Below are positions 1 through 59,556 of a stretch of DNA of 59,556 nucleotides, piece after piece. The stretch lies in the NCBI GenBank assembly GCA_944322255.1, contig CALUOK010000015.1:1-59556 (forward strand). The letters run 5' to 3'. The notes below the pieces were generated by a model that did no database searches, was not told the origin of the DNA, and saw only the letters and a program-made list of their open reading frames with translations. The translations under genes and the position numbers were made by a program. This DNA comes from Candidatus Methanomethylophilaceae archaeon (GTDB taxonomy: Archaea; Thermoplasmatota; Thermoplasmata; Methanomassiliicoccales; Methanomethylophilaceae). The stretch's first letter is position 1; each line of letters begins with the position of its first letter.

Positions 1-375
1 GGGACTTGAACCTGGGGAGATGTTCCGGGTCGCCGTCCTCGTTCCAATCACATCCGGACATGGCCCTCTCGACGCGCCTGCAGACCTCCTGCAGGCACTG
101 TGCGTACGGGATCTTGTATCTGGGATCCGAGGCCTTCATCCCGGGCAGGAGCGATGTGAGCTCTCCGTATTCCTCTGGCGGATGCCCATGACGGCATCCG
201 CCTTGCACTCTGCAAGGATGTGATTGTACGCGGATCCGCACACCGACAGCGTCTCCTCCAGCTTCCTGGTCTGGGTGGCGTTGTGGCTGAGGCCGTACTC
301 TATGGTGACGAACCTGTACTCCCTGTCGCTGTCGTCGGCATTGTCTCCACGTGCCATGGATAGCACATCGAACAT
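1..375 (-). pseudogene. Frameshifted TnpB (IS605 OrfB-type) N-terminal fragment
   Basis: The reading frame from 375 gives an N-terminus typical of TnpB/OrfB of IS200/IS605-family elements, including RFVTIEYGLSHNATQTRKLE and CGSAYNHILAECK. It runs into a stop near 136. The homologous sequence continues in another minus-strand frame to the window edge: from about 178 it reads PEEYGELTSLLPGMKASDP, then YKIPYAQCLQEVCRRVERAM, and ends near base 3 with the conserved-looking PRFKS. The break is therefore a frameshift near 178-185 (one base lost or two gained). The catalytic RuvC part and any associated guide RNA lie outside the window. TnpB is an RNA-guided nuclease that promotes retention of its transposon; this copy looks inactive unless the shift is a sequencing error. 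Confidence 0.75.
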
Positions 376-580
376 TCAGGTATTTTAACCTTACAGGAAA
401 AGTTTACTGGAACGGAGTCCACGGTTCAATGTGCCTGGATGTCCCGCCATGATATCGAAGAACTCGGATCGAACGATGACCAACACTGTCGTCCTGAACC
501 TGCACTGCAACGAGTTCGGATGCAGGTGATGAATCCAAGATTGCATTTCGGAAACACACGGTGGTCTAACATCCCCGTTC

Positions 581-808
581 TCAGTAATCGTCAACAGCAT
601 CGTCCAGACCCTCCTCTATCTCCTTGAACCTCTCCGCCGCGCAGTACAGCAGCACCGCGATCAGCGCTATGAACACGACGGACACCCCTGCGACGACCGG
701 CGCCGGGACCTCCATCACGAAGTAGGCCACCGGGACGAACGCCAGGAGCAGGACCATCAGGATGACGGATCCCACCACCCCGAGTTTCTTGGCTGTGTTC
801 GCATCCAT
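581..808 (-). CDS. Small two-TM membrane protein, unknown
   Basis: A 75-residue frame starting MDANTAKKLGVVG has two hydrophobic segments (about residues 8-28 and 34-54), separated by a Pro/Glu turn. A short acidic, probably cytoplasmic tail (ERFKEIEEGLDDAVDDY) follows. I do not recognise the family. The frame stays open upstream to an ATG at 877, which would add 23 residues; a weak TATA-like stretch lies upstream of that start, so a 98-residue leaderless product is possible. No strong ribosome binding site decides between them. It stands alone between the TnpB remnant and the divergent PUA gene. Confidence 0.5.
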   Translation of the reverse strand: MDANTAKKLGVVGSVILMVLLLAFVPVAYFVMEVPAPVVAGVSVVFIALIAVLLYCAAERFKEIEEGLDDAVDDY

Positions 809-910
809 GGCGCCGTCATCGTGCGACGGGAATATGAGCAATCTGCAAACAGCTCCGTTCCACCCGTTCGGCATCATTTTTACACCGAACCCCGATACAT
901 CCGCATTACC

Positions 911-1681
911 ATGGGAAGGAAGACGACCACGCTGAGATGATGTCCAGAATGCGACATCCCCGTCATAGACCGCAGGAGCTGCCCCGTCTGCCGTTCGAAG
1001 GCGTCACTGGTTGACGTGCCGGCGTTCGACATCCGCCCCGCCTTCCCATACGACCTGGACCGCCTGTCGGGACTCATCCGCGAACGTTACGGGTGCGAAA
1101 GAGTCCCCTTCTTCGAGGACTGCGTCGTCCTCCTCTACGGGAACGAGACCACCCACATAGGACTGTGCGCTGTGGCGCACGGAAGGGTCGTCGCCAGTTT
1201 CAAACGCCATTCGGACGGCAGTGAGAGTGCCCACCTCACCCTGGCGGGGGTCATCATGGCCGCCCCGTACATCTCCAGACGCATCGTCAGGATCAAGAGG
1301 AGCGCCGAACCGTACATCAGGACCGGGAAGAACGTAATGGCCACCTCGGTCACGTACACGGACCCGAGGATAGAACCCGGGAGCGACGCGATCGTGATGC
1401 TCGGGTACGGAAGGATCATAGCCACGGGGACGGCCAGGATGAGCGGCGGCCAGATGATAGAATCCGACAGGGGCATGGCGGTCAAGGTGAAGGCGGTCGA
1501 CAGGGGCGACGAGTCCCCCAGGATGCTGCCCTCCGACTGGGAGAAGGTCACGGAGGCCAACGGCGAGGTCATCCGCAGACGCGTGGCCGCCTCGGTCAGG
1601 TTCCTCCGCGGGAAGATCGGCGGCACCGACGCTGTTATATCGGCATTATCCCTCCACCCATCGCTGAGAGATGGAGGGTGA
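911..1681 (+). pseudogene. Zn-ribbon/PUA part of an archaeal PAPS-reductase-like protein, with in-frame TGA
   Basis: From ATG 911 the frame reads MGRKTTTLR, then TGA at 938-940, then CPECDIPVIDRRSCPVC and DIRPAFPYDLDRL. The two CxxC pairs form a zinc ribbon. The following PUA-type domain (for example IATGTARMSGGQM and SDRGMAVKVK) matches the N-terminal half of archaeal 'phosphoadenosine phosphosulfate reductase family' proteins. Those normally have LRW before the first CxxC, so TGA sits at the expected Trp codon. The frame ends at 1681, just where the PP-loop reductase domain should begin, inside the RNase P RNA 5' end. Without readthrough, translation could begin only at GTG 1016, giving 221 residues without the ribbon. 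I read it as a decayed gene; UGA readthrough is a less likely alternative. Confidence 0.65.
1633..1641 (+). promoter_or_regulatory. TATA box for RNase P RNA
   Basis: The sequence gttatatcg lies about 35-40 bases before the 5' strand of the RNase P P1 helix, a suitable distance for archaeal transcription start. It sits inside the last codons of the upstream PUA frame, so that frame's 3' end doubles as promoter. Confidence 0.5.
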
Positions 1682-1929
1682 CCGACGGTAGCCATCAGGG
1701 CAGCTGAGGAAGTTCCCCTCTCCTAGGGCAAGATGGACGGACGCAAGTCCGTGCGGCGAGAGCCGTGGCAAGGGCACAGAAACGACACGGACCGGGCTCA
1801 AGGATGATCCGCTAGGCGGTGACGTTCCCCGGGATTCGGTGAAACGGCGACTCCCCATCGGAGCAAGTCCGCACAGCGGGGCAGACCGGCCCGGGACCCG
1901 CGGGTAGGACGCTAAGTTGAATGTCACCT
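1676..1929 (+). ncRNA. rnpB: RNase P RNA (archaeal type)
   Basis: This RNA is the catalytic subunit that matures tRNA 5' ends. A stretch of about 254 bases has RNase P RNA hallmarks: GAGGAAGTTCCCC for the 5' P4 region, GGGCACAGAAACGACAC for the conserved ACAGAA element, GGTGAAACGGCGA, and a 3' end CGCTAAGTTGAATGTCACC. The ends pair as helix P1 (GGTGAC at 1677-1682 with GTCACC at 1923-1928, extended by a G-U pair). No credible protein frame explains the stretch. A TATA box lies at about 1633. The exact ends are inferred from P1. Confidence 0.85.
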
Positions 1930-1987
1930 GAAACAGAAAGGGGGCTACTACCATCACTCGGCACTCCAATCATCACGGTGAAAGGCA

Positions 1988-3211
1988 ATGCTCACTCTCA
2001 ACCGCTGTCCCAAGTGCTCTCCCGAGACCGGAATCAGAATCGTACCTCCGGAGGAGACCCTGAAGAGGGTGCTCCCCCTTCTGGAGACCGCCGGCCTCGG
2101 CAAGCCGGAGGACATCACCACCAAGGACGACGTGGGCATCCCCGTCTTCTCCGTGGACAGGCAGGAGACCGCCCTGGGCGTCCCCAAGTACTACAACGGC
2201 AAGGGTGTCACCAGGGAGCAGGCGGAGGCCTCGGCGGTCATGGAGTCCCTGGAGAGGTACAGCGCCGAACAGAGGGACACCGACGAGGTGGTCTACGGGA
2301 CCTACGAGCAGGCCTGCGACGTCATGATGACCGTGGACCCCAAGGACCTGATCCTGCCGCTGCCGATCCTGGACAGGTACATGAACGAGACCATAGCCTG
2401 GACCGAGGGATGGGAGATGTTCAGGGGCTGCCCCATATGGGTGCCCGCCTGCGCCGTCTACTACCCCTACTACCCCGACGGGGACCTCCAGCTGTTCAGA
2501 TGGCACACCAACGGCATCGCCTCCGGCAACACCATGGAGGAGGCCATACTCCACGCCCTGTTCGAGGACATCGAGAGGGACGCCTGGTCCATCGCCGAGT
2601 ACAGGGACATGACCAACGGCGACATCGTCGTGGACGACGAGGACTCCGTGCCGGCCCAGCTCATCGCCAGGTTCGCCGAGCAGGGCATCGAGATCCACCT
2701 GAAGGACCTCACCAGCGACGTCGGCATTCCCACCATCGGCGCTGCGGCGGACGACGTCCGCACGAAGGACCCCGAGATGCTGACCATCGGCGTCGGGACC
2801 CACCTGAACCCGGAGATCGCCGCCATCAGGGCCATCACCGAGGTGGCGCAGAGCAGGGCCACCCACAAGCACGGGGCCAAGATCAACGCGCAGCTCCAGA
2901 AGGTCACCCAGGACATGGGCTACGACCGCATCAAGGAGGTCAACCACATGTGGTTCGGCGAGAGCCGCAGGAAGACCAGGCTCAGCGAGATCCCCGACAG
3001 GTCCACACCCTACGTCCTGGACGACATCGAGGTCGTCCTGGGGAGCCTCGTGGAGGCCGGGTTCGACAGCGTCATCGCGGTCGACCTGACAAGACCGGAG
3101 ATAGGCGTCCCCGTGGTCAGGATGATCGTCCCCGGCATGGAGGTCAGCACCATGGACCCCGAGAGGGAGGGCGGCAGGCTCAGCGGCATGTGGCCCCCGG
3201 TCAGGGTCTGA
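1988..3211 (+). CDS. ycaO: YcaO-family protein (methanogenesis marker 1; McrA thioglycine formation)
   Basis: A 407-residue YcaO-domain protein. YcaO enzymes activate a peptide backbone amide with ATP; in methanogens this homologue (methanogenesis marker protein 1) is required, together with TfuA, for the thioglycine in the McrA active site. The N-terminus has a CPKC pair (LNRCPKCSPETGIRIVPPEE). The YcaO nucleotide/Mg acidic motifs are visible as ASAVMESLERYSAEQ and ALFEDIERDAW, followed by an Arg/Glu-rich core and a proline-containing C-terminus (GMWPPVRV). The ATG follows RNase P RNA by about 60 bases. The mcr operon modified by this enzyme lies 15 kb away. I saw no tfuA in the window. Confidence 0.9.
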   Translation: MLTLNRCPKCSPETGIRIVPPEETLKRVLPLLETAGLGKPEDITTKDDVGIPVFSVDRQETALGVPKYYNGKGVTREQAEASAVMESLERYSAEQRDTDEVVYGTYEQACDVMMTVDPKDLILPLPILDRYMNETIAWTEGWEMFRGCPIWVPACAVYYPYYPDGDLQLFRWHTNGIASGNTMEEAILHALFEDIERDAWSIAEYRDMTNGDIVVDDEDSVPAQLIARFAEQGIEIHLKDLTSDVGIPTIGAAADDVRTKDPEMLTIGVGTHLNPEIAAIRAITEVAQSRATHKHGAKINAQLQKVTQDMGYDRIKEVNHMWFGESRRKTRLSEIPDRSTPYVLDDIEVVLGSLVEAGFDSVIAVDLTRPEIGVPVVRMIVPGMEVSTMDPEREGGRLSGMWPPVRV

Positions 3212-3245
3212 GCCATGTTTTAAGGAACTTCGGAGATACGGGAGC

Positions 3246-3911
3246 ATGGATGGAATCAGAGCCGTGGGCTTCGACCTGGACGGCACGTTCATGAAGACCC
3301 GTGTCGACTACTCCAAGCTGGACACCGCGGACCGCAGGGTTTGCCTGGAGCACGGCATCCCGTTCGACGACATAGACTTCGGCGACTCCCCGAAACGTCC
3401 ACGCGCCCCCATCCGCGCCTGGCTGGAGGCCAACGGCCGCGGGGACGAGTTCCAGAGCGTCAGCGACGACATCGACCGCGCCTTCACCGAGTGCGAATGC
3501 GAGTTCGTGCACGAGGCCGTGCCGTTCCCGGGATCCGCCGAGTGCATCCCGCTGCTGAAGTCGAAGGGGCTGAAGGTCGGCCTCCTCACCCGCGGCAGCC
3601 TCGAGTACGCCACCAGGGCCCTGGGCCCGCTTTCCGGAGAGTTCGACTTCGTGATGGGCAGGGACCACTCCGACTACGACAACGCCAAGCCCTCTCCGAA
3701 GGCCATGGAGGAGTTCGCCGAGGAACTGGGAGTCAGACCCGATGAGATCCTGTACGTCGGCGACAACAGCACCGACTGGATGTCCGCCCACGGCGCCGGG
3801 GCCAGGTTCGTCGGCGTCAGGACTGGTTCCGGATCCGACGCGATGTGGTCGTCCATAGACCCGTCCATCCCCGTGATAGACCACGCCGGCGACGTCGTGT
3901 ATCTCCTCTGA
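3246..3911 (+). CDS. HAD-superfamily hydrolase
   Basis: A 221-residue HAD phosphatase. All four motifs are visible: nucleophile DLDGT at residues 10-14, motif II GLLTRGS, Lys of motif III in NAKPSPKAMEEFAEELG, and motif IV VGDNSTDW. The alpha-helical cap between motifs I and II is about 90 residues, which fits subfamily I (phosphoglycolate phosphatase-like). The substrate cannot be told from sequence. It starts 34 bases after ycaO and may share its transcript. The protein is soluble and cytoplasmic. Confidence 0.85.
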   Translation: MDGIRAVGFDLDGTFMKTRVDYSKLDTADRRVCLEHGIPFDDIDFGDSPKRPRAPIRAWLEANGRGDEFQSVSDDIDRAFTECECEFVHEAVPFPGSAECIPLLKSKGLKVGLLTRGSLEYATRALGPLSGEFDFVMGRDHSDYDNAKPSPKAMEEFAEELGVRPDEILYVGDNSTDWMSAHGAGARFVGVRTGSGSDAMWSSIDPSIPVIDHAGDVVYLL

Positions 3912-3966
3912 GGATAGCCATCAACTTTCTCCGAGCAGTGCCCGGATTTTAGAACACTGTAAAAGT

Positions 3967-3986
3967 GGCGGTCCCGGAGGACCGCC
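3967..3986 (-). terminator. Hairpin terminator after the GlcD-like gene
   Basis: A perfect 8-bp stem GGCGGTCC/GGACCGCC with a CGGA loop lies just past the stop of the minus-strand flavoprotein. On that strand it is followed by ACTTTTACAG. It separates two convergent genes. Confidence 0.6.
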
Positions 3987-3995
3987 TTGAAAGGT

Positions 3996-6746
3996 TTACT
4001 GCGTTCCGTCGCCCAGCTTGTGGACGCGGTCCAGGGTCTTCATGTGCTCGAGGTCGTCGTACCTGAACCTCTCGAGGTTGGCACTGAAGGTCTTGTCGGC
4101 GGGCAGGATCTTCTTGACGACCTGGATGAGGGCGCTTCCCATGGACATCAGGCCCTTGTTCATGTCGATTCCGAACCTGGTCATTCCGCAGACAAGGTGT
4201 CCGGGGTTGACGACGTCGTGGGGGTCCAGGGCGGTCTTGATCTCCCTCTGCATGGTGGCGGTGGCGGAGTTGTGGATGACGTCCATGTTCCAGGCGAAGA
4301 ACACTCCGAATCCGGTGGTCCTTCCTCCGTACCTCTGGGCGACGTCACCGAGGTAGAAGTTGAATCCGAAGGACATCATTCCGGTCAGGAGCTCGTCGTC
4401 CTTGAAGTAGTAGGGCATGAACAGGGCGGTGTTCCTGTCGGCCATGACTCCGATGACTCCTCCGGCCTCCATCTTCATGTTCTTGAATCCCTCGTAGCAC
4501 TCGTCGGTGAACTCGCCCCAGTGCACGGTGGGGACGATGACCTCTCCGGGGATCTCCCCGACTCCGACCCTCCTGGCCCTGAACTCGTAGCACCTCTCGG
4601 ACCACTCGTGCTCGGCGATCTCGGAGGAGATCTTCCTTCCGCCGGCCTTCTCGGCCATGGCGTCGAGGGCGGACTCCTCGAGGTCGTTGTGCTTCTCGTC
4701 TCCCTGGACGGTCACGAGCCACAGGTTCTTCACGTCGGGGGAGTGGTGGACTCCGGCCCTCTTCTGGTTGGCGAAGTGCAGGTAGTCGGACCAGGCGACG
4801 TGCAGGGGCCTGACGGACGGGTGGTGGACCATCTCCTGCATGGGACCGTCGATGTCCCTCAGGGCGTCGAACTCGTAGGCGAGGCACCTGACCTCTCCCA
4901 TGGGATGGAGCCTGAAGGTCAGGGTTCCGATGATTCCCAGGGTTCCCTCCGCTCCGGAGAAGAACTGGTTCAGGTTGAAGGAGGCCCTGTAGGACCCGGT
5001 GTCGGTGTATCCGGTGTTGATGATGGATCCGTCGTCGGCGATGACCTCGGCGTTCAGGACGTTCTCCCTGGCGGCGCCGTACTTGTAGGAACCGATTCCC
5101 ATTCCGTTGGTGGAGTACCAGGCTCCGACGGTGGCGGACGGGAACGAGGAGGGGTAGGATCCGATGATGTATCCCTCCTTCATGCAGGCCTCGAGGAGGT
5201 TCTTCCATGTGCATCCTCCCTGGACCTTGACGTACAGTCCCTCCTTGTTGATCTCGACGATCTTCTTCATCTTGGAGGACATGTCGAGCAGGATACCGGC
5301 GTTGGTGGGCATACATCCGGCCAGTCCCCAGGAGGCGCTTCCCCTGGGGGTGACGGCGATCCCGTTCTCGTAGGCGAGGGCCATGACCTCGGAGATCTGC
5401 TGGACGGTCTCGGGCCTGACGATGACGTCGGGGATGTTCTTGAAGGCGATTCCGGCCTCCTTCGGGAGGGGAGCCATGTCGTGGCTGTACAGGACCCTGT
5501 CCATGCCGCTGACGTTGACGTTCTTGGCGCCGACGATGGCCTTGAGCCTCTCGATGATGGCGGGGGTGACCTCCCTGCTGAGCTTGACGTCCTCGACGGG
5601 CTTCCCGGCGAAGGCGTCCTCGATCCTCCTGATGTACTTGTTGGTGGCCTCGTCGCGGTACTTGCTGGGGCACCTGATGCTGGCCCTTCCTCCGAGCTCC
5701 TCGGCCTTGTCGGCCGCGGCGTCGTAGTCGGCGTCGGCTCCCTCGTAGAGCTTCACGGCGACGGTGCTCTTGTCGGGGACGTTTCCGGCGATGGTGAAGC
5801 CGGCGATGCCCTTGCAGGCCTCGACATAGGCTGCGAAGTTCTTCAGGGGGACGTACATGGTGACCGCGTCGGGGTCGACGCAAGCGGCGGTGTCGATGCC
5901 TCCGAAGAGCTCGTCGGCCTCGGACTGCTCCAGCTTCGTGGCTCCGGCATCGGCCATCATGGCGTCGACGGCCTCGATGTCGAGGTCGACGAACTCCTCG
6001 GCGCCCTGGAAGGCCATGACGGTCTTGAGGGTGTTGAAGGAGATGTGCATGGGCTTGACGGAGGGGCTCTGGGCGATCTGCTGCCAGACCTCCTGCATCT
6101 TGTCGGATCCGGGGAGCTCGTAGGCGACGACCTTCACGACGCCCTTGGGGTGGAGCTTGAAGGTGACGTCGGTGACGATGGCGAGCCTTCCGGAGGAGGC
6201 GGTCAGGGCCTGGATCATGTTGTATCCGGACATGTAGTAGCCGATGTCGTCGTATCCGGTCTCCAGGAGCTTGCCCTCGTAGTCAATGGCGCGGACGTTG
6301 TCGACGGAGTCCTTGACGGTTCCGTACTTGAAGGATCCGATGCCCTCCTGCTCGGTGTAGATCCAGTCCTCGACGGTGGGGTCGGCTCCGGCGGGGCGGA
6401 CTCCGATGGTGAATCCCTCGGCGTCGACGGCCTTGAGGATGGTGCTGAACTTGCATCCGGCCTGGGCCCTGACGGTCTGGGCGTCCTTGTCGATGTCGAT
6501 GAGGGCGTTCATGTCGGACATGTCAACGAGGACGTCGCCCTCGGTGTGGCTGCCCTTCCTGCTGAGGGGGGAGATGGACGCTCCGGCGGACATGACGGCG
6601 GAGACCGCCTTGGCGAGGTCGTCGGCGTTGGCGGGTTTGATGACTGTCTTTCCCTCTACCTCGGAGACCCTGGAGTTCCCGATGAGGGAGCAGATGTGCT
6701 CCACCGTGTCGGCGGAGAAGTTGGCGGATTCTGCGTTTCCTTTCAT
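3996..6746 (-). CDS. Tandem FAD-binding oxidoreductase, GlcD/D-lactate dehydrogenase-like
   Basis: A 916-residue protein made of two GlcD-type halves. The C-terminal half (about residues 400-916) is a complete FAD-binding PCMH plus FAD-oxidase C unit, with PRGSASWGLAGCMP, ATVGAWYSTNGMGIGSYKYG and GAEGTLGIIGTL. The N-terminal half (about 30-400) repeats the fold but its FAD-loop is degenerate (PLSRKGSHTEGD), although GIGSFKYG is kept. Typical GlcD proteins are about 450-500 residues, so this is a duplication-fusion. GlcD homologues in methanogens are thought to work with HdrD-like Fe-S proteins; no hdrD is present here. ATG 6746 is preceded by GGAGGTCG. It is transcribed alone and ends at a hairpin. 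Confidence 0.85.
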   Translation of the reverse strand: MKGNAESANFSADTVEHICSLIGNSRVSEVEGKTVIKPANADDLAKAVSAVMSAGASISPLSRKGSHTEGDVLVDMSDMNALIDIDKDAQTVRAQAGCKFSTILKAVDAEGFTIGVRPAGADPTVEDWIYTEQEGIGSFKYGTVKDSVDNVRAIDYEGKLLETGYDDIGYYMSGYNMIQALTASSGRLAIVTDVTFKLHPKGVVKVVAYELPGSDKMQEVWQQIAQSPSVKPMHISFNTLKTVMAFQGAEEFVDLDIEAVDAMMADAGATKLEQSEADELFGGIDTAACVDPDAVTMYVPLKNFAAYVEACKGIAGFTIAGNVPDKSTVAVKLYEGADADYDAAADKAEELGGRASIRCPSKYRDEATNKYIRRIEDAFAGKPVEDVKLSREVTPAIIERLKAIVGAKNVNVSGMDRVLYSHDMAPLPKEAGIAFKNIPDVIVRPETVQQISEVMALAYENGIAVTPRGSASWGLAGCMPTNAGILLDMSSKMKKIVEINKEGLYVKVQGGCTWKNLLEACMKEGYIIGSYPSSFPSATVGAWYSTNGMGIGSYKYGAARENVLNAEVIADDGSIINTGYTDTGSYRASFNLNQFFSGAEGTLGIIGTLTFRLHPMGEVRCLAYEFDALRDIDGPMQEMVHHPSVRPLHVAWSDYLHFANQKRAGVHHSPDVKNLWLVTVQGDEKHNDLEESALDAMAEKAGGRKISSEIAEHEWSERCYEFRARRVGVGEIPGEVIVPTVHWGEFTDECYEGFKNMKMEAGGVIGVMADRNTALFMPYYFKDDELLTGMMSFGFNFYLGDVAQRYGGRTTGFGVFFAWNMDVIHNSATATMQREIKTALDPHDVVNPGHLVCGMTRFGIDMNKGLMSMGSALIQVVKKILPADKTFSANLERFRYDDLEHMKTLDRVHKLGDGTQ

Positions 6747-6806
6747 GATTCGACCTCCACAGTCAAGGCTGTGGCTGAATTGACGAATCGTGTACTATCT
6801 GATGCG

Positions 6807-7244
6807 TTATAAGGGTTTCCCGCTCGGAAAAGAAATGAGAGAAAATGAGATTAATCCGGCCTCCGCGACCAGTCTGGCTGTTGCCTCGGGGGTCGTCCGG
6901 AACAGGTGCGTCCGGCACCTGCAGTCGGAGCATCCGAAGCCGTCCGCGGCGGGCTCCATCCCGCACCTCGCGGCCATGGACGCCAGGGTGCACTCCGGGA
7001 TCGGGTCGGGATACGACACGTAGGCGTCCACGGAGTCTGCCGCCATGGTGAGACGGTCTATGTGCCAGCGCACCTTCTTCTCGCGTGAGAGATGGCGGGA
7101 GACCCTCTGGTCCAGGCCGCCCATGGCGCTGCCCACGTAGCAGTACTCGCCGGCAGAAAAGCGAAGGGTGCCCAGGGCCCCGACCTCCAGTTCGGTGTCG
7201 GAGCCGAGGGCGATTGTGAGTATGTAGGTTCCGGGCCGTCTCAT
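6807..7244 (-). CDS. DUF123 / GIY-YIG-like nuclease family protein
   Basis: A 145-residue protein of the archaeal DUF123 family, a circularly permuted relative of GIY-YIG (URI) endonucleases. The characteristic blocks are visible: PGTYILTIAL, AGEYCYVGSAMGGLDQRVSRHL, KKVRWHIDRL, and a cysteine-rich stretch ECTLAS...GCSDCRCRTHLF. Its ATG overlaps the stop of mmp7 by four bases (ATGA), so it is the last gene of the A2-mcrC-mmp operon. Its link to methanogenesis is positional only. The substrate is unknown. Confidence 0.8.
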   Translation of the reverse strand: MRRPGTYILTIALGSDTELEVGALGTLRFSAGEYCYVGSAMGGLDQRVSRHLSREKKVRWHIDRLTMAADSVDAYVSYPDPIPECTLASMAARCGMEPAADGFGCSDCRCRTHLFRTTPEATARLVAEAGLISFSLISFPSGKPL

Positions 7245-8173
7245 GCGTTCCTGCGACGGTCCTCGTCCGCGACCTGCGAGCGGGTCTTGATGCGGATGAT
7301 GGTGCTGCTGTCGTCGATCTTTGACGGGGTGATGTCGGCGATCTCGCCGAGCTTCCTGCCGAACACGACGACGTTCTCCAGGTACTCCCTGTGCTCGTGG
7401 TAGGGGATCTTCACCCTGATACCGTCCAGATGCAGGACCATCGGCGACGGCCTGAGACACATGTTGATGGGCTCGTACTCCTCCAGGATGGTCTTGACCT
7501 CCGCGGGGTGCACGTAGAGCGGGTCCTCCTCGAGACTGCGCTTCTTCTCCTTCAGGACCGCCTCCGTGACGTCGGCGATCTCGTCCAGCTTGGCCCTCTC
7601 TGGGGGAGTCCTCATCCTGGCCGCCTTGCGCCCGACACCGGTGACGATGGCGTCGCAGGTGTCCTCGATGCCCTCGGGCACTGGCCCGCACACCAGGACT
7701 GTGGGGGCGTGGATGTCCCTCATGAGCTCGGATTTGGTCTCCACGCAGCTCTTGAAGTTGCCCATCATGAAGATGACGGCGTCGTACTCGTCCAGGGTCA
7801 TCCTCTCGGTGGTGGATATCTGGGACGTCGCCTTGCCGCGGCCCCTGGCCATACCCATGACCACGGTCACGGCGCCGTACCTCCTGAGCTCCTCCGCGAT
7901 GTCGCAGATGGGGTGGGGCATGTGGTGCCTGCCCAGGGTGGGTCCGACCACGGCGATCTCGGTTCCCGCCAGCGGGACGCTCTTGACGACGCCTCCGATG
8001 TCGGTGCACATCCTCTCGATGGCCTCCCTGTCCTCCTCCGGCACGGACATGATGACGGTGAGCATCTGGGAGCTCCTGTTCTTCTGGAGGACAACGCCTC
8101 CGACATCGTCGATGAGCTCGTAGAGCTCCTCGGAGCGGTAGACACCGCCGTCGTACATCAGAACCTCAAACAT
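7241..8173 (-). CDS. Methanogenesis marker protein 7
   Basis: A 310-residue protein I recognise as methanogenesis marker 7, found only in methanogens and their relatives. It begins MFEVLMYDGGVYRSEELYEL and has the conserved blocks VGPTLGRHHMPHPICDIAEE and SQISTTERMTLDEYDAVIF, with cysteines in NFKSCVETKSEL. Marker proteins of this cluster, with McrC and A2, have been purified with the ATP-dependent reactivation complex of methyl-CoM reductase in Methanothermobacter. A precise reaction for Mmp7 is not established. It overlaps mmp17 upstream by 8 bases and DUF123 downstream by 4. Confidence 0.88.
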   Translation of the reverse strand: MFEVLMYDGGVYRSEELYELIDDVGGVVLQKNRSSQMLTVIMSVPEEDREAIERMCTDIGGVVKSVPLAGTEIAVVGPTLGRHHMPHPICDIAEELRRYGAVTVVMGMARGRGKATSQISTTERMTLDEYDAVIFMMGNFKSCVETKSELMRDIHAPTVLVCGPVPEGIEDTCDAIVTGVGRKAARMRTPPERAKLDEIADVTEAVLKEKKRSLEEDPLYVHPAEVKTILEEYEPINMCLRPSPMVLHLDGIRVKIPYHEHREYLENVVVFGRKLGEIADITPSKIDDSSTIIRIKTRSQVADEDRRRNA

Positions 8174-8732
8174 CTGCGGAACCTCCCATGGCGACGTGGA
8201 CCTTCCTTCCGCGCTCGATCATCTCCGGCAGCAGGACCTCCTCGGTGGCCACCACGGTGATGACGTTGTCGCTGATCAGGGCCTTCCTGTTCTTGATGCC
8301 CTCGGGCATCGTCCTCCACAGGGCGGCCATGATCTCGCGCCTGTCGTCCTCGCCCGAGGCAACGACGATGGCATTCACGTCCGTGTCCTTGGCGCCCTGC
8401 ACGTCCAGGTCGAACCTGGTCTGCTGGTACACGGCCTTCCTCCCGTACTTCGCCCACAGCTCCTTCAGGATGTCCGGGGCGTAGCGCTCCTGGGTGATGG
8501 TGACGTGTACCCCGCCGACGTCGGTCCTGACGGTGGCCACGTCCCCGATGGTCTTGGCGGCCGGGGCCGCCCTCAGGACGATGGAGAAGATGAACAGGGG
8601 CGTGGCCGGCTCCAGGGTCAGCTGGACCTTGTCGATCAGCACCGCCTTGTTCAGGTCGCTCATGATGTCGTCGAAGAGCCTCGCGTAGGCATCGTTGCCG
8701 TACTCGTCGCCTCCGATTATCTCTATGTCCAT
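8166..8732 (-). CDS. Methanogenesis marker protein 17
   Basis: A 188-residue protein matching methanogenesis marker 17 (DUF2112). It starts MDIEIIGGDEYGNDAYARLF and contains PLFIFSIVLRAAPAAKTIGD and TDVGGVHVTITQERYAPDIL. It is soluble, and no catalytic motif is evident. It begins 9 bases after mmp15 and overlaps the start of mmp7. Mmp17 is one of the proteins reported in the MCR-activation complex; its mechanism is unknown. Confidence 0.87.
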   Translation of the reverse strand: MDIEIIGGDEYGNDAYARLFDDIMSDLNKAVLIDKVQLTLEPATPLFIFSIVLRAAPAAKTIGDVATVRTDVGGVHVTITQERYAPDILKELWAKYGRKAVYQQTRFDLDVQGAKDTDVNAIVVASGEDDRREIMAALWRTMPEGIKNRKALISDNVITVVATEEVLLPEMIERGRKVHVAMGGSADV

Positions 8733-8741
8733 GAGACCGCC

Positions 8742-9965
8742 TCACAGGAACCCGGAGCTCAGCAGCGCGCCGCCGACGGCACCGATGTACTGGGAGTCCG
8801 GCGGGACGATGGGCTTCTCTCCGAGGACCTCCCCGACCTGTGTGACCAGACCGGAGATCAGGGATGTTCCGCCCACCTGGATGATGGGGTGCCTGACGTC
8901 GATCTCCTGGAGCTGCTGCTCGTAGACCTGCTCCGCGACGGAGTGGCATGCGGCGGCGGCCACGTCCTCGAAGCTCTTGCCCTCTCCGAGGGTGGTGACC
9001 AGGTCCTGGATACCGAAGACCGAGCAGTAGGAGTTCATCTTGGCGTTCCTCCAGTTGCCCCTGTCGGCGAGGGCGCCGAGCTCGGTGACGTCGATCTTCA
9101 TCCTCCTGGACGTCATCTCGAGGAACCTTCCGGACGCTCCGGCGCAGATTCCTCCCATCGTGAAGTTGTCGGGCACGCCGTCCCTGACGGTGATGGCCTT
9201 GTTGTCCATTCCTCCGATGTCGATGATGGTGGCCTCGCCCCTCTGCCTGTCCGCGAGCCAGACGGCTCCCTTGGAGTTGACGGTGAGCTCCTCCTGCACC
9301 AGCTTGGCGCCGAAGTGGTCGCCGAGGGTGAACCTTCCGTAGCCGGTGGTGCCGATGGCCTCGATGTCCTTCAGCTCCACGCCGGCCTGCTTCATCGCGT
9401 TCTCCAGGACCTGGGTGGCGGACTTGACGACGTCCCCGGAGGGGGTCCAGTCCTTTCCGATGATCTTGTTGTCCTGCATGATGACGGCCTTGGTTGTGGA
9501 GGAACCGGAGTCCAGTCCGGCGGTGAGGCCGGTCTGCCTCTCCCTGGCCAGCAGCTCCTTCCTGGTGACGATGGTGACGAGGGCCTCCATCCTGGTCAGG
9601 AGCTGGGACGCCTTGAGCCTCTCCGTGAACGAGTATGTGACCACGGGGAGCCTGGTGTTGTCCTGGATGAACCTCCTGAGCTCGTTCCTGACGAGGGCGG
9701 CCTCGGCGCACCTGAAGCAGGTGGTGATGAACACCGCGTCGGCGTCGTACTTCTCGTCTGCCAGCTGGACCGCCCTGGCGATCATCAGCTTGAGCTGGGG
9801 GGAGCGGGGGTTGAACCCGAACCTCTTGACGGCCTCGTCGATGTCGGCGGCGGACACGTCGGGGTAGACGATCTTGGCTCCGACCGACCTTGCGGCCTTC
9901 TCGATCTCGTACTGTACGCTGCTGTACTCGGTACCGCATGAAAGCTGTGCGATCTTGATTGTCAC
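8742..9965 (-). CDS. Methanogenesis marker protein 15 (BadF/BcrA/HgdC-type ATPase)
   Basis: A 407-residue protein. The N-terminus (about 1-140) carries cysteines ([13 protein letters not shown] and [11 protein letters not shown]). From about 150 it is an ASKHA-fold ATPase of the 2-hydroxyacyl-CoA dehydratase-activase family: phosphate-1 [15 protein letters not shown], phosphate-2 [24 protein letters not shown] (Cys for a bridging Fe-S cluster) and adenosine motif [10 protein letters not shown]. Activases of this family couple ATP hydrolysis to low-potential electron transfer, which fits reductive activation of Ni(I)-F430 in MCR. Chosen start is GTG 9965, whose GTGA overlaps the mmp5 stop; the longer frame reads back through mmp5. 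Confidence 0.9.
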
Positions 9966-10396
9966 TGCAGTCCCTCCAGGAACTCTTTGGTCTGAGCCAC
10001 GAAGTTGACGGCCTGCTCGTCGTCCTCGGGGTAGCTCACGTGCAGGGCGGGGATGCCGCGCCTCTTGATCAGGTACTTCACCATGAGGTTGGACCTCTCG
10101 CACCCGACGCATCCGAAGCTGTAGGGGCAGTCGTCCATGATGATCGCGGCGTCGGCCTCGTCGATCATGGGTCCCCACAGGGCGAGCCTCCCCCTGATTC
10201 CGGAGGGGACCTCGACTCCCGCGTACTTGAGACCCTTGACGACGTCGTCAAGAGTGACGTTCATGGGTGGCATGTCCACTTCAAGGTTGTCGACCCTCTC
10301 CTGGATGGCCGCCATCGCGCTGAGGGGCTCATGCCCGAACCTCTCAACCAGATCGAACAGCACCAGGCTGTTCGGCGGATCTATGAAGACCTTCAT
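9962..10396 (-). CDS. Methanogenesis marker protein 5
   Basis: A 144-residue protein of the methanogenesis marker 5 family, starting [21 protein letters not shown] cysteine cluster [20 protein letters not shown] (residues 89-107) could bind a metal cluster or take part in electron transfer. ATG 10396 lies on the last base of the mmp6 stop region and its own stop overlaps the mmp15 GTG. These overlaps imply translational coupling through the operon. No reaction has been shown for this family to my knowledge. Confidence 0.87.
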
Positions 10397-10815
10397 CACT
10401 GCACCTCGCAAATCTTCTTGAAATCGTTTACAGGAATGCGTTTCTTCTCCTGGGGCGGCACGTACTTCGCCCCGGCGTCGACCTTGTCCAGCGCATACTG
10501 TATGTGCGCCAGCAGCGCCCACTCCTCCTCGAGCTGGGCGTATCCGGGCCTGGTGCCGTGCTGGGCCCTGCATCTGCGCGGGTCGCTGCACGGGTAGGCC
10601 CTGACCTTCGAGAAGACCTCGTTGGGGTACTTCTCCCTGACCTTGGCCAGGATCTGTCTGACCGTCTCCCTGGACGCCTCCACGAGGCATCCGTAGCATG
10701 TCTCCTTGACGATGGCGGACTCGCCGTAGGAATGCACCATGCGGGACAGCTGGTCCGGCGTGAGCATGGACCTGGGCGAGATCATGAACAGCCTGGTCTC
10801 CCTCTCCTCGCTCAT
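10396..10815 (-). CDS. Methanogenesis marker protein 6
   Basis: A 139-residue protein of the methanogenesis marker 6 family. It begins [20 protein letters not shown] and includes KETCYGCLVEA and a second Cys patch YPCSDPRRCRAQHGTRPGYA. The four cysteines suggest a metal site, but this is inference. Its ATGA start overlaps the mmp3 stop and it is followed directly by mmp5. In many methanogens mmp3, mmp6, mmp5, mmp15, mmp17 and mmp7 appear as a syntenic block, as here. Confidence 0.87.
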   Translation of the reverse strand: MSEERETRLFMISPRSMLTPDQLSRMVHSYGESAIVKETCYGCLVEASRETVRQILAKVREKYPNEVFSKVRAYPCSDPRRCRAQHGTRPGYAQLEEEWALLAHIQYALDKVDAGAKYVPPQEKKRIPVNDFKKICEVQ

Positions 10816-12329
10816 AGTTCCTCCTCCGTGATGTAGACGACGTCTTCCTCGTTCAGGTCCTTCATGAGCCTGTCGAGGTCGTCCACGAACTTACCGACGA
10901 TGTTGGTTCCGTACGGCTCCTCGCCGGTGGGGCCGAAGTCCTTGCTGTCCTCCAGCCTTATGCCTATCAGGCCGTGGTGGGGCCTGGCCTGGTTGGTCAC
11001 ACCGATGTCCCCGCGCTTGACCTTCTTGAACGGCTCCTGCGGGTACAGGATCTTCCCCCTGACCTCGTCGCCGTAGAAGGTGACCATGGGGAGACCCTCG
11101 AAGGTGAACTGGACCTTCAGCATCCCGATGGGCTTGTGGCTGAGCCCCGTGACCTTCTTGAAGTAGTGCTTGCTGATCTGGTCCTTGTCGCTGAGCTGGA
11201 TCCTGAAGATCCTGTCCCTCGGGACGCCGAAGGTCTCGACCTCCCCCTTCTTGAGGGCCTCCACGGTGTGCTCGGGGCCCTGCTCGGCGATGATGGCGTC
11301 GTCGGAGACGTCGCCGGTCCTGACCTGCTTGATGCCCGCGGCCTCGAGGAACCTCTGCCCCTCGGCCTGGGTCATGCCCACGGACAGCGCCCTGGGCGGG
11401 TCTGTGACGACGGTCACGGTGCTCCCTGCGGGGGCGTTGGCGACGATCGCCTGCCCCATCACCACCTGTCCGGCGGTGTTGTGGGAGAACATGACCTGCC
11501 TCCTCTCCTTGTAGATGTACATGCGTCCCTGGCCCTGGCCGTCCCACCTGACGGTGACGGCCCCGGCCTCCCTGACCTTGCGGTCCTCCTCGGGGATGTT
11601 GACGTCCATGTCCTCCGAGCAGGACACGAAGCTGCCCGTGGACTCGGTGACCCCCATGGTCCCCTCGGAGGTCAGGATGAGGACATGCTCGGACGACTCG
11701 GGGGAGTCGGTGTCGAGCTTGATCCTGACGTTGGTCTCGACCCTGTACCCGTCCTCCATCTTCATGGACAGGTCGTCGGTGACCTTCACGTTCTCCTTGC
11801 TGGTCTCCGACATCAGCGGGCGGACGGAGTGGATCCTGTCGCCCTCCCTGAGGTCGTCCAGGATGTGCCTTCCGACGGTGACCTTGCCGATGACACCGTG
11901 CCCGGCGCCGTAGCATCCGGTGTGGTTGTCGCGGGCGATCATCATGTAGGTGGTGTGGTTGTCGAAACCGCCCAGCGCCAGGAAGCAGTCGTACATCCTG
12001 TACCCGTACGTTCCGCGGTCTACCTCGATGTCCGACGGGAACGACCCGAAGGCCACGATCTCGTGGGTGACCCACCTGGTGTTGGCCTCGGTCATCCTCT
12101 CCAGGAGCTTGGACCTCCACATCTCGGCCTCGGGGGTCTCGTTGAGACGCATGACGAAGGACCCCTTGTCGGTCTCGAACTGGAAGTCCCTTGTCTCCGT
12201 GACGACCCTCTCCTCCGAGAGGTGCACCGCCACCAGCGAGCCCTTGACGTACGGCTCGCCTGAAATAGCCGATTTGAGCGTGGCGCCCGACCTGAGGGTC
12301 TTCTCCACGCCGTTGACTGTTACCTTCAT
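10812..12329 (-). CDS. Methanogenesis marker protein 3
   Basis: A 505-residue protein matching methanogenesis marker 3. The first 60 or so residues look like a ubiquitin/TGS-type beta-grasp ([20 protein letters not shown]). A repeated cyclophilin-like region follows, with [39 protein letters not shown] and, near the C-terminus, [20 protein letters not shown]. Mmp3 was found with McrC and component A2 in the MCR reactivating fraction; a folding or isomerase role is suggested by the fold only. It overlaps mcrC and mmp6 by four bases each. Confidence 0.87.
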
Positions 12330-12952
12330 CTGTGCTCTCCCTCCGGGAGCATGGACTGAACCTTGGAGACGATCTCGTCCAGCTTGTCCTGCGGTGTAGT
12401 CACACCCCTGACGACGCCGGTGACGATCTCCACGATCTCACCCTTGGTCTGGATCTTGTTCTCCGGCGGCATGACGTACTTGGTCTTGCAGCCGATGGCG
12501 GCGAAGTCCTCGTAGTCCACGGGGCACTGCGCCACGATAATGGCGGGGATGTCCACGTTCCTGAGGATGAGCCTCGCCTTGTAGACGATGTGGTTGCGCA
12601 CGTTCCCCAGGTGGATGAGCGCCACCTTGTACTGCTGGATCCTGTCCGCCTCGATGGGGTCCAGTCCGAAGCACGTACCGGTGGTCACGTCGGGGGCGTC
12701 AGCGGGGACGCCTGACCCGGCGTTCACCACGAGGACGCTTGTGTCTATGCCCTCCTCCCTGAGCGCGTAGGTGATCTCGCAGACGGGTTTGGTGATGTGC
12801 CTGCGGCCGGGACCCATGGCGATGGCCACGACGTCCCTGCCGGACTCGGAGATGGTCGCCCTCTGGGCGAGTCCTCCTCCGACACCGAGTCCCATCGACT
12901 CCCTGCACTCCACGAAGCTGAGATGCCTTCCCATCTTCTGCTTCATGGTCAT
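12326..12952 (-). CDS. mcrC: Methyl-coenzyme M reductase operon protein C
   Basis: A 208-residue McrC homologue. Conserved blocks: [58 protein letters not shown] and [20 protein letters not shown]. McrC is not part of the MCR hexamer; it belongs to the ATP-dependent activation complex that brings Ni-F430 to Ni(I). In many methanogens it sits inside mcrBDCGA. Here it is separate, between component A2 and mmp3, as is usual outside the Methanobacteria and Methanococci. ATG 12952 overlaps the A2 stop (ATGA). Confidence 0.92.
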
Positions 12953-14556
12953 TCACCTTCGGGGACCGGCTCCATTGCGAACTCTTCCAGGACCTCGTCC
13001 GGCTTGCCGATCGCGATGATCTTCCCGCCCTTCATGAAGGCGGCGCGGTCGCTGCAGTTGAGGATGAAGTCCATGTCGTGGCTCACCACGATGAACGTCT
13101 CTCCGAGGGTCTCCCTGGCGCGGATGACGGACTTGGCGATGATCGTCTTGGTGATCGGGTCCATGGTTCCGGTGGGCTCGTCGAGGATGATGATGCGGGG
13201 CTCCTTGATCAGGACCTGGGCGAAGGCGATCCTCTGGCACTCTCCCACGGACAGGGAGTCCGGGTAGGAGTAGAGGAGCTTCTCAATGTTCTGCTTCTCG
13301 AAGCCGACGCTGAGCAGGACCTGGATGGCCTTGACCTTGGCCAGCTCCGCGGGCATCTTCATGCCGATGCAGGTGGACAGGTTCTGGAGGACGGTGTCGA
13401 AGGGGTAGAGGGTGTACTCCTGGTGGAGGAACCCGATGTACGGGGTGGCCCTCCCCTTGCCCGCGAATCCCTCCTCGGACATGTCGACCCAGTCGTCCCC
13501 GATCCTGATCTTGACGGACCCGGACGTGGCGGGGGACATTCCGGCGATCATCCTGGATGTGGTGGTCTTCCCGGCTCCGGAGTATCCGACGAGAGCGAAG
13601 ACCTCCCTCTCCTTGATGTCGAACGAGACGCCGTCGACGGCCTTGACGACTCCCCTGACGACGGAGAAATAGTGCTTGGCGGCGTTGTCGAGGACGATCA
13701 GCGGCTCTCCGAGCTGCCCGGTCTCGGACTTCTCGAAGTGGTAGTCCTTCATGAACTCGGTGGTGACGACCTTGGGCTCGCCCTGCTTCAGGACGTTTCC
13801 GGCCTCGAGCAGGATGGCCTCGTCCGCCATCCTCTCGATGGCCTCGGGCCAGTGGGAGGCGAACACCATGCAGATGTTGTGGGACTGGACGTAGTCGATC
13901 AGACCCTTGTGGACGATCTCGGCGGTGGTGGGGTCCAGTGTACCGGTGGGCTCGTCTGCGAGGAAGAACAGGGGCTCCTTCGCCAGCTGCCTGGCCATGA
14001 CTACCCTCTGCTTCTCACCTCCGGACAGGTCCCTGGCGATGTGGGTGGTCCTGTGGGTCATGTTGACCAGCTTGAGCATCTCGATGGCCTTACTGATGCG
14101 GGCGTCACCCTCGACGTCGTCGGGGATGGCCTCCATGACGTTCTCGACGACGGTCATGTCGCCGAACAGGGCGAAGGTCCTCTGGAGCATGATGGCGACG
14201 CGCGCCTTGACGGCCTGCCTGAGGGGGTCGTCGGCCTTGAGGGACCAGAAGTCCACGGCGAGGGTCTCGGTATCTCCCCCGCACTTGGGGCATTTGACTC
14301 CCGGGAACGGGAGGTCCAGCTCGCCGCACTTGGTGCAGCGGTTCACGTTGTAGATGACACGTCCGCTGTCGGGGGCGTACTCCTCGCTCCCCCTGAGCAT
14401 GTGGATGAGAACACTCTTTCCGGCGGCGCTCTTACCGATAAGACCGAGGATCTTTCCGGTGGAGAGCTTGGCGCTGACGTTGTTGAGCACGCAGCGGCCA
14501 TCGAACGTCTTCGAGACATTCTCGATTACCAGTAGGTCGACCGACTCTTGAGCCAT
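12949..14556 (-). CDS. atwA: Methyl-CoM reductase activation component A2 (twin ABC ATPase)
   Basis: A 535-residue soluble protein with two ABC ATPase domains. Domain 1: Walker [17 protein letters not shown], a four-Cys zinc insertion (CTKCG...CPKCG), signature [15 protein letters not shown] and Walker [14 protein letters not shown]. Domain 2: Walker [17 protein letters not shown], signature [15 protein letters not shown] (V in place of the usual G) and Walker [14 protein letters not shown]. Component A2 binds ATP and is needed to reactivate methyl-CoM reductase. It is first in the operon with mcrC and the mmp genes. A TATA box (TTTATATTG on the minus strand) lies about 25-30 bases upstream of the ATG. 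Confidence 0.93.
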
Positions 14557-14575
14557 GTTTGTCCAAACCGCTACC

Positions 14576-14590
14576 CCAATATAAACTATG
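14576..14590 (-). promoter_or_regulatory. TATA box of the A2-mcrC-mmp operon
   Basis: On the minus strand the sequence AGTTTATATTGGGG lies 20-33 bases before the ATG of component A2, the expected core promoter for a short-leader or leaderless transcript. The 143-bp gap to the divergent regulator also contains its promoter. Confidence 0.6.
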
Positions 14591-14678
14591 ATGGGGCATA
14601 CGCGGGATGTAATTTCCGTTAACGTCGTGAAATCTCGTGCGCGCGTAACAAGTAGGAGGGGGAATCAGCTTTATCTAT

Positions 14679-14697
14679 TGGATGTATGATTCATCCA
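14679..14697. promoter_or_regulatory. Inverted repeat TGGATG-N7-CATCCA at the regulator start
   Basis: TGGATG (14679-14684) and CATCCA (14692-14697) form a perfect 6-bp dyad with a 7-base spacer. It ends one base before the ATG of the DUF4443/DUF2111 regulator. Its place suggests an autoregulatory operator, though no binding data exist. Confidence 0.45.
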
Positions 14698-14698
14698 T

Positions 14699-15658
14699 AT
14701 GCTTGCCCGTCCCTCGAACCTCGGCGGCCCGGTCCCTAAGTTCAACGACTACCACATATGGAAGGCGTTCCAGTGCCTCGACGAGTCCAACCCCGTCGGG
14801 AGGAAGAAACTGTCACAGCTCCTCGGCATAGGGGAGGGGAGCACGAGGACCATCCTGTCCATGATGCAGGAGCAGAACATGATCACCATCGGCAAGAGCG
14901 GCATCCTCCTGACCGACGCAGGGATCGAGTTCAAGAAATCGGTGAGCATGGACGTGGCGGACATATCGATTAGCGACCTGACCATCGGCGACAAGGACTG
15001 CGCAGTCCGCGTGCCCAAGATGGCCAGGAACGTCAAGTATGGCTGCGAGGAGAGAGACGCGGCCATCCGCTCCGGTGCCACCGGCGCCACGACGCTCATC
15101 TACACCAACGGGAAGCTCATCTTCCCCGGGTCCGACTACCCCGTGGACCACGAGGTCGAGGCCAAGATAAGGTCCGTGTTCAGCCTGAAGAACGACGACG
15201 TGGTCATCATCGGCACCGGCCCAACCAGGGAGTCCGCCGAGATCGGAGCGGTCATAGCCGGCCTCACCATCATGGGAGGGCTGCAGTTCAACAGGGAGCT
15301 CAAGGACATCCTCACCCAGAGGAGCACCAGCAGCGAGCTCATCTCGCTGGCGTTCGCCATCCACGACCTGGTCGGGGGGCTGCCGGTGTGCGCCAAGAGC
15401 AGGGACAACCTGGGGATCAGGATCGAGAACGGCGCCGTGATAGACAATGCATATAGCGGACCTGTACTCGAAGAAGTAATAAATGCGGGCACCACAATCC
15501 GCAAGATCGCTACGGCCGGCCCCTACAAGGGCATCAGGGTGATAGTCACACCCATTGAACTGGACAATCGCATCATCGCCGCCATCGGTGTCGTCGACAT
15601 ACGCTCCATGGCGGGAATCAACAACCTGATACGGCTTAGGAGTGATGACAATGAGTGA
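14699..15658 (+). CDS. Methanogen transcriptional regulator, wHTH-DUF4443-DUF2111
   Basis: A 319-residue protein with three parts. Residues 10-85 form a winged helix (FNDYHIWKAFQCLDES, GRKKLSQLLGIGEGSTRTIL, and a wing ending KSGILLTDAG). The middle (about 90-210) matches DUF4443 (SGATGATTLIYTNGKLIFPG). The C-terminal 90 residues match DUF2111 (LGIRIENGAVIDNAYSGPVL, ending AIGVVDIRSMAGI), a methanogen-associated ligand-like domain. It is divergent from component A2 and in the same direction as a small DUF6951 gene that it overlaps. Its position suggests control of MCR-activation genes. The ligand is unknown. Confidence 0.75.
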   Translation: MLARPSNLGGPVPKFNDYHIWKAFQCLDESNPVGRKKLSQLLGIGEGSTRTILSMMQEQNMITIGKSGILLTDAGIEFKKSVSMDVADISISDLTIGDKDCAVRVPKMARNVKYGCEERDAAIRSGATGATTLIYTNGKLIFPGSDYPVDHEVEAKIRSVFSLKNDDVVIIGTGPTRESAEIGAVIAGLTIMGGLQFNRELKDILTQRSTSSELISLAFAIHDLVGGLPVCAKSRDNLGIRIENGAVIDNAYSGPVLEEVINAGTTIRKIATAGPYKGIRVIVTPIELDNRIIAAIGVVDIRSMAGINNLIRLRSDDNE

Positions 15659-15998
15659 GAAATGCATGGTATGCGTAGACGCGGGCGTCTGCAAGATGAA
15701 GACGCTCGTCATCGCACAGGAGAACGACATGGGTCTCGTGGACATCGAGATCAAGAGCGACTGCCCCAACATCCTGAAGATGTCCTGGAGGCTCCAGCCC
15801 ATGAGCCCCTACTGCGAGGTCGAAGCGGAGTTCCACAAGTCCGAGGTCTACAAGCTGGCCAACGACAACATCCCGCACACCGCATGCCCCGTTCCCGCAG
15901 GGATCATCAAGGCCATCGAGGTCGCGGGCGGACTGGGACTCAAGCGCGACAGCACCATCACGTTCGTCGACGACGAGAGCCAGTGCGGCCTGAAATGA
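15651..15998 (+). CDS. DUF6951-like small cysteine protein
   Basis: A 115-residue soluble protein. ATG 15651 is chosen over 15642 because AGGAG precedes it at good spacing; it overlaps the end of the regulator by 8 bases. It has cysteines at CMVCVDAGVCKM, at KSDCPNILKM, and in the conserved block HTACPVPAGIIKAIEVAGGL. That pattern (Cys-Pro pairs, then GIIKAIEVA) fits a widespread family now labelled DUF6951. Function is unknown; metal binding is possible. It is co-transcribed with the regulator. Confidence 0.65.
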   Translation: MSEKCMVCVDAGVCKMKTLVIAQENDMGLVDIEIKSDCPNILKMSWRLQPMSPYCEVEAEFHKSEVYKLANDNIPHTACPVPAGIIKAIEVAGGLGLKRDSTITFVDDESQCGLK

Positions 15999-16024
15999 GC
16001 GTCCGGCGACGACCGGACGACAAC

Positions 16025-16040
16025 AAAACCTTTTATACAA
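16025..16040 (+). promoter_or_regulatory. BRE/TATA promoter
   Basis: The sequence aaaaccttttatacaa, with TATA core TTTTATAC at 16031-16038, lies 22-30 bases before ATG 16062, giving a near-leaderless transcript for the next gene. Confidence 0.6.
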
Positions 16041-16061
16041 CATTCTACTAATTCTAGTCTC

Positions 16062-16622
16062 ATGACACCTAATCCGGACGCTCCAGGAGACAAACAGCTG
16101 GAGATCATCAGAGGACTCAGAGGTGTGGTCCACGCGTTCTACCTCGACAGGACGATTCTCGAGGAGCTCAGGGAGGAGGAGTCGAAGGTCCGCGCGATGG
16201 GCGACATCGAGGTCGACAACCAGGGCTTCAAACAGGCCCTCGAGCGCGACAGCGTGATATGCATCGTCAAGGACCCCAGGTTCAGGCCCCCACCGGAGCC
16301 CACCGTCGTCCTCGAATCCGGGAACGGCGAGCTGATCGGCGAGGAGGTCTTCCCGTTCACCATGAAGAAGTACGAGAACAGGGACGACGTGGTCTTCCTG
16401 TCCGACGGGTTCGTCCTGTTCCCCAAGGTCAAGGCCACCGGAGGGGAGACATTCATCATGCCCCCGGTGTCCTTCCCGGAGCTCAACGAGAGCAACGGAT
16501 GCAAGGACGTCATATCCTGCAGCCCCGCGCCCACATCCGACCTGAAGATCAGGTCCTACTACGGTCTGGAGGACGACTCCAGGCTCGCATCGGTCCTCGT
16601 CGCCTTCAACAGGATCAACTGA
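16062..16622 (+). CDS. Conserved-looking protein of unknown function
   Basis: A 186-residue soluble protein that I do not recognise. It starts MTPNPDAPGDKQLEIIRGLR, has an acidic helical N-terminal third (residues 10-65, with EELREEESKVRAMGDIEV) and a beta-rich remainder (KDPRFRPPPEPTVVLESGNG, SDGFVLFPKVKATGGETFIM). Two cysteines lie in NGCKDVISCSP. A strong TATA box 22-30 bases upstream supports it as a real gene. It forms its own unit after the regulator operon. Confidence 0.6.
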   Translation: MTPNPDAPGDKQLEIIRGLRGVVHAFYLDRTILEELREEESKVRAMGDIEVDNQGFKQALERDSVICIVKDPRFRPPPEPTVVLESGNGELIGEEVFPFTMKKYENRDDVVFLSDGFVLFPKVKATGGETFIMPPVSFPELNESNGCKDVISCSPAPTSDLKIRSYYGLEDDSRLASVLVAFNRIN

Positions 16623-16812
16623 AACATATTCCGGTTCGGGGTATTGTCCCGGACCGGACATCATAGTTTTCCCTCAGACTGTATTCTGTCGGGTCGATTT
16701 CTTATACGGCCTACCATTGGGCCACCTCACCTGCACGCACGTAAATCGCAAGGGGAGCCGTTCTGTGGCCTACCGGAAACAGTGCGTCGATCAGGTTTCC
16801 GGAGGCTTTCAA

Positions 16813-17334
16813 TTGGAAGACGCCAGATTCCCATGGAACAACAGAGAGGGGCTCCTGTACGGCGGCATCATCGCGGGCATCACCGCACATCTGATGGCGC
16901 TGTTCAATATGAGCAGGAGCATCGGAGATTTCAGGCCCGAGTATATCATCCAGGTGATACCCACGTACGTGGTGGTGTGGGTCGTGGTCATGCTTCTGAT
17001 GACCTTCGTGGTCGGAAGGATCGCGGACTGGTTCATCGGAAGGTACGTCGATCCGTCCGACAGCGCAAACGTCAGGATCCTGGCCAACATCGTCGTGTGC
17101 GTGACATTCATGTCCATGATCATGTCCGCCATAGGGCCGATCGTCGGGACGGCGGTGGAGGGACACCTCAGCCTGGAGCAGACGTACAGGTGGATCTACA
17201 ACTGGCCATACAACTTCTGTACCGCGTTCTGGATCGAGATGGTCCTCGCCCAGCCGGCTGCCAGGCTCGTCATGAGGATGATGCACACCCGTGCTCTCGG
17301 AAGAACATGCGACGGAGGTGCCGCCGATGAATGA
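16813..17334 (+). CDS. DUF2798-like four-TM membrane protein
   Basis: A 173-residue membrane protein beginning LEDARFPWNNREGLLYGGII with TTG 16813. GGAGG at 16801-16805 lies 7 bases before it, so the upstream 32 residues of the open frame are probably untranslated. About four hydrophobic segments can be seen: residues 16-33, 47-70, 93-120 and a weaker one near 140-155. The opening NNREGLLYG and overall layout resemble DUF2798 proteins, whose function is unknown. It overlaps the start of the cytidylate-kinase-like gene by 8 bases, so the two are coupled. Confidence 0.6.
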   Translation: MEDARFPWNNREGLLYGGIIAGITAHLMALFNMSRSIGDFRPEYIIQVIPTYVVVWVVVMLLMTFVVGRIADWFIGRYVDPSDSANVRILANIVVCVTFMSMIMSAIGPIVGTAVEGHLSLEQTYRWIYNWPYNFCTAFWIEMVLAQPAARLVMRMMHTRALGRTCDGGAADE

Positions 17335-17899
17335 CGTCATCGTGACCATCGGCAGGGAGAACGGCAGCGGAGGACGCGAGGTCGGCAGCATCCTTGCCGG
17401 GATGATGGGCGTGAAGTGCTACGACAGGACCCTGATAGAGGCGACCGCGGACAGGGCCGGCGTCTCCGTGGAGGACGTCAGGTCCTCCGAGGAACGCAGA
17501 GGGATAGGACGCCTGTACTTCGGAGGCATTCCCGCCCCCAACCCGCTGTTCCAGTCACAGTCCGAGGTCATCCTGGACCTCGCTTCAAAGGGACCGTGCG
17601 TGTTCGTGGGCAGGTGCGCAGACTACGTGCTGAGGGGCCGTGACGACGTGGTCAACGTGTTCATCACCGCCCCCGTCGAGGACCGCGTCAGACGTTCGGC
17701 CCAGAGGAACGGGATCTCCGAGAGGGAGGCGGAGGAACGCGTCGCATCCACCGACAGGGACAGGGGGGAGTACTACAGGCGCTACACCGGGCGCGCATGG
17801 GGCTCCGTCTCGAACTACGACATCTCGATAGACACCGGACGGATCGGCGTCGAGAACGCCGCCAGGCTCGTCCTGGAGTACATCGGGATGAGGTCCTGA
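17327..17899 (+). CDS. Cytidylate kinase-like family protein
   Basis: A 190-residue P-loop kinase of the cytidylate-kinase-like family. The N-terminus MNDVIVTIGRENGSGGREVG holds an atypical Walker A (GRENGSGGREVG in place of GxxGxGKS), characteristic of this branch; CYDRTLIEA, FVGRCADYVL and the lid-like RDRGEYYRRYTG follow. The family probably phosphorylates a nucleotide or related molecule, but the true substrate is not known. Start 17327 has GGAGG upstream; an in-frame ATG at 17291 would lie deep in the preceding gene. A hairpin with a T-run follows. Confidence 0.75.
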   Translation: MNDVIVTIGRENGSGGREVGSILAGMMGVKCYDRTLIEATADRAGVSVEDVRSSEERRGIGRLYFGGIPAPNPLFQSQSEVILDLASKGPCVFVGRCADYVLRGRDDVVNVFITAPVEDRVRRSAQRNGISEREAEERVASTDRDRGEYYRRYTGRAWGSVSNYDISIDTGRIGVENAARLVLEYIGMRS

Positions 17900-17910
17900 G
17901 GACCGCAAAA

Positions 17911-17938
17911 GCCGGGTCGGAAGGCCCGGCACATTTTT
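17911..17938 (+). terminator. Hairpin plus T-run terminator
   Basis: Stem GCCGGG/CCCGGC with an 8-base loop is followed by ACATTTTT, directly after the cytidylate-kinase-like stop. Confidence 0.7.
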
Positions 17939-17956
17939 CAAACAACAAAAGAAGAC

Positions 17957-17977
17957 CACAGGGGTTGGACCCCTGTG
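17957..17977 (-). terminator. mcr operon terminator
   Basis: An 8-bp perfect stem CACAGGGG/CCCCTGTG with a 5-base loop is followed on the minus strand by TCTTCTTTTGTTGTTT. It lies 21 bases beyond the DUF2098 stop and faces the plus-strand terminator. Confidence 0.75.
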
Positions 17978-17997
17978 TAAGAGGTTTGGGTGAGCGT

Positions 17998-18285
17998 TTA
18001 TCCTCCACCAGAGGGCATCATCTCGGATATGTCGACTTCCTGAGTCTCCCGCTTGATATCCTCGATGGACTGCATCTGTCCCTCTTTGGACACCTTGCGT
18101 TCCTTGAAGGAGACCTCGATGTACTCCGACGGATCCGCGGGGACCAGGTTGACCGCATCGTAGTAGAGGCTAGTGAAGTCCAGTTTGACCCAGACCCTGC
18201 CATCCCTCTCCTGGATGTCGGTCACCTTTCCCACCGTGGAGGTGGGGGTGTATTTCATCAGGTCGCCGACTTGCACCGAGATCAT
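17998..18285 (-). CDS. DUF2098 protein at the end of the mcr operon
   Basis: A 95-residue protein beginning [20 protein letters not shown] and continuing [20 protein letters not shown]. This is the small beta-barrel-like DUF2098 family, found almost only in methanogens. The acidic tail ([20 protein letters not shown]) is probably flexible. Its ATG overlaps the mcrA stop (ATGA), so it is co-translated with McrA. The function is unknown; a role in MCR assembly is a positional inference. Confidence 0.8.
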
Positions 18286-19940
18286 CCCTTGATGACAGCG
18301 CTCCTCTCACCGGCGGGCTGGAACTCCCTGAGAGCTCCGCGTCCGATCTCCTTCGTCACGTTGGCGAAGTCGAAGACCAGCGAGGGGTCAGCGAAGGCAA
18401 CCCTAACGAACGGGTTGGCGGTGAAGGCGTCTCCGCGAGCGACGTGGGCAGCCTTGGGGATACCGGTGTATCCGGACATGTGTCCGACGTTCATCGCGTA
18501 GTTCGGGTAGTTGGGTCCACGGACCTCCATGGGAAGACCCTCATCGGACCTGTACGCGAACGAGTTGGCGGAACCGCACTGGTCCTGGAGGTCGAATCCG
18601 TAGAATCCGAGCCTTCCGGTCCTCTCCTTGTGCTGGAGCATGGAGAGGTACCAGCAGTTCAGACCGACATCGGCGACTCCAGTGGCCATGGCTCCCGCGA
18701 TACCGGTGGCGGCAGCGGAGACGGTGGCCCTCTGGGATCCTCCGAAGTGGGTCTCCATGACGGCGGGGTAGCGCTCGTACATCTCGAGGGCGTATGCGTT
18801 GATGTCGTCACCGAGCTTCATGACCTCATCGGTGTTGGCGGGGTCCAGTTTGCAGAATCCGCCGTACCTGGATTTGATCTGGTCGATGGCGTAGTAGACG
18901 TAGTCCTCAAGGATGTTGTCGGTGTATGCGGCGGTGGCGTACTGGGTGAATCCGACTCCACCGGACATGTATCCACCGAGGTAGATCTGGTCGTAGATGA
19001 TGGCTCCGAGGGCGACAGCCTCGAGGGAGGCGCGTCCGGGGTCGTCAGGGTAGACACGGTCAGACTGGGCCATATCGGCGAGGTATCCGAAGGGAATTCC
19101 TCCGGGCTCGTTGGGTCCCCTGGCACGCCTGGCGGGCATCATGGTTCCCATTCCGAGGGACTGGTGTTTCGCGGAGTACGCGAAGTCGGCGATGGCGGCC
19201 TCTCCTGCTGCGAGTTTGTAGGAGGAGATGAAAGCCATGGAGATCTGCATGGCGGCGTGCCTGGAGACGGTAGCTCCATCCATGAGCCTTCCGACGATGG
19301 TGGGCACACGGACAGCCTGCATGAGGGTCTTTCCGATTGCTTTCTTCAGCTGCTCGGCCTGCTCGGCGGGGAACAGTTTGTTGATGTCGATGACGAACCT
19401 GGGGTCGATCTCGTCGATCAGCTCGTCGTCTCCGGAGTAGACTTTGACGTAGGAGTCCCAGGCGAGAGCAGGGTTGATCTCAGCCATGTGCTCCTGAACG
19501 ACGGCTCCTCCGGGGACGGTGTGGTTGACGGTCTCCAGGTAGTTGTTGATTGTCTCGGGGGTGACCTCTTTTCCGAGCCTCCTCTCGATGGTCTGGTGAG
19601 GAGAGTCGAGTCCGACGAGGATGGTCCTCCTGATGTCGTCCCAAGCCTGCTGGATAGCGCAGTTGTTGACGCAGTGGAGATCGTCAGCCTCGGCGTAGAT
19701 GTCGGTGTGGGAGAGCTGGTAAGGCATCCAGCTCCTCTGTCCGAGAGGAACTCCGATGTCCTCGTTCAGCATCGGGATGCCACGCTTCTTGGCGATCTCG
19801 TCTGCTGTCTTCTGGAACTCTACTTTGGATTTGGACTGTTTCCATCCGCCAAAGCAGTAGTACTTTGTACTTACGTCAGTGGGCTCTTCCTTGAACTTCT
19901 TTTTGCATGCTTCCATGAACAGCTTCTCTTTTCCTGCCAT
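18282..19940 (-). CDS. mcrA: Methyl-coenzyme M reductase subunit alpha
   Basis: A 552-residue catalytic alpha subunit of MCR, which reduces methyl-CoM with CoB to methane and heterodisulfide using F430. Signature regions are intact: [15 protein letters not shown] (site of N-methylhistidine), [17 protein letters not shown] (site of methylarginine), [20 protein letters not shown], the thioglycine site [17 protein letters not shown], and [20 protein letters not shown] 19940 is preferred to the in-frame GTG at 19949, which overlaps the mcrG stop, because GGGAG lies at suitable spacing. The order mcrB-mcrD-mcrG-mcrA lacks mcrC, which is in the other operon. Confidence 0.97.
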
Positions 19941-19945
19941 GGTAA

Positions 19946-20722
19946 TCACTCTCCCTTAACCTTCCAGGGCTGGTAGCCGCCCAGGGTCCTCAGCTTGTGG
20001 ATCCTGAGTCCGTACATGGTGACCTCTTTGTCGTCCCTCATGTCGACTCCGTCAGCTCTGAAGATGGTTGTCCTCTTCTTCAGGTCGGACATTGCAGCGG
20101 GCTTTCCGACGGAGATCCTCCTGTCGAGCGGAATGGCGACCTGGTCTTTCACATAGACGACCTCTTTCTTCTCGTCGTCCCAAACGTACCTCTGCCAGGC
20201 GTCGAACATCAGTCCGTGCTCGTCGAGACGGCAGGCGTGTCCGTGCACAGTGGCTCCCCTGATACCGGTGAGGGCGGGGTCGAAGGTCTCGTTGTCGATG
20301 TACTCCTTGGCGAGAACCTCAAGGTCCCTCTCACGGACCTCGATGATCTGCCTTCCGGAAAGGGTTCCGGTGTCGATTCCCCTGTACCTGGAGAGGTACA
20401 TCCAGGCCCTCTGGTAGGGCGAGATGGGGGCGAAGTAGACGGAGTCGGTGAACTGGATGTACCTGATCCTGTCTCCGTGCTTGGCTCCCTCGATGGGGGT
20501 CACGAGTTTCCTGATGGGGCAGTCGGGCTCCTTTCCCTCCTCGATTGGGGGGTGGATGGACTTGTAGTCCTCTCCAGGGTTCCTGTGTCCCATGATCCTG
20601 ACGACGTCATCCATGGCGACGTCGCGAAGTTTCTTCAGTTTGACTTTCGGGTCCATGTATCTGCGCCTGTTTTTAGCAGGTGTAGTGGTTCCCGGATAGA
20701 ACTGCCTCTTGTAAGCTGCCAT
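19946..20722 (-). CDS. mcrG: Methyl-coenzyme M reductase subunit gamma
   Basis: A 258-residue gamma subunit of the (alpha-beta-gamma)2 MCR hexamer. It begins [20 protein letters not shown] and has typical blocks [40 protein letters not shown] and [20 protein letters not shown]. The open frame extends 46 codons upstream into mcrD, but ATG 20722 matches known family starts and is preceded by GGAGTG. It follows mcrD by one base and runs into mcrA. Confidence 0.96.
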
Positions 20723-20723
20723 T

Positions 20724-21158
20724 TTATTCACTCCTGTAATCATGAAGCGTGGGCTTGTATTTCGAGTATCTTCCGACCTGGAGGCTGTATCCGTGCTCGA
20801 TCGTAGCGTTGCATACGGCCTTGATCTCCTCCACCCTCGCGTCCAGCGACTCTTCGTCATCGACCTCTAACTCCACGAGGAACCCTCCGACGAGGTAGCG
20901 GAGCTCGATGTCCTTGCCCTTCACCCTGATCACCTTGTGCTCGGAGTGGTTGTTGGGCAGGCCCTTGCCGGGTCCGCTGTTGATCGTCTTGGGGATGCTC
21001 TCTCCCGTCAGGTTGATCTGCCTGATGTTGGGGACAGACTCCAGAGCGTTGAGGACCTTCTCGGTCGTGTCAGCGCTCAGCAGACGGTTGGTTATGATCA
21101 TGACTTCGGGAAGAGGTACTCCCGCGTAGTCGGTTGGAGGTGCGGATCCACTCGTCAT
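20724..21158 (-). CDS. mcrD: Methyl-coenzyme M reductase operon protein D
   Basis: A 144-residue McrD. Recognisable parts are [54 protein letters not shown] and [20 protein letters not shown]. McrD is not a subunit of active MCR but binds the apo form and is thought to act as a chaperone during assembly or F430 loading. It sits between mcrB and mcrG, as in most methanogens. Confidence 0.94.
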
Positions 21159-21167
21159 ACTAGGTCC

Positions 21168-22502
21168 TCACAGTTTCTTCTTCACCTTCTTGGCCTCGGC
21201 AGCGACGTACTGCATGGGCTTGCTGAACTCTTCCATGTCACCGAAGACCTCTTTGAAGAGACCGGATGTGGCCTCAGCGGAGAAGGTCTGGGTTCCTCCG
21301 TCCAGACAGTTGGCGGCGGTGATGGCGGGGATCACGACGCCCTTGGCGTGCCTGGTAACGACGTGGTTTCCGTGGAACAGACCGGGTCCTCCTCCACCGT
21401 AGATGGAGTGAGAGAAGAAGGACATACCGACTCCAACTCCCTCGGCCCTTCCGTAGTCGACACCGGGAAGTCCGGACTCGTGCTCGAGCAGGTCGTTGTA
21501 GTACAGGATGGTTCCGGGAACTCCCTGGGCAGCCCTGGCGGCTCCGATGTTGACCATGACGGCGGCAACCATTCCGGTGGCGGCGTAGGCGTTCCATTTC
21601 GGGAGATCGTCGGTGGTGTACACCTTGTATCCGCTGGGGAGGGTCTCTTTCACGCGGATGACTCCGTCGTCGATGGCCATTCCCATCAGGGTCTCGATAA
21701 CGGTTCCGACGGTTCCGGTCTTTCCGTTCTTCTTGACCATGGTGTACAGCATGTTGTTGGCGTTCAGTCCCTCGTAGGCCAGGGACAGGAGGGCACCCCT
21801 CTCGAAGTTACCGATGGTGTCTCCCATCTCGTAGGATCCGCACTGCTCGAAGATAGCGGACAGGGCGGTTCCCTGCATGGCGTTCCTGTTGACCAGGGAA
21901 ACCACGTGGTTGGCCATGATGTTCCTCAGGGCGAATCCGGCACCCTCGTTGTTCTGGGGAACCTCGAGGATGGATTTGACGTTGGCACCCTGGAAGGTGA
22001 TGGTCTGGGGGTACCTTCCCCAAACGGCGGCTTTGACCATGTTGGCTTTGTACATCGGGATGTCGAAGGTGTCGATGATAGCCTCGGTGGTGGCGGCAGC
22101 AGTCGCGGTGAATCCGGTGGTGTACTCGATACCGGCGTTCATCCTCTCCTCGGGGACGATGACGACGATGTTCTTTCCGCCGGATTTGACGGTGACAGTG
22201 GTTCCGTCGCCGTCGTAGACCTGGACATTCTCCTTGATGATCTGCGCGATCTTGTCGGCGTTCTCAACGAGAGGGATGTCGATCTCTTTTCCCTGGATGA
22301 TAACTCCGCCTCCGGTCATGGAGCCGGTCTTGAGGGCTTTCTCGATGCCGGCCAGGTTGACGGCACAGGTCCTCTTTGTCAGGGACACGATCTTCTTGAT
22401 CGCGTTGTTGCGCAGCGGGCTGATGGCTTCGAGCGGAATGTCTTTCGCAATGCGTTTTCCGCAGTCGTCATACAAGTCAACTACGTCCTCGTATTTTGGC
22501 AT
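21168..22502 (-). CDS. mcrB: Methyl-coenzyme M reductase subunit beta
   Basis: A 444-residue beta subunit of MCR, first gene of the operon. It starts [20 protein letters not shown] and includes [60 protein letters not shown] and [20 protein letters not shown] near the active-site channel where CoB is bound. The length is normal. The promoter TATA box lies about 75-85 bases upstream, giving a leader of roughly 50 bases with AGGAGG-like sequence before the ATG. Confidence 0.96.
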
Positions 22503-22574
22503 TTCATACCTCCTTGTTCATTTTGCCAGCCCTTTCGGGCCAGCGTCCCCTTGCAAGCCGTACAACCAGTTCTC

Positions 22575-22590
22575 TGAATATAAAACAGTA
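22575..22590 (-). promoter_or_regulatory. mcr operon promoter (TATA box)
   Basis: On the minus strand CTGTTTTATATTCAGA lies in an A+T-rich stretch 73-88 bases before the mcrB ATG. The sequence further upstream repeats CGTTAA-type motifs (22600-22620). Confidence 0.6.
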
Positions 22591-22709
22591 GTAATAACGG
22601 CGTGAAATCGTTAATTATCGTTAAAATCCGGGCCTCCGGCGGGGGTCCGTGTTACGCCGTCTGGACGGGTCTGTGTAAGGTTATGGTATTTAATGGGTTG
22701 GATGACCCA

Positions 22710-22743
22710 GCACCACCGCATAAATCCATATGCGCGGTGGTGC
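22710..22743. terminator. Hairpin between the DUF169 gene and the mcr promoter
   Basis: A perfect 10-bp stem GCACCACCGC/GCGGTGGTGC with a 14-base loop lies 40 bases past the DUF169 stop. There is no strong T-run on the minus strand, so it may be a terminator or another RNA structure. A smaller GGGT/ACCC hairpin is next to it. Confidence 0.4.
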
Positions 22744-22782
22744 CGGAAGTGACACTAAAGGGTTTGAGGGTGTTACTCCGGC

Positions 22783-23493
22783 TCAGTCGCGCTTGGCCTT
22801 CGTCATGACGCCGGTCTCGTACTTCCTGAGGTGCTCCACGAAGCCCGGGATCATGGCGTAGGGGATCCCCGCGGCCATCTCGTCGGCGGCCATGGAGGTC
22901 TTCTTCCTGCATCCGAAGCATCCGAGGGAGATGTTCGGCTTGCCGGTGCAGATGGGCACCGCGGTGATGTCCTCGCAGGCGCACTGGAACGGGGACGTGG
23001 AGAACTGGACCCTCCCGCCCTCCTCGGCGGTGGAGAGGGGCACGATCCAGTAGACCCTCTCGGGGATGTCCTCGATGGTGACGACATCCGGGACGAAGTC
23101 GGCGTCCTTCAGGGGGCAGACCACCTCGCCCTCGTTCTCGAAGGGGACGACCATGCGGTCCCCGATCATCTTGCCCGCGGCCGCGGCGGAGTCGTGCATG
23201 CCGATTCCGGCGTGGAACTCACCGGAGGCGACCTTCTCGGGGGTGGCGGTCATGTTCAGGGCGGAGCATCCCACCATGCAGTTCTCGGACTTGAGGGGGA
23301 GCTTGAAGCACTCGCCCTCCCTGGCCCTGAAGATCGCCTGGCAGTGGCTCAGCTGGTTCTCCGGCTCGGTGTAGCCCTCGGGCCAGACCTCGCCCTTGCG
23401 GACCAGCTTGACCGCCACGGGCTCGCCCCTGAGCCTCATGACGTTCTTCATGACTTCTGCGTACTCTTTGTTCTTGGCGAGTATTTCCGACAT
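22783..23493 (-). CDS. DUF169 family protein
   Basis: A 236-residue soluble protein of the DUF169 family, common in methanogens and anaerobes. It shows MRLRGEPVAVKLVRKGEVWP, HCQAIFRAREGECFKLPLKS, ENCMVGCSALNM, FQCACEDITAVPICTGKPNI and GCFGCRKKTSMAADEMAAGI. The many cysteines, several in CxxC or CxC spacing, suggest metal or cofactor binding. No biochemical role is established to my knowledge. It stands alone upstream of the mcr operon, transcribed in the same direction. Confidence 0.85.
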   Translation of the reverse strand: MSEILAKNKEYAEVMKNVMRLRGEPVAVKLVRKGEVWPEGYTEPENQLSHCQAIFRAREGECFKLPLKSENCMVGCSALNMTATPEKVASGEFHAGIGMHDSAAAAGKMIGDRMVVPFENEGEVVCPLKDADFVPDVVTIEDIPERVYWIVPLSTAEEGGRVQFSTSPFQCACEDITAVPICTGKPNISLGCFGCRKKTSMAADEMAAGIPYAMIPGFVEHLRKYETGVMTKAKRD

Positions 23494-23625
23494 GCGGAGT
23501 GCATCCGGATACTACAGATATTTAATGATTGGAGAACCGGGGGCTTCTATAGTCACGTTACGGGACCGGGCCCGCAAGGTGTCATGTTGATCCCCCGGAA
23601 GGGGTTTGGAATTGGTTTGCTCGGG

Positions 23626-23871
23626 TCAGCACAACGCTTCCTGATACGCTGTGTCGGCGACGATGCTGGACGCGACGGGGGTCTCCTCGCCTCCGGCGGA
23701 CTCTCCGCCCTCGGTTCCGGAATCAACCTCCTCGGATCCGCTCTCCTCTCCGCCCTCATCGGCAGCCTCTTCCTCCTCCTCTCCCGGCAGGTTCACGTAG
23801 ATGAACGCCGCGACGAGGATGACGGCGACGGCGGCGATGAACGCGATGTCGATTGTCTCCCTTTTGTTCAT
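23626..23871 (-). CDS. Small single-TM protein with acidic tail
   Basis: An 81-residue protein. MNKRETIDIAF is followed by one TM helix (residues 9-29), then LPGEEEEEAADEGGEESGSE and further Glu/Gly/Ser-rich sequence, ending TAYQEALC with a C-terminal cysteine. GGAGG 7 bases before ATG 23871 decides the start; an upstream in-frame Met extends the frame but lies closer to the TATA box. The tail would face outside. Its promoter has several TTAGG half-sites like the neighbouring iron-transport genes, so a metal-related role is possible. No family is recognised. Confidence 0.6.
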   Translation of the reverse strand: MNKRETIDIAFIAAVAVILVAAFIYVNLPGEEEEEAADEGGEESGSEEVDSGTEGGESAGGEETPVASSIVADTAYQEALC

Positions 23872-23921
23872 TTTCAGCCTCCAACTCATGGAGTCGAGTA
23901 ATGTCGACGCTCCAAGAGAAG

Positions 23922-23976
23922 TTAGGAACTCTATAAATATTTTAGGCAAGACGAAAGATGTTTGTAGGCTCCTAAA
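23922..23976. promoter_or_regulatory. TATA box flanked by TTAGG/CCTAA sites (putative iron operator)
   Basis: TATA CTATAAATATTTT (23931-23943) for the small acidic protein is flanked by TTAGG at 23922-23926 and TTTAGG at 23941-23946, with a dyad TAGGCTCCTA at 23965-23974 upstream. The half-sites match DtxR/IdeR-type operators and recur at the neighbouring promoters. Confidence 0.5.
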
Positions 23977-24005
23977 TCGAAACTACACAACTCATGGCAT
24001 CGTTG

Positions 24006-24770
24006 TCAGATGGCACGGATTGGGTCCACACGAGGCACCCCCGACCTGTCCCTGTCCACCAAAGCCTCGACCCCGTACACATCCCTTAGCATCTCTTCCG
24101 TGACCATTTCCTCCGGCGTCCCGATACCGTAGACCTGACCATCCTTCAGAACCATCATCCGGTCCGAGTATCTGGCTGCGAAGTTTATGTCGTGCAGGAC
24201 CATTACCGTCACCAGATCACGCTCACGCGTTACCCGGGACATTGTATCGAACATCATGAGTTCCCTGCGGAGGTCCAGATTGTTCATCGGCTCGTCCAAG
24301 ACCATTATCTGCGGATCGGAGACCAGGCACTGCGCCACCATGACCATCTGGCACTGCCCTCCGCTCAGCTGGTTCAAGGGCCTGTCCGAGAGATCCGCCA
24401 GATTGAGCTCCTCTAGGGGTGCCATCGCTCTGTCCAGTTCCTCGTCGCTGACCCTGTATGATAGCGTGTTGAACATCCCCAGGAGCATTACCTCCAAGAC
24501 CGTCAGCGTGGTGGACGCGGGCTGCTCCTGAGACATGTACGACATCCTGAGGCTCCCGGGATCACGCGCTCCGAGGAGGTCTACCCCGTCAAAGTTCGCC
24601 GTCCCGGCATCGGGCCGGTGCACCCCTGCCAAGCACTTAACTAGCGTGGATTTTCCCGCGCCGTTAGGGCCCAGGATGGACAGTACGCCTCCCCCTGCGG
24701 AGAAGCTCACATCCTCCAGGACCGACCGGTCGCCGTAGGAGAAACCGATTCCTTCGACCTCCAGCCTCAT
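24006..24770 (-). CDS. Iron-siderophore/cobalamin-type ABC importer ATPase
   Basis: A 254-residue ABC ATPase of the FecE/BtuD type: Walker A LGPNGAGKSTLVKCLAGV, Q-loop MSYMSQEQPAS, signature NQLSGGQCQMVMVAQCLV and Walker B IMVLDEPMNNLDLR, followed by switch His VLHDINFA. The signature has QMVMVAQ in place of the usual QRVxIAR, an uncommon variation. ATGA overlap with the permease shows coupling. Together with the permease and binding protein it forms a complete importer; TTAGG operators suggest iron, probably as a siderophore. Confidence 0.9.
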   Translation of the reverse strand: MRLEVEGIGFSYGDRSVLEDVSFSAGGGVLSILGPNGAGKSTLVKCLAGVHRPDAGTANFDGVDLLGARDPGSLRMSYMSQEQPASTTLTVLEVMLLGMFNTLSYRVSDEELDRAMAPLEELNLADLSDRPLNQLSGGQCQMVMVAQCLVSDPQIMVLDEPMNNLDLRRELMMFDTMSRVTRERDLVTVMVLHDINFAARYSDRMMVLKDGQVYGIGTPEEMVTEEMLRDVYGVEALVDRDRSGVPRVDPIRAI

Positions 24771-25807
24771 GCCGCCAACCTCCTTCCACGGTGTATCATG
24801 TACAGGAAGAACGGAACCCCCACCAGCGATGTGACCACGCCTATCGGCAGGGCGCTGGTGAGGTCGGACAGGTTGCAGACCAGATGGGCTGCGAGCAGGA
24901 ACAGGGCGCCGGAGAGCGCCGATGCGGGCAGGAAGAACCTCTGGTCCTCGCCCACCAGCCTGCGGGCTATATGGGGTCCGACGAGCCCTATGAACCCTAT
25001 GGTCCCTGTGAAGCTGACGACGATGGCTGTGAGAACCGACACGGCGACGATCACGTTCCTCCTGAGACCGACAACGTTGACCCCCATGCTGGCGACCTTG
25101 GAGTCACCGAGCTTCAGGGCTGTCAGCCTCCAGGAGTTCATCGAGAAGAACAACAGCACCAGGACTAGCACCACGACTATGGCGAACACCTGATTCAGTC
25201 CTGTGTACAGACTACCGAACATCCAGAATGTGATTGAGTTGGACACCTCGGTGGACGACAGTGACTGGACGGTGTTGACCAGAGCCTGGAACAGGAAAAG
25301 CAGCGCCACCCCTGTGAGGATGATTGTCACACGGTCCGACCTCCGAGACCTGGACACCAGGGATATCACGGCGCAGGTCACCATCGCGAACAGGAACGCG
25401 CTGACGACCACGGCCGAAGTCCCCAACATGGAGGTCCCGATTCCGAAGGCCATCACCAGAGCGGCCCCGAAAGCCGCGGACATGGACACACCGAGCGTGT
25501 ACGGCTCGGCCAGAGGATTGTTCAGAACGGTCTGCATCTCCGCACCGGCCACGCCCAGGGCGAAACCGACGAACAACGCCGCCAGGGCCTGAGGGATTCT
25601 CTCGTTCCAGATGATGGAGGCCATCCCCCTGGGGACGGACTCACGGTCGAAAATTGTTTGGAAGACCTCCGACAGGCTGAAGTCCGTCTCGCCGAAGGCT
25701 ATGCACAGGAGGACCAGCACCATCGAGGCCATGGCCATGGCGACAATCGCCAGGACCCTCCTGCGGGATGACGTCCTGTATCCGGAATGCTTGCCGGAGG
25801 TCTCCAT
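24767..25807 (-). CDS. FecCD-family ABC importer permease
   Basis: A 346-residue integral membrane protein with about ten hydrophobic segments. FecCD/BtuC-family blocks are clear: RIPQALAALFVGFALGVAGA, EMQTVLNNPLAEPYTLGVSM near the start, and GTIGFIGLVGPHIARRLVGE in the ATPase-coupling loop, ending in GVPFFLYMIHRGRR. It forms the translocation pore as a homodimer. It lies between the binding protein and the ATPase genes, 4 bases from each or overlapping. Confidence 0.92.
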   Translation of the reverse strand: METSGKHSGYRTSSRRRVLAIVAMAMASMVLVLLCIAFGETDFSLSEVFQTIFDRESVPRGMASIIWNERIPQALAALFVGFALGVAGAEMQTVLNNPLAEPYTLGVSMSAAFGAALVMAFGIGTSMLGTSAVVVSAFLFAMVTCAVISLVSRSRRSDRVTIILTGVALLFLFQALVNTVQSLSSTEVSNSITFWMFGSLYTGLNQVFAIVVVLVLVLLFFSMNSWRLTALKLGDSKVASMGVNVVGLRRNVIVAVSVLTAIVVSFTGTIGFIGLVGPHIARRLVGEDQRFFLPASALSGALFLLAAHLVCNLSDLTSALPIGVVTSLVGVPFFLYMIHRGRRLAA

Positions 25808-25811
25808 GAGA

Positions 25812-26993
25812 TCAGCTCGCGAGGGAGTAGCTCCAGACCCCGTCGAAGGACCAGGGCATATACTCGTCGAAGAACTGGCTCACGGTCCCGTATGCGTCGA
25901 AGTCCTCGAAGTACTCGGGATAAACCAGCTTCGCGGTGGAATACAGGTCGTAGATTCCGGCGACGGAGTTCCTGAACTCACCATAGCGGAACTCCACAGC
26001 ACCGTTCTGGACTGCGGTCAACTCGTCCCAGATATCGCGATTCTCGAAGGTCGAAACAAGAGAGTCGATCTGGGCCTGCGACGGATTCTGCCCATAGCCG
26101 AAGTACTGCTCGGAACCGAAATACCCTGTGGTCGCCACGATGATCACATCCGGGTTCGCGGCCAGCATCTTGTCATCGGACCATTCCATGTCCACCCCTC
26201 CGGAGAGGACGTTTGTGGCGCCGACGGCGGTGACGTCGTTGGTCCCCATGCCGACGACCCTCCCGTACTTGTGACCCTCGTCCGTAGTGAGCTCATAGTA
26301 GACGGTTTTCCCTCTCTCGGACTCGGGGATGGTGGCGAGAACGTCGTTCACATTCTCGATGCACCCGTCATACCAGGCAATAATCTCGTTGACGCGGTCG
26401 GTCCTGTCCATGAGCTCCCCGATCGGGGCCAGGTTGCTCTCCGCCACACCGATGGAGTAGTCTCCGTTGTAGAAGTCCACGTTCACGACGGTGATCCCCG
26501 CGTCGTCCAACGCCTGGAACAGCGTGTCGACGCTGTCCGGGAAGTACGAGAGGTTAGCCCACGGCATGATCACCATGTCGGCGCCCGACTCCACCAGACC
26601 TGAGATGGAAAGAGATCCGGTCATCAGAGTCATGTATATATCGGGGAACTTCGGAAGCTCCTGCAGCTCGGGATACATGTCGTATATGATCTCCGCTTTC
26701 TCAGGCTCCCTCTGCTGAGCCCCTGGTAGGGAGCCGTCCATGTCCGCAGGCATCATGCACACGTAATCCTCCCATCCGTCGCCCATCACGGCGGCGAACG
26801 CATCCACACACTCGGTTCCGGCCAGTGCAACCTTCTCTATGGGCCCGTAAACCTGTACCTCCCTGCCACTAACATCGTAGATTCCGGACCCGTGATCCTC
26901 CCCGTCGTTGTCCGACAGGATGGCGTACGCTCCCGCCGCGGCGATGACTATCACCACAACAGCCGCAACGGCGGCAATCGTTTTACTGTTCAT
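25812..26993 (-). CDS. Membrane-anchored iron/siderophore-type binding protein
   Basis: A 393-residue substrate-binding protein. MNSKTIAAVAAVVVIVIAAA is an uncleaved-looking N-terminal anchor, followed by a helical-backbone (FepB/BtuF) fold: YDVSGREVQVYGPIEKVAL, LVESGADMVIMPWANLSYFP, LAANPDVIIVATTGYFG. GGAG 8 bases before ATG 26993 supports that start over the upstream in-frame ATG 27071, which would lie inside the operator. It is first in the importer operon and divergent from the exporter-fold ABC pair. Confidence 0.88.
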   Translation of the reverse strand: MNSKTIAAVAAVVVIVIAAAGAYAILSDNDGEDHGSGIYDVSGREVQVYGPIEKVALAGTECVDAFAAVMGDGWEDYVCMMPADMDGSLPGAQQREPEKAEIIYDMYPELQELPKFPDIYMTLMTGSLSISGLVESGADMVIMPWANLSYFPDSVDTLFQALDDAGITVVNVDFYNGDYSIGVAESNLAPIGELMDRTDRVNEIIAWYDGCIENVNDVLATIPESERGKTVYYELTTDEGHKYGRVVGMGTNDVTAVGATNVLSGGVDMEWSDDKMLAANPDVIIVATTGYFGSEQYFGYGQNPSQAQIDSLVSTFENRDIWDELTAVQNGAVEFRYGEFRNSVAGIYDLYSTAKLVYPEYFEDFDAYGTVSQFFDEYMPWSFDGVWSYSLAS

Positions 26994-27057
26994 GTTATCT
27001 TCTCCAGATTTCCATGAGCTGTTCCGACACCTGTCAATCGTGGAACATGTATTTATT

Positions 27058-27109
27058 TTTAGGTAATCCAAATAATTATTAGGAAAGACTAATTTTAGTA
27101 TTACCTAAA
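27058..27109. promoter_or_regulatory. Nested TTAGG palindromes in the divergent iron-transport promoter
   Basis: TTTAGGTAAT (27058-27067) and ATTACCTAAA (27100-27109) are perfect inverted copies. Between them lies a second dyad, TTAGGAAAGACTAA (27079-27092). The region is A+T-rich and separates the binding-protein gene from the ABC pair. It resembles DtxR/IdeR-family operators (TTAGG...CCTAA) and probably controls both directions. Confidence 0.6.
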
Positions 27110-27123
27110 TCCTTACCCCACCC

Positions 27124-28902
27124 ATGAGCAGAGATAGCAGAGTCTCGAAACTGATGTCGTACGCCGGGGATCACAGATATCTGACGTACGCGTCGCTCGC
27201 ACTGTCGGGGATAAGCTCCGCACTTTCGGTCGTCCCGTTCTACTACATCTGGCTGATGCTGAAAGAGGTCTTGGAGATCGCCCCGGACTACTCCCAGGCC
27301 GTGAACCTCGTCCACAACGGCTGGATGGCGCTGGGGTTCACCGTGGCATCGGTGCTCATCTACATCGCCGGGCTGATGTGCTCCCACATCGCGGCGTTCC
27401 GTATTGCCAAGAACATCAGGAAGAGGACGATAGCCCATGCGGCGACCCTTCCCCCGGGAGCCTTCGACATGATCGGCTCCGGCAAGGTCAGGAGGGTCGT
27501 GCAGGACTCCGCGGGCGCCACGGAGACCTACCTTGCGCACCAGATGCCAGACATGGTCGGGTCGGCGGTCCTGCCGGTGGCGATGATCGTGATGCTGTTC
27601 ATGTTCGACTGGAGGCTAGGGATCGCGAGCATGATCCCCATCGCGCTGGCGTTCCTCGCCATGTGGACGATGGTCGGCAGCCGGGTGCTCCAGGAGCACA
27701 TGGAGGTCTACCAGGGCGCCCTGGGGGACATGAACAAGGAGGCCGTGGAATACGTCCGCGGCATCTCCGTGGTGAAGACGTTCCAGCAGACGATAGACTC
27801 GTTCAGGAACTTCAGGGCGTCCATCGAGACGTACCAGAAATTCGTGGTCAAGTACACGGTATGGTGCAGGAGCAGAATGGTGTTCTTCGTCATCGCGTCA
27901 GACCTCGCATTCGCAACGCTCATCCTGTTCGCGCTGTGGATCCAGGGTGGGCTGGTCTGGACTGACGAGTTCCTTCTGGACTTCATGTTCTATGTCATCT
28001 TCACACCGCTGGTCTCCGTGCTTCTGATGAGGATCCTCATGGCCAGCAACGAGGGCTACATCGTGGACGACGCGCTGTCCAGGATAGACGGGATCTTGTC
28101 GATGGAACCTCTCTCGGAACCCTCTGAACCGATGGAGCCAGCTGACATGACCGTAAGGTTCGACGACGTGACTTTCACCTATCCCGAAACCGACAGGCCC
28201 GCTGTGGACGGGGTCTCGTTCGAGATGAGGCCCGGCACCGTGACGGCGCTTGTCGGACCGAGCGGCAGCGGGAAGAGCACCGTCGCCAACCTAGCCTGCA
28301 GGTTCTGGGACCCCCAGTCTGGCAGGGTGGAGGTGGGTGGTGTGGACCTCCGCGAGGTCGGCACCAGGAGACTGGGACAGCTGACCTCATCGGTGTTCCA
28401 AGTCAGCAACCTGTTCAAGGACACCCTGGCGAACAACGTGAGGCTGGGGAAGCCGGACGCCACCGAGGACGAGATCATGGAAGCTCTGAGGAGGGCCCAG
28501 TGCGATGACATTGTCGCCAAGCTGTCCGCGGGTCTCGACACCATGATGGGGCCAGAGGGGATGTACCTCTCCGGAGGGGAGACGCAGAGGATCGCCATCG
28601 CCAGGGCCATGCTGAAGGACTCCCCCATAGTGATACTCGACGAGGCGACGGCGTTCGCCGACCCGGAGAACGAGTATCTGGTCCAGAAAGCGTTCGAGAG
28701 CCTGGCGGAGAACAGGACAGTGCTCATGATCGCACACCGCCTGACGACCGTCCGCAACGCCGACAACATCTGCGTGATGGACGATGGAAGAATCGTCGAG
28801 TCCGGCACCCATGACGAGCTGATCGCCAGAGGGGGGATGTACGCCAGGATGTGGGACGACTACCAGCGGTCGCTATCCTGGAAGGTCTCGGGGGTGTCCT
28901 GA
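27124..28902 (+). CDS. Exporter-fold ABC protein, IrtA/YbtP-like half 1
   Basis: A 592-residue fused ABC protein: six-TM domain (about 15-310) then ATPase domain with Walker A GPSGSGKSTVANLACRFW, signature YLSGGETQRIAIARAML and Walker B VILDEATAFADPENE. The sequence DEATAFADPENE is typical of the paired exporter-fold ABC proteins that import siderophores (IrtAB, YbtPQ). This protein lies next to a FecBCD-type importer and shares its operator. It overlaps the second half by one base and is expected to form a heterodimer. Export of another compound cannot be excluded. Confidence 0.8.
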   Translation: MSRDSRVSKLMSYAGDHRYLTYASLALSGISSALSVVPFYYIWLMLKEVLEIAPDYSQAVNLVHNGWMALGFTVASVLIYIAGLMCSHIAAFRIAKNIRKRTIAHAATLPPGAFDMIGSGKVRRVVQDSAGATETYLAHQMPDMVGSAVLPVAMIVMLFMFDWRLGIASMIPIALAFLAMWTMVGSRVLQEHMEVYQGALGDMNKEAVEYVRGISVVKTFQQTIDSFRNFRASIETYQKFVVKYTVWCRSRMVFFVIASDLAFATLILFALWIQGGLVWTDEFLLDFMFYVIFTPLVSVLLMRILMASNEGYIVDDALSRIDGILSMEPLSEPSEPMEPADMTVRFDDVTFTYPETDRPAVDGVSFEMRPGTVTALVGPSGSGKSTVANLACRFWDPQSGRVEVGGVDLREVGTRRLGQLTSSVFQVSNLFKDTLANNVRLGKPDATEDEIMEALRRAQCDDIVAKLSAGLDTMMGPEGMYLSGGETQRIAIARAMLKDSPIVILDEATAFADPENEYLVQKAFESLAENRTVLMIAHRLTTVRNADNICVMDDGRIVESGTHDELIARGGMYARMWDDYQRSLSWKVSGVS

Positions 28903-30644
28903 TGAGCCTGAGGGAGTACACGAGGCGCAGGTTCGCCCTGTCCGAGAACGGATATCGGAACCTCAGGCGCAGCACGGCGTTCTGCATCCTGTACGACATA
29001 TCCATGATCGTGCCGGTGATGATCCTGTTCATGCTCGTATGCGACGTCATGGGGGACAACCGGTTCGACTACGGCCTGGAGCCATGGCACTACCTTGTGA
29101 TGTGCGTGGTGTCCGTGGTATTCATGACCGCCACCTACAGGCTGCAGTACGACAGCACCTACTTCACCACCTACAAAGAGAGCACCCAGGTCCGCATCGG
29201 CCTGGCGGAGAAGCTGAGACTGCTCCCCCTGTCCTACTTCGGGCAGAAGGACCCCACGGATCTCACAACCCGCATCATGGGCGATGTGACCATGCAGGAG
29301 AGCGCCATGACCCACTGGTTCCCCCAGCTCATAGGCGCCATGATCTACACAGCGGCGATGGGGGTCCTGATCGTTCTCTTCTCACCGGTCATGGGCGTCG
29401 CCGCCCTGTGGCCCGTCCCGATAGCCTTCGCCATAGTGCTGGGATCCAGAAGGGTCCAGAGCGGGTTCACCCGCAGGAAGATGGAGAGGGTGCTGTCCGT
29501 CACAGAGGGAGTGCAGGAGTGCCTGGAGAACATGCGTGACCTCAGGGCGAACGATGCCGGCGGGAGGTACCTCGATGGTCTGTTCGCGAAGATGGACGGG
29601 GTCGAATCCGCCGAGATCAAGGGGGAGTTCGCTTCCGCGGCGTTCGTGGTGTCCGCCCAACTGATCCTCAAGTTCGGAATAGTCACGACGGCGATCGCCG
29701 GAGGATACCTGCTTGTCCAGGGGAGCATCGACCTCGTCGTCTTCATCGTGTTCCTGATCCTGATATCCAGACTCTACGACCCGATGAACATGTCGTTGCA
29801 GAACATAGCCGCCATGATAAGCGCCGAGTACAACATGGAGCGCCTGCAGGAGATAGAGGACCAGCCGGTTCAGACCGGTTCAACGGAATTCCATCCCGAC
29901 GGCTACGACATAGTGTTCGACCACGTCAGGTTCTCCTACGATGACAGGACCGAGGTGCTGAGAGACGTGTCCTTCACCGCCAGACAGGGAGAGGTCACCG
30001 CGCTGATCGGGCCCTCCGGCGAGGGAAAGACCACCGCGGCGAAGCTCGCAGCCAGGTTCTGGGACCTGGACGGCGGAAGGATTACCGTCGGCGGAGTGGA
30101 CGTCTCCGGGATCGACCCCGAGACACTGCTGTCCTGCTACTCCATAGTCTTCCAGGACGTGACCCTGTTCAACACCACCGTGATGGACAACATCCGCATC
30201 GGGAGGAAGGGCGCCACCGACGAGGAGGTCATGGAGGTGGCCAGACTGGCTCAGTGTGACGACTTCGTGTCGAGGCTACCTGACGGGTACATGACCGTGA
30301 TCGGTGAGAACGGCGCCAAGCTCTCGGGAGGCGAAAGGCAGAGGATCTCCATCGCCAGGGCGCTGCTGAAGGATGCACCCATAATCCTCCTGGACGAGGC
30401 GACGGCGTCCCTGGACACGGAGTGCGAGACTCAGGTCCAGCAGGCCATATCGGAGCTGGTGAGGGACAAGACCGTCCTCATCGTCGCACACAGGATGCGC
30501 ACAATCGAGGGGGCGGACCGCATCGTCGTCCTCAGGGACGGCACGGTGGGGGAGCAGGGCAGCCCCCGCGAGCTCATGGCCGAAGGCGGCACCTTCGCCA
30601 ACATGGTCCGCCTCCAGAGCATGTCGGACGGATGGTCGCTCTGA
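28902..30644 (+). CDS. Exporter-fold ABC protein, IrtB/YbtQ-like half 2
   Basis: A 580-residue partner of the preceding ABC protein. ATG 28902 overlaps the previous stop (TGATG); the longer open frame to 28851 is overlap only. It has six TM helices (about 25-300) and an ATPase domain with Walker A GPSGEGKTTAAKLAARFW, signature KLSGGERQRISIARALL, Walker B IILLDEATASLDTE and switch VAHRMRTIEGADR. The glycine-rich loop GEGKTT replaces the more common GSGKST. Both halves have apparently intact catalytic sites. A hairpin follows the stop. Confidence 0.8.
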   Translation: MSLREYTRRRFALSENGYRNLRRSTAFCILYDISMIVPVMILFMLVCDVMGDNRFDYGLEPWHYLVMCVVSVVFMTATYRLQYDSTYFTTYKESTQVRIGLAEKLRLLPLSYFGQKDPTDLTTRIMGDVTMQESAMTHWFPQLIGAMIYTAAMGVLIVLFSPVMGVAALWPVPIAFAIVLGSRRVQSGFTRRKMERVLSVTEGVQECLENMRDLRANDAGGRYLDGLFAKMDGVESAEIKGEFASAAFVVSAQLILKFGIVTTAIAGGYLLVQGSIDLVVFIVFLILISRLYDPMNMSLQNIAAMISAEYNMERLQEIEDQPVQTGSTEFHPDGYDIVFDHVRFSYDDRTEVLRDVSFTARQGEVTALIGPSGEGKTTAAKLAARFWDLDGGRITVGGVDVSGIDPETLLSCYSIVFQDVTLFNTTVMDNIRIGRKGATDEEVMEVARLAQCDDFVSRLPDGYMTVIGENGAKLSGGERQRISIARALLKDAPIILLDEATASLDTECETQVQQAISELVRDKTVLIVAHRMRTIEGADRIVVLRDGTVGEQGSPRELMAEGGTFANMVRLQSMSDGWSL

Positions 30645-30651
30645 ATCAAAC

Positions 30652-30667
30652 GGCGGGGAGACCCGCC
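30652..30667 (+). terminator. Terminator hairpin after the ABC pair
   Basis: Stem GGCGGG/CCCGCC with a GAGA tetraloop begins 8 bases after the stop. A second hairpin, CCGGCCC/GGGCCGG at 30690-30707, probably serves the convergent ferredoxin gene. Confidence 0.5.
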
Positions 30668-30765
30668 ACCTTCCATCATCATGAGAGGTCCGGCCCCGGA
30701 GGGCCGGTGATAGAACAAAGACGTTTGGTAAGGAGGTCGAGCGTCCAAGATACGCTCGGGCCCGC

Positions 30766-30930
30766 TTACGCGGAGATGCAGCTGGAGGGGCACTCGTCGA
30801 TGCAGGCGCCGCAGTTGGAGCACTTGGAGGTGTCGATGATGGCGACATCCTCGCAGGTGATGGCGTTCTCGGGGCAGACATCGACGCATGCACCGCACGC
30901 GACGCACTCGGATGTGTTAATTGTGGTCAT
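30766..30930 (-). CDS. Small 2[4Fe-4S] ferredoxin
   Basis: A 54-residue ferredoxin, shorter than most ORF cut-offs. It starts MTTINTSECVACGACVDVCP and has the second cluster motif CSNCGACIDECPSSCISA. Each CxxCxxCxxxC set is complete, so two [4Fe-4S] clusters are expected; an extra Cys occurs at AITCED and another near the C-terminus. The promoter TATA (ATTTAAATATAG on the minus strand, 30966-30975) is followed upstream by TTAGG-type dyads, so the gene may be iron-responsive. It is an electron carrier in the cytoplasm. Confidence 0.9.
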   Translation of the reverse strand: MTTINTSECVACGACVDVCPENAITCEDVAIIDTSKCSNCGACIDECPSSCISA

Positions 30931-30965
30931 TTGAATTACCTCTGAATGACTGATTTTCCAGAACT

Positions 30966-31144
30966 ATATTTAAATCTACTGTTTTTTAAGTTAGGAATGT
31001 CTGAAAATCCACAACGATTGTTAGTGTCGCCTAACCGTTCCATCGGCTGTCCCCAAGATGTCTGGCTATACCGAATGATGATGCATATGTGCAACCCATG
31101 ACCTCGCCCTGTGATTAGCCTACCCTAAAATTGGTAGATTTAGG
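30966..31144. promoter_or_regulatory. Ferredoxin promoter with TTAGG/CCTAA dyads
   Basis: Besides the TATA box, this A+T-rich stretch holds TTAGGAATGTCTGA (30991-31004), the clean dyad TTAGTGTCGCCTAA (31021-31034) and, further out, TTAGCCTACCCTAA with TTTAGG (about 31114-31144). They match the sites near 23.9 and 27.1 kb. The rest of the 237-bp gap shows no frame I can support. Confidence 0.45.
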
Positions 31145-31167
31145 ACCTCCCTGAAACGCCACGGAAA

Positions 31168-31461
31168 TCATCTCCGGATCGACAGCCGGAGTCTCTGTCT
31201 GCAACTCCTCGGGGTCTCGGGATAGACGTACTCCACCCGCCCGTCCTCCATCAGCTCATAGACACATCTCCTGAACCCGGAGGTGTAGGTGCTGTATCCG
31301 AACGCAGTGTAGATGTCCCTCATGGGTAGCGCTCCCCTGTCGGCCAGCAACTCGAGGATCTCTTCTTTCATAGACTCCATCTCCTCCTGCGAACGCCTTC
31401 TGCCTTTGCGGGACACACCTGCAGCATCGTCTGTAATCGGAATAGTTTGGATGGGGGACAT
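31168..31461 (-). CDS. Small HTH-like protein
   Basis: A 97-residue basic protein. Residues 25-65 look like a winged-helix core (EEMESMKEEILELLADRGAL, then MRDIYTAFGYSTYTSGFRRC), followed by a basic tail RQRLRLSIRR. GGAG 8 bases before ATG 31461 supports the start. The promoter has a tandem repeat that duplicates a TATA-like element. I do not recognise a named family; a DNA-binding role is inferred. It lies upstream of the iron-linked ferredoxin but with its own promoter. Confidence 0.6.
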   Translation of the reverse strand: MSPIQTIPITDDAAGVSRKGRRRSQEEMESMKEEILELLADRGALPMRDIYTAFGYSTYTSGFRRCVYELMEDGRVEYVYPETPRSCRQRLRLSIRR

Positions 31462-31483
31462 GATTGTAACTCCGAAGACTTGG

Positions 31484-31524
31484 ACTTTGACTTATACTTT
31501 GACTTATACTTTGACTTTGACTTA
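31484..31524. repeat. 12-bp tandem repeat across a core promoter
   Basis: Two exact copies of ACTTTGACTTAT (31484-31495 and 31496-31507) are followed by ACTTTGACTTTGACTTA. On the minus strand each copy contains GTATAAGTC, a TATA-like box, about 30-45 bases before ATG 31461. Confidence 0.75.
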
Positions 31525-31595
31525 ATATGGAACTATCGCACTGTAGACGGAATCGACACAAATGGAAGCGACAGGAACACAGATCGGAGGTGGGC

Positions 31596-33008
31596 TCACT
31601 CCACCTGTGACGACACCAGGTCCTCGACGATGTCCAGGAACCGATCCTTCTGGTCCGACGGAATCGTGGCCCCGGCGGCGACCGTGTGGCCTCCCCCGTA
31701 CCCGCCCACGAGCTCAGAGGCGGTCTTCATGATCTGCGACAGGTCCAGGCCGCGGTCCACCAGGCTCCTGTCCGCCCTGGCCGACACCTTGACGCCGTCG
31801 TCCGAGTCGGCGAACGCTATGATGGGGATGTTGCGGGCGCAGTCCCCCGAGCTGAGGACCATTCCGGCCACGATGCCCACCACCGTCTCCTTGATCTCGG
31901 ACCCGGCGTCGAACCACTGGATGAACCTCCTCTCCCTGAGGAGGTGGTTGTCTCTGATGTACGACATGGCCGACGAGATGTGCTTCCTGTGGTCGGCGCG
32001 GTTCCTCTCGGCGTCCTTCAGCGCCGTCATGTCCCCGCGGCATATCCTCAGGCCTGTCCCGGCGTCGTCGTAGCGTCCGCATGAGTTCAGGACGGTGGCG
32101 AACTCCTTCGCGTCCCTCAGGCCGGTCCTCGCCGGCATGTTGGGGAACCTGTACATCTCGCCGAAGGCCCTGGACTCCTGCTCCGGGCCCACCAGCTCCA
32201 GGATGCTCGCGGTGGCGCGCTCCCTCTCCTCCCTGGTGAGGTCGTCCCAGACCCTCCACCTGCCCCCGTCCTTGCCCCTGATACCCAGGGAGTCTAGGAA
32301 CTGGAGGCATCCGGCGGCGTTGTCGCTGAGCCCCGGGATCTGCGGATCGCTGCTGAACTGCAGGTACTGGTTGATGGGGCGGGTCTCCCTGCCGAAGAAC
32401 CTCAGGTCCATGTCCACCACCAGGTCGCCGTTGGCCTCGGCGTCGGCCATGATGGTCCTGTTCATCCCGGTGAGGCCGGAGTGGTTGGAGTCCTGGAAGT
32501 CCCCCACAGCCCCGACCACGGCCAGGTATGCGAGGTCGGTGTTGGAGGGGTCGACGGCCTTGGAGAGCAGGTAGGTCATCCCCGCGCCGCAGACCTCGTA
32601 GGACCCGTCCATCCCGTAGGAGTGGGGGTTGAGGTGGGCTATCCCGGAGAAGCTGTCCAGGACGGTCTGCTTCCTCCTCCACCTGGGGTCAGGGACGTGG
32701 TGGTCGGTGACTATGATGCCGTCCCTCTGGAACTCCGACAGGTAGCCGCTGCCCAGGTCGCATATCCAGACGATGTCCTCCTCCGAGGAGTTGATGGCCT
32801 CCACCGTCTCCTCGGAGATCTTCTTCTCGAACCTGACGGTGTGATCCTTGCCGAGCCTCTCGGCGGTGATGTCGGCGATCGCCCCGGCGGAGATGCCGTC
32901 GGCGTCTATGTGCGATATTATCAGAATGCTCCCGGTGCCCCTCAGCGTCCGGGCGGCGGAGTCCAGGTCCCTCTGGAGCCTGCGGAGGTCACCAGCGGTA
33001 GCCGGCAT
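31596..33008 (-). CDS. DHH-family phosphoesterase, archaeal RecJ-like
   Basis: A 470-residue DHH/DHHA1 protein. Motifs: ISHIDADGISAGAIAD (metal-binding DxD), WICDLGSGYLSEF, VTDHHVPDP (the DHH motif), and GGYGGGHTVAAGATIP in the C-terminal DHHA1 domain. Archaeal homologues are RecJ-like 5'-3' exonucleases, some bound to the GINS replication complex (GAN). It overlaps by 20 bases the 3' end of the RNase H-like gene that precedes it on the same strand. Substrate (DNA or RNA) is not decided by sequence. Confidence 0.85.
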   Translation of the reverse strand: MPATAGDLRRLQRDLDSAARTLRGTGSILIISHIDADGISAGAIADITAERLGKDHTVRFEKKISEETVEAINSSEEDIVWICDLGSGYLSEFQRDGIIVTDHHVPDPRWRRKQTVLDSFSGIAHLNPHSYGMDGSYEVCGAGMTYLLSKAVDPSNTDLAYLAVVGAVGDFQDSNHSGLTGMNRTIMADAEANGDLVVDMDLRFFGRETRPINQYLQFSSDPQIPGLSDNAAGCLQFLDSLGIRGKDGGRWRVWDDLTREERERATASILELVGPEQESRAFGEMYRFPNMPARTGLRDAKEFATVLNSCGRYDDAGTGLRICRGDMTALKDAERNRADHRKHISSAMSYIRDNHLLRERRFIQWFDAGSEIKETVVGIVAGMVLSSGDCARNIPIIAFADSDDGVKVSARADRSLVDRGLDLSQIMKTASELVGGYGGGHTVAAGATIPSDQKDRFLDIVEDLVSSQVE

Positions 33009-33750
33009 GCTCCCTCACCAGTCTCTCGTAGACGATGTCGGCGATCCTCTCCAGGTTCACCGTGTCAGCGCGGTTGTACTCCGTCAGTATGTCCAGTGCG
33101 TCGCGGTCGCCGTGCCTCTCCCACATCTTCCACAGGCGCACGGCGTCGGCTCCGTCCACTCCCTCGATCTCCTCGGACCTCGTTATCCCGAGCTCGATCT
33201 CAAGGGGCTTCAGCCCTCCGCGGAACCCGACCTTCCTGGAGGCGAAGCGCAGGTCGAACTGCGGTATATCCCAGTCGACCTCCGGGAAGCTGTTCCTGAG
33301 CACCGGGACGTCGAAGCAGCTGCCGTTGAACGACACGAGCATCGCGGCGCCGTCCAGGGCCCCGGAGAGCGCCTCCGGGGTCAGGTCGATGCCCTCGGTG
33401 AGGGTCACGGTGTCCCCCGGCCTGTGCACTGTCACCACGGTGACCAGCGAGTCCCTGGAGAGGCCGTCGGTCTCGATATCCAGGTAGGCTGCCCTGTCCC
33501 TGAAGTGACGGTACATCCTCCAGACCTCGCCCTTGGGCATCATGTCGGCCAGCGACCAGGCGTCGCCGTCGTCGAGCAGCTCGGAGGCCTGGGTCAGCAG
33601 CGCGTCGCCCCTCTCCTTGGCCTCGGCCCTCATGGTGTGCACGGAATCGGCGGAAAGGAAGTCGTTCCAGCTGCGGACCCCGTCCTCCCATATGGCCTTC
33701 TCCTTCTTCGCGCCGACTGACGGCAGGATCTGGAAAGTGTGTGTTATCAT
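32989..33750 (-). CDS. RNase H-like 3'-5' exonuclease (YprB-like)
   Basis: A 253-residue protein. The first 45 residues hold a helix-hairpin-helix-like element (ILPSVGAKKEKAIWEDGVRS). From residue 88 a DEDD exonuclease fold follows: AYLDIETDGLSRD (motif I D/E), VSFNGSCFDVPVLRNSF (motif II D) and EYNRADTVNLERIADIV (motif III D). This fits the YprB/ribonuclease H-like exonuclease family. Start ATG 33750 (GGAGGG just upstream) replaces a much longer open frame. Overlap with the DHH gene suggests a shared role in DNA or RNA repair, unproven. Confidence 0.8.
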   Translation of the reverse strand: MITHTFQILPSVGAKKEKAIWEDGVRSWNDFLSADSVHTMRAEAKERGDALLTQASELLDDGDAWSLADMMPKGEVWRMYRHFRDRAAYLDIETDGLSRDSLVTVVTVHRPGDTVTLTEGIDLTPEALSGALDGAAMLVSFNGSCFDVPVLRNSFPEVDWDIPQFDLRFASRKVGFRGGLKPLEIELGITRSEEIEGVDGADAVRLWKMWERHGDRDALDILTEYNRADTVNLERIADIVYERLVREHAGYRW

Positions 33751-33942
33751 GGACCCTCCGGTGTAGCGCCTGGATGGAGATATAGTTGTCCCGCTGCCTC
33801 CCGACCCAACCCGTTTGCGGGTAGCAGGGACGGGAAGTGCCAGACCGGAGCGGACCCTGACATCCAACCGCCAGTAGGGTAGTTTATGCCCGACCGGGTA
33901 GCAGGGAACCGCTTTTAACCTGCCCGCGGATAGTTCGGAGAC

Positions 33943-34047
33943 ATGAGATGCACCTACTGCGGACACGAAATCCCCGCGCTCTACCCGTTCTCGATGTGCC
34001 CCACCTGCGGACAGCCCGTTGACAGGCCCGCCGGTTCCGGGAACTGA
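33943..34047 (+). CDS. 34-residue zinc-ribbon microprotein
   Basis: A 34-residue frame: MRCTYCGHEIPALYPFSMCP then TCGQPVDRPAGSGN. The two CxxC knuckles 12 residues apart make a complete zinc ribbon. A TATA-like CTTTTAA lies about 25-30 bases before the ATG, consistent with a leaderless transcript. Many archaea encode such free-standing ribbons; partner unknown. The 190 bases upstream to the divergent exonuclease gene hold no other feature. Confidence 0.65.
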   Translation: MRCTYCGHEIPALYPFSMCPTCGQPVDRPAGSGN

Positions 34048-34122
34048 GGACGACGTCCGGCCCCGACCGCTTGCAGGGGCCGGGCAGCATCTTTCATCTA
34101 ATATCATCGTTTCACGGTTGAC

Positions 34123-34845
34123 ATGAGATACAAGGAGATCCTCCCGGGCGTCCGCATAACCAGCGACAGGTGCCTCGTGCTGGACGAGGGGCCGACCGTG
34201 GTTCTGGGGGACCTCCATCTCGGCTACGAGCGCGCCCTGGAGCAGGAGGGCATGTACATACCCAGGATCAACACCGACTCCATCCGCGACGCCCTGAACA
34301 ACATCCTCTGCAGGTACGAGCCGGAGAGGGTCGTGCTGCTCGGTGACGTGAAGCACGACTTCAAGCGCGCCGGTTTCGAGGAGAAGCGCGAGGTCAGGAG
34401 GATCATAGGACTGCTGGCCGAGGCCGCGGAGACCGTGGTGATCAAGGGGAACCACGACAACTACATCCAGAACATCATCGCCGACCAGGGCATACTGGCA
34501 CTGGACCACGTGGACATCATGGGGTTCAGGCTGGAGCACGGGCACGTGGACTCCGGCGTCAGGCCGGTCATCATCGGGCACGAGCACCCGTCCGTCAGGA
34601 TACCGGGGTCCGTGGGGGGCGGCATGAAGATCCAGTGCTTCGTCCACGCCAGGAGGGACGGGGTCATCGTCCTCCCGCCGTTCAGCCCGTTCTCGTCCGG
34701 CAACGACCTCGTCCTGGACAGGGAGTGCGTCATGGCGCCCGCCCTGAAGAACTCCGACTTCGCCTCCGCCGAGATATACGGCGTCACGGACATGGGCCTG
34801 ATGGACCTGGGCACCCTGAAGGACCTCTCAGACGTAGTGCTGTGA
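34123..34845 (+). CDS. Metallophosphoesterase
   Basis: A 240-residue calcineurin-like phosphoesterase. Motifs in order: GDLHLGYE (D-x-H), VLLGDVKHDF (GDxxHD variant), VVIKGNHDN (GNHD/E), IMGFRLEHGH and IIGHEHPSV (GHxH). It is the archaeal-type small enzyme related to ICC/YfcE/Mre11 superfamily proteins. The substrate is unknown. It is encoded divergently from the two exonucleases, so this locus as a whole may deal with nucleic acid processing, but that is only proximity. Confidence 0.85.
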   Translation: MRYKEILPGVRITSDRCLVLDEGPTVVLGDLHLGYERALEQEGMYIPRINTDSIRDALNNILCRYEPERVVLLGDVKHDFKRAGFEEKREVRRIIGLLAEAAETVVIKGNHDNYIQNIIADQGILALDHVDIMGFRLEHGHVDSGVRPVIIGHEHPSVRIPGSVGGGMKIQCFVHARRDGVIVLPPFSPFSSGNDLVLDRECVMAPALKNSDFASAEIYGVTDMGLMDLGTLKDLSDVVL

Positions 34846-34870
34846 GAACTGTCACGGGACTTAACATCCC

Positions 34871-34894
34871 CTTTATTACGCGCGCGTAATAAAG
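34871..34894. promoter_or_regulatory. Perfect 24-bp palindrome upstream of mtaA/mtbA
   Basis: The 24-bp sequence from 34871 (CTTTATTACGCG and its exact reverse complement) lies 69 bases before the methyltransferase ATG, and about 25-45 bases upstream of its likely TATA box (GTTTTAATATG near 34918). Its perfection and position suggest an operator; a hairpin terminator for the upstream phosphoesterase is the alternative. Confidence 0.55.
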
Positions 34895-34962
34895 AACACG
34901 CGCACATAGTACGGTCTGTTTTAATATGAGAAAGGCATTTGCACAGACAAGGAGAAATCAAA

Positions 34963-36000
34963 ATGACAATGACTCCTAGAGACAGAGTACTCGCTGCTAT
35001 GAAACAGGAATCCCTGGACAGGCCCGCAGTCGCCATCTTCACCCAGTCCGCCACCCTCGGACAGATGGAGAAGGTCGGCGCCGCCTGGCCCGAGGCCCAC
35101 AAAGACGCTCAGATCATGGCCAAGCTGGGTGCCGCCCAGGCTGACGTCTTCGGATACGAGTGCGTCAGGGCTCCTTTCTGCCTGACCGCTGAGTCCGAGA
35201 GGCTCGGCGCAAAGGTCCAGGTCGACAAGAAGGACGCCTCCCCCATGATCAAGGGACACCCCTTCAAATTCGACCCCATGGTCGGAGAGTACGACGACCC
35301 CTCCGTTATGATGTCCCCCGAGGAGTTCATCCAGGGCGGAAGGCCCGCTGAGGCCATCAAGGCCATGGAGATCCTGGCCAAGTCCCACGGAGAGAACTAC
35401 GCCGTCGTCGCCGGAAACACCGGACCCTTCACCCTCACCGGAAACCTCGTCAACACCGAGAACATGATCTTCGGAATGATGATGGCTCCTGAGGAGGTCG
35501 ACAAGTGGGTCGACGCCGTCACCCCCATCGTCACCGCCTACACCAACGCCCTGATGGACGCCGGTGCGGACGTCGTTCAGTGCTCCGAGCCTTCCGGATC
35601 CACCGACATGCTCGCTCCCGACATGTTCGAGGAGGCCACCGGCCGCCACATCAGGGTCTGCCTGAAGCCCAGGGCCGACAAGTACACCGTCCTCCACATC
35701 TGCGGAGACACCTACCCCATCCTCGACCAGATGGACGAGACCGGAGTCTCCGGACTGTCCATCGAGGAGAAGGTCGAGCCCGAGAAGGCCGTCGAGAAGA
35801 TCGGACACAAGACCGCTCTCGTCGGAAACGTCGGATCCGTCAGGCCCCTGTTCCAGGGAACCCCCGAGGAGGTCATCGCTGCCGCCAAGAGGTCCGCCGC
35901 CGCTGGATTCAACGTCATCTCCTCCGGATGCGGAATCGCCGTCGCCACCCCTGACGCCAACATGGCCGCCATGGTCCAGGCTATCAAGGAGCTGGCATAA
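34963..36000 (+). CDS. Methylcobamide:CoM methyltransferase MtaA/MtbA family
   Basis: A 345-residue zinc methyltransferase that moves the methyl group from a corrinoid protein to coenzyme M, the entry step for methanol or methylamines. It has MTPRDRVLAAMKQESLDRPA, GNTGPFTLTGNLVN, EPSGSTDMLAPDMFEE, VLHICGDTYPIL (zinc ligands His and Cys) and SSGCGIAVATPDANMAAMVQ (third ligand Cys). AAGGAG before ATG 34963 sets the start. Codon use differs slightly, with more third-position A/T-ending GGA and CCC, as in highly expressed genes such as mcrA. Sequence alone does not separate MtaA from MtbA. Confidence 0.9.
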   Translation: MTMTPRDRVLAAMKQESLDRPAVAIFTQSATLGQMEKVGAAWPEAHKDAQIMAKLGAAQADVFGYECVRAPFCLTAESERLGAKVQVDKKDASPMIKGHPFKFDPMVGEYDDPSVMMSPEEFIQGGRPAEAIKAMEILAKSHGENYAVVAGNTGPFTLTGNLVNTENMIFGMMMAPEEVDKWVDAVTPIVTAYTNALMDAGADVVQCSEPSGSTDMLAPDMFEEATGRHIRVCLKPRADKYTVLHICGDTYPILDQMDETGVSGLSIEEKVEPEKAVEKIGHKTALVGNVGSVRPLFQGTPEEVIAAAKRSAAAGFNVISSGCGIAVATPDANMAAMVQAIKELA

Positions 36001-36127
36001 GCGCACAGTCCTGAAACCCCTTACCCAAACCCCTTACCTTCTCCACCTCTGTGCTGTTCGGTTCGGGTCGCCGTGCACGTCTTTTCGGAATCGCGATTGA
36101 AATGGATGGACACGACCATCCGCCAAA

Positions 36128-36190
36128 TCACCGCCATTAACGCCAAATCTCTGACGGTAATCGTCGGAATTGGCGGTAATCTGGCGGTGA
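36128..36190. other. Long imperfect hairpin (structured RNA or DNA element)
   Basis: Outer stem TCACCGCCA (36128-36136) with TGGCGGTGA (36182-36190), middle stem CGCCAA (36141-36146) with TTGGCG (36170-36175), inner stem TCTGACG with CGTCGGA (one G-U pair) closed by GTAAT. The 63-base element lies between convergent mtaA and argF genes. It could be a terminator, a small RNA or a MITE-like remnant. Confidence 0.6.
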
Positions 36191-36213
36191 AAGATACGCT
36201 ATCATAATTGGCT

Positions 36214-36330
36214 GGCACTGGTGGCACTAATCCTGGCACTAATGGCACTGGTTGTGGCACTGGTGGCACTAATCCTGGCACTAATGGCACTGGTTGTGGC
36301 ACTGGTGGCACCGATCATGGCACTGATCAG
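36214..36330. repeat. 42-bp minisatellite built on GGCACT
   Basis: Two exact 42-bp copies (36214-36255 and 36256-36297) and a degenerate third, made of GGCACT hexamers with TGGT, AATCCT and GGTTGT spacers. It is noncoding by position; short frames through it translate as low-complexity VPP or TGG repeats without a credible start. Confidence 0.8.
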
Positions 36331-36380
36331 AACCGGAGAAAGGTTGATAGTTCCGGCGGTTTCCCGCCGGTAAATTATTT

Positions 36381-37301
36381 TCAATCCTTCATCAGGGTGT
36401 ATAGGACGGCCTTTTGGGCGTGGAGCCTGTTCTCGGCCTGGTCGAAGACCACGCTGTGGGGACCCTCGATGACCTCGTTGGTGATCTCCTGGCCCCTGTG
36501 GGCGGGGAGGCAGTGCATCACGATGCATGTGGGCTTGGCGATGGACAGCAGCTGGTCGTTGATCTGGTAGGCCTGGAACAGCTTGATGGCGTCCTCCTCG
36601 GAGGTCTTGTCGCCCATGGAGATCCAGGTGTCGGTGTACAGCACATCGGCATCCACGCAGGCCTCCTGGGGGTCGTGGGACGCGATGATCTGGGATCCGT
36701 TGGCCTCGGCGATCTTGGAAGCCTTCCACATGATCTCTGCGTTGGGCATGCGGACCGCTGGGCAACAGGCGACCATGTCGATGCCCATGATAGCGCAGGC
36801 GTACAGCAGGGAGTTGCAGACGTTGTTGCCGTCTCCCAGGTACACGAGCTTCTTTCCGCGGAAGCCCCCCAGCTTCTCCTTTATGGTGACCATGTCGGCG
36901 AGGGCCTGGCAGGGGTGCTCCAGGTTGTCCAGTCCGCTGATGACCGGGACGGTGGCCCACTCCCCGAACTTGTCCATCATCTTGTAGTCGAAGGCCCTGT
37001 ACATGATGCCGTGCACGAAGCGGCTCATGACCCTGGCGGTGTCCTCGACCGTCTCGCTGTGGACACCCATCTGCATCTTGGACTCGTCGATGTACAGAGC
37101 GTGTCCACCGAGCTCGGTGATGGCCACGTCGAAGGAGATCCTAGTGCGGGTGCTGGGCTTCTCGAAGATCATGGCGAGGGTCTTGCCCTTGAGGGGATCG
37201 CCGTGATGGCCGCGCTCGGCCTTCAGCTTGATGGCGAGGTCGACGAGTGCAGGCCACTCGTCCTGCATGTCGGATACTGAAATGAGGTCTCTCTTTGCCA
37301 T
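36381..37301 (-). CDS. argF: Ornithine carbamoyltransferase
   Basis: A 306-residue enzyme that joins carbamoyl phosphate and ornithine to give citrulline in arginine synthesis. Signatures: FEKPSTRTRISFDVAITELG (carbamoyl-phosphate binding), HGIMYRAF, DNLEHPCQALADMVT, GDGNNVCNSLL, DTWISMGDK (ornithine-side SMG loop) and MHCLPAHRGQEI. Start ATG 37301 gives the usual length and replaces a longer frame. It is transcribed away from the DRG GTPase gene's end (86 bases apart) and converges with mtaA. No other arg genes are near. Confidence 0.93.
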   Translation of the reverse strand: MAKRDLISVSDMQDEWPALVDLAIKLKAERGHHGDPLKGKTLAMIFEKPSTRTRISFDVAITELGGHALYIDESKMQMGVHSETVEDTARVMSRFVHGIMYRAFDYKMMDKFGEWATVPVISGLDNLEHPCQALADMVTIKEKLGGFRGKKLVYLGDGNNVCNSLLYACAIMGIDMVACCPAVRMPNAEIMWKASKIAEANGSQIIASHDPQEACVDADVLYTDTWISMGDKTSEEDAIKLFQAYQINDQLLSIAKPTCIVMHCLPAHRGQEITNEVIEGPHSVVFDQAENRLHAQKAVLYTLMKD

Positions 37302-37387
37302 GATTCGGCATCCGGAGAATGGTATTTCACTATTATGTGCAGCAATGGACACCGGAAAATGAGGTTGTCCGTCCTCGGACAGACGGT

Positions 37388-38488
37388 TCATCTCTTGACG
37401 ATGATGCACACGATGTCCTCGTCGGCGACCACATGGTCCATTCCGACGGTCTGACCGGGGAACTTGGCGCTCTTCCCCCAGATCATGGCGTAGCGGAAGT
37501 TGTTCCTGAAGTCCCTGTGGATCAGCTCGCACACGTCCCCGACGGTGTTGCCGCGCTTGACGATGAGCGGGATGTCTAGATCCGCCTCCTGGCCCTGGGG
37601 CTTGAGGAAGATGCGGATCATGTCGATGGTGTCGTACAGGGCCTGCTTCAGGTCGTCGACGCCGTATCCGGTGGCCGCGGAGATCGGGACGCAGCGGTAC
37701 TGCTTGTGCATCTCCATGACCGCCTCCAGCTGTCCGGGCTTGGCCAGGTCCACCTTGTTGATGGCCATGACGGCCTTGATGTACACCCTGTTGCCAGCCA
37801 GGACGTCCAGCATCTGCTCCACGTCGATGTCCTCGCGGACGACGACGGTGGCGTTCACATGACCGTAGGCGGAGGTCATGTCCTTGATGGTCTCGACGTC
37901 GATCTTGGTCAGCTTCAGGGTGGGCTTCACCAGGATGCCGCCGTGGTCGGAGTGGGTGATGACCACGTCGGGCTTCTTCTGGTTGAGACGGATGCCGGCG
38001 TTGTACAGCTCCTTGAACAAGACGTTCATGTTGGGGTTGAAGATGTCCACCACCAGCAGGATGACGTCCGCGGACCTGGCGGCGGCGATGACCTCGCGGC
38101 CCCTTCCCTTTCCGCGGGAGGCGTCCTTGATCAGACCGGGCATGTCCAGGATCTGGATCTTGGCGTGGTTGTACTCCATGACCCCGGGCACGACGTCCAG
38201 GGTGGTGAAGTGGTACGCACCAACCTCGGACTTGGCTCCGGTGAGCTGGTTCAGGAGGGTGGACTTTCCCACAGACGGGAATCCCACCAGCGCGACGGTG
38301 GCGTTGCCGGCCTTCTTGACGTAGAAACCCTTGGTCGGCCCCTTGGAGGCGCGCCTCTTCTCCTCCTCCTGGGTGAGCTTGGCGATCTTGGCCTTCAGCT
38401 TGCCTATGTGACCCTCGGTAGCCTTGTTGTACTTGGTCTTGGAGATCTGCTCCTCCAATTCCTTGATCTGCTCCTCTATGGTCGCCAT
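37388..38488 (-). CDS. DRG-type GTPase (Obg-related, TGS domain)
   Basis: A 366-residue GTPase of the eukaryote/archaeal DRG (Rbg) family. An N-terminal coiled coil (1-55, ATIEEQIKELEEQISKTKY) precedes the G domain: G1 GFPSVGKSTLLNQLT, G3 DMPGLIKDASRGKGRG, G4 INKVDLA, G5 ISAAT. The C-terminal TGS domain ends VADEDIVCIIVKR. DRG proteins bind ribosomes and help translation under stress in eukaryotes; the archaeal role is little studied. It is probably transcribed with argF, which follows it. Confidence 0.9.
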   Translation of the reverse strand: MATIEEQIKELEEQISKTKYNKATEGHIGKLKAKIAKLTQEEEKRRASKGPTKGFYVKKAGNATVALVGFPSVGKSTLLNQLTGAKSEVGAYHFTTLDVVPGVMEYNHAKIQILDMPGLIKDASRGKGRGREVIAAARSADVILLVVDIFNPNMNVLFKELYNAGIRLNQKKPDVVITHSDHGGILVKPTLKLTKIDVETIKDMTSAYGHVNATVVVREDIDVEQMLDVLAGNRVYIKAVMAINKVDLAKPGQLEAVMEMHKQYRCVPISAATGYGVDDLKQALYDTIDMIRIFLKPQGQEADLDIPLIVKRGNTVGDVCELIHRDFRNNFRYAMIWGKSAKFPGQTVGMDHVVADEDIVCIIVKR

Positions 38489-38538
38489 GCGATCGCCTCC
38501 GGGGTCACTCGATGTTCACCGCGTATTTAATCCCTATT

Positions 38539-39468
38539 TCAGTTGAGATACAGGTCGAGGCACTCCTTGACCTTGGCCTTCGCCCCGTCGGCGTCGATGT
38601 CCCCGTCCATGTAGGCGTCGGCGATGTCCCTTATGTTGGCGCCGATGGTGGAGATGTCGGAGTCCAGCCACTGCTGGGTAAGCTGGTCGAGCCTCTCCTC
38701 GCCCACCTCGCAGGCGTCGAAGATGCCGTCCCCGAAGATCCTGACGAAGTCCTGCAGGGCGTAGATCCAGTCGCGGACCTCGTCCATCTCGTCGTCGTCC
38801 TCGCACAGGCCGTCGGCCTGGTCCACCAGGAGGCCGCTGACGTGCATGAAGTCGGTGCACATCTCCAGCTGCATCCTGATGTCGGGCTCCACCTCGGGGT
38901 AGTCCAGGAGGAGGTTGAACAGCGTCTCGGCGACCACCGCGGCGTCCTCGCCCACCCTGACGAGCTCTGGGGTCTGGGCGATGGCGTAGAAGAGCGAGGC
39001 GATCAGCATGTTGGGACCGGAGTCCTCCCCGTACTCCTCGATGAGCCTGGCGATGTCGGCGAGGCCGCCGGAGTAGGAGTCGCCCTCGGCGATGCAGTCC
39101 ACCAGCCATCCGGCCACCATGTCGTGCATGCACCTCTCGATGTCCGAGGACGCGTCGGGGTTGGCGTCCAGTATGCCCGCCAGCCTGTCGGCGGCCCCCT
39201 CCGGGTCGCCCTCGATGAGCATGGTCTCGACCTCCTGGACCTGGGGGTACCAGGGCTCGCCGCTGAAGTCGGCGGGCTCGTAGGGCTCGTCGCCGATGGC
39301 GCCGCAGAGCCTGAGGGCCTGCTCGACCACGGGCTCCAGCGGGACGGCGTTCTCCAGCGCCAGGTCCTCGAACCTGTTTCCGCAGTGCATGCAGAACGAC
39401 TGCTCGTCCTCGTTGTCAATCAGGGTGCTCTTCCCGCAGCCGGGACACGTGAGGGTCAGGATGGCCAT
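38539..39468 (-). CDS. Zinc-ribbon protein with acidic helical body, unknown
   Basis: A 309-residue protein. The first 35 residues form a zinc ribbon (LTCPGCGKS...FCMHCGNRF). The remainder is very acidic and helical, with TPR-like stretches (EVETMLIEGDPEGAADRLAG, GGLADIARLIEEYGEDSGPN). No catalytic motif is seen and I do not recognise a family. ATG 39468 is the start since the ribbon begins there; the longer frame reads 23 residues of spurious sequence. It is divergent from another zinc-ribbon gene, with about 108 bases between. Confidence 0.7.
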   Translation of the reverse strand: MAILTLTCPGCGKSTLIDNEDEQSFCMHCGNRFEDLALENAVPLEPVVEQALRLCGAIGDEPYEPADFSGEPWYPQVQEVETMLIEGDPEGAADRLAGILDANPDASSDIERCMHDMVAGWLVDCIAEGDSYSGGLADIARLIEEYGEDSGPNMLIASLFYAIAQTPELVRVGEDAAVVAETLFNLLLDYPEVEPDIRMQLEMCTDFMHVSGLLVDQADGLCEDDDEMDEVRDWIYALQDFVRIFGDGIFDACEVGEERLDQLTQQWLDSDISTIGANIRDIADAYMDGDIDADGAKAKVKECLDLYLN

Positions 39469-39576
39469 GGTCGAGGAGATGCGCTCCCCCGTTATATGGG
39501 TGATTGTCCGGGAAGCGACGGGAGGTCCGTCCGACACCCCAGTGACATTAAAATAAGGGACCTGCTACGTCGTGCG

Positions 39577-40752
39577 ATGACAGAAGTAACGAAGGCCAAG
39601 TCGTCCCCCGTCAGGGGACTTGTGGACGACTTCAAGGCCCTCTCGGCGAAACAGTGGGCGGGCATAGTGCTGGCCCTGGTGGTGTCGCTGGTGCTGGAGA
39701 TCTACTTCAGCACCTCGTGCTTCGGATTCTTCATCGTTGCGGTCCTGCTGTACATGATCCCCCATCTGCTCGGGGTGTCGTCCGTCAAGGTCAAGACCGT
39801 CATCGGTGTCGTGTTCATAGTGCTGGCGCTACCCATACTGACAGTGATGTTCTCGGGAACCCTCGCCGCCGCCCAGGAGAACCTGGAGGGACAGGAGAAC
39901 GACTACATCAGCAGCATCTCATACGACGACGGGACCGGCGAGGTCACCTTCACGGTGGCCGAGTACGTCCCCGACAACGAGACCGGGGAGTGGGAGATCG
40001 TCTTCCAGTGCTACTCCGTCCAGAGCCTGACTGTGGCCGTCAACGGCGACCGCAGCACCCTGCAGGAGATACGGTTCGACCCCGCGGACCTCACGCACGG
40101 CGAATCGACCCTGGGCGGCACGGTCGTCAAGGGCGAGGACGGCCTGTACCATGTGACCGTCACCGGCGTGGACGTGCCCGAAGGTTCGGCGTACGTCATG
40201 GGCGCGTTCATCGTCATCCCCACCAACAACGCGGTGGAGCACATGAACGCCCTGGTCGACAACGGAGCGTCCGCCACCAGCCTGGCCCTGACCGGCGCCG
40301 GGTACACCGTGGCCTACGCGGCGGTGATCTTCTTCCTGATCCTGATCTTCTCCGCCCTCATGAGGCGCAGCGCCGAGAAGACCCGCGCCAAGATGGAGGC
40401 CGAGGGAAGGCTGTACCCCCAGGGATACGGCAGGTGCAAGCAGTGCGGTGCCATGGTCCTCCCCGGAGAGGTCAACTGCAGGAAGTGCGGAGCCTACATC
40501 GACGTGCCCGAGGAGATGAGGGTCCAGAAGAAGGACTCCTTCACTTGCTCCGAGTGCGGCGCCGAGGTCCCGGCCGACGCGAAGGTCTGCCCCAAGTGCG
40601 GCGCGGCCTTCGACGAGGAGGACGAGAACGTGGTCGTCCACGCGGACGGCACCGAGGACGTGTCCTCCGAGAGCGTCACCTGCCCAGAGTGCGGCAACAT
40701 CGTGCCCGCCAACGCCGACTGGTGCCCCAGATGCGGCAAGATGCTCAAGTGA
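39577..40752 (+). CDS. Membrane protein with three C-terminal zinc ribbons
   Basis: A 391-residue protein. Two or three TM helices lie at residues 26-100 (AGIVLALVVSLVLEIYFSTS and beyond), an external beta-rich domain of about 140 residues follows (GEVTFTVAEYVPDNETGEWE), then a TM helix near 245-268, and a cytoplasmic tail with three zinc ribbons: CKQCG...CRKCG, CSECG...CPKCG and CPECG...CPRCG. Such ribbon-tailed membrane proteins are common in Thermoplasmatota; the function is unknown. A strong hairpin follows 40 bases after the stop. Confidence 0.75.
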   Translation: MTEVTKAKSSPVRGLVDDFKALSAKQWAGIVLALVVSLVLEIYFSTSCFGFFIVAVLLYMIPHLLGVSSVKVKTVIGVVFIVLALPILTVMFSGTLAAAQENLEGQENDYISSISYDDGTGEVTFTVAEYVPDNETGEWEIVFQCYSVQSLTVAVNGDRSTLQEIRFDPADLTHGESTLGGTVVKGEDGLYHVTVTGVDVPEGSAYVMGAFIVIPTNNAVEHMNALVDNGASATSLALTGAGYTVAYAAVIFFLILIFSALMRRSAEKTRAKMEAEGRLYPQGYGRCKQCGAMVLPGEVNCRKCGAYIDVPEEMRVQKKDSFTCSECGAEVPADAKVCPKCGAAFDEEDENVVVHADGTEDVSSESVTCPECGNIVPANADWCPRCGKMLK

Positions 40753-40792
40753 GCGTCGCGGGATAAACTTCCATCCGGCGGAAGCCGGGAAA

Positions 40793-40814
40793 CCCCTCCC
40801 CTCAGGGGGAGGGG
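40793..40814 (+). terminator. GC-rich terminator hairpin
   Basis: A 9-bp stem CCCCTCCCC/GGGGAGGGG with a short loop lies after the zinc-ribbon membrane protein and before the end of the convergent CBS gene. It is followed by ACTTGTTTATG. Confidence 0.6.
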
Positions 40815-40866
40815 GACTTGTTTATGATTGGAAGGGCGCGGGGTCTCCCCCGGCCCTGGAACAGTT

Positions 40867-42042
40867 TTACTTCTTCCTCTTGCGGAAGGTGACCTTGGAG
40901 TCCTTCATGTTGATGACGGCGTCCTCCAGCTTGGTGATGAGGTCGCCGGCGGTCTGGATCAGGTCCCAGCCCACCTGCTTCGCCATGATGGCCTCTCCGT
41001 TGATGAACAGCCTCGCGCTGATGCTGTACTTGTAGTTGCCACCGACGTCGTTGTACCTGGAGACGTGCATGTTGAAGGACTCGGGCTTGTAGATCTTCGA
41101 GACCTTGGTGACCATGTTCTCGATGTCCGCGTAGATCGCGTCCACGGCGTCCTTCTCGTCGTCCTCCAGTCCGCTGATCTGCACGAAGAGCATGTCCCTC
41201 TCCCTGCAGGCGGCCAGCAGCTCGATGATGTCGTACTCCGTCAGGACACCGACCAGCTCCTTGCCCTCCACGACGGGGATGGTGGAGATGCTGTACTCCC
41301 TCATCTCGTCGACGGCCTCGGAGATGTCGCTGTCCCAGGCGATGGTCTTCACCGACGTCAGGGCGATGGACTCCACGGTGATCTGGGAGCGGGAGCTCTT
41401 CTCCAGGTCCCCGATGGTCTTGTTGTCCTTCTTCCAGTTGTTGTCGATGATCTCCCTCATTCCGACGATACCGATGACGTTGTTGGTGTCGTTCACCACT
41501 GGGATGGTCCTGTAGTCCTCGCGGATCATCAGGTCCAGCGCGTCGTCCATGAGGTCGTTGGCCCTCACGGACTCCACGGGGTTGCTCATAATCTCCCAGA
41601 CCTTGATCTCCTTCAGGGCCTTGATGTCCCTGACGATGTCCAGGAGCATGGTCCTCCTGACGATGCCTATGATCTTCTTCCCGTTGACCACGGGGAGCTG
41701 CCTGCAGTTGTTGGAGACCATCATCTCAGCGATCTTGGTGATCTGCATGTCGGAGGTCACCGAGGGGAGCTGGCGGATGAAGTTCTTGACCTTGGCGTCG
41801 AGCGTCACGCTCTTCTTCCTGAGGATGGAAGCGTAACTGACCATTCCCACGAACTCTCCGTTGTCGACGACGGGTATGTCCTGGTACTTGGTCTCCCTCA
41901 TGACCGACAGCGCATCCGAGATGCGATCGTCCGACGAAACGGTCGGGAACTCGGCGGTCATCACCTTCTCAACGGAGATGCCGTCTATCTGCGATCTGAG
42001 CATGGTTATCTTCTTCAGATCCTCTAGGTCCTTTACAGCCAT
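40867..42042 (-). CDS. Four-CBS protein with HPF-like C-terminal domain
   Basis: A 391-residue protein. Four CBS motifs are visible by their IPVV/LPVV plus GIV/GVL repeats: YQDIPVVDNGEFVGMVSYA, CRQLPVVNGKKIIGIVRRT, YRTIPVVNDTNNVIGIVGM and ISTIPVVEGKELVGVLTEYD, within residues 20-285. The last 110 residues (MLFVQISGLEDDEKDAVDAI to KVTFRKRKK) resemble the fold and basic tail of ribosome hibernation factors (HPF/RaiA). A CBS-containing hibernation factor (Dri) has been described in Pyrobaculum; this may be a relative. GAGGTG precedes ATG 42042; the GTG at 42051 is less likely. Confidence 0.75.
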   Translation of the reverse strand: MAVKDLEDLKKITMLRSQIDGISVEKVMTAEFPTVSSDDRISDALSVMRETKYQDIPVVDNGEFVGMVSYASILRKKSVTLDAKVKNFIRQLPSVTSDMQITKIAEMMVSNNCRQLPVVNGKKIIGIVRRTMLLDIVRDIKALKEIKVWEIMSNPVESVRANDLMDDALDLMIREDYRTIPVVNDTNNVIGIVGMREIIDNNWKKDNKTIGDLEKSSRSQITVESIALTSVKTIAWDSDISEAVDEMREYSISTIPVVEGKELVGVLTEYDIIELLAACRERDMLFVQISGLEDDEKDAVDAIYADIENMVTKVSKIYKPESFNMHVSRYNDVGGNYKYSISARLFINGEAIMAKQVGWDLIQTAGDLITKLEDAVINMKDSKVTFRKRKK

Positions 42043-42216
42043 AGAATTCACCTCTGTGGTTGAAGAATACCGAGTGCTGCGGATATAATGGTTGTTGGCT
42101 GGACGGTGCTGGATGCTCGGAATTCGTAGAAACGCTGCGGAAAACGAAGGGTAATGGGTTTGGGGAAGGGGTTTATCGTCGTCTCACTGACGTTGACTGC
42201 GAGGTATTAAATATCT

Positions 42217-43929
42217 TCACAGGTCCGCGAAGGGCCTTCCGGCCAGGAGTGCGTCGATGACGTCGGCGATGCCCTCCACCGGGACGCGCTTCTGCTCGGT
42301 GGTGTCCCTGTCGCGGATGGTGACGGTGCCCTCGGCGGCCCCTCCGGGGAGGGAGTCGTAGTCCACGGTGATGCACCACGGGGTTCCGACCTCATCCATC
42401 CTGGCGTACCTCTTGCCGATGGTGCCGGAGCCGTCGTAGTATGCTTCCACCCTGTGGGAGTGGACCCTGTTGTAGATGTCCTTCGCCATGTCGTCCAGGC
42501 CGTCCTTCTCCATCAGCGGGAACACGCCGACCTTGATGGGCGCGACCGCGGGGGCGAGCCTGAGGACGGTGTAGTCCTCCTTCTCGTCGTGGGAGTAGGC
42601 GTGCTCCAGGACGGAGTAGAAGATCCTGTCCAGTCCGTGGGAGGGCTCGATGACGTGGGGGATGACGCGCTCGCCGGCGACCTTCTCCCTGACGGTGGCC
42701 ACCTCGAAGTACTCCTCGGTGAGCTCGATGTCCTCGCCGTCCACGTTGACGGTGAGCTTCCCGTCCCTGACGGCGGAGGGGTCCATGGACTCCATGGCGG
42801 CGGCGATGGCCTTGGCCTTCCCCTTGAAGGTGGGTCCCAGGGCCTTGTGCTTGGCGCGGATCTTCTCGACCTCCATCTCGCGGGGCTCGTCGAACCTCTT
42901 GAAGTGGGTGAGGTCGGCTCCGGAGAACTGGGCGTGCCTGGAGAGGTCCCAGCATCCCCTGTCGGCGATGCCCACGATCTCCGTCCAACCGTAGGACAGC
43001 AGGACCTCGGCGTCCCAGCAGTCGGCGGCATAGTGGGCCATCTCGTCCTGCAGGTGCTCCCTGAACCTGAGCCTGGCGGGGTCGATGCCGACGCGGGTCA
43101 GCAGCTGCTTGGTGGTGTACACGAAGTACGCCAGCACGCGGTTGGCGATGACGCCCTTCTCCACCGCCTCCTTGACGGTCATGGTGACCAACTCGCCGGT
43201 GGTGTTGGGGATGAGGTCCAGAGTCTCGTTCTCGATCTCGGGGAACCTGGCCCAGTCCTTGTCCTCGGGGTCCACGAAGAGCTCGACCTCCATCTGGTTG
43301 AACTCCCTCATGCGGATCATACCCTGGCGGGGCGCGATCTCGTTCCTGTAGCTCCTGCCGGTCTGGATCACGCCGAGGGGCATCTTCTCCCTGTTGTACC
43401 TGTAGAGGTTGGGGAAGTTGACGAAGATGCCCTGGGCAGTCTCCGGCCTCAAGTACCCGACGCGGGCGGACCCGGGGCCGATGTGGGTCTTGAACATCAG
43501 GTTGAACTCCTCGACCGGTCCGAGGTCCCCGCCGCAGTCGGGGCACTTGATGCCGTGCTCGACGAAAGCCTCCTCCAGCTGCTTGGCGGAGAGGACGTCG
43601 GCGTTCTCGTAGAAGTCCTTGACCAGGTGGTCGGCCCTGAAGGGCGCCTGGCACTTGGTGCAGTAGGTGAGGAGGTCCGCGAACTCGTCCACGTGCCCGG
43701 AGGCCTTGAAGACCTCCCTGGGGTTGACGGTCTCGGAGTCGATCTCGACGAAGCCCTCGCGGCCCTTGTAGATGGACCTCCAGACCTCGACGATGTTGTT
43801 CCTGAGGGAGCATCCCAGCGGACCGTAGTCGTACATGCCGGCCACGCCGCCGTAGAGCTCGAAGGAAGGCCAGATGAACCCCCTGCGTTTGCAGAGGGAC
43901 ATCAGGTCGTTGGCGTTTGAATCACTCAT
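42217..43929 (-). CDS. glyS: Glycyl-tRNA synthetase (alpha2 type)
   Basis: A 570-residue class II synthetase that charges tRNA-Gly. It begins SDSNANDLMSLCKRRGFIWP and has KRRGFIWPSFELYGGVAGMY, a zinc-like CTKCQAPFR...CPDCGG pair, motif 2 RNEIAPRQGMIRMREFNQME and motif 3-type GLDRIFYSVL, with the anticodon-binding domain near residues 470-570 (KVGVFPLMEKDGL). Archaeal-type length. ATG 43929 overlaps the end of the preceding CBS gene by 8 bases. It is the last gene of a four-gene minus-strand series from 46.3 kb. Confidence 0.95.
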   Translation of the reverse strand: MSDSNANDLMSLCKRRGFIWPSFELYGGVAGMYDYGPLGCSLRNNIVEVWRSIYKGREGFVEIDSETVNPREVFKASGHVDEFADLLTYCTKCQAPFRADHLVKDFYENADVLSAKQLEEAFVEHGIKCPDCGGDLGPVEEFNLMFKTHIGPGSARVGYLRPETAQGIFVNFPNLYRYNREKMPLGVIQTGRSYRNEIAPRQGMIRMREFNQMEVELFVDPEDKDWARFPEIENETLDLIPNTTGELVTMTVKEAVEKGVIANRVLAYFVYTTKQLLTRVGIDPARLRFREHLQDEMAHYAADCWDAEVLLSYGWTEIVGIADRGCWDLSRHAQFSGADLTHFKRFDEPREMEVEKIRAKHKALGPTFKGKAKAIAAAMESMDPSAVRDGKLTVNVDGEDIELTEEYFEVATVREKVAGERVIPHVIEPSHGLDRIFYSVLEHAYSHDEKEDYTVLRLAPAVAPIKVGVFPLMEKDGLDDMAKDIYNRVHSHRVEAYYDGSGTIGKRYARMDEVGTPWCITVDYDSLPGGAAEGTVTIRDRDTTEQKRVPVEGIADVIDALLAGRPFADL

Positions 43930-44773
43930 TTTTATTACCTGAGAGGGCGCATAGCACGTCTACATCATAAACCATGCCCACGAGCTCGTCCTTGTTCCCG
44001 TGCACCGGGATCTGTCCGAAGTCGTTGGCCAGCATGATCCTCGCCACCTCAGATATGTTCGTCTTCTTGAATACGGAGATCGGGTCCTTGACCATGAAGT
44101 CCTTGACCTTCCTGTCGTCCGACATGTACTTGTCCGTGGCCGTGTAGAACAGCGGGAGGACGTTCCTGGCGCCTGCCATGTTGCCCACGTCGGCGATGCC
44201 CAGGGCCTTCAGGTCGTCGGTGTTCTTGACCTGGTCGCTGAACAGGTCCCTGTCCGTGAGGATCCCCGTGAGCTTGCCGTGGGCGTCCAGAACCGGGACC
44301 GCGGGCACGTCGCTGATCCTCATGGCGGGGACTGTGTACGTGAGGGGCTCCTCCTCGTACGCGGTAACGCAGGTGGTGCGGATGACGTCCTCTGCGAGGA
44401 GATCGGTCTTCATCTCCTTGACGAGACGGAGCAGGTCCGTGGGGGTCACGATGCCCACCAGGTTTCCGTTGTCGACGACGGGCAGCCTGTGGATCCTCAT
44501 CCTGCTGAAGATCTCGGCGGCCTCCTCGATGGGTGTGTCGGGGGTGACGGTGATGCAGCCCTTCTTCATGATGAGGGAGAGCTGGTCCTCGTCGAACTTC
44601 CTGAAGACGTCCCTCCTGGAGACAACCCCCATGAGCTTCCCGTCGGAGGCGCGGATGACCGGGAGTCCCGTGAGTCCGTTCCTGACCATTATGTTGATCG
44701 CGTCGCTGCGGCTGCCGGGGACCTCCACCACGATGGGCGCGGAGGTCATGACGTCTGCTACTGTACCGCTCAT
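43922..44773 (-). CDS. Four-CBS-domain protein
   Basis: A 283-residue protein made only of CBS domains, two Bateman pairs: VADVMTSAPIVVEVPGSRSD with LTGLPVIRASDGKLMGVVSR, IHRLPVVDNGNLVGIVTPTD, VPAVPVLDAHGKLTGILTDR and FGQIPVHGNKDELVGMVYDV. CBS pairs bind adenine nucleotides or SAM and act as energy or ligand sensors. No catalytic domain is attached. It is preceded by uspA (15 bases) and runs into glyS, so it may sense energy state in connection with translation or stress. Confidence 0.85.
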   Translation of the reverse strand: MSGTVADVMTSAPIVVEVPGSRSDAINIMVRNGLTGLPVIRASDGKLMGVVSRRDVFRKFDEDQLSLIMKKGCITVTPDTPIEEAAEIFSRMRIHRLPVVDNGNLVGIVTPTDLLRLVKEMKTDLLAEDVIRTTCVTAYEEEPLTYTVPAMRISDVPAVPVLDAHGKLTGILTDRDLFSDQVKNTDDLKALGIADVGNMAGARNVLPLFYTATDKYMSDDRKVKDFMVKDPISVFKKTNISEVARIMLANDFGQIPVHGNKDELVGMVYDVDVLCALSGNKNE

Positions 44774-44788
44774 CTGTTCCCCAACCTA

Positions 44789-45229
44789 TCAGTTGGCCCC
44801 CTCTGTGGACCTCACCACGAGGACGGGGCACTGCGAGGCTCTCACGACCCTCTCTGCAACGCTTCCCATGAGGAGCTTGGACATTCCTGTCCTTCCCAGG
44901 GTTCCCATGACGATGATGTCGTAGTTGGCGGACTCGTCGAGGATGACCTTGACGGGGGTTCCCTCCTTGATGACGACCTCGACCTCGACGCCCTCGGACG
45001 CTCCCAGGTCGCGTACGAAGTCGACCGCCTCCTTACCCTCCTTCTCGAGGGTGTTGTAAACGTTCATGACCGCTGTGTCCATGGGCATGTTGGTCAGGAT
45101 CGTCTGGTCCAGGACGTACAGGGCCGTGACCTTCCCACCGGACAGCTTGGCAAGCTCCATGGCCTTTCTAACTGCGGCCTTCGTGTATTCGCTACCGTCT
45201 GTCGGTACGAGAATCTTGTTGAATGCCAT
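44789..45229 (-). CDS. Universal stress protein UspA family
   Basis: A 146-residue Usp-fold protein: MAFNKILVPTDGSEYTKAAV at the N-terminus, and the ATP-binding type motif VMGTLGRTGMSKLLMGSVAE (G-x2-G-x9-G-S/T) near the C-terminus, followed by CPVLVVRS. GAGGTTG before ATG 45229 sets the start, two bases after the amidohydrolase stop. Usp proteins of this type bind ATP; the partner is unknown. Its genetic link to a CBS-only protein is frequent in archaea. Confidence 0.88.
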   Translation of the reverse strand: MAFNKILVPTDGSEYTKAAVRKAMELAKLSGGKVTALYVLDQTILTNMPMDTAVMNVYNTLEKEGKEAVDFVRDLGASEGVEVEVVIKEGTPVKVILDESANYDIIVMGTLGRTGMSKLLMGSVAERVVRASQCPVLVVRSTEGAN

Positions 45230-45231
45230 TT

Positions 45232-46284
45232 TCACAACCTCACTTTGCATGTTTCGTCGATCCGGACGGCCTCACGCCCGCGGCAGAAGGCTGCTGATGC
45301 GCTGTAGTCGTCTGTCAGCAGGACCGTCAGACTGCCCGTTCCGATATGGCCCGAAATGTCCTTGACGCGATTTAATATCTTCCCTGAAAGGCACGTGAGC
45401 GCGTTCCAGGTGGTCTCCGGGTCCCCTCCCTGCCTCGCGGCGGCCTCCGCGAACACCCGGGCCTCGTCCAGGATGTCGGGGGTGCGGAGCATCCCGTTGT
45501 CCGTGCCCAGTGCCAGGTCGGCCCCGGCGGCCTCCGCCCTGGCGATGGGCGGGACCTTCCCGAAGTAGGCGTTCGATGTGGGGCAGACCACTATCGGCAC
45601 CTCCGCCTCTGCGCACTTGGCCAGGTCGTCGTCCGTGGCCTCGCACATGTGGACGACGAACGCCGGGTCCAGGGACAGGACGAAGTCGATGTCCTCGCGG
45701 ACCCTCTCGCTGACGTGGATGGCGAACGCCTTCCTCTCCTCCCTGGCCATGTCGGCCACCTCCTCGATGTACCCGCGGTCCATGTCGGAGACGCTGGATA
45801 TGCCTATGCCGTCGGCCACCTCCAGGATCCCCGCCACCTCCTCCGGGTCGAACTCCGGGGACAGGGGGCGCCCCAGGATCACGGCGTCGGGCGCGGCCGC
45901 CCTCAGGAGAGTACAGCCATGGAGGCCTCCCTCCCTGAAGTCGACGAACGCCGACGCCCCGGAGGCGCGGGAGTCCGCGGAGAAGCGGGCCATGCTGGCG
46001 GACAGCTCTTCGTCCGACGCTTCCCTGAGGTAGCGGTGCTTCAGTCCGTCCGGAGGGGCGACCAGCCCCTCCAGGGACATGCCGGGCGGGATGCTCAGGC
46101 CGTAGTCGGCGCAGTGGGTGTGACCGTTGACGACGCCCGTCAAGATTACCCCGTGGACGTCCGGCTCCACCGGGCAGTCCCCGCCGCCGACCTCCACGGC
46201 GGTCCCGTCCTCCACCAGCATGTAGCCGGGACGCAGCCCGCCGCGGCCCAGCACCATGCCCTCCAGCGCGTAGGATCCTTCCAT
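45232..46284 (-). CDS. Amidohydrolase-family protein
   Basis: A 350-residue amidohydrolase. Metal-binding motif GVVNGHTHCADYG (HxH) is at about residue 52, followed by a TIM-barrel with AFAIHVSER (His) and VVHMCEATDDD (His), and a final Asp in LALGTDNGMLRTP. This set fits chlorohydrolase/cytosine-deaminase-like enzymes. The substrate cannot be told. It is the first gene before uspA, separated from it by two bases, and divergent from a ferredoxin gene. Confidence 0.85.
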   Translation of the reverse strand: MEGSYALEGMVLGRGGLRPGYMLVEDGTAVEVGGGDCPVEPDVHGVILTGVVNGHTHCADYGLSIPPGMSLEGLVAPPDGLKHRYLREASDEELSASMARFSADSRASGASAFVDFREGGLHGCTLLRAAAPDAVILGRPLSPEFDPEEVAGILEVADGIGISSVSDMDRGYIEEVADMAREERKAFAIHVSERVREDIDFVLSLDPAFVVHMCEATDDDLAKCAEAEVPIVVCPTSNAYFGKVPPIARAEAAGADLALGTDNGMLRTPDILDEARVFAEAAARQGGDPETTWNALTCLSGKILNRVKDISGHIGTGSLTVLLTDDYSASAAFCRGREAVRIDETCKVRL

Positions 46285-46371
46285 GTCCAGGGTAATGGGC
46301 CCTTAAGTTGTAACCCCTTCGGCGATTCATTTTAAAGCCCGCATTCCCTGGACGTTGACAAGGTGATACGA

Positions 46372-46536
46372 ATGCCCACGGTGGACGCCAGCCTCTGCGT
46401 CGCCTGCGGGAACTGCGCTGAAGCGTGCCCCCAGGACGCCATAACGGTGGACGACATCGCCGTGATCGACCCATCAAAATGCGTCGACTGCGGCGTCTGC
46501 GTCGACGAGTGCCCGTCGGGAGCCATCTCCGACTGA
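46372..46536 (+). CDS. Small 2[4Fe-4S] ferredoxin
   Basis: A 54-residue ferredoxin. MPTVDASLCVACGNCAEACP and PSKCVDCGVCVDECPSGAIS give two complete CxxCxxCxxxCP sets for two [4Fe-4S] clusters. A TATA box (CATTTTAAAG at about 46328) is upstream, with AAGGTGAT just before the ATG. It is similar in size and layout to the 30.8-kb ferredoxin, but without the TTAGG sites. The convergent neighbour is a type-2 ferredoxin-NADP reductase-like protein, a possible partner. Confidence 0.9.
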   Translation: MPTVDASLCVACGNCAEACPQDAITVDDIAVIDPSKCVDCGVCVDECPSGAISD

Positions 46537-46561
46537 GGCACCGCAAAACAATGAAAAATGA

Positions 46562-46577
46562 AGGGGGTACGCCCCCT
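46562..46577 (-). terminator. Terminator between ferredoxin and reductase genes
   Basis: Stem AGGGGG/CCCCCT with loop TACG; on the minus strand it is followed by TTCATTTTTCATTGTTTTG, so it terminates the reductase transcript and probably serves the convergent ferredoxin too. Confidence 0.6.
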
Positions 46578-46584
46578 CAAACAT

Positions 46585-47520
46585 TCATGCCCAGTAGGGC
46601 TTCTTCACGAACTTGTACGCCATGAGCACGGCCGTCGTGGCCTCTCCCATCGCGGTCGTGATCTGCTTGAACTTCCCGGGGTAGCTCACCACGTCGCCGC
46701 AGGCGAACACGCCAGGACGGCTGGTGGACATGTCGAAGTTGACCTTGACCAGACCGTCGTCGGTGAGGTCGACGTGCCACTTCTTGAGGTCGTCCAGGTC
46801 GGCGGATATGCCGATGTTGATGACGGCGAGGTCGGTGGGGATGTCGAACTCCTTCCCGTCCTGGGAGACGGTGACGGACTCGACCCTGTCCGTTCCGTTG
46901 ATGGAGACGAGGTTGGCGTTCATGACCCTCCTGATGGCGCTCTTCTCGAGGCTCTCGACGGTGGACTCGTCGGCCCTGAAGTCGGGCCTCCTGTGCACGA
47001 TCGTGGTGTCCGTGACCGAGTCCGCGATGAGGGCCATGTCGATGGCGCTGTTCCCGCCTCCGAACATGGTGACCTTCTTGCCGACGAGCTCCTCCTTGGG
47101 CGGGAGGATGTAGGTGACCCCCTTTCCGAAGAGCTCGTCCTCGCCGGGGCATCCCATCTTCTTGGGCTTGAAGCTGCCCATGCCGATGGCGATGATGACC
47201 GACTTGGCGTGGTATGTGCCCTTGTCCGTGGTGACAATGAGCTCCTCGTCCCCGTTCTCGATGGTGTCGACCCTCTCGTTCTCCTTGATCTCGCACTCCA
47301 CGGACTCCGCCTGGGCGTACAGCTTGTCGGAGAGCTTCCTCGCCTGGATGGTCTCGAAACCGGGGTAGTTGTGGATACCCTTCTCGGGATAGAGGCTCAC
47401 GAGCTGACCGCCCACGCGCGCTGAGTCGATGATCAGGGTCTTCATCATCTTCGACCTGGCGTAGATCCCCGCGGTGAGGCCCGCGCAGCCAGCTCCGACT
47501 ATTACCACGTCATAACACAT
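46585..47520 (-). CDS. Type-2 ferredoxin-NADP reductase-like flavoprotein
   Basis: A 311-residue two-dinucleotide-domain flavoprotein of the thioredoxin-reductase family. FAD motif VVIVGAGCAGLTAGIYARSK and second nucleotide motif VTMFGGGNSAIDMALIADSV are present, and the C-terminal FAD motif GVFACGDVVSY. The redox CxxC of true thioredoxin reductase (normally before the NADP domain) is missing: that segment reads ILPPKEELVGKKV. This matches type-2 FNR (YumC-like). It may transfer electrons between NAD(P)H and the convergent ferredoxin. ATG 47520 is preferred to in-frame GTG 47529; TATA TTTTTATATC lies just upstream. Confidence 0.82.
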   Translation of the reverse strand: MCYDVVIVGAGCAGLTAGIYARSKMMKTLIIDSARVGGQLVSLYPEKGIHNYPGFETIQARKLSDKLYAQAESVECEIKENERVDTIENGDEELIVTTDKGTYHAKSVIIAIGMGSFKPKKMGCPGEDELFGKGVTYILPPKEELVGKKVTMFGGGNSAIDMALIADSVTDTTIVHRRPDFRADESTVESLEKSAIRRVMNANLVSINGTDRVESVTVSQDGKEFDIPTDLAVINIGISADLDDLKKWHVDLTDDGLVKVNFDMSTSRPGVFACGDVVSYPGKFKQITTAMGEATTAVLMAYKFVKKPYWA

Positions 47521-47616
47521 TGGAGCCACGAAATCATGTCACGATATAAAAATTTGGAGGCCCTCAATTCGATTGCTGACCCTTTTCCGGCAAATTCTCC
47601 ATCTTTTCCTCAGAAT

Positions 47617-47635
47617 TTCTACGAAATCCGTAGAA
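47617..47635. promoter_or_regulatory. Inverted repeat TTCTACG-N5-CGTAGAA
   Basis: A perfect 7-bp dyad lies in the 233-bp divergent gap between the reductase and PAS genes, followed by a second dyad GCTGACGCAATCAGC (47638-47652). Likely operator sites; a TATA box CTTTTATAG at about 47710 serves the PAS gene. The rest of the gap shows no frame. Confidence 0.45.
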
Positions 47636-47753
47636 CCGCTGACGCAATCAGCACGCCACACGATGGCGGAAGGATGTAACGCGCATATACGCGGGCCCCC
47701 CGCCTGCGCTCTTTTATAGTCGATGAGAGACGTTTACACTTCCGGGGAAAACA

Positions 47754-48119
47754 ATGGAACAGTCGGACATATACACGGAGAAGATCATGAACATGATCCT
47801 GGACGCCATAGACGACATCATAGTCATCCACGACTCGGCCCACACCATCATATGGATGAACAGGGCCGGGGAAAAGGCGTTCGGAAGGAGCGTCGACGAG
47901 GTCATCGGCACCAAGTGCTACGAGCTCTTCGGGAACACCACCTCCTGCGTCGACTGCACCGTCAACACCACCAACATCGGGAGCCCGGTGAACAACATCA
48001 AGCGCAGGGTCATCCCCAAGACCGGGATCAAGTGCGACTGCGCGGCCATCCCGTACTACAAGAACGGCAGGCTGGAGCTGGTGGTCCAGCACCTCCGCCC
48101 GATACCCCCGGAGGCCTGA
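47754..48119 (+). CDS. Single PAS-domain protein
   Basis: A 121-residue protein that is essentially one PAS domain: ILDAIDDIIVIHDSAHTIIW, NRAGEKAFGRSVDEVIGTKC, and the C-terminal beta strands CAAIPYYKNGRLELVVQHLR. It has five cysteines (CYELF, TSCVDC, KCDC), which may bind a metal or sense redox; no kinase or DNA-binding domain is attached. It is presumably a stand-alone sensor or partner-binding module. Neighbours downstream are a tiny membrane peptide and a flavin-type protein. Confidence 0.8.
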   Translation: MEQSDIYTEKIMNMILDAIDDIIVIHDSAHTIIWMNRAGEKAFGRSVDEVIGTKCYELFGNTTSCVDCTVNTTNIGSPVNNIKRRVIPKTGIKCDCAAIPYYKNGRLELVVQHLRPIPPEA

Positions 48120-48162
48120 GGGCCCCCAAACCTTAATCAAAGGAATAGGAGATTCCGGATTC

Positions 48163-48264
48163 ATGCTAGACGTAATCAGCCCCTACATGTACATCATCGT
48201 CGCCTCCGCGATCTACCTCGTGATCCTCGGCGTCGCCAACCTCAAGAAGAGCGAGACGGAGTGA
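48163..48264 (+). CDS. 33-residue single-TM peptide
   Basis: The frame MLDVISPYMYIIVASAIYLV continues ILGVANLKKSETE. One hydrophobic helix (about 5-25) is followed by a positive-charged end, as expected for a small membrane protein. AGGAG lies 11-15 bases before the ATG and the stop is 7 bases before the PNPOx-like gene. Its consistent codon use and tight spacing make it plausible as a real small gene of this operon; function unknown. Confidence 0.5.
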   Translation: MLDVISPYMYIIVASAIYLVILGVANLKKSETE

Positions 48265-48271
48265 TCCCGAC

Positions 48272-48670
48272 ATGGTCGCTCTGACCGAACCGGTCGTCAG
48301 GATGATCAAGCATCCCGACACCTCCAAGGTCCTGGCCACGGTCTCCCCCGGAGGGGAGCCCCACGCCATAGTCTGCGGCAGCCTGGACGTCATCGAGCCC
48401 GACACCATCGTGGTGGGCGAGGTCTTCATGCACAGGACGTCCGAGTACCTGCAGAACGACCCCCGCGTCGAGTTCCTGATCTGGAAGGGCAAGTCCGCGT
48501 ACTCCATCAAGGCCATCGCCAAGGGGAGGTACGAGGAGGGCCCCGAGTTCGACAGGATGTCCGCCGCCCTCGACCGCTTCAACATGACGACGGTCGCCGT
48601 CTGGACCTTCGAGGCCCTGGAGGTCTGGGACGAGAGCGCATCCGAGACATCGGGCGACAGAGTGATCTGA
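48272..48670 (+). CDS. Pyridoxamine 5'-phosphate oxidase-like protein
   Basis: A 132-residue split-barrel flavin-type protein. It shows SKVLATVSPGGEPHAIVCGS, EVFMHRTSEYLQNDPRVEFL and GKSAYSIKAIAKGRYEEGPE, the common pattern of PNPOx-related proteins that bind FMN or F420. The activity is not known; in methanogens such small barrels often use F420 or FMN. It overlaps the next gene (TGATGG). Confidence 0.72.
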   Translation: MVALTEPVVRMIKHPDTSKVLATVSPGGEPHAIVCGSLDVIEPDTIVVGEVFMHRTSEYLQNDPRVEFLIWKGKSAYSIKAIAKGRYEEGPEFDRMSAALDRFNMTTVAVWTFEALEVWDESASETSGDRVI

Positions 48671-48912
48671 TGGAGCTGGCCAGGCTGAGGCGCCTCACCC
48701 GCGTGGTGTTCTTCCTCGGCGCCATGGTCATGTTCTTCGGCCTGGGGTTCTACGCCCTGGGCCATCAGGCCGCCGGCATAATCACGCTCATAGCCGGGCT
48801 GGTGGTCGTGATGGTCACATTCTCGGTGACCCGCTTCTTCATGACGTACGACCTCATGCACCTGACCGACAGGAGGAGGGTGCAGAGGACCGATGATGAG
48901 AAGCGCGAGTGA
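48670..48912 (+). CDS. Small two-TM membrane protein
   Basis: An 80-residue protein with two hydrophobic helices (VVFFLGAMVMFFGLGFYALG and GIITLIAGLVVVMVTFSVT) and a positively charged C-terminal tail (TDRRRVQRTDDEKRE). It starts in the last codon of the PNPOx-like gene, so the two are probably coupled. The family is not recognised. Confidence 0.6.
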   Translation: MELARLRRLTRVVFFLGAMVMFFGLGFYALGHQAAGIITLIAGLVVVMVTFSVTRFFMTYDLMHLTDRRRVQRTDDEKRE

Positions 48913-48970
48913 TAAAATCTGAACCGGTTTGTAAAATGGTTTATCGGGTCCGTAGGGCCCTCGATTCTTA

Positions 48971-49159
48971 TCAGAACCTGCTCCTGTCCCTCTCGACGGG
49001 CTGGTGCTTCCTGAAGCAGTCCCTGCAGTAGACGGGCCTTCCCTGGGTGGGCTTGAAGGGGACCTCGCACTCAGCTCCGCAGTCGGAGCAGACCGCCTTG
49101 AAGAACTCCCTGGGTTTGTCCCTGTCGTATCCTCTGTCCCTGTAACCTCCGTATGCCAT
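48971..49159 (-). CDS. CxxC-x17-CxxC zinc-ribbon protein
   Basis: A 62-residue protein, MAYGGYRDRGYDRDKPREFF, then AVCSDCGAECEVPFKP and RPVYCRDCFRKHQ. This is the common small family with CSDCG...C-x2-C (CxxC-x17-CxxC zinc ribbon), often annotated as a DNA-directed RNA polymerase-like or hypothetical ribbon protein. GGAG 8 bases before the second ATG (49159) favours it over ATG 49165. It may bind nucleic acid; role unknown. Confidence 0.75.
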   Translation of the reverse strand: MAYGGYRDRGYDRDKPREFFKAVCSDCGAECEVPFKPTQGRPVYCRDCFRKHQPVERDRSRF

Positions 49160-49270
49160 TGTCATCTCTCCTTGTGGTCAAGGTACCCCAATAATGCCCC
49201 CGTGGTCGCGGGAGGTTACCAGAACGCCTCGGCGGTGAATGTCCGCTCGAGTATAATTACATTCGTCGGG

Positions 49271-50176
49271 TCAGAGCGTGCCGCAGTCGGGGCAGATCCA
49301 CATGCCCTTGTAGCACACCATCATCTCCCCGCAACGGGGGCAGACGTGGGAGCGGCTCCTCTCGGCGCCCACGACCTCCTTCTTGGATAAGTCGGCGTTG
49401 GCCCAGGCGATGAGCGAGGTGAGCTCCGCGGCGCGGTCGGTCTTGTCCGGTCCGTAGAACCTCAGGTTGTCGGACTCGTTGTAGAGGCGGGTGCGCATCT
49501 TGCCCAGGGCGCGGGCCACGTTGTTGAAGGTCCCCAGCTTCACCTTCTCCAGCGGCAGGACGTTCTGCCTGTACCTGACGTCCAGGTACTCGATACTGGA
49601 GTCCAGGAACCTCTCGAACTCCGACTCGTTGGGGTAGACCGGCACCGACAGGATGAGGTCCCTCTTCGGCTGCAGCGACGGGTTCCTGGCGATGACGCGG
49701 TCCAGGACCACCCTGACGGCGGACCTCATCTCCCCTCCGACCTGCCCGTAGATCCTGCGCAGGTGCGGGACGTCCTCCTCGCGGGCTATGGAGGCCATCC
49801 TGTTGGCGGCCCTCATGAACTCCGTGCCGGAGGTGTGGTCCATGACGTCGAAGAGCTGGGGTATGAGGGCGTCGTCGCCCTCGATGGCGCTCAGATAGCC
49901 CATGCAGGCCAGGCGGACGCGCTCGGCGTCCCTCTGCCTCATGTCCTTGATCTTGTCCAGGACTGCCCTCTCGCGGACGTCGGCCAGAAGCAGGACGGTC
50001 TCCGACCTCACGCGTTCGTCCTCGCAGTCGAGGTAGCCGCTGATTATCGGAAGCTTCTCGGCGTCGTAGTAGTTTACGAGCCACCTGTCCTCCGATATGG
50101 AACCGGGACGGCCGGCGATCACCCTGTCGACCGCTTCGAGGAAGCGCTCCAGATACTCGACCTTGGTGACCGACAT
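49271..50176 (-). CDS. HEAT-repeat protein with C-terminal zinc ribbon
   Basis: A 301-residue helical protein. Residues 40-160 show HEAT-like pairs (SGYLDCEDERVRSETVLLLA, DVRERAVLDKIKDMRQRDAE, RVRLACMGYLSAIEGDDALI). The C-terminus has a zinc ribbon, CPRCGEMMVCYKGMWICPDC. Start ATG 50176 gives MSVTKVEYLERFLEAVDRVI; the longer frame extends into the divergent region of the next gene. It is likely a scaffold protein, partner unknown. It is followed upstream by a small PC4-like gene on the same strand (23 bases). Confidence 0.7.
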   Translation of the reverse strand: MSVTKVEYLERFLEAVDRVIAGRPGSISEDRWLVNYYDAEKLPIISGYLDCEDERVRSETVLLLADVRERAVLDKIKDMRQRDAERVRLACMGYLSAIEGDDALIPQLFDVMDHTSGTEFMRAANRMASIAREEDVPHLRRIYGQVGGEMRSAVRVVLDRVIARNPSLQPKRDLILSVPVYPNESEFERFLDSSIEYLDVRYRQNVLPLEKVKLGTFNNVARALGKMRTRLYNESDNLRFYGPDKTDRAAELTSLIAWANADLSKKEVVGAERSRSHVCPRCGEMMVCYKGMWICPDCGTL

Positions 50177-50199
50177 CGGCTGCCTCGTTGGAAAACGAT

Positions 50200-50421
50200 T
50201 CAGAGGTCCCTGGAGTCCAGGGCCTGCTTCAGGAACCTGACCTCCTCGTCGGAGAGGGTGATTCCCTTGCCCATCTTGGCGTGGTCGGGGGACCACTCCC
50301 TGATGTCGTACTTGGGATCCCTGTCGTTCCAGCTGATGAGGTTGAGCTCCTTGGTCCAGCCTTTGGATGATTCGGAGAGGACCGCGATCTTCTCCACGAC
50401 TTCGTATTTGATTTCTACCAT
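50200..50421 (-). CDS. PC4/YdbC-like single-strand nucleic acid-binding protein
   Basis: A 73-residue protein, MVEIKYEVVEKIAVLSESSK followed by GWTKELNLISWNDRDPKYDI and REWSPDHAKMGKGITLSDEE. The GWTKELNLISWN...PKYDIREW...KGITL pattern is the YdbC/PC4 coactivator family, dimeric proteins that bind single-stranded DNA. It is probably co-transcribed with the HEAT gene. The 185-base divergent gap to corC holds A+T-rich TATA-like sequences for both. Confidence 0.8.
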   Translation of the reverse strand: MVEIKYEVVEKIAVLSESSKGWTKELNLISWNDRDPKYDIREWSPDHAKMGKGITLSDEEVRFLKQALDSRDL

Positions 50422-50606
50422 CGAATTACCAGACTGGCGAATGCACGCCCTTATTTTAAAGCTTTATTTTTCCTTAATTTTAGATGAACAACAGTGGTCC
50501 CGGGATCCCCGACAGCAACGGTTATATCCTTGTCCCGTAGAATAACAAGCCACGGATTGATGGAATTGTCCCGACAACATATGTCACCGGAGGGTTCGTG
50601 ATCTAG

Positions 50607-51890
50607 ATGGACCCCATAACCATTGCTTACATCGTCATAATCGCACTGCTGATCGTCTGCTCGGCGTTCTTCTCAATGTCCGAGACCGCCTTCACCAGCT
50701 CCAACCAGGTCAGGCTCAAGAAGATGGCCAAGGACGGGGACAAGAGGGCGGAGAAGACCCTGAAGATCCTGGAGGACTACGACAAGTTCCTCACCACCAT
50801 CCTCATCGGGAACAACCTGGTCAACATCGGAGCCAGTTCGCTGGCCACCACGGCCATCGCTCTGATCCTGGTGGGCATGGCCTCATCCTCCGTGTCCCTG
50901 ATCTCCACCGTGGTCATGACCATCATCGTCCTGATCTGCGGAGAGATCACCCCCAAGACCGTGGCCAAGAGGAACCCCGAGAAGTACGCCATGAGGGTCT
51001 GCAGCATCGTCGCCGGCGTGGAGAAGCTGTTCTCCCCCGTGTCCTGGCTGTTCACAAAGTTCACCAACTACATCGGCAGGAGGACCGGCAGCGGCGAGTC
51101 CACCATGACGGAGGACGAGCTCGAGGTCATGATCGACGAGATCGAGGACGGAGGCGTCCTCGAGGAGAGCGAGAGCAGGCTCATCAAGTCCGCGATAAGG
51201 TTCGACGACACCCAGGTCGGGGAGGTCTTCGTGCCCAGGGTCGACGTGACCGCCGCGGACGCGTCCACAACCCCCGAGGAGCTCGGGAAGCTGTTCACCG
51301 CCACCGGATACTCCAGGATCCCCGTGTACGACGGCAGCATCGACAACATCATCGGCGTCGTCTACTCCAAGGACTTCTTCGCCGCGCACTTCAACGGCAG
51401 GCAGTTCTCGATCAGGGACATCATGAAGCCCATGAAGTACGTCCCCGAGACCATGAGCATCGCCGACATCCTCAGCGACTTCCAGAAGTCCAAGGTCCAC
51501 ATGGCGGTGGTCCTGGACTCCTACGGCGGCACCATGGGAATCGTCACCCTTGAGGACATCCTCGAGGCTCTGGTGGGGGACATCTGGGACGAGAGCGACG
51601 TCATCCAGCAGGACGTGGTCCCCCTCAGCGAGGGGAGGTACTCCGTCAAGGGCGACGCCAACATCTTCGACGTAATGGAGAAGATCGGAGTCGAGTTCGA
51701 CCCCGGGGAGTACGACGACTACTCCGTCACCGGGTACGTGTTCTACAGGCTGGACCGCTCGCCGATGAAGGGCGACACGGTCGACGTCGGCAACGTCAGG
51801 ATCAAGGTCACCGCGGTCAAGGGCCGCAGGGCCACCGAGTGCGAGTTCGAGGTCCTCCCTCAGGAGGAGTCCTCGGAGCCCGCGGAGTGA
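50607..51890 (+). CDS. CorC/CNNM (HlyC/CorC-family) transporter
   Basis: A 427-residue membrane protein. The DUF21/CNNM domain has three to four TM helices (residues 3-150; MDPITIAYIVIIALLIVCSA and GEITPKTVAKRNPEKYA). A CBS pair follows (about 195-320; VGEVFVPRVDVTAADAS, YSRIPVYDGSIDNIIGVVYS, DSYGGTMGIVTLEDILEALV), then a CorC_HlyC domain near the C-terminus (EGRYSVKGDANIFDVMEKIG). Members export Mg or Co ions. Its 3' end overlaps the convergent RNA-binding gene by 31 bases. Confidence 0.9.
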   Translation: MDPITIAYIVIIALLIVCSAFFSMSETAFTSSNQVRLKKMAKDGDKRAEKTLKILEDYDKFLTTILIGNNLVNIGASSLATTAIALILVGMASSSVSLISTVVMTIIVLICGEITPKTVAKRNPEKYAMRVCSIVAGVEKLFSPVSWLFTKFTNYIGRRTGSGESTMTEDELEVMIDEIEDGGVLEESESRLIKSAIRFDDTQVGEVFVPRVDVTAADASTTPEELGKLFTATGYSRIPVYDGSIDNIIGVVYSKDFFAAHFNGRQFSIRDIMKPMKYVPETMSIADILSDFQKSKVHMAVVLDSYGGTMGIVTLEDILEALVGDIWDESDVIQQDVVPLSEGRYSVKGDANIFDVMEKIGVEFDPGEYDDYSVTGYVFYRLDRSPMKGDTVDVGNVRIKVTAVKGRRATECEFEVLPQEESSEPAE

Positions 51891-52327
51891 TCCAGACCCG
51901 AGAGGAACTCCGTGAGAATCCTCTCGGCAACCTCCTTCCTGGCGGGGTGCGACTGCACCTTGCCGGTTATCGCTATGACATCGCCGTGGTGGGCCACCTC
52001 GTAGGAGCCCAGCACGGCCTTCTGCTTGTCCAGCCTCATGTAGAAGACGCAGTCCTCGTCGACACGGTTGCCGATGTCCTCCAGGATCCACTGGCGGATC
52101 TCCGGGCCGAGCTTGGTGAACAGGTCCCTGAACTGCCTCTGCTTGGTGAGCCTGGCCTCCAGGATAGTCATCGTGTTCCCGTGCTCGCTCTCGGTGGGCT
52201 CCTCGGAGTACTCGGCCTCGCCGAGCAGCTCCTCCATCACCTCCTCGAGAAGCTCCTTCCTCTCCGTGGCGTAGCAGAACGTCTGGACCCTTATCCAGTG
52301 GAACGTCGTGGCCGGCATATCACTCAT
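51860..52327 (-). CDS. Predicted exosome/RNA-binding protein (COG1325-type)
   Basis: A 155-residue protein. It opens with MSDMPATTFHWIRVQTFCYA, then RKELLEEVMEELLG, ILEARLTKQRQFRDLFTKLG, and DCVFYMRLDKQKAVLGSYEV. This matches the archaeal family often listed as a predicted exosome subunit/RNA-binding protein. Its exact function is not shown. It overlaps the 3' end of the convergent CorC gene and the stop of the PH-like membrane protein gene upstream. Confidence 0.72.
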   Translation of the reverse strand: MSDMPATTFHWIRVQTFCYATERKELLEEVMEELLGEAEYSEEPTESEHGNTMTILEARLTKQRQFRDLFTKLGPEIRQWILEDIGNRVDEDCVFYMRLDKQKAVLGSYEVAHHGDVIAITGKVQSHPARKEVAERILTEFLSGLDHSAGSEDSS

Positions 52328-52862
52328 CCTCCGTCTCTTCGGCGGGACCCTCCGGTGCGGGCTCCGCGGGCGCGTCCTCCCTGGGGATCAGCGGGAACAC
52401 CGTCTCCGGATCGGCCGTGGACACCACCACGACCCTCTTCCCCATCAGCTTCATGGCGACGCCGTCGTCGTCCCCCACGCGGGAGTAGAGCCTGTGCTTC
52501 ACACCCTTGAGGTTCCAGTTGCCGTAGCTCCTGATCTCGGTCAGGTCGCCGCTGCGGACGTCGATGACCTCGCTCCTGTCAATGACCATGCGCCTGAATG
52601 CGTACACGATCTCGACCCTGTCGAGGTAGACCTCGAGGTCCATCCTCAGGACCAGAATCACCACGATTATGACTATGAACACGACCGCCGACACCGGGAT
52701 CGTCCAGGACGGCATAGCCGTTTCCAGCACGTACTGTGAGAAGACCATGAAGGCCAGAGTTGCGATGAGGACGGCCGCGGCCAGGTAGGCCAGGTTCCTC
52801 GGGAGTATGGGGCGTGATTCCCGGTACAGAGGGTCCATGCTCTGGAAGAACACCGTCGCCAT
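52320..52862 (-). CDS. Membrane protein with PH-like domain
   Basis: A 180-residue protein. Two TM helices (about 20-40 and 47-67; LAYLAAAVLIATLAFMVFSQ and VSAVVFIVIIVVILVLRM) precede a soluble beta-rich domain (VEIVYAFRRMVIDRSEVIDV, GVAMKLMGKRVVVVSTADPE) that looks like a bacterial PH-type domain. The tail is Pro/Glu-rich. The start is uncertain: ATG 52862 is chosen, an ATG at 52838 is also possible. It overlaps the RNA-binding gene start by 8 bases. Confidence 0.55.
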   Translation of the reverse strand: MATVFFQSMDPLYRESRPILPRNLAYLAAAVLIATLAFMVFSQYVLETAMPSWTIPVSAVVFIVIIVVILVLRMDLEVYLDRVEIVYAFRRMVIDRSEVIDVRSGDLTEIRSYGNWNLKGVKHRLYSRVGDDDGVAMKLMGKRVVVVSTADPETVFPLIPREDAPAEPAPEGPAEETEDE

Positions 52863-52938
52863 AGATAACGGACACGCTGGCATCCCCTTCCGAGGAATAC
52901 AAAGGTTTATATTCCACCTGTCTATCAAGGGTTTTGCT

Positions 52939-53013
52939 GGTCCCATAGCTTAGTTTGGCTTGAGCGTTCGGCTGATAACCGGAAGGTCCTGCGTTCAAAT
53001 CGCAGTGGGACCA
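52939..53013 (+). tRNA. tRNA-Ile (GAT)
   Basis: A full cloverleaf: acceptor GGTCCCA paired with TGGGACC, D arm in TAGCTTAGTTTGG, anticodon stem TTCGG/CCGGA with loop CTGATAA (anticodon GAT), T arm CTGCG-TTCAAAT-CGCAG, discriminator A. CCA is encoded next (53014-53016). No intron. A TATA box, GTTTATATT, is about 35 bases upstream. Confidence 0.95.
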
Positions 53014-53112
53014 CCAGCATCTCTTCTATCATCGTGTTCTTCGACAGCACCGCTCACGCGTCCATCCTGCACATGAGAGCGAGACGCATCAGAAAAATGT
53101 GAAGAGGTTTCA

Positions 53113-53125
53113 GGGCCGTTGGCCC
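53113..53125. terminator. Weak hairpin before the 53.1-kb gene end
   Basis: GGGCC/GGCCC with a GTT loop lies 10 bases past the stop of the minus-strand gene at 53135; the minus strand continues to CACATTTTTC. It may end that transcript. Confidence 0.35.
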
Positions 53126-53134
53126 CGGTTTCCC

Positions 53135-53638
53135 TCAGTCCTTGGCCTCGGGGAGGTCCAGGTCGTTGAGGCAGTCGCACAGGCAGGTGAGGATCGGGTC
53201 GTCCTCCAGGTACTGCACGAAGTCGGGGTTCCACATCTCTATGCCGAAGACCCTGCCCTCGTAGATGGCGTACAGGTACATCAGCGCGGGGACGGTGAAG
53301 TCGGTCTCGTCCACCTGGTCGTTCCACTCGTCGAACGCCCTGTTGACGGCTTCTGCGACAGCGGGCTCCATCCCCTCGGTGATGTCGTCGTCAAGAGGGT
53401 AGACGTACGCGTCGGACTCGTCGATGTAGTCGTACTCGTAGAACAGGGATGTGATCCCGTGGGACTTCATGAAGTCCGCCATGTATTCCGGGGTGTTGTC
53501 GCCCAGGATGGCGAATGCCTCGTCGGGGGCCAGGAAGTCGGTGACCTCGGTGGCCATGAACCCGTTGCCATCCACGAAGGCCTCGAGCTCCTCTTCGTCC
53601 ATGATCGGCGTGTATCCGGCGTAGTCCTCATCAGACAT
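53135..53638 (-). CDS. Acidic protein of unknown function
   Basis: A 167-residue very acidic soluble protein (about a fifth Asp/Glu). It starts MSDEDYAGYTPIMDEEELEA and includes PEYMADFMKSHGITSLFYEY and TVPALMYLYAIYEGRVFGIE, with two cysteines near the C-terminus (LTCLCDCLN). No known family or motif is seen. It stands between the tRNA and the FNT channel gene, on the same strand as the latter with an 81-base gap. Confidence 0.55.
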   Translation of the reverse strand: MSDEDYAGYTPIMDEEELEAFVDGNGFMATEVTDFLAPDEAFAILGDNTPEYMADFMKSHGITSLFYEYDYIDESDAYVYPLDDDITEGMEPAVAEAVNRAFDEWNDQVDETDFTVPALMYLYAIYEGRVFGIEMWNPDFVQYLEDDPILTCLCDCLNDLDLPEAKD

Positions 53639-53719
53639 GAGGGTCGAATCGACGGCACCCGATATAACCTCGACTGGCGACCGCTCGGAGGATGTGGGAG
53701 GGGACCCCTCCCGTGCGTT

Positions 53720-54343
53720 TCACTCCGCCCTGGGGGGCTCCGGCTCCGGGTCGTACATGAACTTCCTGCAGAACGGGATGAGCATGCCCCCGATACCGTT
53801 GCCGATGATGACGATGATGATGAACACCAGGGCGTCCAGGGAGAACTCGCCGGCGGACACGAAGTAGAACATGTCCGCGATGGAGTGCTCGAACCCCGCC
53901 AGTATGAACACGGGGACGCAGAACAGCAGCGCCAGGTAGCTGTTCTTCTGCTTGTAGAAGTCCACGGCTATGAACATCAGCATGCCGCAGAACACGCCGC
54001 GGAACAGGACCGAGTACCAGTCCAGGGCCAGCTTGCCGTCGACCACGGTGGTGGCGACGTCGTAGGGCATCATCAGCCCGGTGACCAGGCAGCCCACGAA
54101 GTTGCCCAGGATTATGACCGGCATGTACCACAGGAACGAAGGGGGGTTCTCGACTATGTAGCCCACCTTTCCGGTGTAGAGGTCCAGCTTGAAACCGACC
54201 ACGGTCATCAGGCCGATGGCGAACAGGACCGCCCCGACCCACTTGGCGGTGGTGTAGCATCCCAGGAACACGCAGCATCCGATCGAGATCATCATGCCCG
54301 CCAGTATCGCCCTGACGAAGCTCCTCGCGTACTTCTTGTCCAT
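53720..54343 (-). CDS. Formate/nitrite transporter (FNT) family channel
   Basis: A 207-residue membrane protein with about six TM helices, the FNT fold. Typical blocks: ARSFVRAILAGMMISIGCCV, GFKLDLYTGKVGYI, GNFVGCLVTGLM, RGVFCGMLMFIAVDFY and GFEHSIADMFYFVSAGEF (the conserved GFEH-S-A-M with channel His). It is at the short end of the family, with a short N-terminus. FNT channels pass formate, nitrite, acetate or hydrosulfide; the substrate is not known. It is 4 bases after the GNAT gene, so the two are probably one transcript. Confidence 0.85.
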   Translation of the reverse strand: MDKKYARSFVRAILAGMMISIGCCVFLGCYTTAKWVGAVLFAIGLMTVVGFKLDLYTGKVGYIVENPPSFLWYMPVIILGNFVGCLVTGLMMPYDVATTVVDGKLALDWYSVLFRGVFCGMLMFIAVDFYKQKNSYLALLFCVPVFILAGFEHSIADMFYFVSAGEFSLDALVFIIIVIIGNGIGGMLIPFCRKFMYDPEPEPPRAE

Positions 54344-54347
54344 CTTA

Positions 54348-54833
54348 TCACAGCTCGTGGTAGAACAGGATGATCGTGTGGTACTCGCCGTCGATGCCCC
54401 TGAAGCCGCCGGGGACCATGCCCAGGCGCTTGAAGCCCTCCTTCTCGTACAGGTGGATCGCCGAGGCGTTCTCCTGGACGACGGCGTTGAACTGCATGAC
54501 GCGGAAGCCCAGGTCGGCGGCGACCCTCAGCGAGTCCTCCACCAGCATGGCCCCTATGCCCTTGTTGCTCATGCCCTTGTCCACGCAGTACGACGCGTTG
54601 CATATGTGGCCGCAGCGGCCCACGTTGTTGGGATGAAGTATGTAGAGACCCACGACGCGCCCGTCCAGGACGGCCACGCCGCAGTGGGACTGGGAGCCGA
54701 AGAACTCCTCGGCGCCCTCCTCCGTCAGCGGCTCCTCCTGGGGGAAGGCCATTCCGCCCTCCACCACGAAGTTCCATATCGCCTTCATGCCCGGCAGGTC
54801 GCCGGGCTCGTACCCCCTGATCGCGACATCCAT
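54348..54833 (-). CDS. GNAT acetyltransferase
   Basis: A 161-residue N-acetyltransferase: MDVAIRGYEPGDLPGMKAIW at the start, the acetyl-CoA loop CVDKGMSNKGIGAMLVEDSL and the C-terminal LYEKEGFKRLGMVPGGFR. Substrate not known; the family acetylates amines including protein N-termini and small molecules. The frame is open from GTG 54884, which overlaps the stop of the upstream gene, but ATG 54833 matches the domain start and has a TATA-like GCTAAATA before it. Confidence 0.82.
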   Translation of the reverse strand: MDVAIRGYEPGDLPGMKAIWNFVVEGGMAFPQEEPLTEEGAEEFFGSQSHCGVAVLDGRVVGLYILHPNNVGRCGHICNASYCVDKGMSNKGIGAMLVEDSLRVAADLGFRVMQFNAVVQENASAIHLYEKEGFKRLGMVPGGFRGIDGEYHTIILFYHEL

Positions 54834-54880
54834 GCGCTGTGCATCGGTTCGACGGTATTTAGCGCGAATGGGTGGCCGGG

Positions 54881-55450
54881 TCACAGGACGCTGAGGCTCC
54901 AGCCTCCGAGGACGTAGCTCTCCACAGGGGCGCCGTCGTCGGCTATGACGGCTCCGTACACCCCACCGTCCGCACCCACGTGCAGGGAGACCTCTCCCTT
55001 CACGAATACGAAGGCCTCCACCTCGGAGTCCCCGTCCGTGTACACGAGGGACGAACCGTCGGATCCGAAACCCTCCAGGTACGGGTTCAGCGCCTTTATG
55101 CCGTCGGCCGTCTCCGAGGACGTGCCCGGACTCGCGGTGGGAACTTCGGCTCCGGTTGCCTCGAAGGTTCCCGGGACGACATGCTTGGTCACATCGTATC
55201 CGACCAGCTCACCGCCGCTCAGGGTGATGGTGAGGGTGTTCTCGAACACGTAGCCGCCTCCGTAGACGCCAGACGCGTTGAGTACGAACGTCCCGTCGCC
55301 TATGCCGTCGTCGACGGGGACCTGCTGCCTCTCGTCCTGCGTGTGGATGCCGTATGCGGCTCCCGCAACGACGATCACGATGAGGATCCCGAACAGGATC
55401 CAGGTGTCTTTCTGCCTCAGAAAACTAGTCTCTTCGTTCCCAGACGCCAC
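54881..55450 (-). CDS. Membrane-anchored exported protein, unknown
   Basis: A 189-residue protein. A short cytoplasmic N-terminus (ASGNEETSFLRQKD) is followed by one TM helix (TWILFGILIVIVVAGAAYGI, residues 16-35). The rest is outside: a beta-rich domain with Gly-rich repeats (LNASGVYGGGYVFENTLTIT, GVYGAVIADDGAP) and no cysteines. The start is GTG 55450, with GAGGTCG upstream. The family is not recognised. It is probably displayed on the cell surface. Confidence 0.6.
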   Translation of the reverse strand: MASGNEETSFLRQKDTWILFGILIVIVVAGAAYGIHTQDERQQVPVDDGIGDGTFVLNASGVYGGGYVFENTLTITLSGGELVGYDVTKHVVPGTFEATGAEVPTASPGTSSETADGIKALNPYLEGFGSDGSSLVYTDGDSEVEAFVFVKGEVSLHVGADGGVYGAVIADDGAPVESYVLGGWSLSVL

Positions 55451-55519
55451 TGCATCGACCTCGTCCTTGTTAGGGAGTGTGCGGGTATAAAGGAAACCCC
55501 GACGGGATGCGGGCCCGGA

Positions 55520-56500
55520 TCAGCTCGAGGGCCCGGACTCCGCATCCCTCGCCAGCTCCCTCTCCATGCGCCTCCTGTTGAACAGGACGGAGTCCATGAA
55601 GATGACCCAGCAGATCTCCACCACGATGGACGTGGCTATGGCCACCATCGCCAGCGACGCCATTGGGCCCAATGTGGCGGCGCACATGGCTATGGCTATG
55701 CCCTTGTTCTTGTAGGAGGCCATCAGGATGTCGGCGACCCTCTGCCCCCAGGGCAGCCCGGCGCGCCTCTCGGCCACCTCGATCACGTTGCCCAGACCGA
55801 AGGACCTGAGGGCTGCGATGACCGCGAACACCACCAGGATCGACACCGTGGAGGTGGAGAAGTTGGTGGAGCCCACGGAGAGCCAGACCAGCACGAATAT
55901 GCAGCAGTTCATGAAGATGGACATGAAGTCCCTGCTGAGCTCGAACCTGGTGAGCAGCCTGGACACGACCAGCGGGATGGCGATGATCTCCACCACCGCG
56001 ATCAGCACCTGCATTATGTCGACCGTCTCGCCGAGGGCCAGCCAGACCACGAAGGGGATCCACACCAGCGACGCCACGTACACGTAGATGGTCCCCCTGG
56101 CGGCGTGCTCCATGTCGCCCCTGAGGATGTAGGACAGGGGTGCCACGGAGGCCGCGAACGGGGTGGCGGCTATGAACACGAGACCGGCGGCCTCGGCCCC
56201 GAAGTCGGAGTCCTTCAGCAGGAAGTACCCAAGCAGGGGGATCACGGACGAGACCACCAGTCCCATCAGCACAGCCCTGAGCACCGACTTCCAGTGCGTC
56301 ACCGGGTTCAGGTTGCTGAACCTGTACCTGGACAGGGATAGGGTCATCATCACGGCTAGAAGGAACACCGTCAGGTTGGACCTCAGGTCGGCATCCAGCG
56401 TCTCCGATGGGAAAACGCCTGCGAAGTTCGTGAGGAGGGCGATGATCAGCGCCATTGACATCATGAACGCGCTGCTGCCCAGCAGTGCCTTGGGCGTCAT
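55520..56500 (-). CDS. Bile acid:sodium symporter (BASS) family transporter
   Basis: A 326-residue membrane protein with about nine or ten TM helices. The start is ATG 56500 (TPKALLGSSAFMMSMALIIA) with a TATA (ATTTATAAG) roughly 30 bases upstream. BASS/SBF-type features include AGLVFIAATPFAASVAPLSY and YKNKGIAIAMCAATLGPMAS. Members transport organic acids or other anions with sodium; substrate unknown. The basic C-terminal tail (NRRRMERELARD) is cytoplasmic. A longer open frame upstream is spurious. Confidence 0.75.
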   Translation of the reverse strand: MTPKALLGSSAFMMSMALIIALLTNFAGVFPSETLDADLRSNLTVFLLAVMMTLSLSRYRFSNLNPVTHWKSVLRAVLMGLVVSSVIPLLGYFLLKDSDFGAEAAGLVFIAATPFAASVAPLSYILRGDMEHAARGTIYVYVASLVWIPFVVWLALGETVDIMQVLIAVVEIIAIPLVVSRLLTRFELSRDFMSIFMNCCIFVLVWLSVGSTNFSTSTVSILVVFAVIAALRSFGLGNVIEVAERRAGLPWGQRVADILMASYKNKGIAIAMCAATLGPMASLAMVAIATSIVVEICWVIFMDSVLFNRRRMERELARDAESGPSS

Positions 56501-56711
56501 GAGGATTCCGGAACATTTGCGGCTTATAAATCGCTGACCCCGCCGGAGATAGTTCCGATTCCCCGCATCCGTTGTCCATTTACCGAAAACCTTTAAAAAT
56601 CTCTGGCTGGAGACGGTTTCGGCGGTTAGATTACATAGGCCCACCCATCCAACTCTGCGCCCTATGATATACTTTGGAGCCCTATGGTTAAAAGTTGGGA
56701 GGTCAGGTACA

Positions 56712-58961
56712 ATGAGCACAAGGGTAAGGAGGGGTTCCGGCTCCGCTGGAATCGTCCCTCCGGAGTCGTTCCCCGGGGACGTCATACGGTACCACGGGGT
56801 CGCTCCCGAGCGCCCCTGTGACATAGCGCCACCGGACGGTCCGGTGTTCCACACGGACATGGACGACGACCTCCTGCAGTCGTACCTCACCTGGAGACGG
56901 GAGATCGCCGACCGCGGCGAGCCCGCCCCCTACTACGGGTTCATATGGCTCCGCATCTGCGAGCTCCTCAACGACCCCCTGATCGGGGCCGAGGAGGCCC
57001 TGGACGAGGTGCTGTGGCTCAACCGCCGCTTCTCAGGGAACTACACCCTGGCCGTCCTCACCGCCAGCGCCGCCAAGGACATGTGCCTGGTGATGGGGAG
57101 GAGGTGGCCGACCCAGATCCTCTGGACCGGAGGGTACCTGAGGGACGCCGCGTTGGCCGAGGCCGTCATGAGCGACCCGGTGCCGGACTTCCCGTTCCCC
57201 GTGATAAGCAGGATGTGCGGCATGGACGTGCTCAAGAACGTCACCGACCGCACCGAGTTCTGCGCCACCTTCTCGGAGTGCATGCGCGCCATCATCTCCA
57301 TGGAGAGGGGCGCCGACCCCCACCTGTTCGGGCCCGAGTGCTTCACTGAGAGGAAGGTCCTGCTGTTCGACGGGTTCGTCTACTACGGCGAGCCCAGGTA
57401 CGTCACCGCCAGGGTGATGAGGCTGGACGGCCCCGGCAGATGGAAGGACATCTTCCGCGGCCTGGCCGCCACCGTCTACTCGTCAATGTACTGGAGCAGG
57501 AGCGACATCCCCTGGAGGGAGGCCCTGCTGCTCACCGACGCCCAGGCGGAGCAGGTCAGGCTGGCCATGGAGGACGAGGCCGAGGCCCCGGCGGACCCGG
57601 AGCGCGAGAGCGTGGAGTGGGTCCCGGGCACCCAGGAGGACGAGGGCTTCCCCCTGAACCCCACCGTGTTCGAGGACCTGAGGGCCAGCATGACCCATCC
57701 CCGGAAGGACTCGCTGAGGGCGTCCATAAGGATCCACATCGGGGAGGCCGGGAGGAGGGACGCTCCGTTCGTGCCGTCGGGATGCTGGTGCGCCTGCTAC
57801 GACGACATGAGCCGCGAGCAGCTGGACTTCTACCTGTCGTGGAGATCCGAGGTGCTGGCGGGCAACTACAGGGACACCGACCGCGGCTACCTGTGGCTGC
57901 TGCTGTGCGAGCTGGTGGACTCGGAGAACGAGCCCATGCGCCGGATGTCGATCCTGAACGGCCTGCTGAGGGCCTACGGGCAGTCGTCCGACTCCATCAA
58001 GGGCATGATCATGAGGACCTGCCAGGACTACGCAATAGTCACCGGCCAGGACCCACCCTGGGACGGGTCGGACCGCGACCTGCAGCTGCTGCTGTGGGTG
58101 AAGCTGGACATAGACCCGGTCGGGAGGGTGCCCCTGGAGATGGCCGCGTCCGTGGTGGACGTGGACGTCGAGAGGTACTGCACCGGCGACGCCGACTACG
58201 ACACCGCCTTCAACATCGCCCTCAGGACCCTGGCCGCCAAGGTCCACAGGACCAGGGGCATGACCCTGGCCGAGACCCTGAGCGGGAGGATGAAGACCGT
58301 CTACAGGAAGCTGTTCCCCGGACTATCCACCGACTGGGGCAGCTGCAGCCTGACCGTATGCGAGATCCGTCCCTCCAACAGCGGGGGGAGGATGCTGTCC
58401 TTCGCCCTGAAAACGGCGATCACCTGCGTGAACACCAGGCTCGGCCTCAGGCACCCGAGGGTGCACGCCGACGCCGACCCGGAGCTGCTGGCCGCCATGG
58501 AGGCGGAGGTGGGCAAGTGGCTGGACCGCCAGGAGCGCGCCCGCAGGGTGGAGATGATAAGGAGGGAGGCGGCAGCCATAATCCTGGACAGCGGCGCCGT
58601 CGCCGACGCCGAGACCGACCTGGCCGCCGTCAGGGACATGGTCGGCACAGAAGAGGACATGGAGGTTCCGGAGGAGGAACCCGCCGTCGCCGAGGCGCCG
58701 GCATCGAGCAACACGCCGTGGGACGACCTGGCCGGCACACTGGACGACGTCCAGATGGGCTACCTGGCCGCGTCCCTGGAGGGCAGGGGCGACTCGTTCG
58801 CCAGGACCTCCGGCAGCACCGCCGTCAGACTGGAGGACGGCATCAACGCGGCCGCCATGGACACCGTGGGCGACCAGATAATAGAGGACGGGGAGGTCTT
58901 CAACGAGTACGCGGACGACGTCCGCAGGATACTCGCCGAGGTCCCCGTCGAGACAGGGTGA
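56712..58961 (+). CDS. TerB_N-TerB_C protein with duplicated TerB_N
   Basis: A 749-residue protein. Residues 45-125 match TerB_N (LQSYLTWRREIADRGEPAPY, then YGFIWLRICELLND). A second copy lies at about 375-450 (LDFYLSWRSEVLAGNYRDTD, then RGYLWLLLCELVDS), so the domain is duplicated. The C-terminus (about 560-749) matches TerB_C, ending LEDGINAAAMDTVGDQIIED. In bacteria, TerB_N/TerB_C proteins are linked with a DUF2791 ATPase and a helicase in phage-defence or stress clusters. GGGAGG 9 bases before ATG 56712 supports the start; the frame open to 56664 extends into the promoter. No metal-binding TerB core domain was seen. Confidence 0.78.
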   Translation: MSTRVRRGSGSAGIVPPESFPGDVIRYHGVAPERPCDIAPPDGPVFHTDMDDDLLQSYLTWRREIADRGEPAPYYGFIWLRICELLNDPLIGAEEALDEVLWLNRRFSGNYTLAVLTASAAKDMCLVMGRRWPTQILWTGGYLRDAALAEAVMSDPVPDFPFPVISRMCGMDVLKNVTDRTEFCATFSECMRAIISMERGADPHLFGPECFTERKVLLFDGFVYYGEPRYVTARVMRLDGPGRWKDIFRGLAATVYSSMYWSRSDIPWREALLLTDAQAEQVRLAMEDEAEAPADPERESVEWVPGTQEDEGFPLNPTVFEDLRASMTHPRKDSLRASIRIHIGEAGRRDAPFVPSGCWCACYDDMSREQLDFYLSWRSEVLAGNYRDTDRGYLWLLLCELVDSENEPMRRMSILNGLLRAYGQSSDSIKGMIMRTCQDYAIVTGQDPPWDGSDRDLQLLLWVKLDIDPVGRVPLEMAASVVDVDVERYCTGDADYDTAFNIALRTLAAKVHRTRGMTLAETLSGRMKTVYRKLFPGLSTDWGSCSLTVCEIRPSNSGGRMLSFALKTAITCVNTRLGLRHPRVHADADPELLAAMEAEVGKWLDRQERARRVEMIRREAAAIILDSGAVADAETDLAAVRDMVGTEEDMEVPEEEPAVAEAPASSNTPWDDLAGTLDDVQMGYLAASLEGRGDSFARTSGSTAVRLEDGINAAAMDTVGDQIIEDGEVFNEYADDVRRILAEVPVETG

Positions 58962-58986
58962 GCGACTCACCCATCGGGAGATTCAG

Positions 58987-59547
58987 ATGACAGAGATACC
59001 CAGGAGGACGCTGGTCACTATGATGAACGCGCTGTCCTCCGGCGTGGTCCCCCGCAGGGGACTGGAATACATTGCCGTAGGAAGGAGGAAGGAGACGGAG
59101 ACCTTCGTCAACGACCTGGAGGACACCGCCGAGGGCGGCGGGGCGTTCAGGTTCATATCCGGGAAGTTCGGGAACGGCAAGAGCTTCATGATACAGATGA
59201 TCCGCAACTACGCCATGGACCGCGGGTTCGTGGTGATGGACGCGGACCTGGCCATTAACCGCAGGCTGACCGGCAGCAAGAGGGAGGGCCTGAACACCTA
59301 CCGCGAGCTGGTCCGCAACATGGCGGTGAAGTCCCGTCCCGAGGGCGGGGCGATGGAGCTGGTGCTCCAGAGGTGGATAGACGACGTCCGCCAGAGGATG
59401 TCGGCGGAATCCAACAGGGGGATCAACAACCTGCGCCCGGAGGCGGTGGCCGAGAGGCTGAAGAGGGAGACCTCCGGCATGAGCGGCATGACCTTCTACC
59501 AGGACTTCGCCTCGGTGGTCGCCGCGTACTGCTCCACGAAGGTCTGA
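58987..59547 (+). CDS. DUF2791 (BrxD-like) P-loop ATPase, apparently truncated
   Basis: The frame gives 186 residues of a P-loop ATPase. It begins MTEIPRRTLVTMMNALSSGV and has PRRGLEYIAVGRRKE and Walker A FISGKFGNGKSFMIQMIRNY, followed by VVMDADLAINRRL. This matches the DUF2791/BrxD family of BREX-type and TerB-linked systems, normally 400 residues or more. The frame ends at TGA 59545-59547, nine bases before the window ends, much too early and without Walker B. The bases after it (CGC TGG CTC) would read RWL, like the family's RWLRGE block; alternatively, the +1 frame near 59525 reads HEGLTLA. Frameshift, nonsense mutation or assembly error are possible. GGGAG sits 6 bases before the ATG. 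Confidence 0.65.
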   Translation: MTEIPRRTLVTMMNALSSGVVPRRGLEYIAVGRRKETETFVNDLEDTAEGGGAFRFISGKFGNGKSFMIQMIRNYAMDRGFVVMDADLAINRRLTGSKREGLNTYRELVRNMAVKSRPEGGAMELVLQRWIDDVRQRMSAESNRGINNLRPEAVAERLKRETSGMSGMTFYQDFASVVAAYCSTKV

Positions 59548-59556
59548 CGCTGGCTC

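What the first reader, a model, noticed from the sequence alone, without database searches (positions are those of the whole stretch)
56712..59556. TerB_N/TerB_C plus DUF2791 ATPase at the edge of a possible defence island
Two adjacent plus-strand genes (26 bases apart) encode a TerB_N-TerB_C protein and a BrxD-like ATPase, gene types that occur with helicases in bacterial anti-phage clusters. Here they sit in a methanogen next to ordinary housekeeping genes. The partner helicase, expected downstream, lies outside the window. If complete, it would be an archaeal version of a poorly studied system.
Basis: partly seen in the sequence, partly recalled or inferred. Interest (0 to 1): 0.75.

Follow-up and report, generated by a model that had tools for sequence, protein, structure and literature searches.

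The report
Archaeal Shango defence operon, diversified sensor
The two genes are the start of a complete three-gene Shango antivirus operon in a gut methanogen; the system is known from bacteria, but in this archaeal genus every sampled species keeps it, its presumed sensor protein is doubled and unusually variable, and in three sister species that gene carries an amber codon that is probably read as pyrrolysine.

Summary
Window 56712-58961 is SngA (TerB_N/TerB_C). 58987-59532 is the first 182 codons of SngB, a BrxC/BrxD-type ATPase. The contig ends inside sngB; the in-frame TGA at 59545 lies in a 24-base non-homologous contig tail. Another contig of the same genome (C13) resumes at SngB residue 188 and continues into SngC, the expected helicase (SngC model E=6e-186, ahead of BrxHI). 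So this is Shango, a published anti-phage system, in a methanogen of the family Methanomethylophilaceae, complete but split over two contigs.
What is new is the archaeal form. All 31 genomes of the genus have SngA and SngB hits, against 11/31 for Cas1 and 25/31 for RpoB. The operon lies where conserved core synteny meets a variable region. SngA evolves far faster than SngB (median identity 24.5% against 69%) yet stays under purifying selection, usually has two TerB_N modules where 15 bacterial SngAs have one, and is tandem-duplicated upstream of a single sngBC in several species. In three sister species sngA has one in-frame TAG at the same codon (Tyr75 here); both sides are equally constrained, and the genus encodes pyrrolysine machinery. 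Function and mechanism are inferred, not shown.

The parts
56697..56703 (+). Ribosome-binding-like GGGAGGT ahead of sngA, supporting the start at 56712 rather than 56664
   Evidence: sequence
56712..58961 (+). sngA, 749 aa, TerB_N/TerB_C protein of Shango
   Evidence: Pfam TerB_N 6.9e-8, TerB_C 2.2e-5; PADLOC SngA 6.6e-33
56820..57485 (+). First TerB_N module of SngA (residues about 37-258)
   Evidence: profile-profile match to the second module E=3.7e-35; same order of helices and strands in the AlphaFold2 model
56934..56936 (+). Tyr75 codon TAC; the aligned codon is TAG in the three closest relatives
57774..58442 (+). Second TerB_N module of SngA (residues about 355-577)
58557..58901 (+). 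TerB_C domain (residues about 616-730), with conserved stretches at 626-650 and 701-725
58976..58982 (+). Ribosome-binding-like GGGAGAT ahead of sngB
   Evidence: sequence
58987..59532 (+). sngB, first 182 codons (BrxC/BrxD-type ATPase); continues on contig C13 bases 1-729 (locus L047)
   Evidence: Pfam 1.2e-57, PADLOC SngB 3.1e-61; remainder on C13
59161..59184 (+). Walker A motif of SngB, GKFGNGKS
   Evidence: most of its residues invariant
59533..59556 (+). Non-homologous contig tail holding the in-frame TGA (59545-59547); probable assembly artefact

Best explanation
This is a complete Shango antivirus operon, sngA-sngB-sngC, in a Methanomethylophilaceae methanogen, split by an assembly break inside sngB. 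Proposed working: SngA detects infection through its variable TerB_N modules and docks on its partners through the conserved TerB_C end; SngB, an ATPase of the BrxC/BrxD type, couples detection to loading or control of SngC; SngC, an SF2 helicase of the BrxHI kind, acts on viral nucleic acid or its replication intermediates and stops multiplication. Identity and completeness of the parts are shown here; the antivirus role is inherited from bacterial Shango; the assignment of sensor, switch and motor is inferred.
For: Three Shango models match best and far ahead of BREX models. The own genome has a single SngB, whose two parts (residues 1-182 and 188-429) sit on the facing ends of C15 and C13, followed by sngC with a 4-base overlap. 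The same sngA-sngB-sngC order is seen throughout the genus wherever the contig is long enough, with few exceptions. SngB Walker A and DE motif are invariant in the aligned set and SngC motifs GTSSGKT, DEVH, SAT and QRMGRSGR are intact. All three genes are under purifying selection with SngA least constrained overall (dN/dS A 0.11-0.54, B 0.05-0.18, C 0.07-0.31). SngA variability lies outside the TerB_N core and TerB_C, and one sngBC is paired with one or two divergent SngAs, which fits an exchangeable recognition subunit on a fixed core. Bacterial Shango gives 10-100-fold plaque reduction against many phages (PMC10250203).
Against: The C15/C13 join is inferred from homology; no reads were seen. 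No test of Shango in an archaeon was found. Presence in every sampled species of the genus is unusual for a defence system and allows a housekeeping role. No nuclease or other effector domain was recognised in the three proteins, so how they stop a virus is unknown. dN/dS does not exceed 1, so there is no direct sign of positive selection.
Confidence: 0.72

Rival explanations
1. The operon has been turned to a housekeeping task in this genus, such as clearing stalled replication forks or keeping out plasmids, and is no longer chiefly antiviral.
For: SngA and SngB hits in 31/31 genomes of the genus, more complete than RpoB (25/31) and unlike Cas1 (11/31) or N6 methylase (17/31). Native SngB distances follow RpoB distances (rho 0.74). 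An htpG gene lies within the fetched stretch around the locus in 17 genomes.
Against: SngA is far too variable for a core cellular partner (median 24.5% identity; 28.9% in the pairs where neighbouring HtpG is 76.3%). The system is absent from 27 of 30 genera of the order. The locus borders a variable region. One genus member carries only a bacterial-type copy.
Confidence: 0.15
2. A degraded or partial BREX system (BrxD plus BrxHI).
For: SngB and SngC do resemble BrxD and BrxHI.
Against: Scores for SngB and SngC are far higher than for BrxD and BrxHI; no PglZ in the genome; a TerB_N/TerB_C protein is not a BREX component (general knowledge).
Confidence: 0.02
3. A pseudogenised operon: sngB is truncated by the TGA at 59545.
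For: The window reading shows TGA nine bases before the contig end.
Against: The tail bases match no relative and nothing else in the genome; the rest of sngB and an intact sngC exist on C13; close relatives are intact and under purifying selection.
Confidence: 0.04

Closest known systems
Shango (SngABC) of Pseudomonas aeruginosa PA14 and E. coli (PMC10250203)
   Same: Three genes: TerB-domain protein, BrxC/BrxD-type ATPase, SF2 helicase; best PADLOC models for all three; located at the border of a variable region
   Different: Archaeal; in all sampled species of a genus; SngA usually with two TerB_N modules (27 of 33 genus SngAs against 0 of 15 bacterial), hypervariable and sometimes tandem; amber codon in sngA of three sister species
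BREX (BrxD, BrxHI)
   Same: ATPase and helicase families are related
   Different: No PglZ in the genome; best matches are SngB and SngC; TerB protein present
SF2 defence-helicase clade of SngC, BrxHI, DruE and DpdJ (PMC12278908)
   Same: After SngC itself, the best PADLOC models for this helicase are BrxHI, DpdJ and DruE
   Different: Nothing seen that sets it apart
Predicted pyrrolysine-containing Cas1 of 'Ca. M. alvus' (PMC4153887)
   Same: An in-frame amber codon in a defence gene of the same order
   Different: Here it is in sngA, at one orthologous position in three species, and the window species itself has TAC

Membership tests
Shango | SngA: TerB_N/TerB_C protein | tested here: met
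   PADLOC SngA 6.6e-33; TerB_N over cut-off, TerB_C 25.1 bits against 26.3
Shango | SngB: BrxC/BrxD-type ATPase nearer to SngB than to BrxD | tested here: met
   SngB 3.1e-61 against BrxD 4.4e-25
Shango | SngC: SF2 helicase directly downstream | tested here: met
   SngC 5.7e-186 against BrxHI 9e-113, 4-base overlap with sngB on C13; adjacency to the window inferred across the contig break
Shango | Reduces phage or virus plating | not testable with these tools
   needs an experiment
BREX | PglZ-domain protein | tested here: not met
   no PglZ in the genome
BREX | BrxX methyltransferase | not tested
   no search for BrxX was made
Pyrrolysine-containing proteins | In-frame TAG in a conserved gene of a Pyl-decoding organism, translation continuing past it | tested here: inconclusive
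   TAG at the same codon in three relatives, constraint alike on both sides, PylS in 27/31 genomes over cut-off, tRNA-Pyl in the own genome; no protein evidence; the window gene itself has TAC

The most novel reading that the evidence does not exclude
In this genus Shango has become a resident immune core with an exchangeable, lineage-diversified sensor (two TerB_N modules, tandem sngA genes on one sngBC), and in some species a full-length sensor can be made only if TAG is decoded as pyrrolysine, which ties antivirus defence to the methylamine/pyrrolysine state of the cell.
Probability: 0.25. Interest if true: 0.75.

Novelty: new variant of a known kind. Interest (0 to 1): 0.5.

Why it matters
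The papers found here describe no mechanism for Shango, and none found tests it in an archaeon. A genus in which every sampled species keeps it, with SngA divergence mapped onto a constant SngB and a moderately variable SngC, gives a natural series for finding what SngA recognises and which surfaces bind SngB. Two-module and tandem SngAs make the 'swappable sensor' idea directly testable. The amber codon in sngA offers a clean case of a possible pyrrolysine-dependent immune protein outside the methylamine methyltransferases.

Tried and rejected
Taking the TGA at 59545 as a real stop: rejected. BREX remnant: rejected. Fold search of the SngA model against the PDB: no match with E below 0.001 (pTM only 0.45). 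SngB has no relative in the PDB by sequence. A first RpoB comparison used wrong-frame translations for some genomes and is discarded; one search replaces it. A count of TAG-interrupted genes in all fetched loci is mostly antisense noise; of the hits backed by several relatives, three are sngA and two are other genes in G017 (one further two-hit case in G082 was not judged). Viral contigs: one distant SngB relative (35%), not followed. Gene calling failed for locus L021; its genes were taken.

Full report
What is in the window. Two + strand genes end the window. The first, 56712-58961 (749 aa), matches TerB_N and, just below its cut-off, TerB_C, and matches the PADLOC SngA model at 6.6e-33. The second starts at 58987, 25 bases on, and matches BrxC_BrxD (1.2e-57); its best PADLOC model is SngB (3.1e-61) ahead of BrxD (4.4e-25). 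SngA, SngB and SngC are the three proteins of Shango, an anti-phage system tested in Pseudomonas and E. coli (PMC10250203).

The contig end. The window is the whole of contig C15 as held. From 59533 on, the last 24 bases no longer match any relative and are found nowhere else in the genome; they contain the in-frame TGA at 59545. Contig C13 of the same genome begins at SngB residue 188 and runs through the rest of SngB into a 726-aa helicase whose best model is SngC (5.7e-186; BrxHI 9e-113). The genome holds no second SngB. The simplest reading is one intact operon broken by assembly, with about five codons missing. Adjacency is inferred from homology and not from reads.

Surroundings. Left of sngA, nearly all called genes down to position 48272 have syntenic matches in two to four relatives; the neighbour at 55520-56500 is a bile-acid-symporter-family transporter. 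Right of sngC, none of the 18 called genes in the first 20 kb of C13 is found near the locus in eight relatives. In relative G014 the G+C content falls from 66% in the operon to 38-48% beyond it. So the operon marks a border between core and variable DNA. The right side holds Sel1 repeats, a Fic protein, a type I specificity-like protein, an RNA ligase and many unknowns, but no second complete defence system that PADLOC recognises.

Distribution. The closest named records are Methanomethylophilaceae from ruminant and other gut samples; contigs of equal length tie G015 and G020 of the window's genus to them. In the genus, SngA and SngB profiles hit 31/31 genomes. Controls in the same genomes: RpoB 25/31, N6 methylase 17/31, Cas1 11/31. 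In the order, SngB is in 42/147 genomes and 3 of 30 genera. In a tree, 30 of 31 genus SngBs fall in an archaeal clade together with most of those of two sister genera; G006, G075 and G081 lie among gut bacteria and look like separate acquisitions, with G006 on a short contig where contamination cannot be excluded. SngB distances correlate with RpoB distances (rho 0.74), but only 6 of 17 splits are shared, so descent is partly vertical with exchange or poorly resolved branches.

SngA. Pairwise over 325 genome pairs, median identity is 24.5% for SngA, 68.9% for SngB and 52.2% for SngC; in 105 pairs with HtpG as control the values are 28.9, 70.7, 55.8 and 76.3. In close pairs all three genes are under purifying selection, SngA least overall. 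Conservation in SngA is concentrated in the two TerB_N cores and TerB_C. Residues 30-265 and 345-585 align to each other as profiles with E=3.7e-35, and the AlphaFold2 model (pLDDT 80, pTM 0.45) repeats the same order of elements. A module model finds two copies in 27 of 33 genus SngAs and 6 of 6 native SngAs of sister genus g22, but one in 15 of 15 bacterial and 3 of 3 g5 SngAs; several of the genus exceptions are TAG-shortened or contig-edge gene calls. G017, G026, G010 and G021, and G078 and G082 of the sister genus, carry two sngA genes in tandem before one sngBC. In five of the six the copies share only 18-23% identity (36% in G021), and in G017 and G026 each copy is 52-60% identical to its counterpart in the other genome, so those duplications are old.

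Amber codon. In G014, G023 and G015 the sngA frame has one TAG, at the same codon, aligned with Tyr75 (TAC) in the window. For G014 against G023, dN/dS is 0.13 on both sides of the TAG within module 1. TAG ends only 15 of 531 genes in the fetched loci. The genus has PylS (27/31 over cut-off), and the own genome has tRNA-Pyl next to the pylS gene, with neighbours whose order and length fit a pyl cluster (pylB, C and D were not tested by profile). A predicted pyrrolysine-containing Cas1 is published for a member of the order (PMC4153887). Reading through as pyrrolysine is therefore the likely outcome, but no protein data exist.

Mechanism. The parts suggest a sensor (SngA), an ATPase switch (SngB) and a helicase (SngC). 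The variable SngA on a conserved SngB, and tandem SngAs on one SngBC, support an exchangeable recognition subunit. No nuclease or other effector domain was recognised, so blocking of viral DNA or its replication by the helicase is preferred over cutting. These steps are inference.

Verdict. A new archaeal variant of a known defence system. The surprising parts are the genus-wide retention, the doubled and hypervariable SngA, and the amber codon in sister species.

Noticed in passing
L021:6296-6298 (G014); L022 (G023) and L023 (G015), sngA codon aligned with window 56934-56936: One in-frame TAG at the same codon of sngA in three species, constraint alike on both sides; pyrrolysine machinery present in the genus.
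   Followed up: partly
L031 to L035 (G026, G017, G029, G025, G001): A second, two-gene locus: a short protein with the SngA TerB_C end plus an SngB-like ATPase (about 45% identical to SngB), no sngC, near mtmB in the loci examined; in G026 the ATPase frame has about 320 extra residues at its C-terminus.
   Followed up: partly
L111 (G002), SngA residue 711 of the read-through frame: Another in-frame TAG near the C-terminus of SngA (SEDYA-TAG-DVLRML).
   Followed up: no
L047:10278-19859 (own contig C13): A run of minus-strand genes of no known family right of the operon, several with similar stretches, possibly a lineage-specific family expansion.
   Followed up: no
L246:4481-5365: Gene in the presumed pylD position of the own genome appears to end in TAG, unusual for a genome that decodes TAG.
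   Followed up: no
L113 and L114 (G006): Bacterial-type Shango, SngB nearest to a Lachnospiraceae sequence, on two short contigs: recent transfer or contamination of the assembly; the sngC reading appears broken in two.
   Followed up: no
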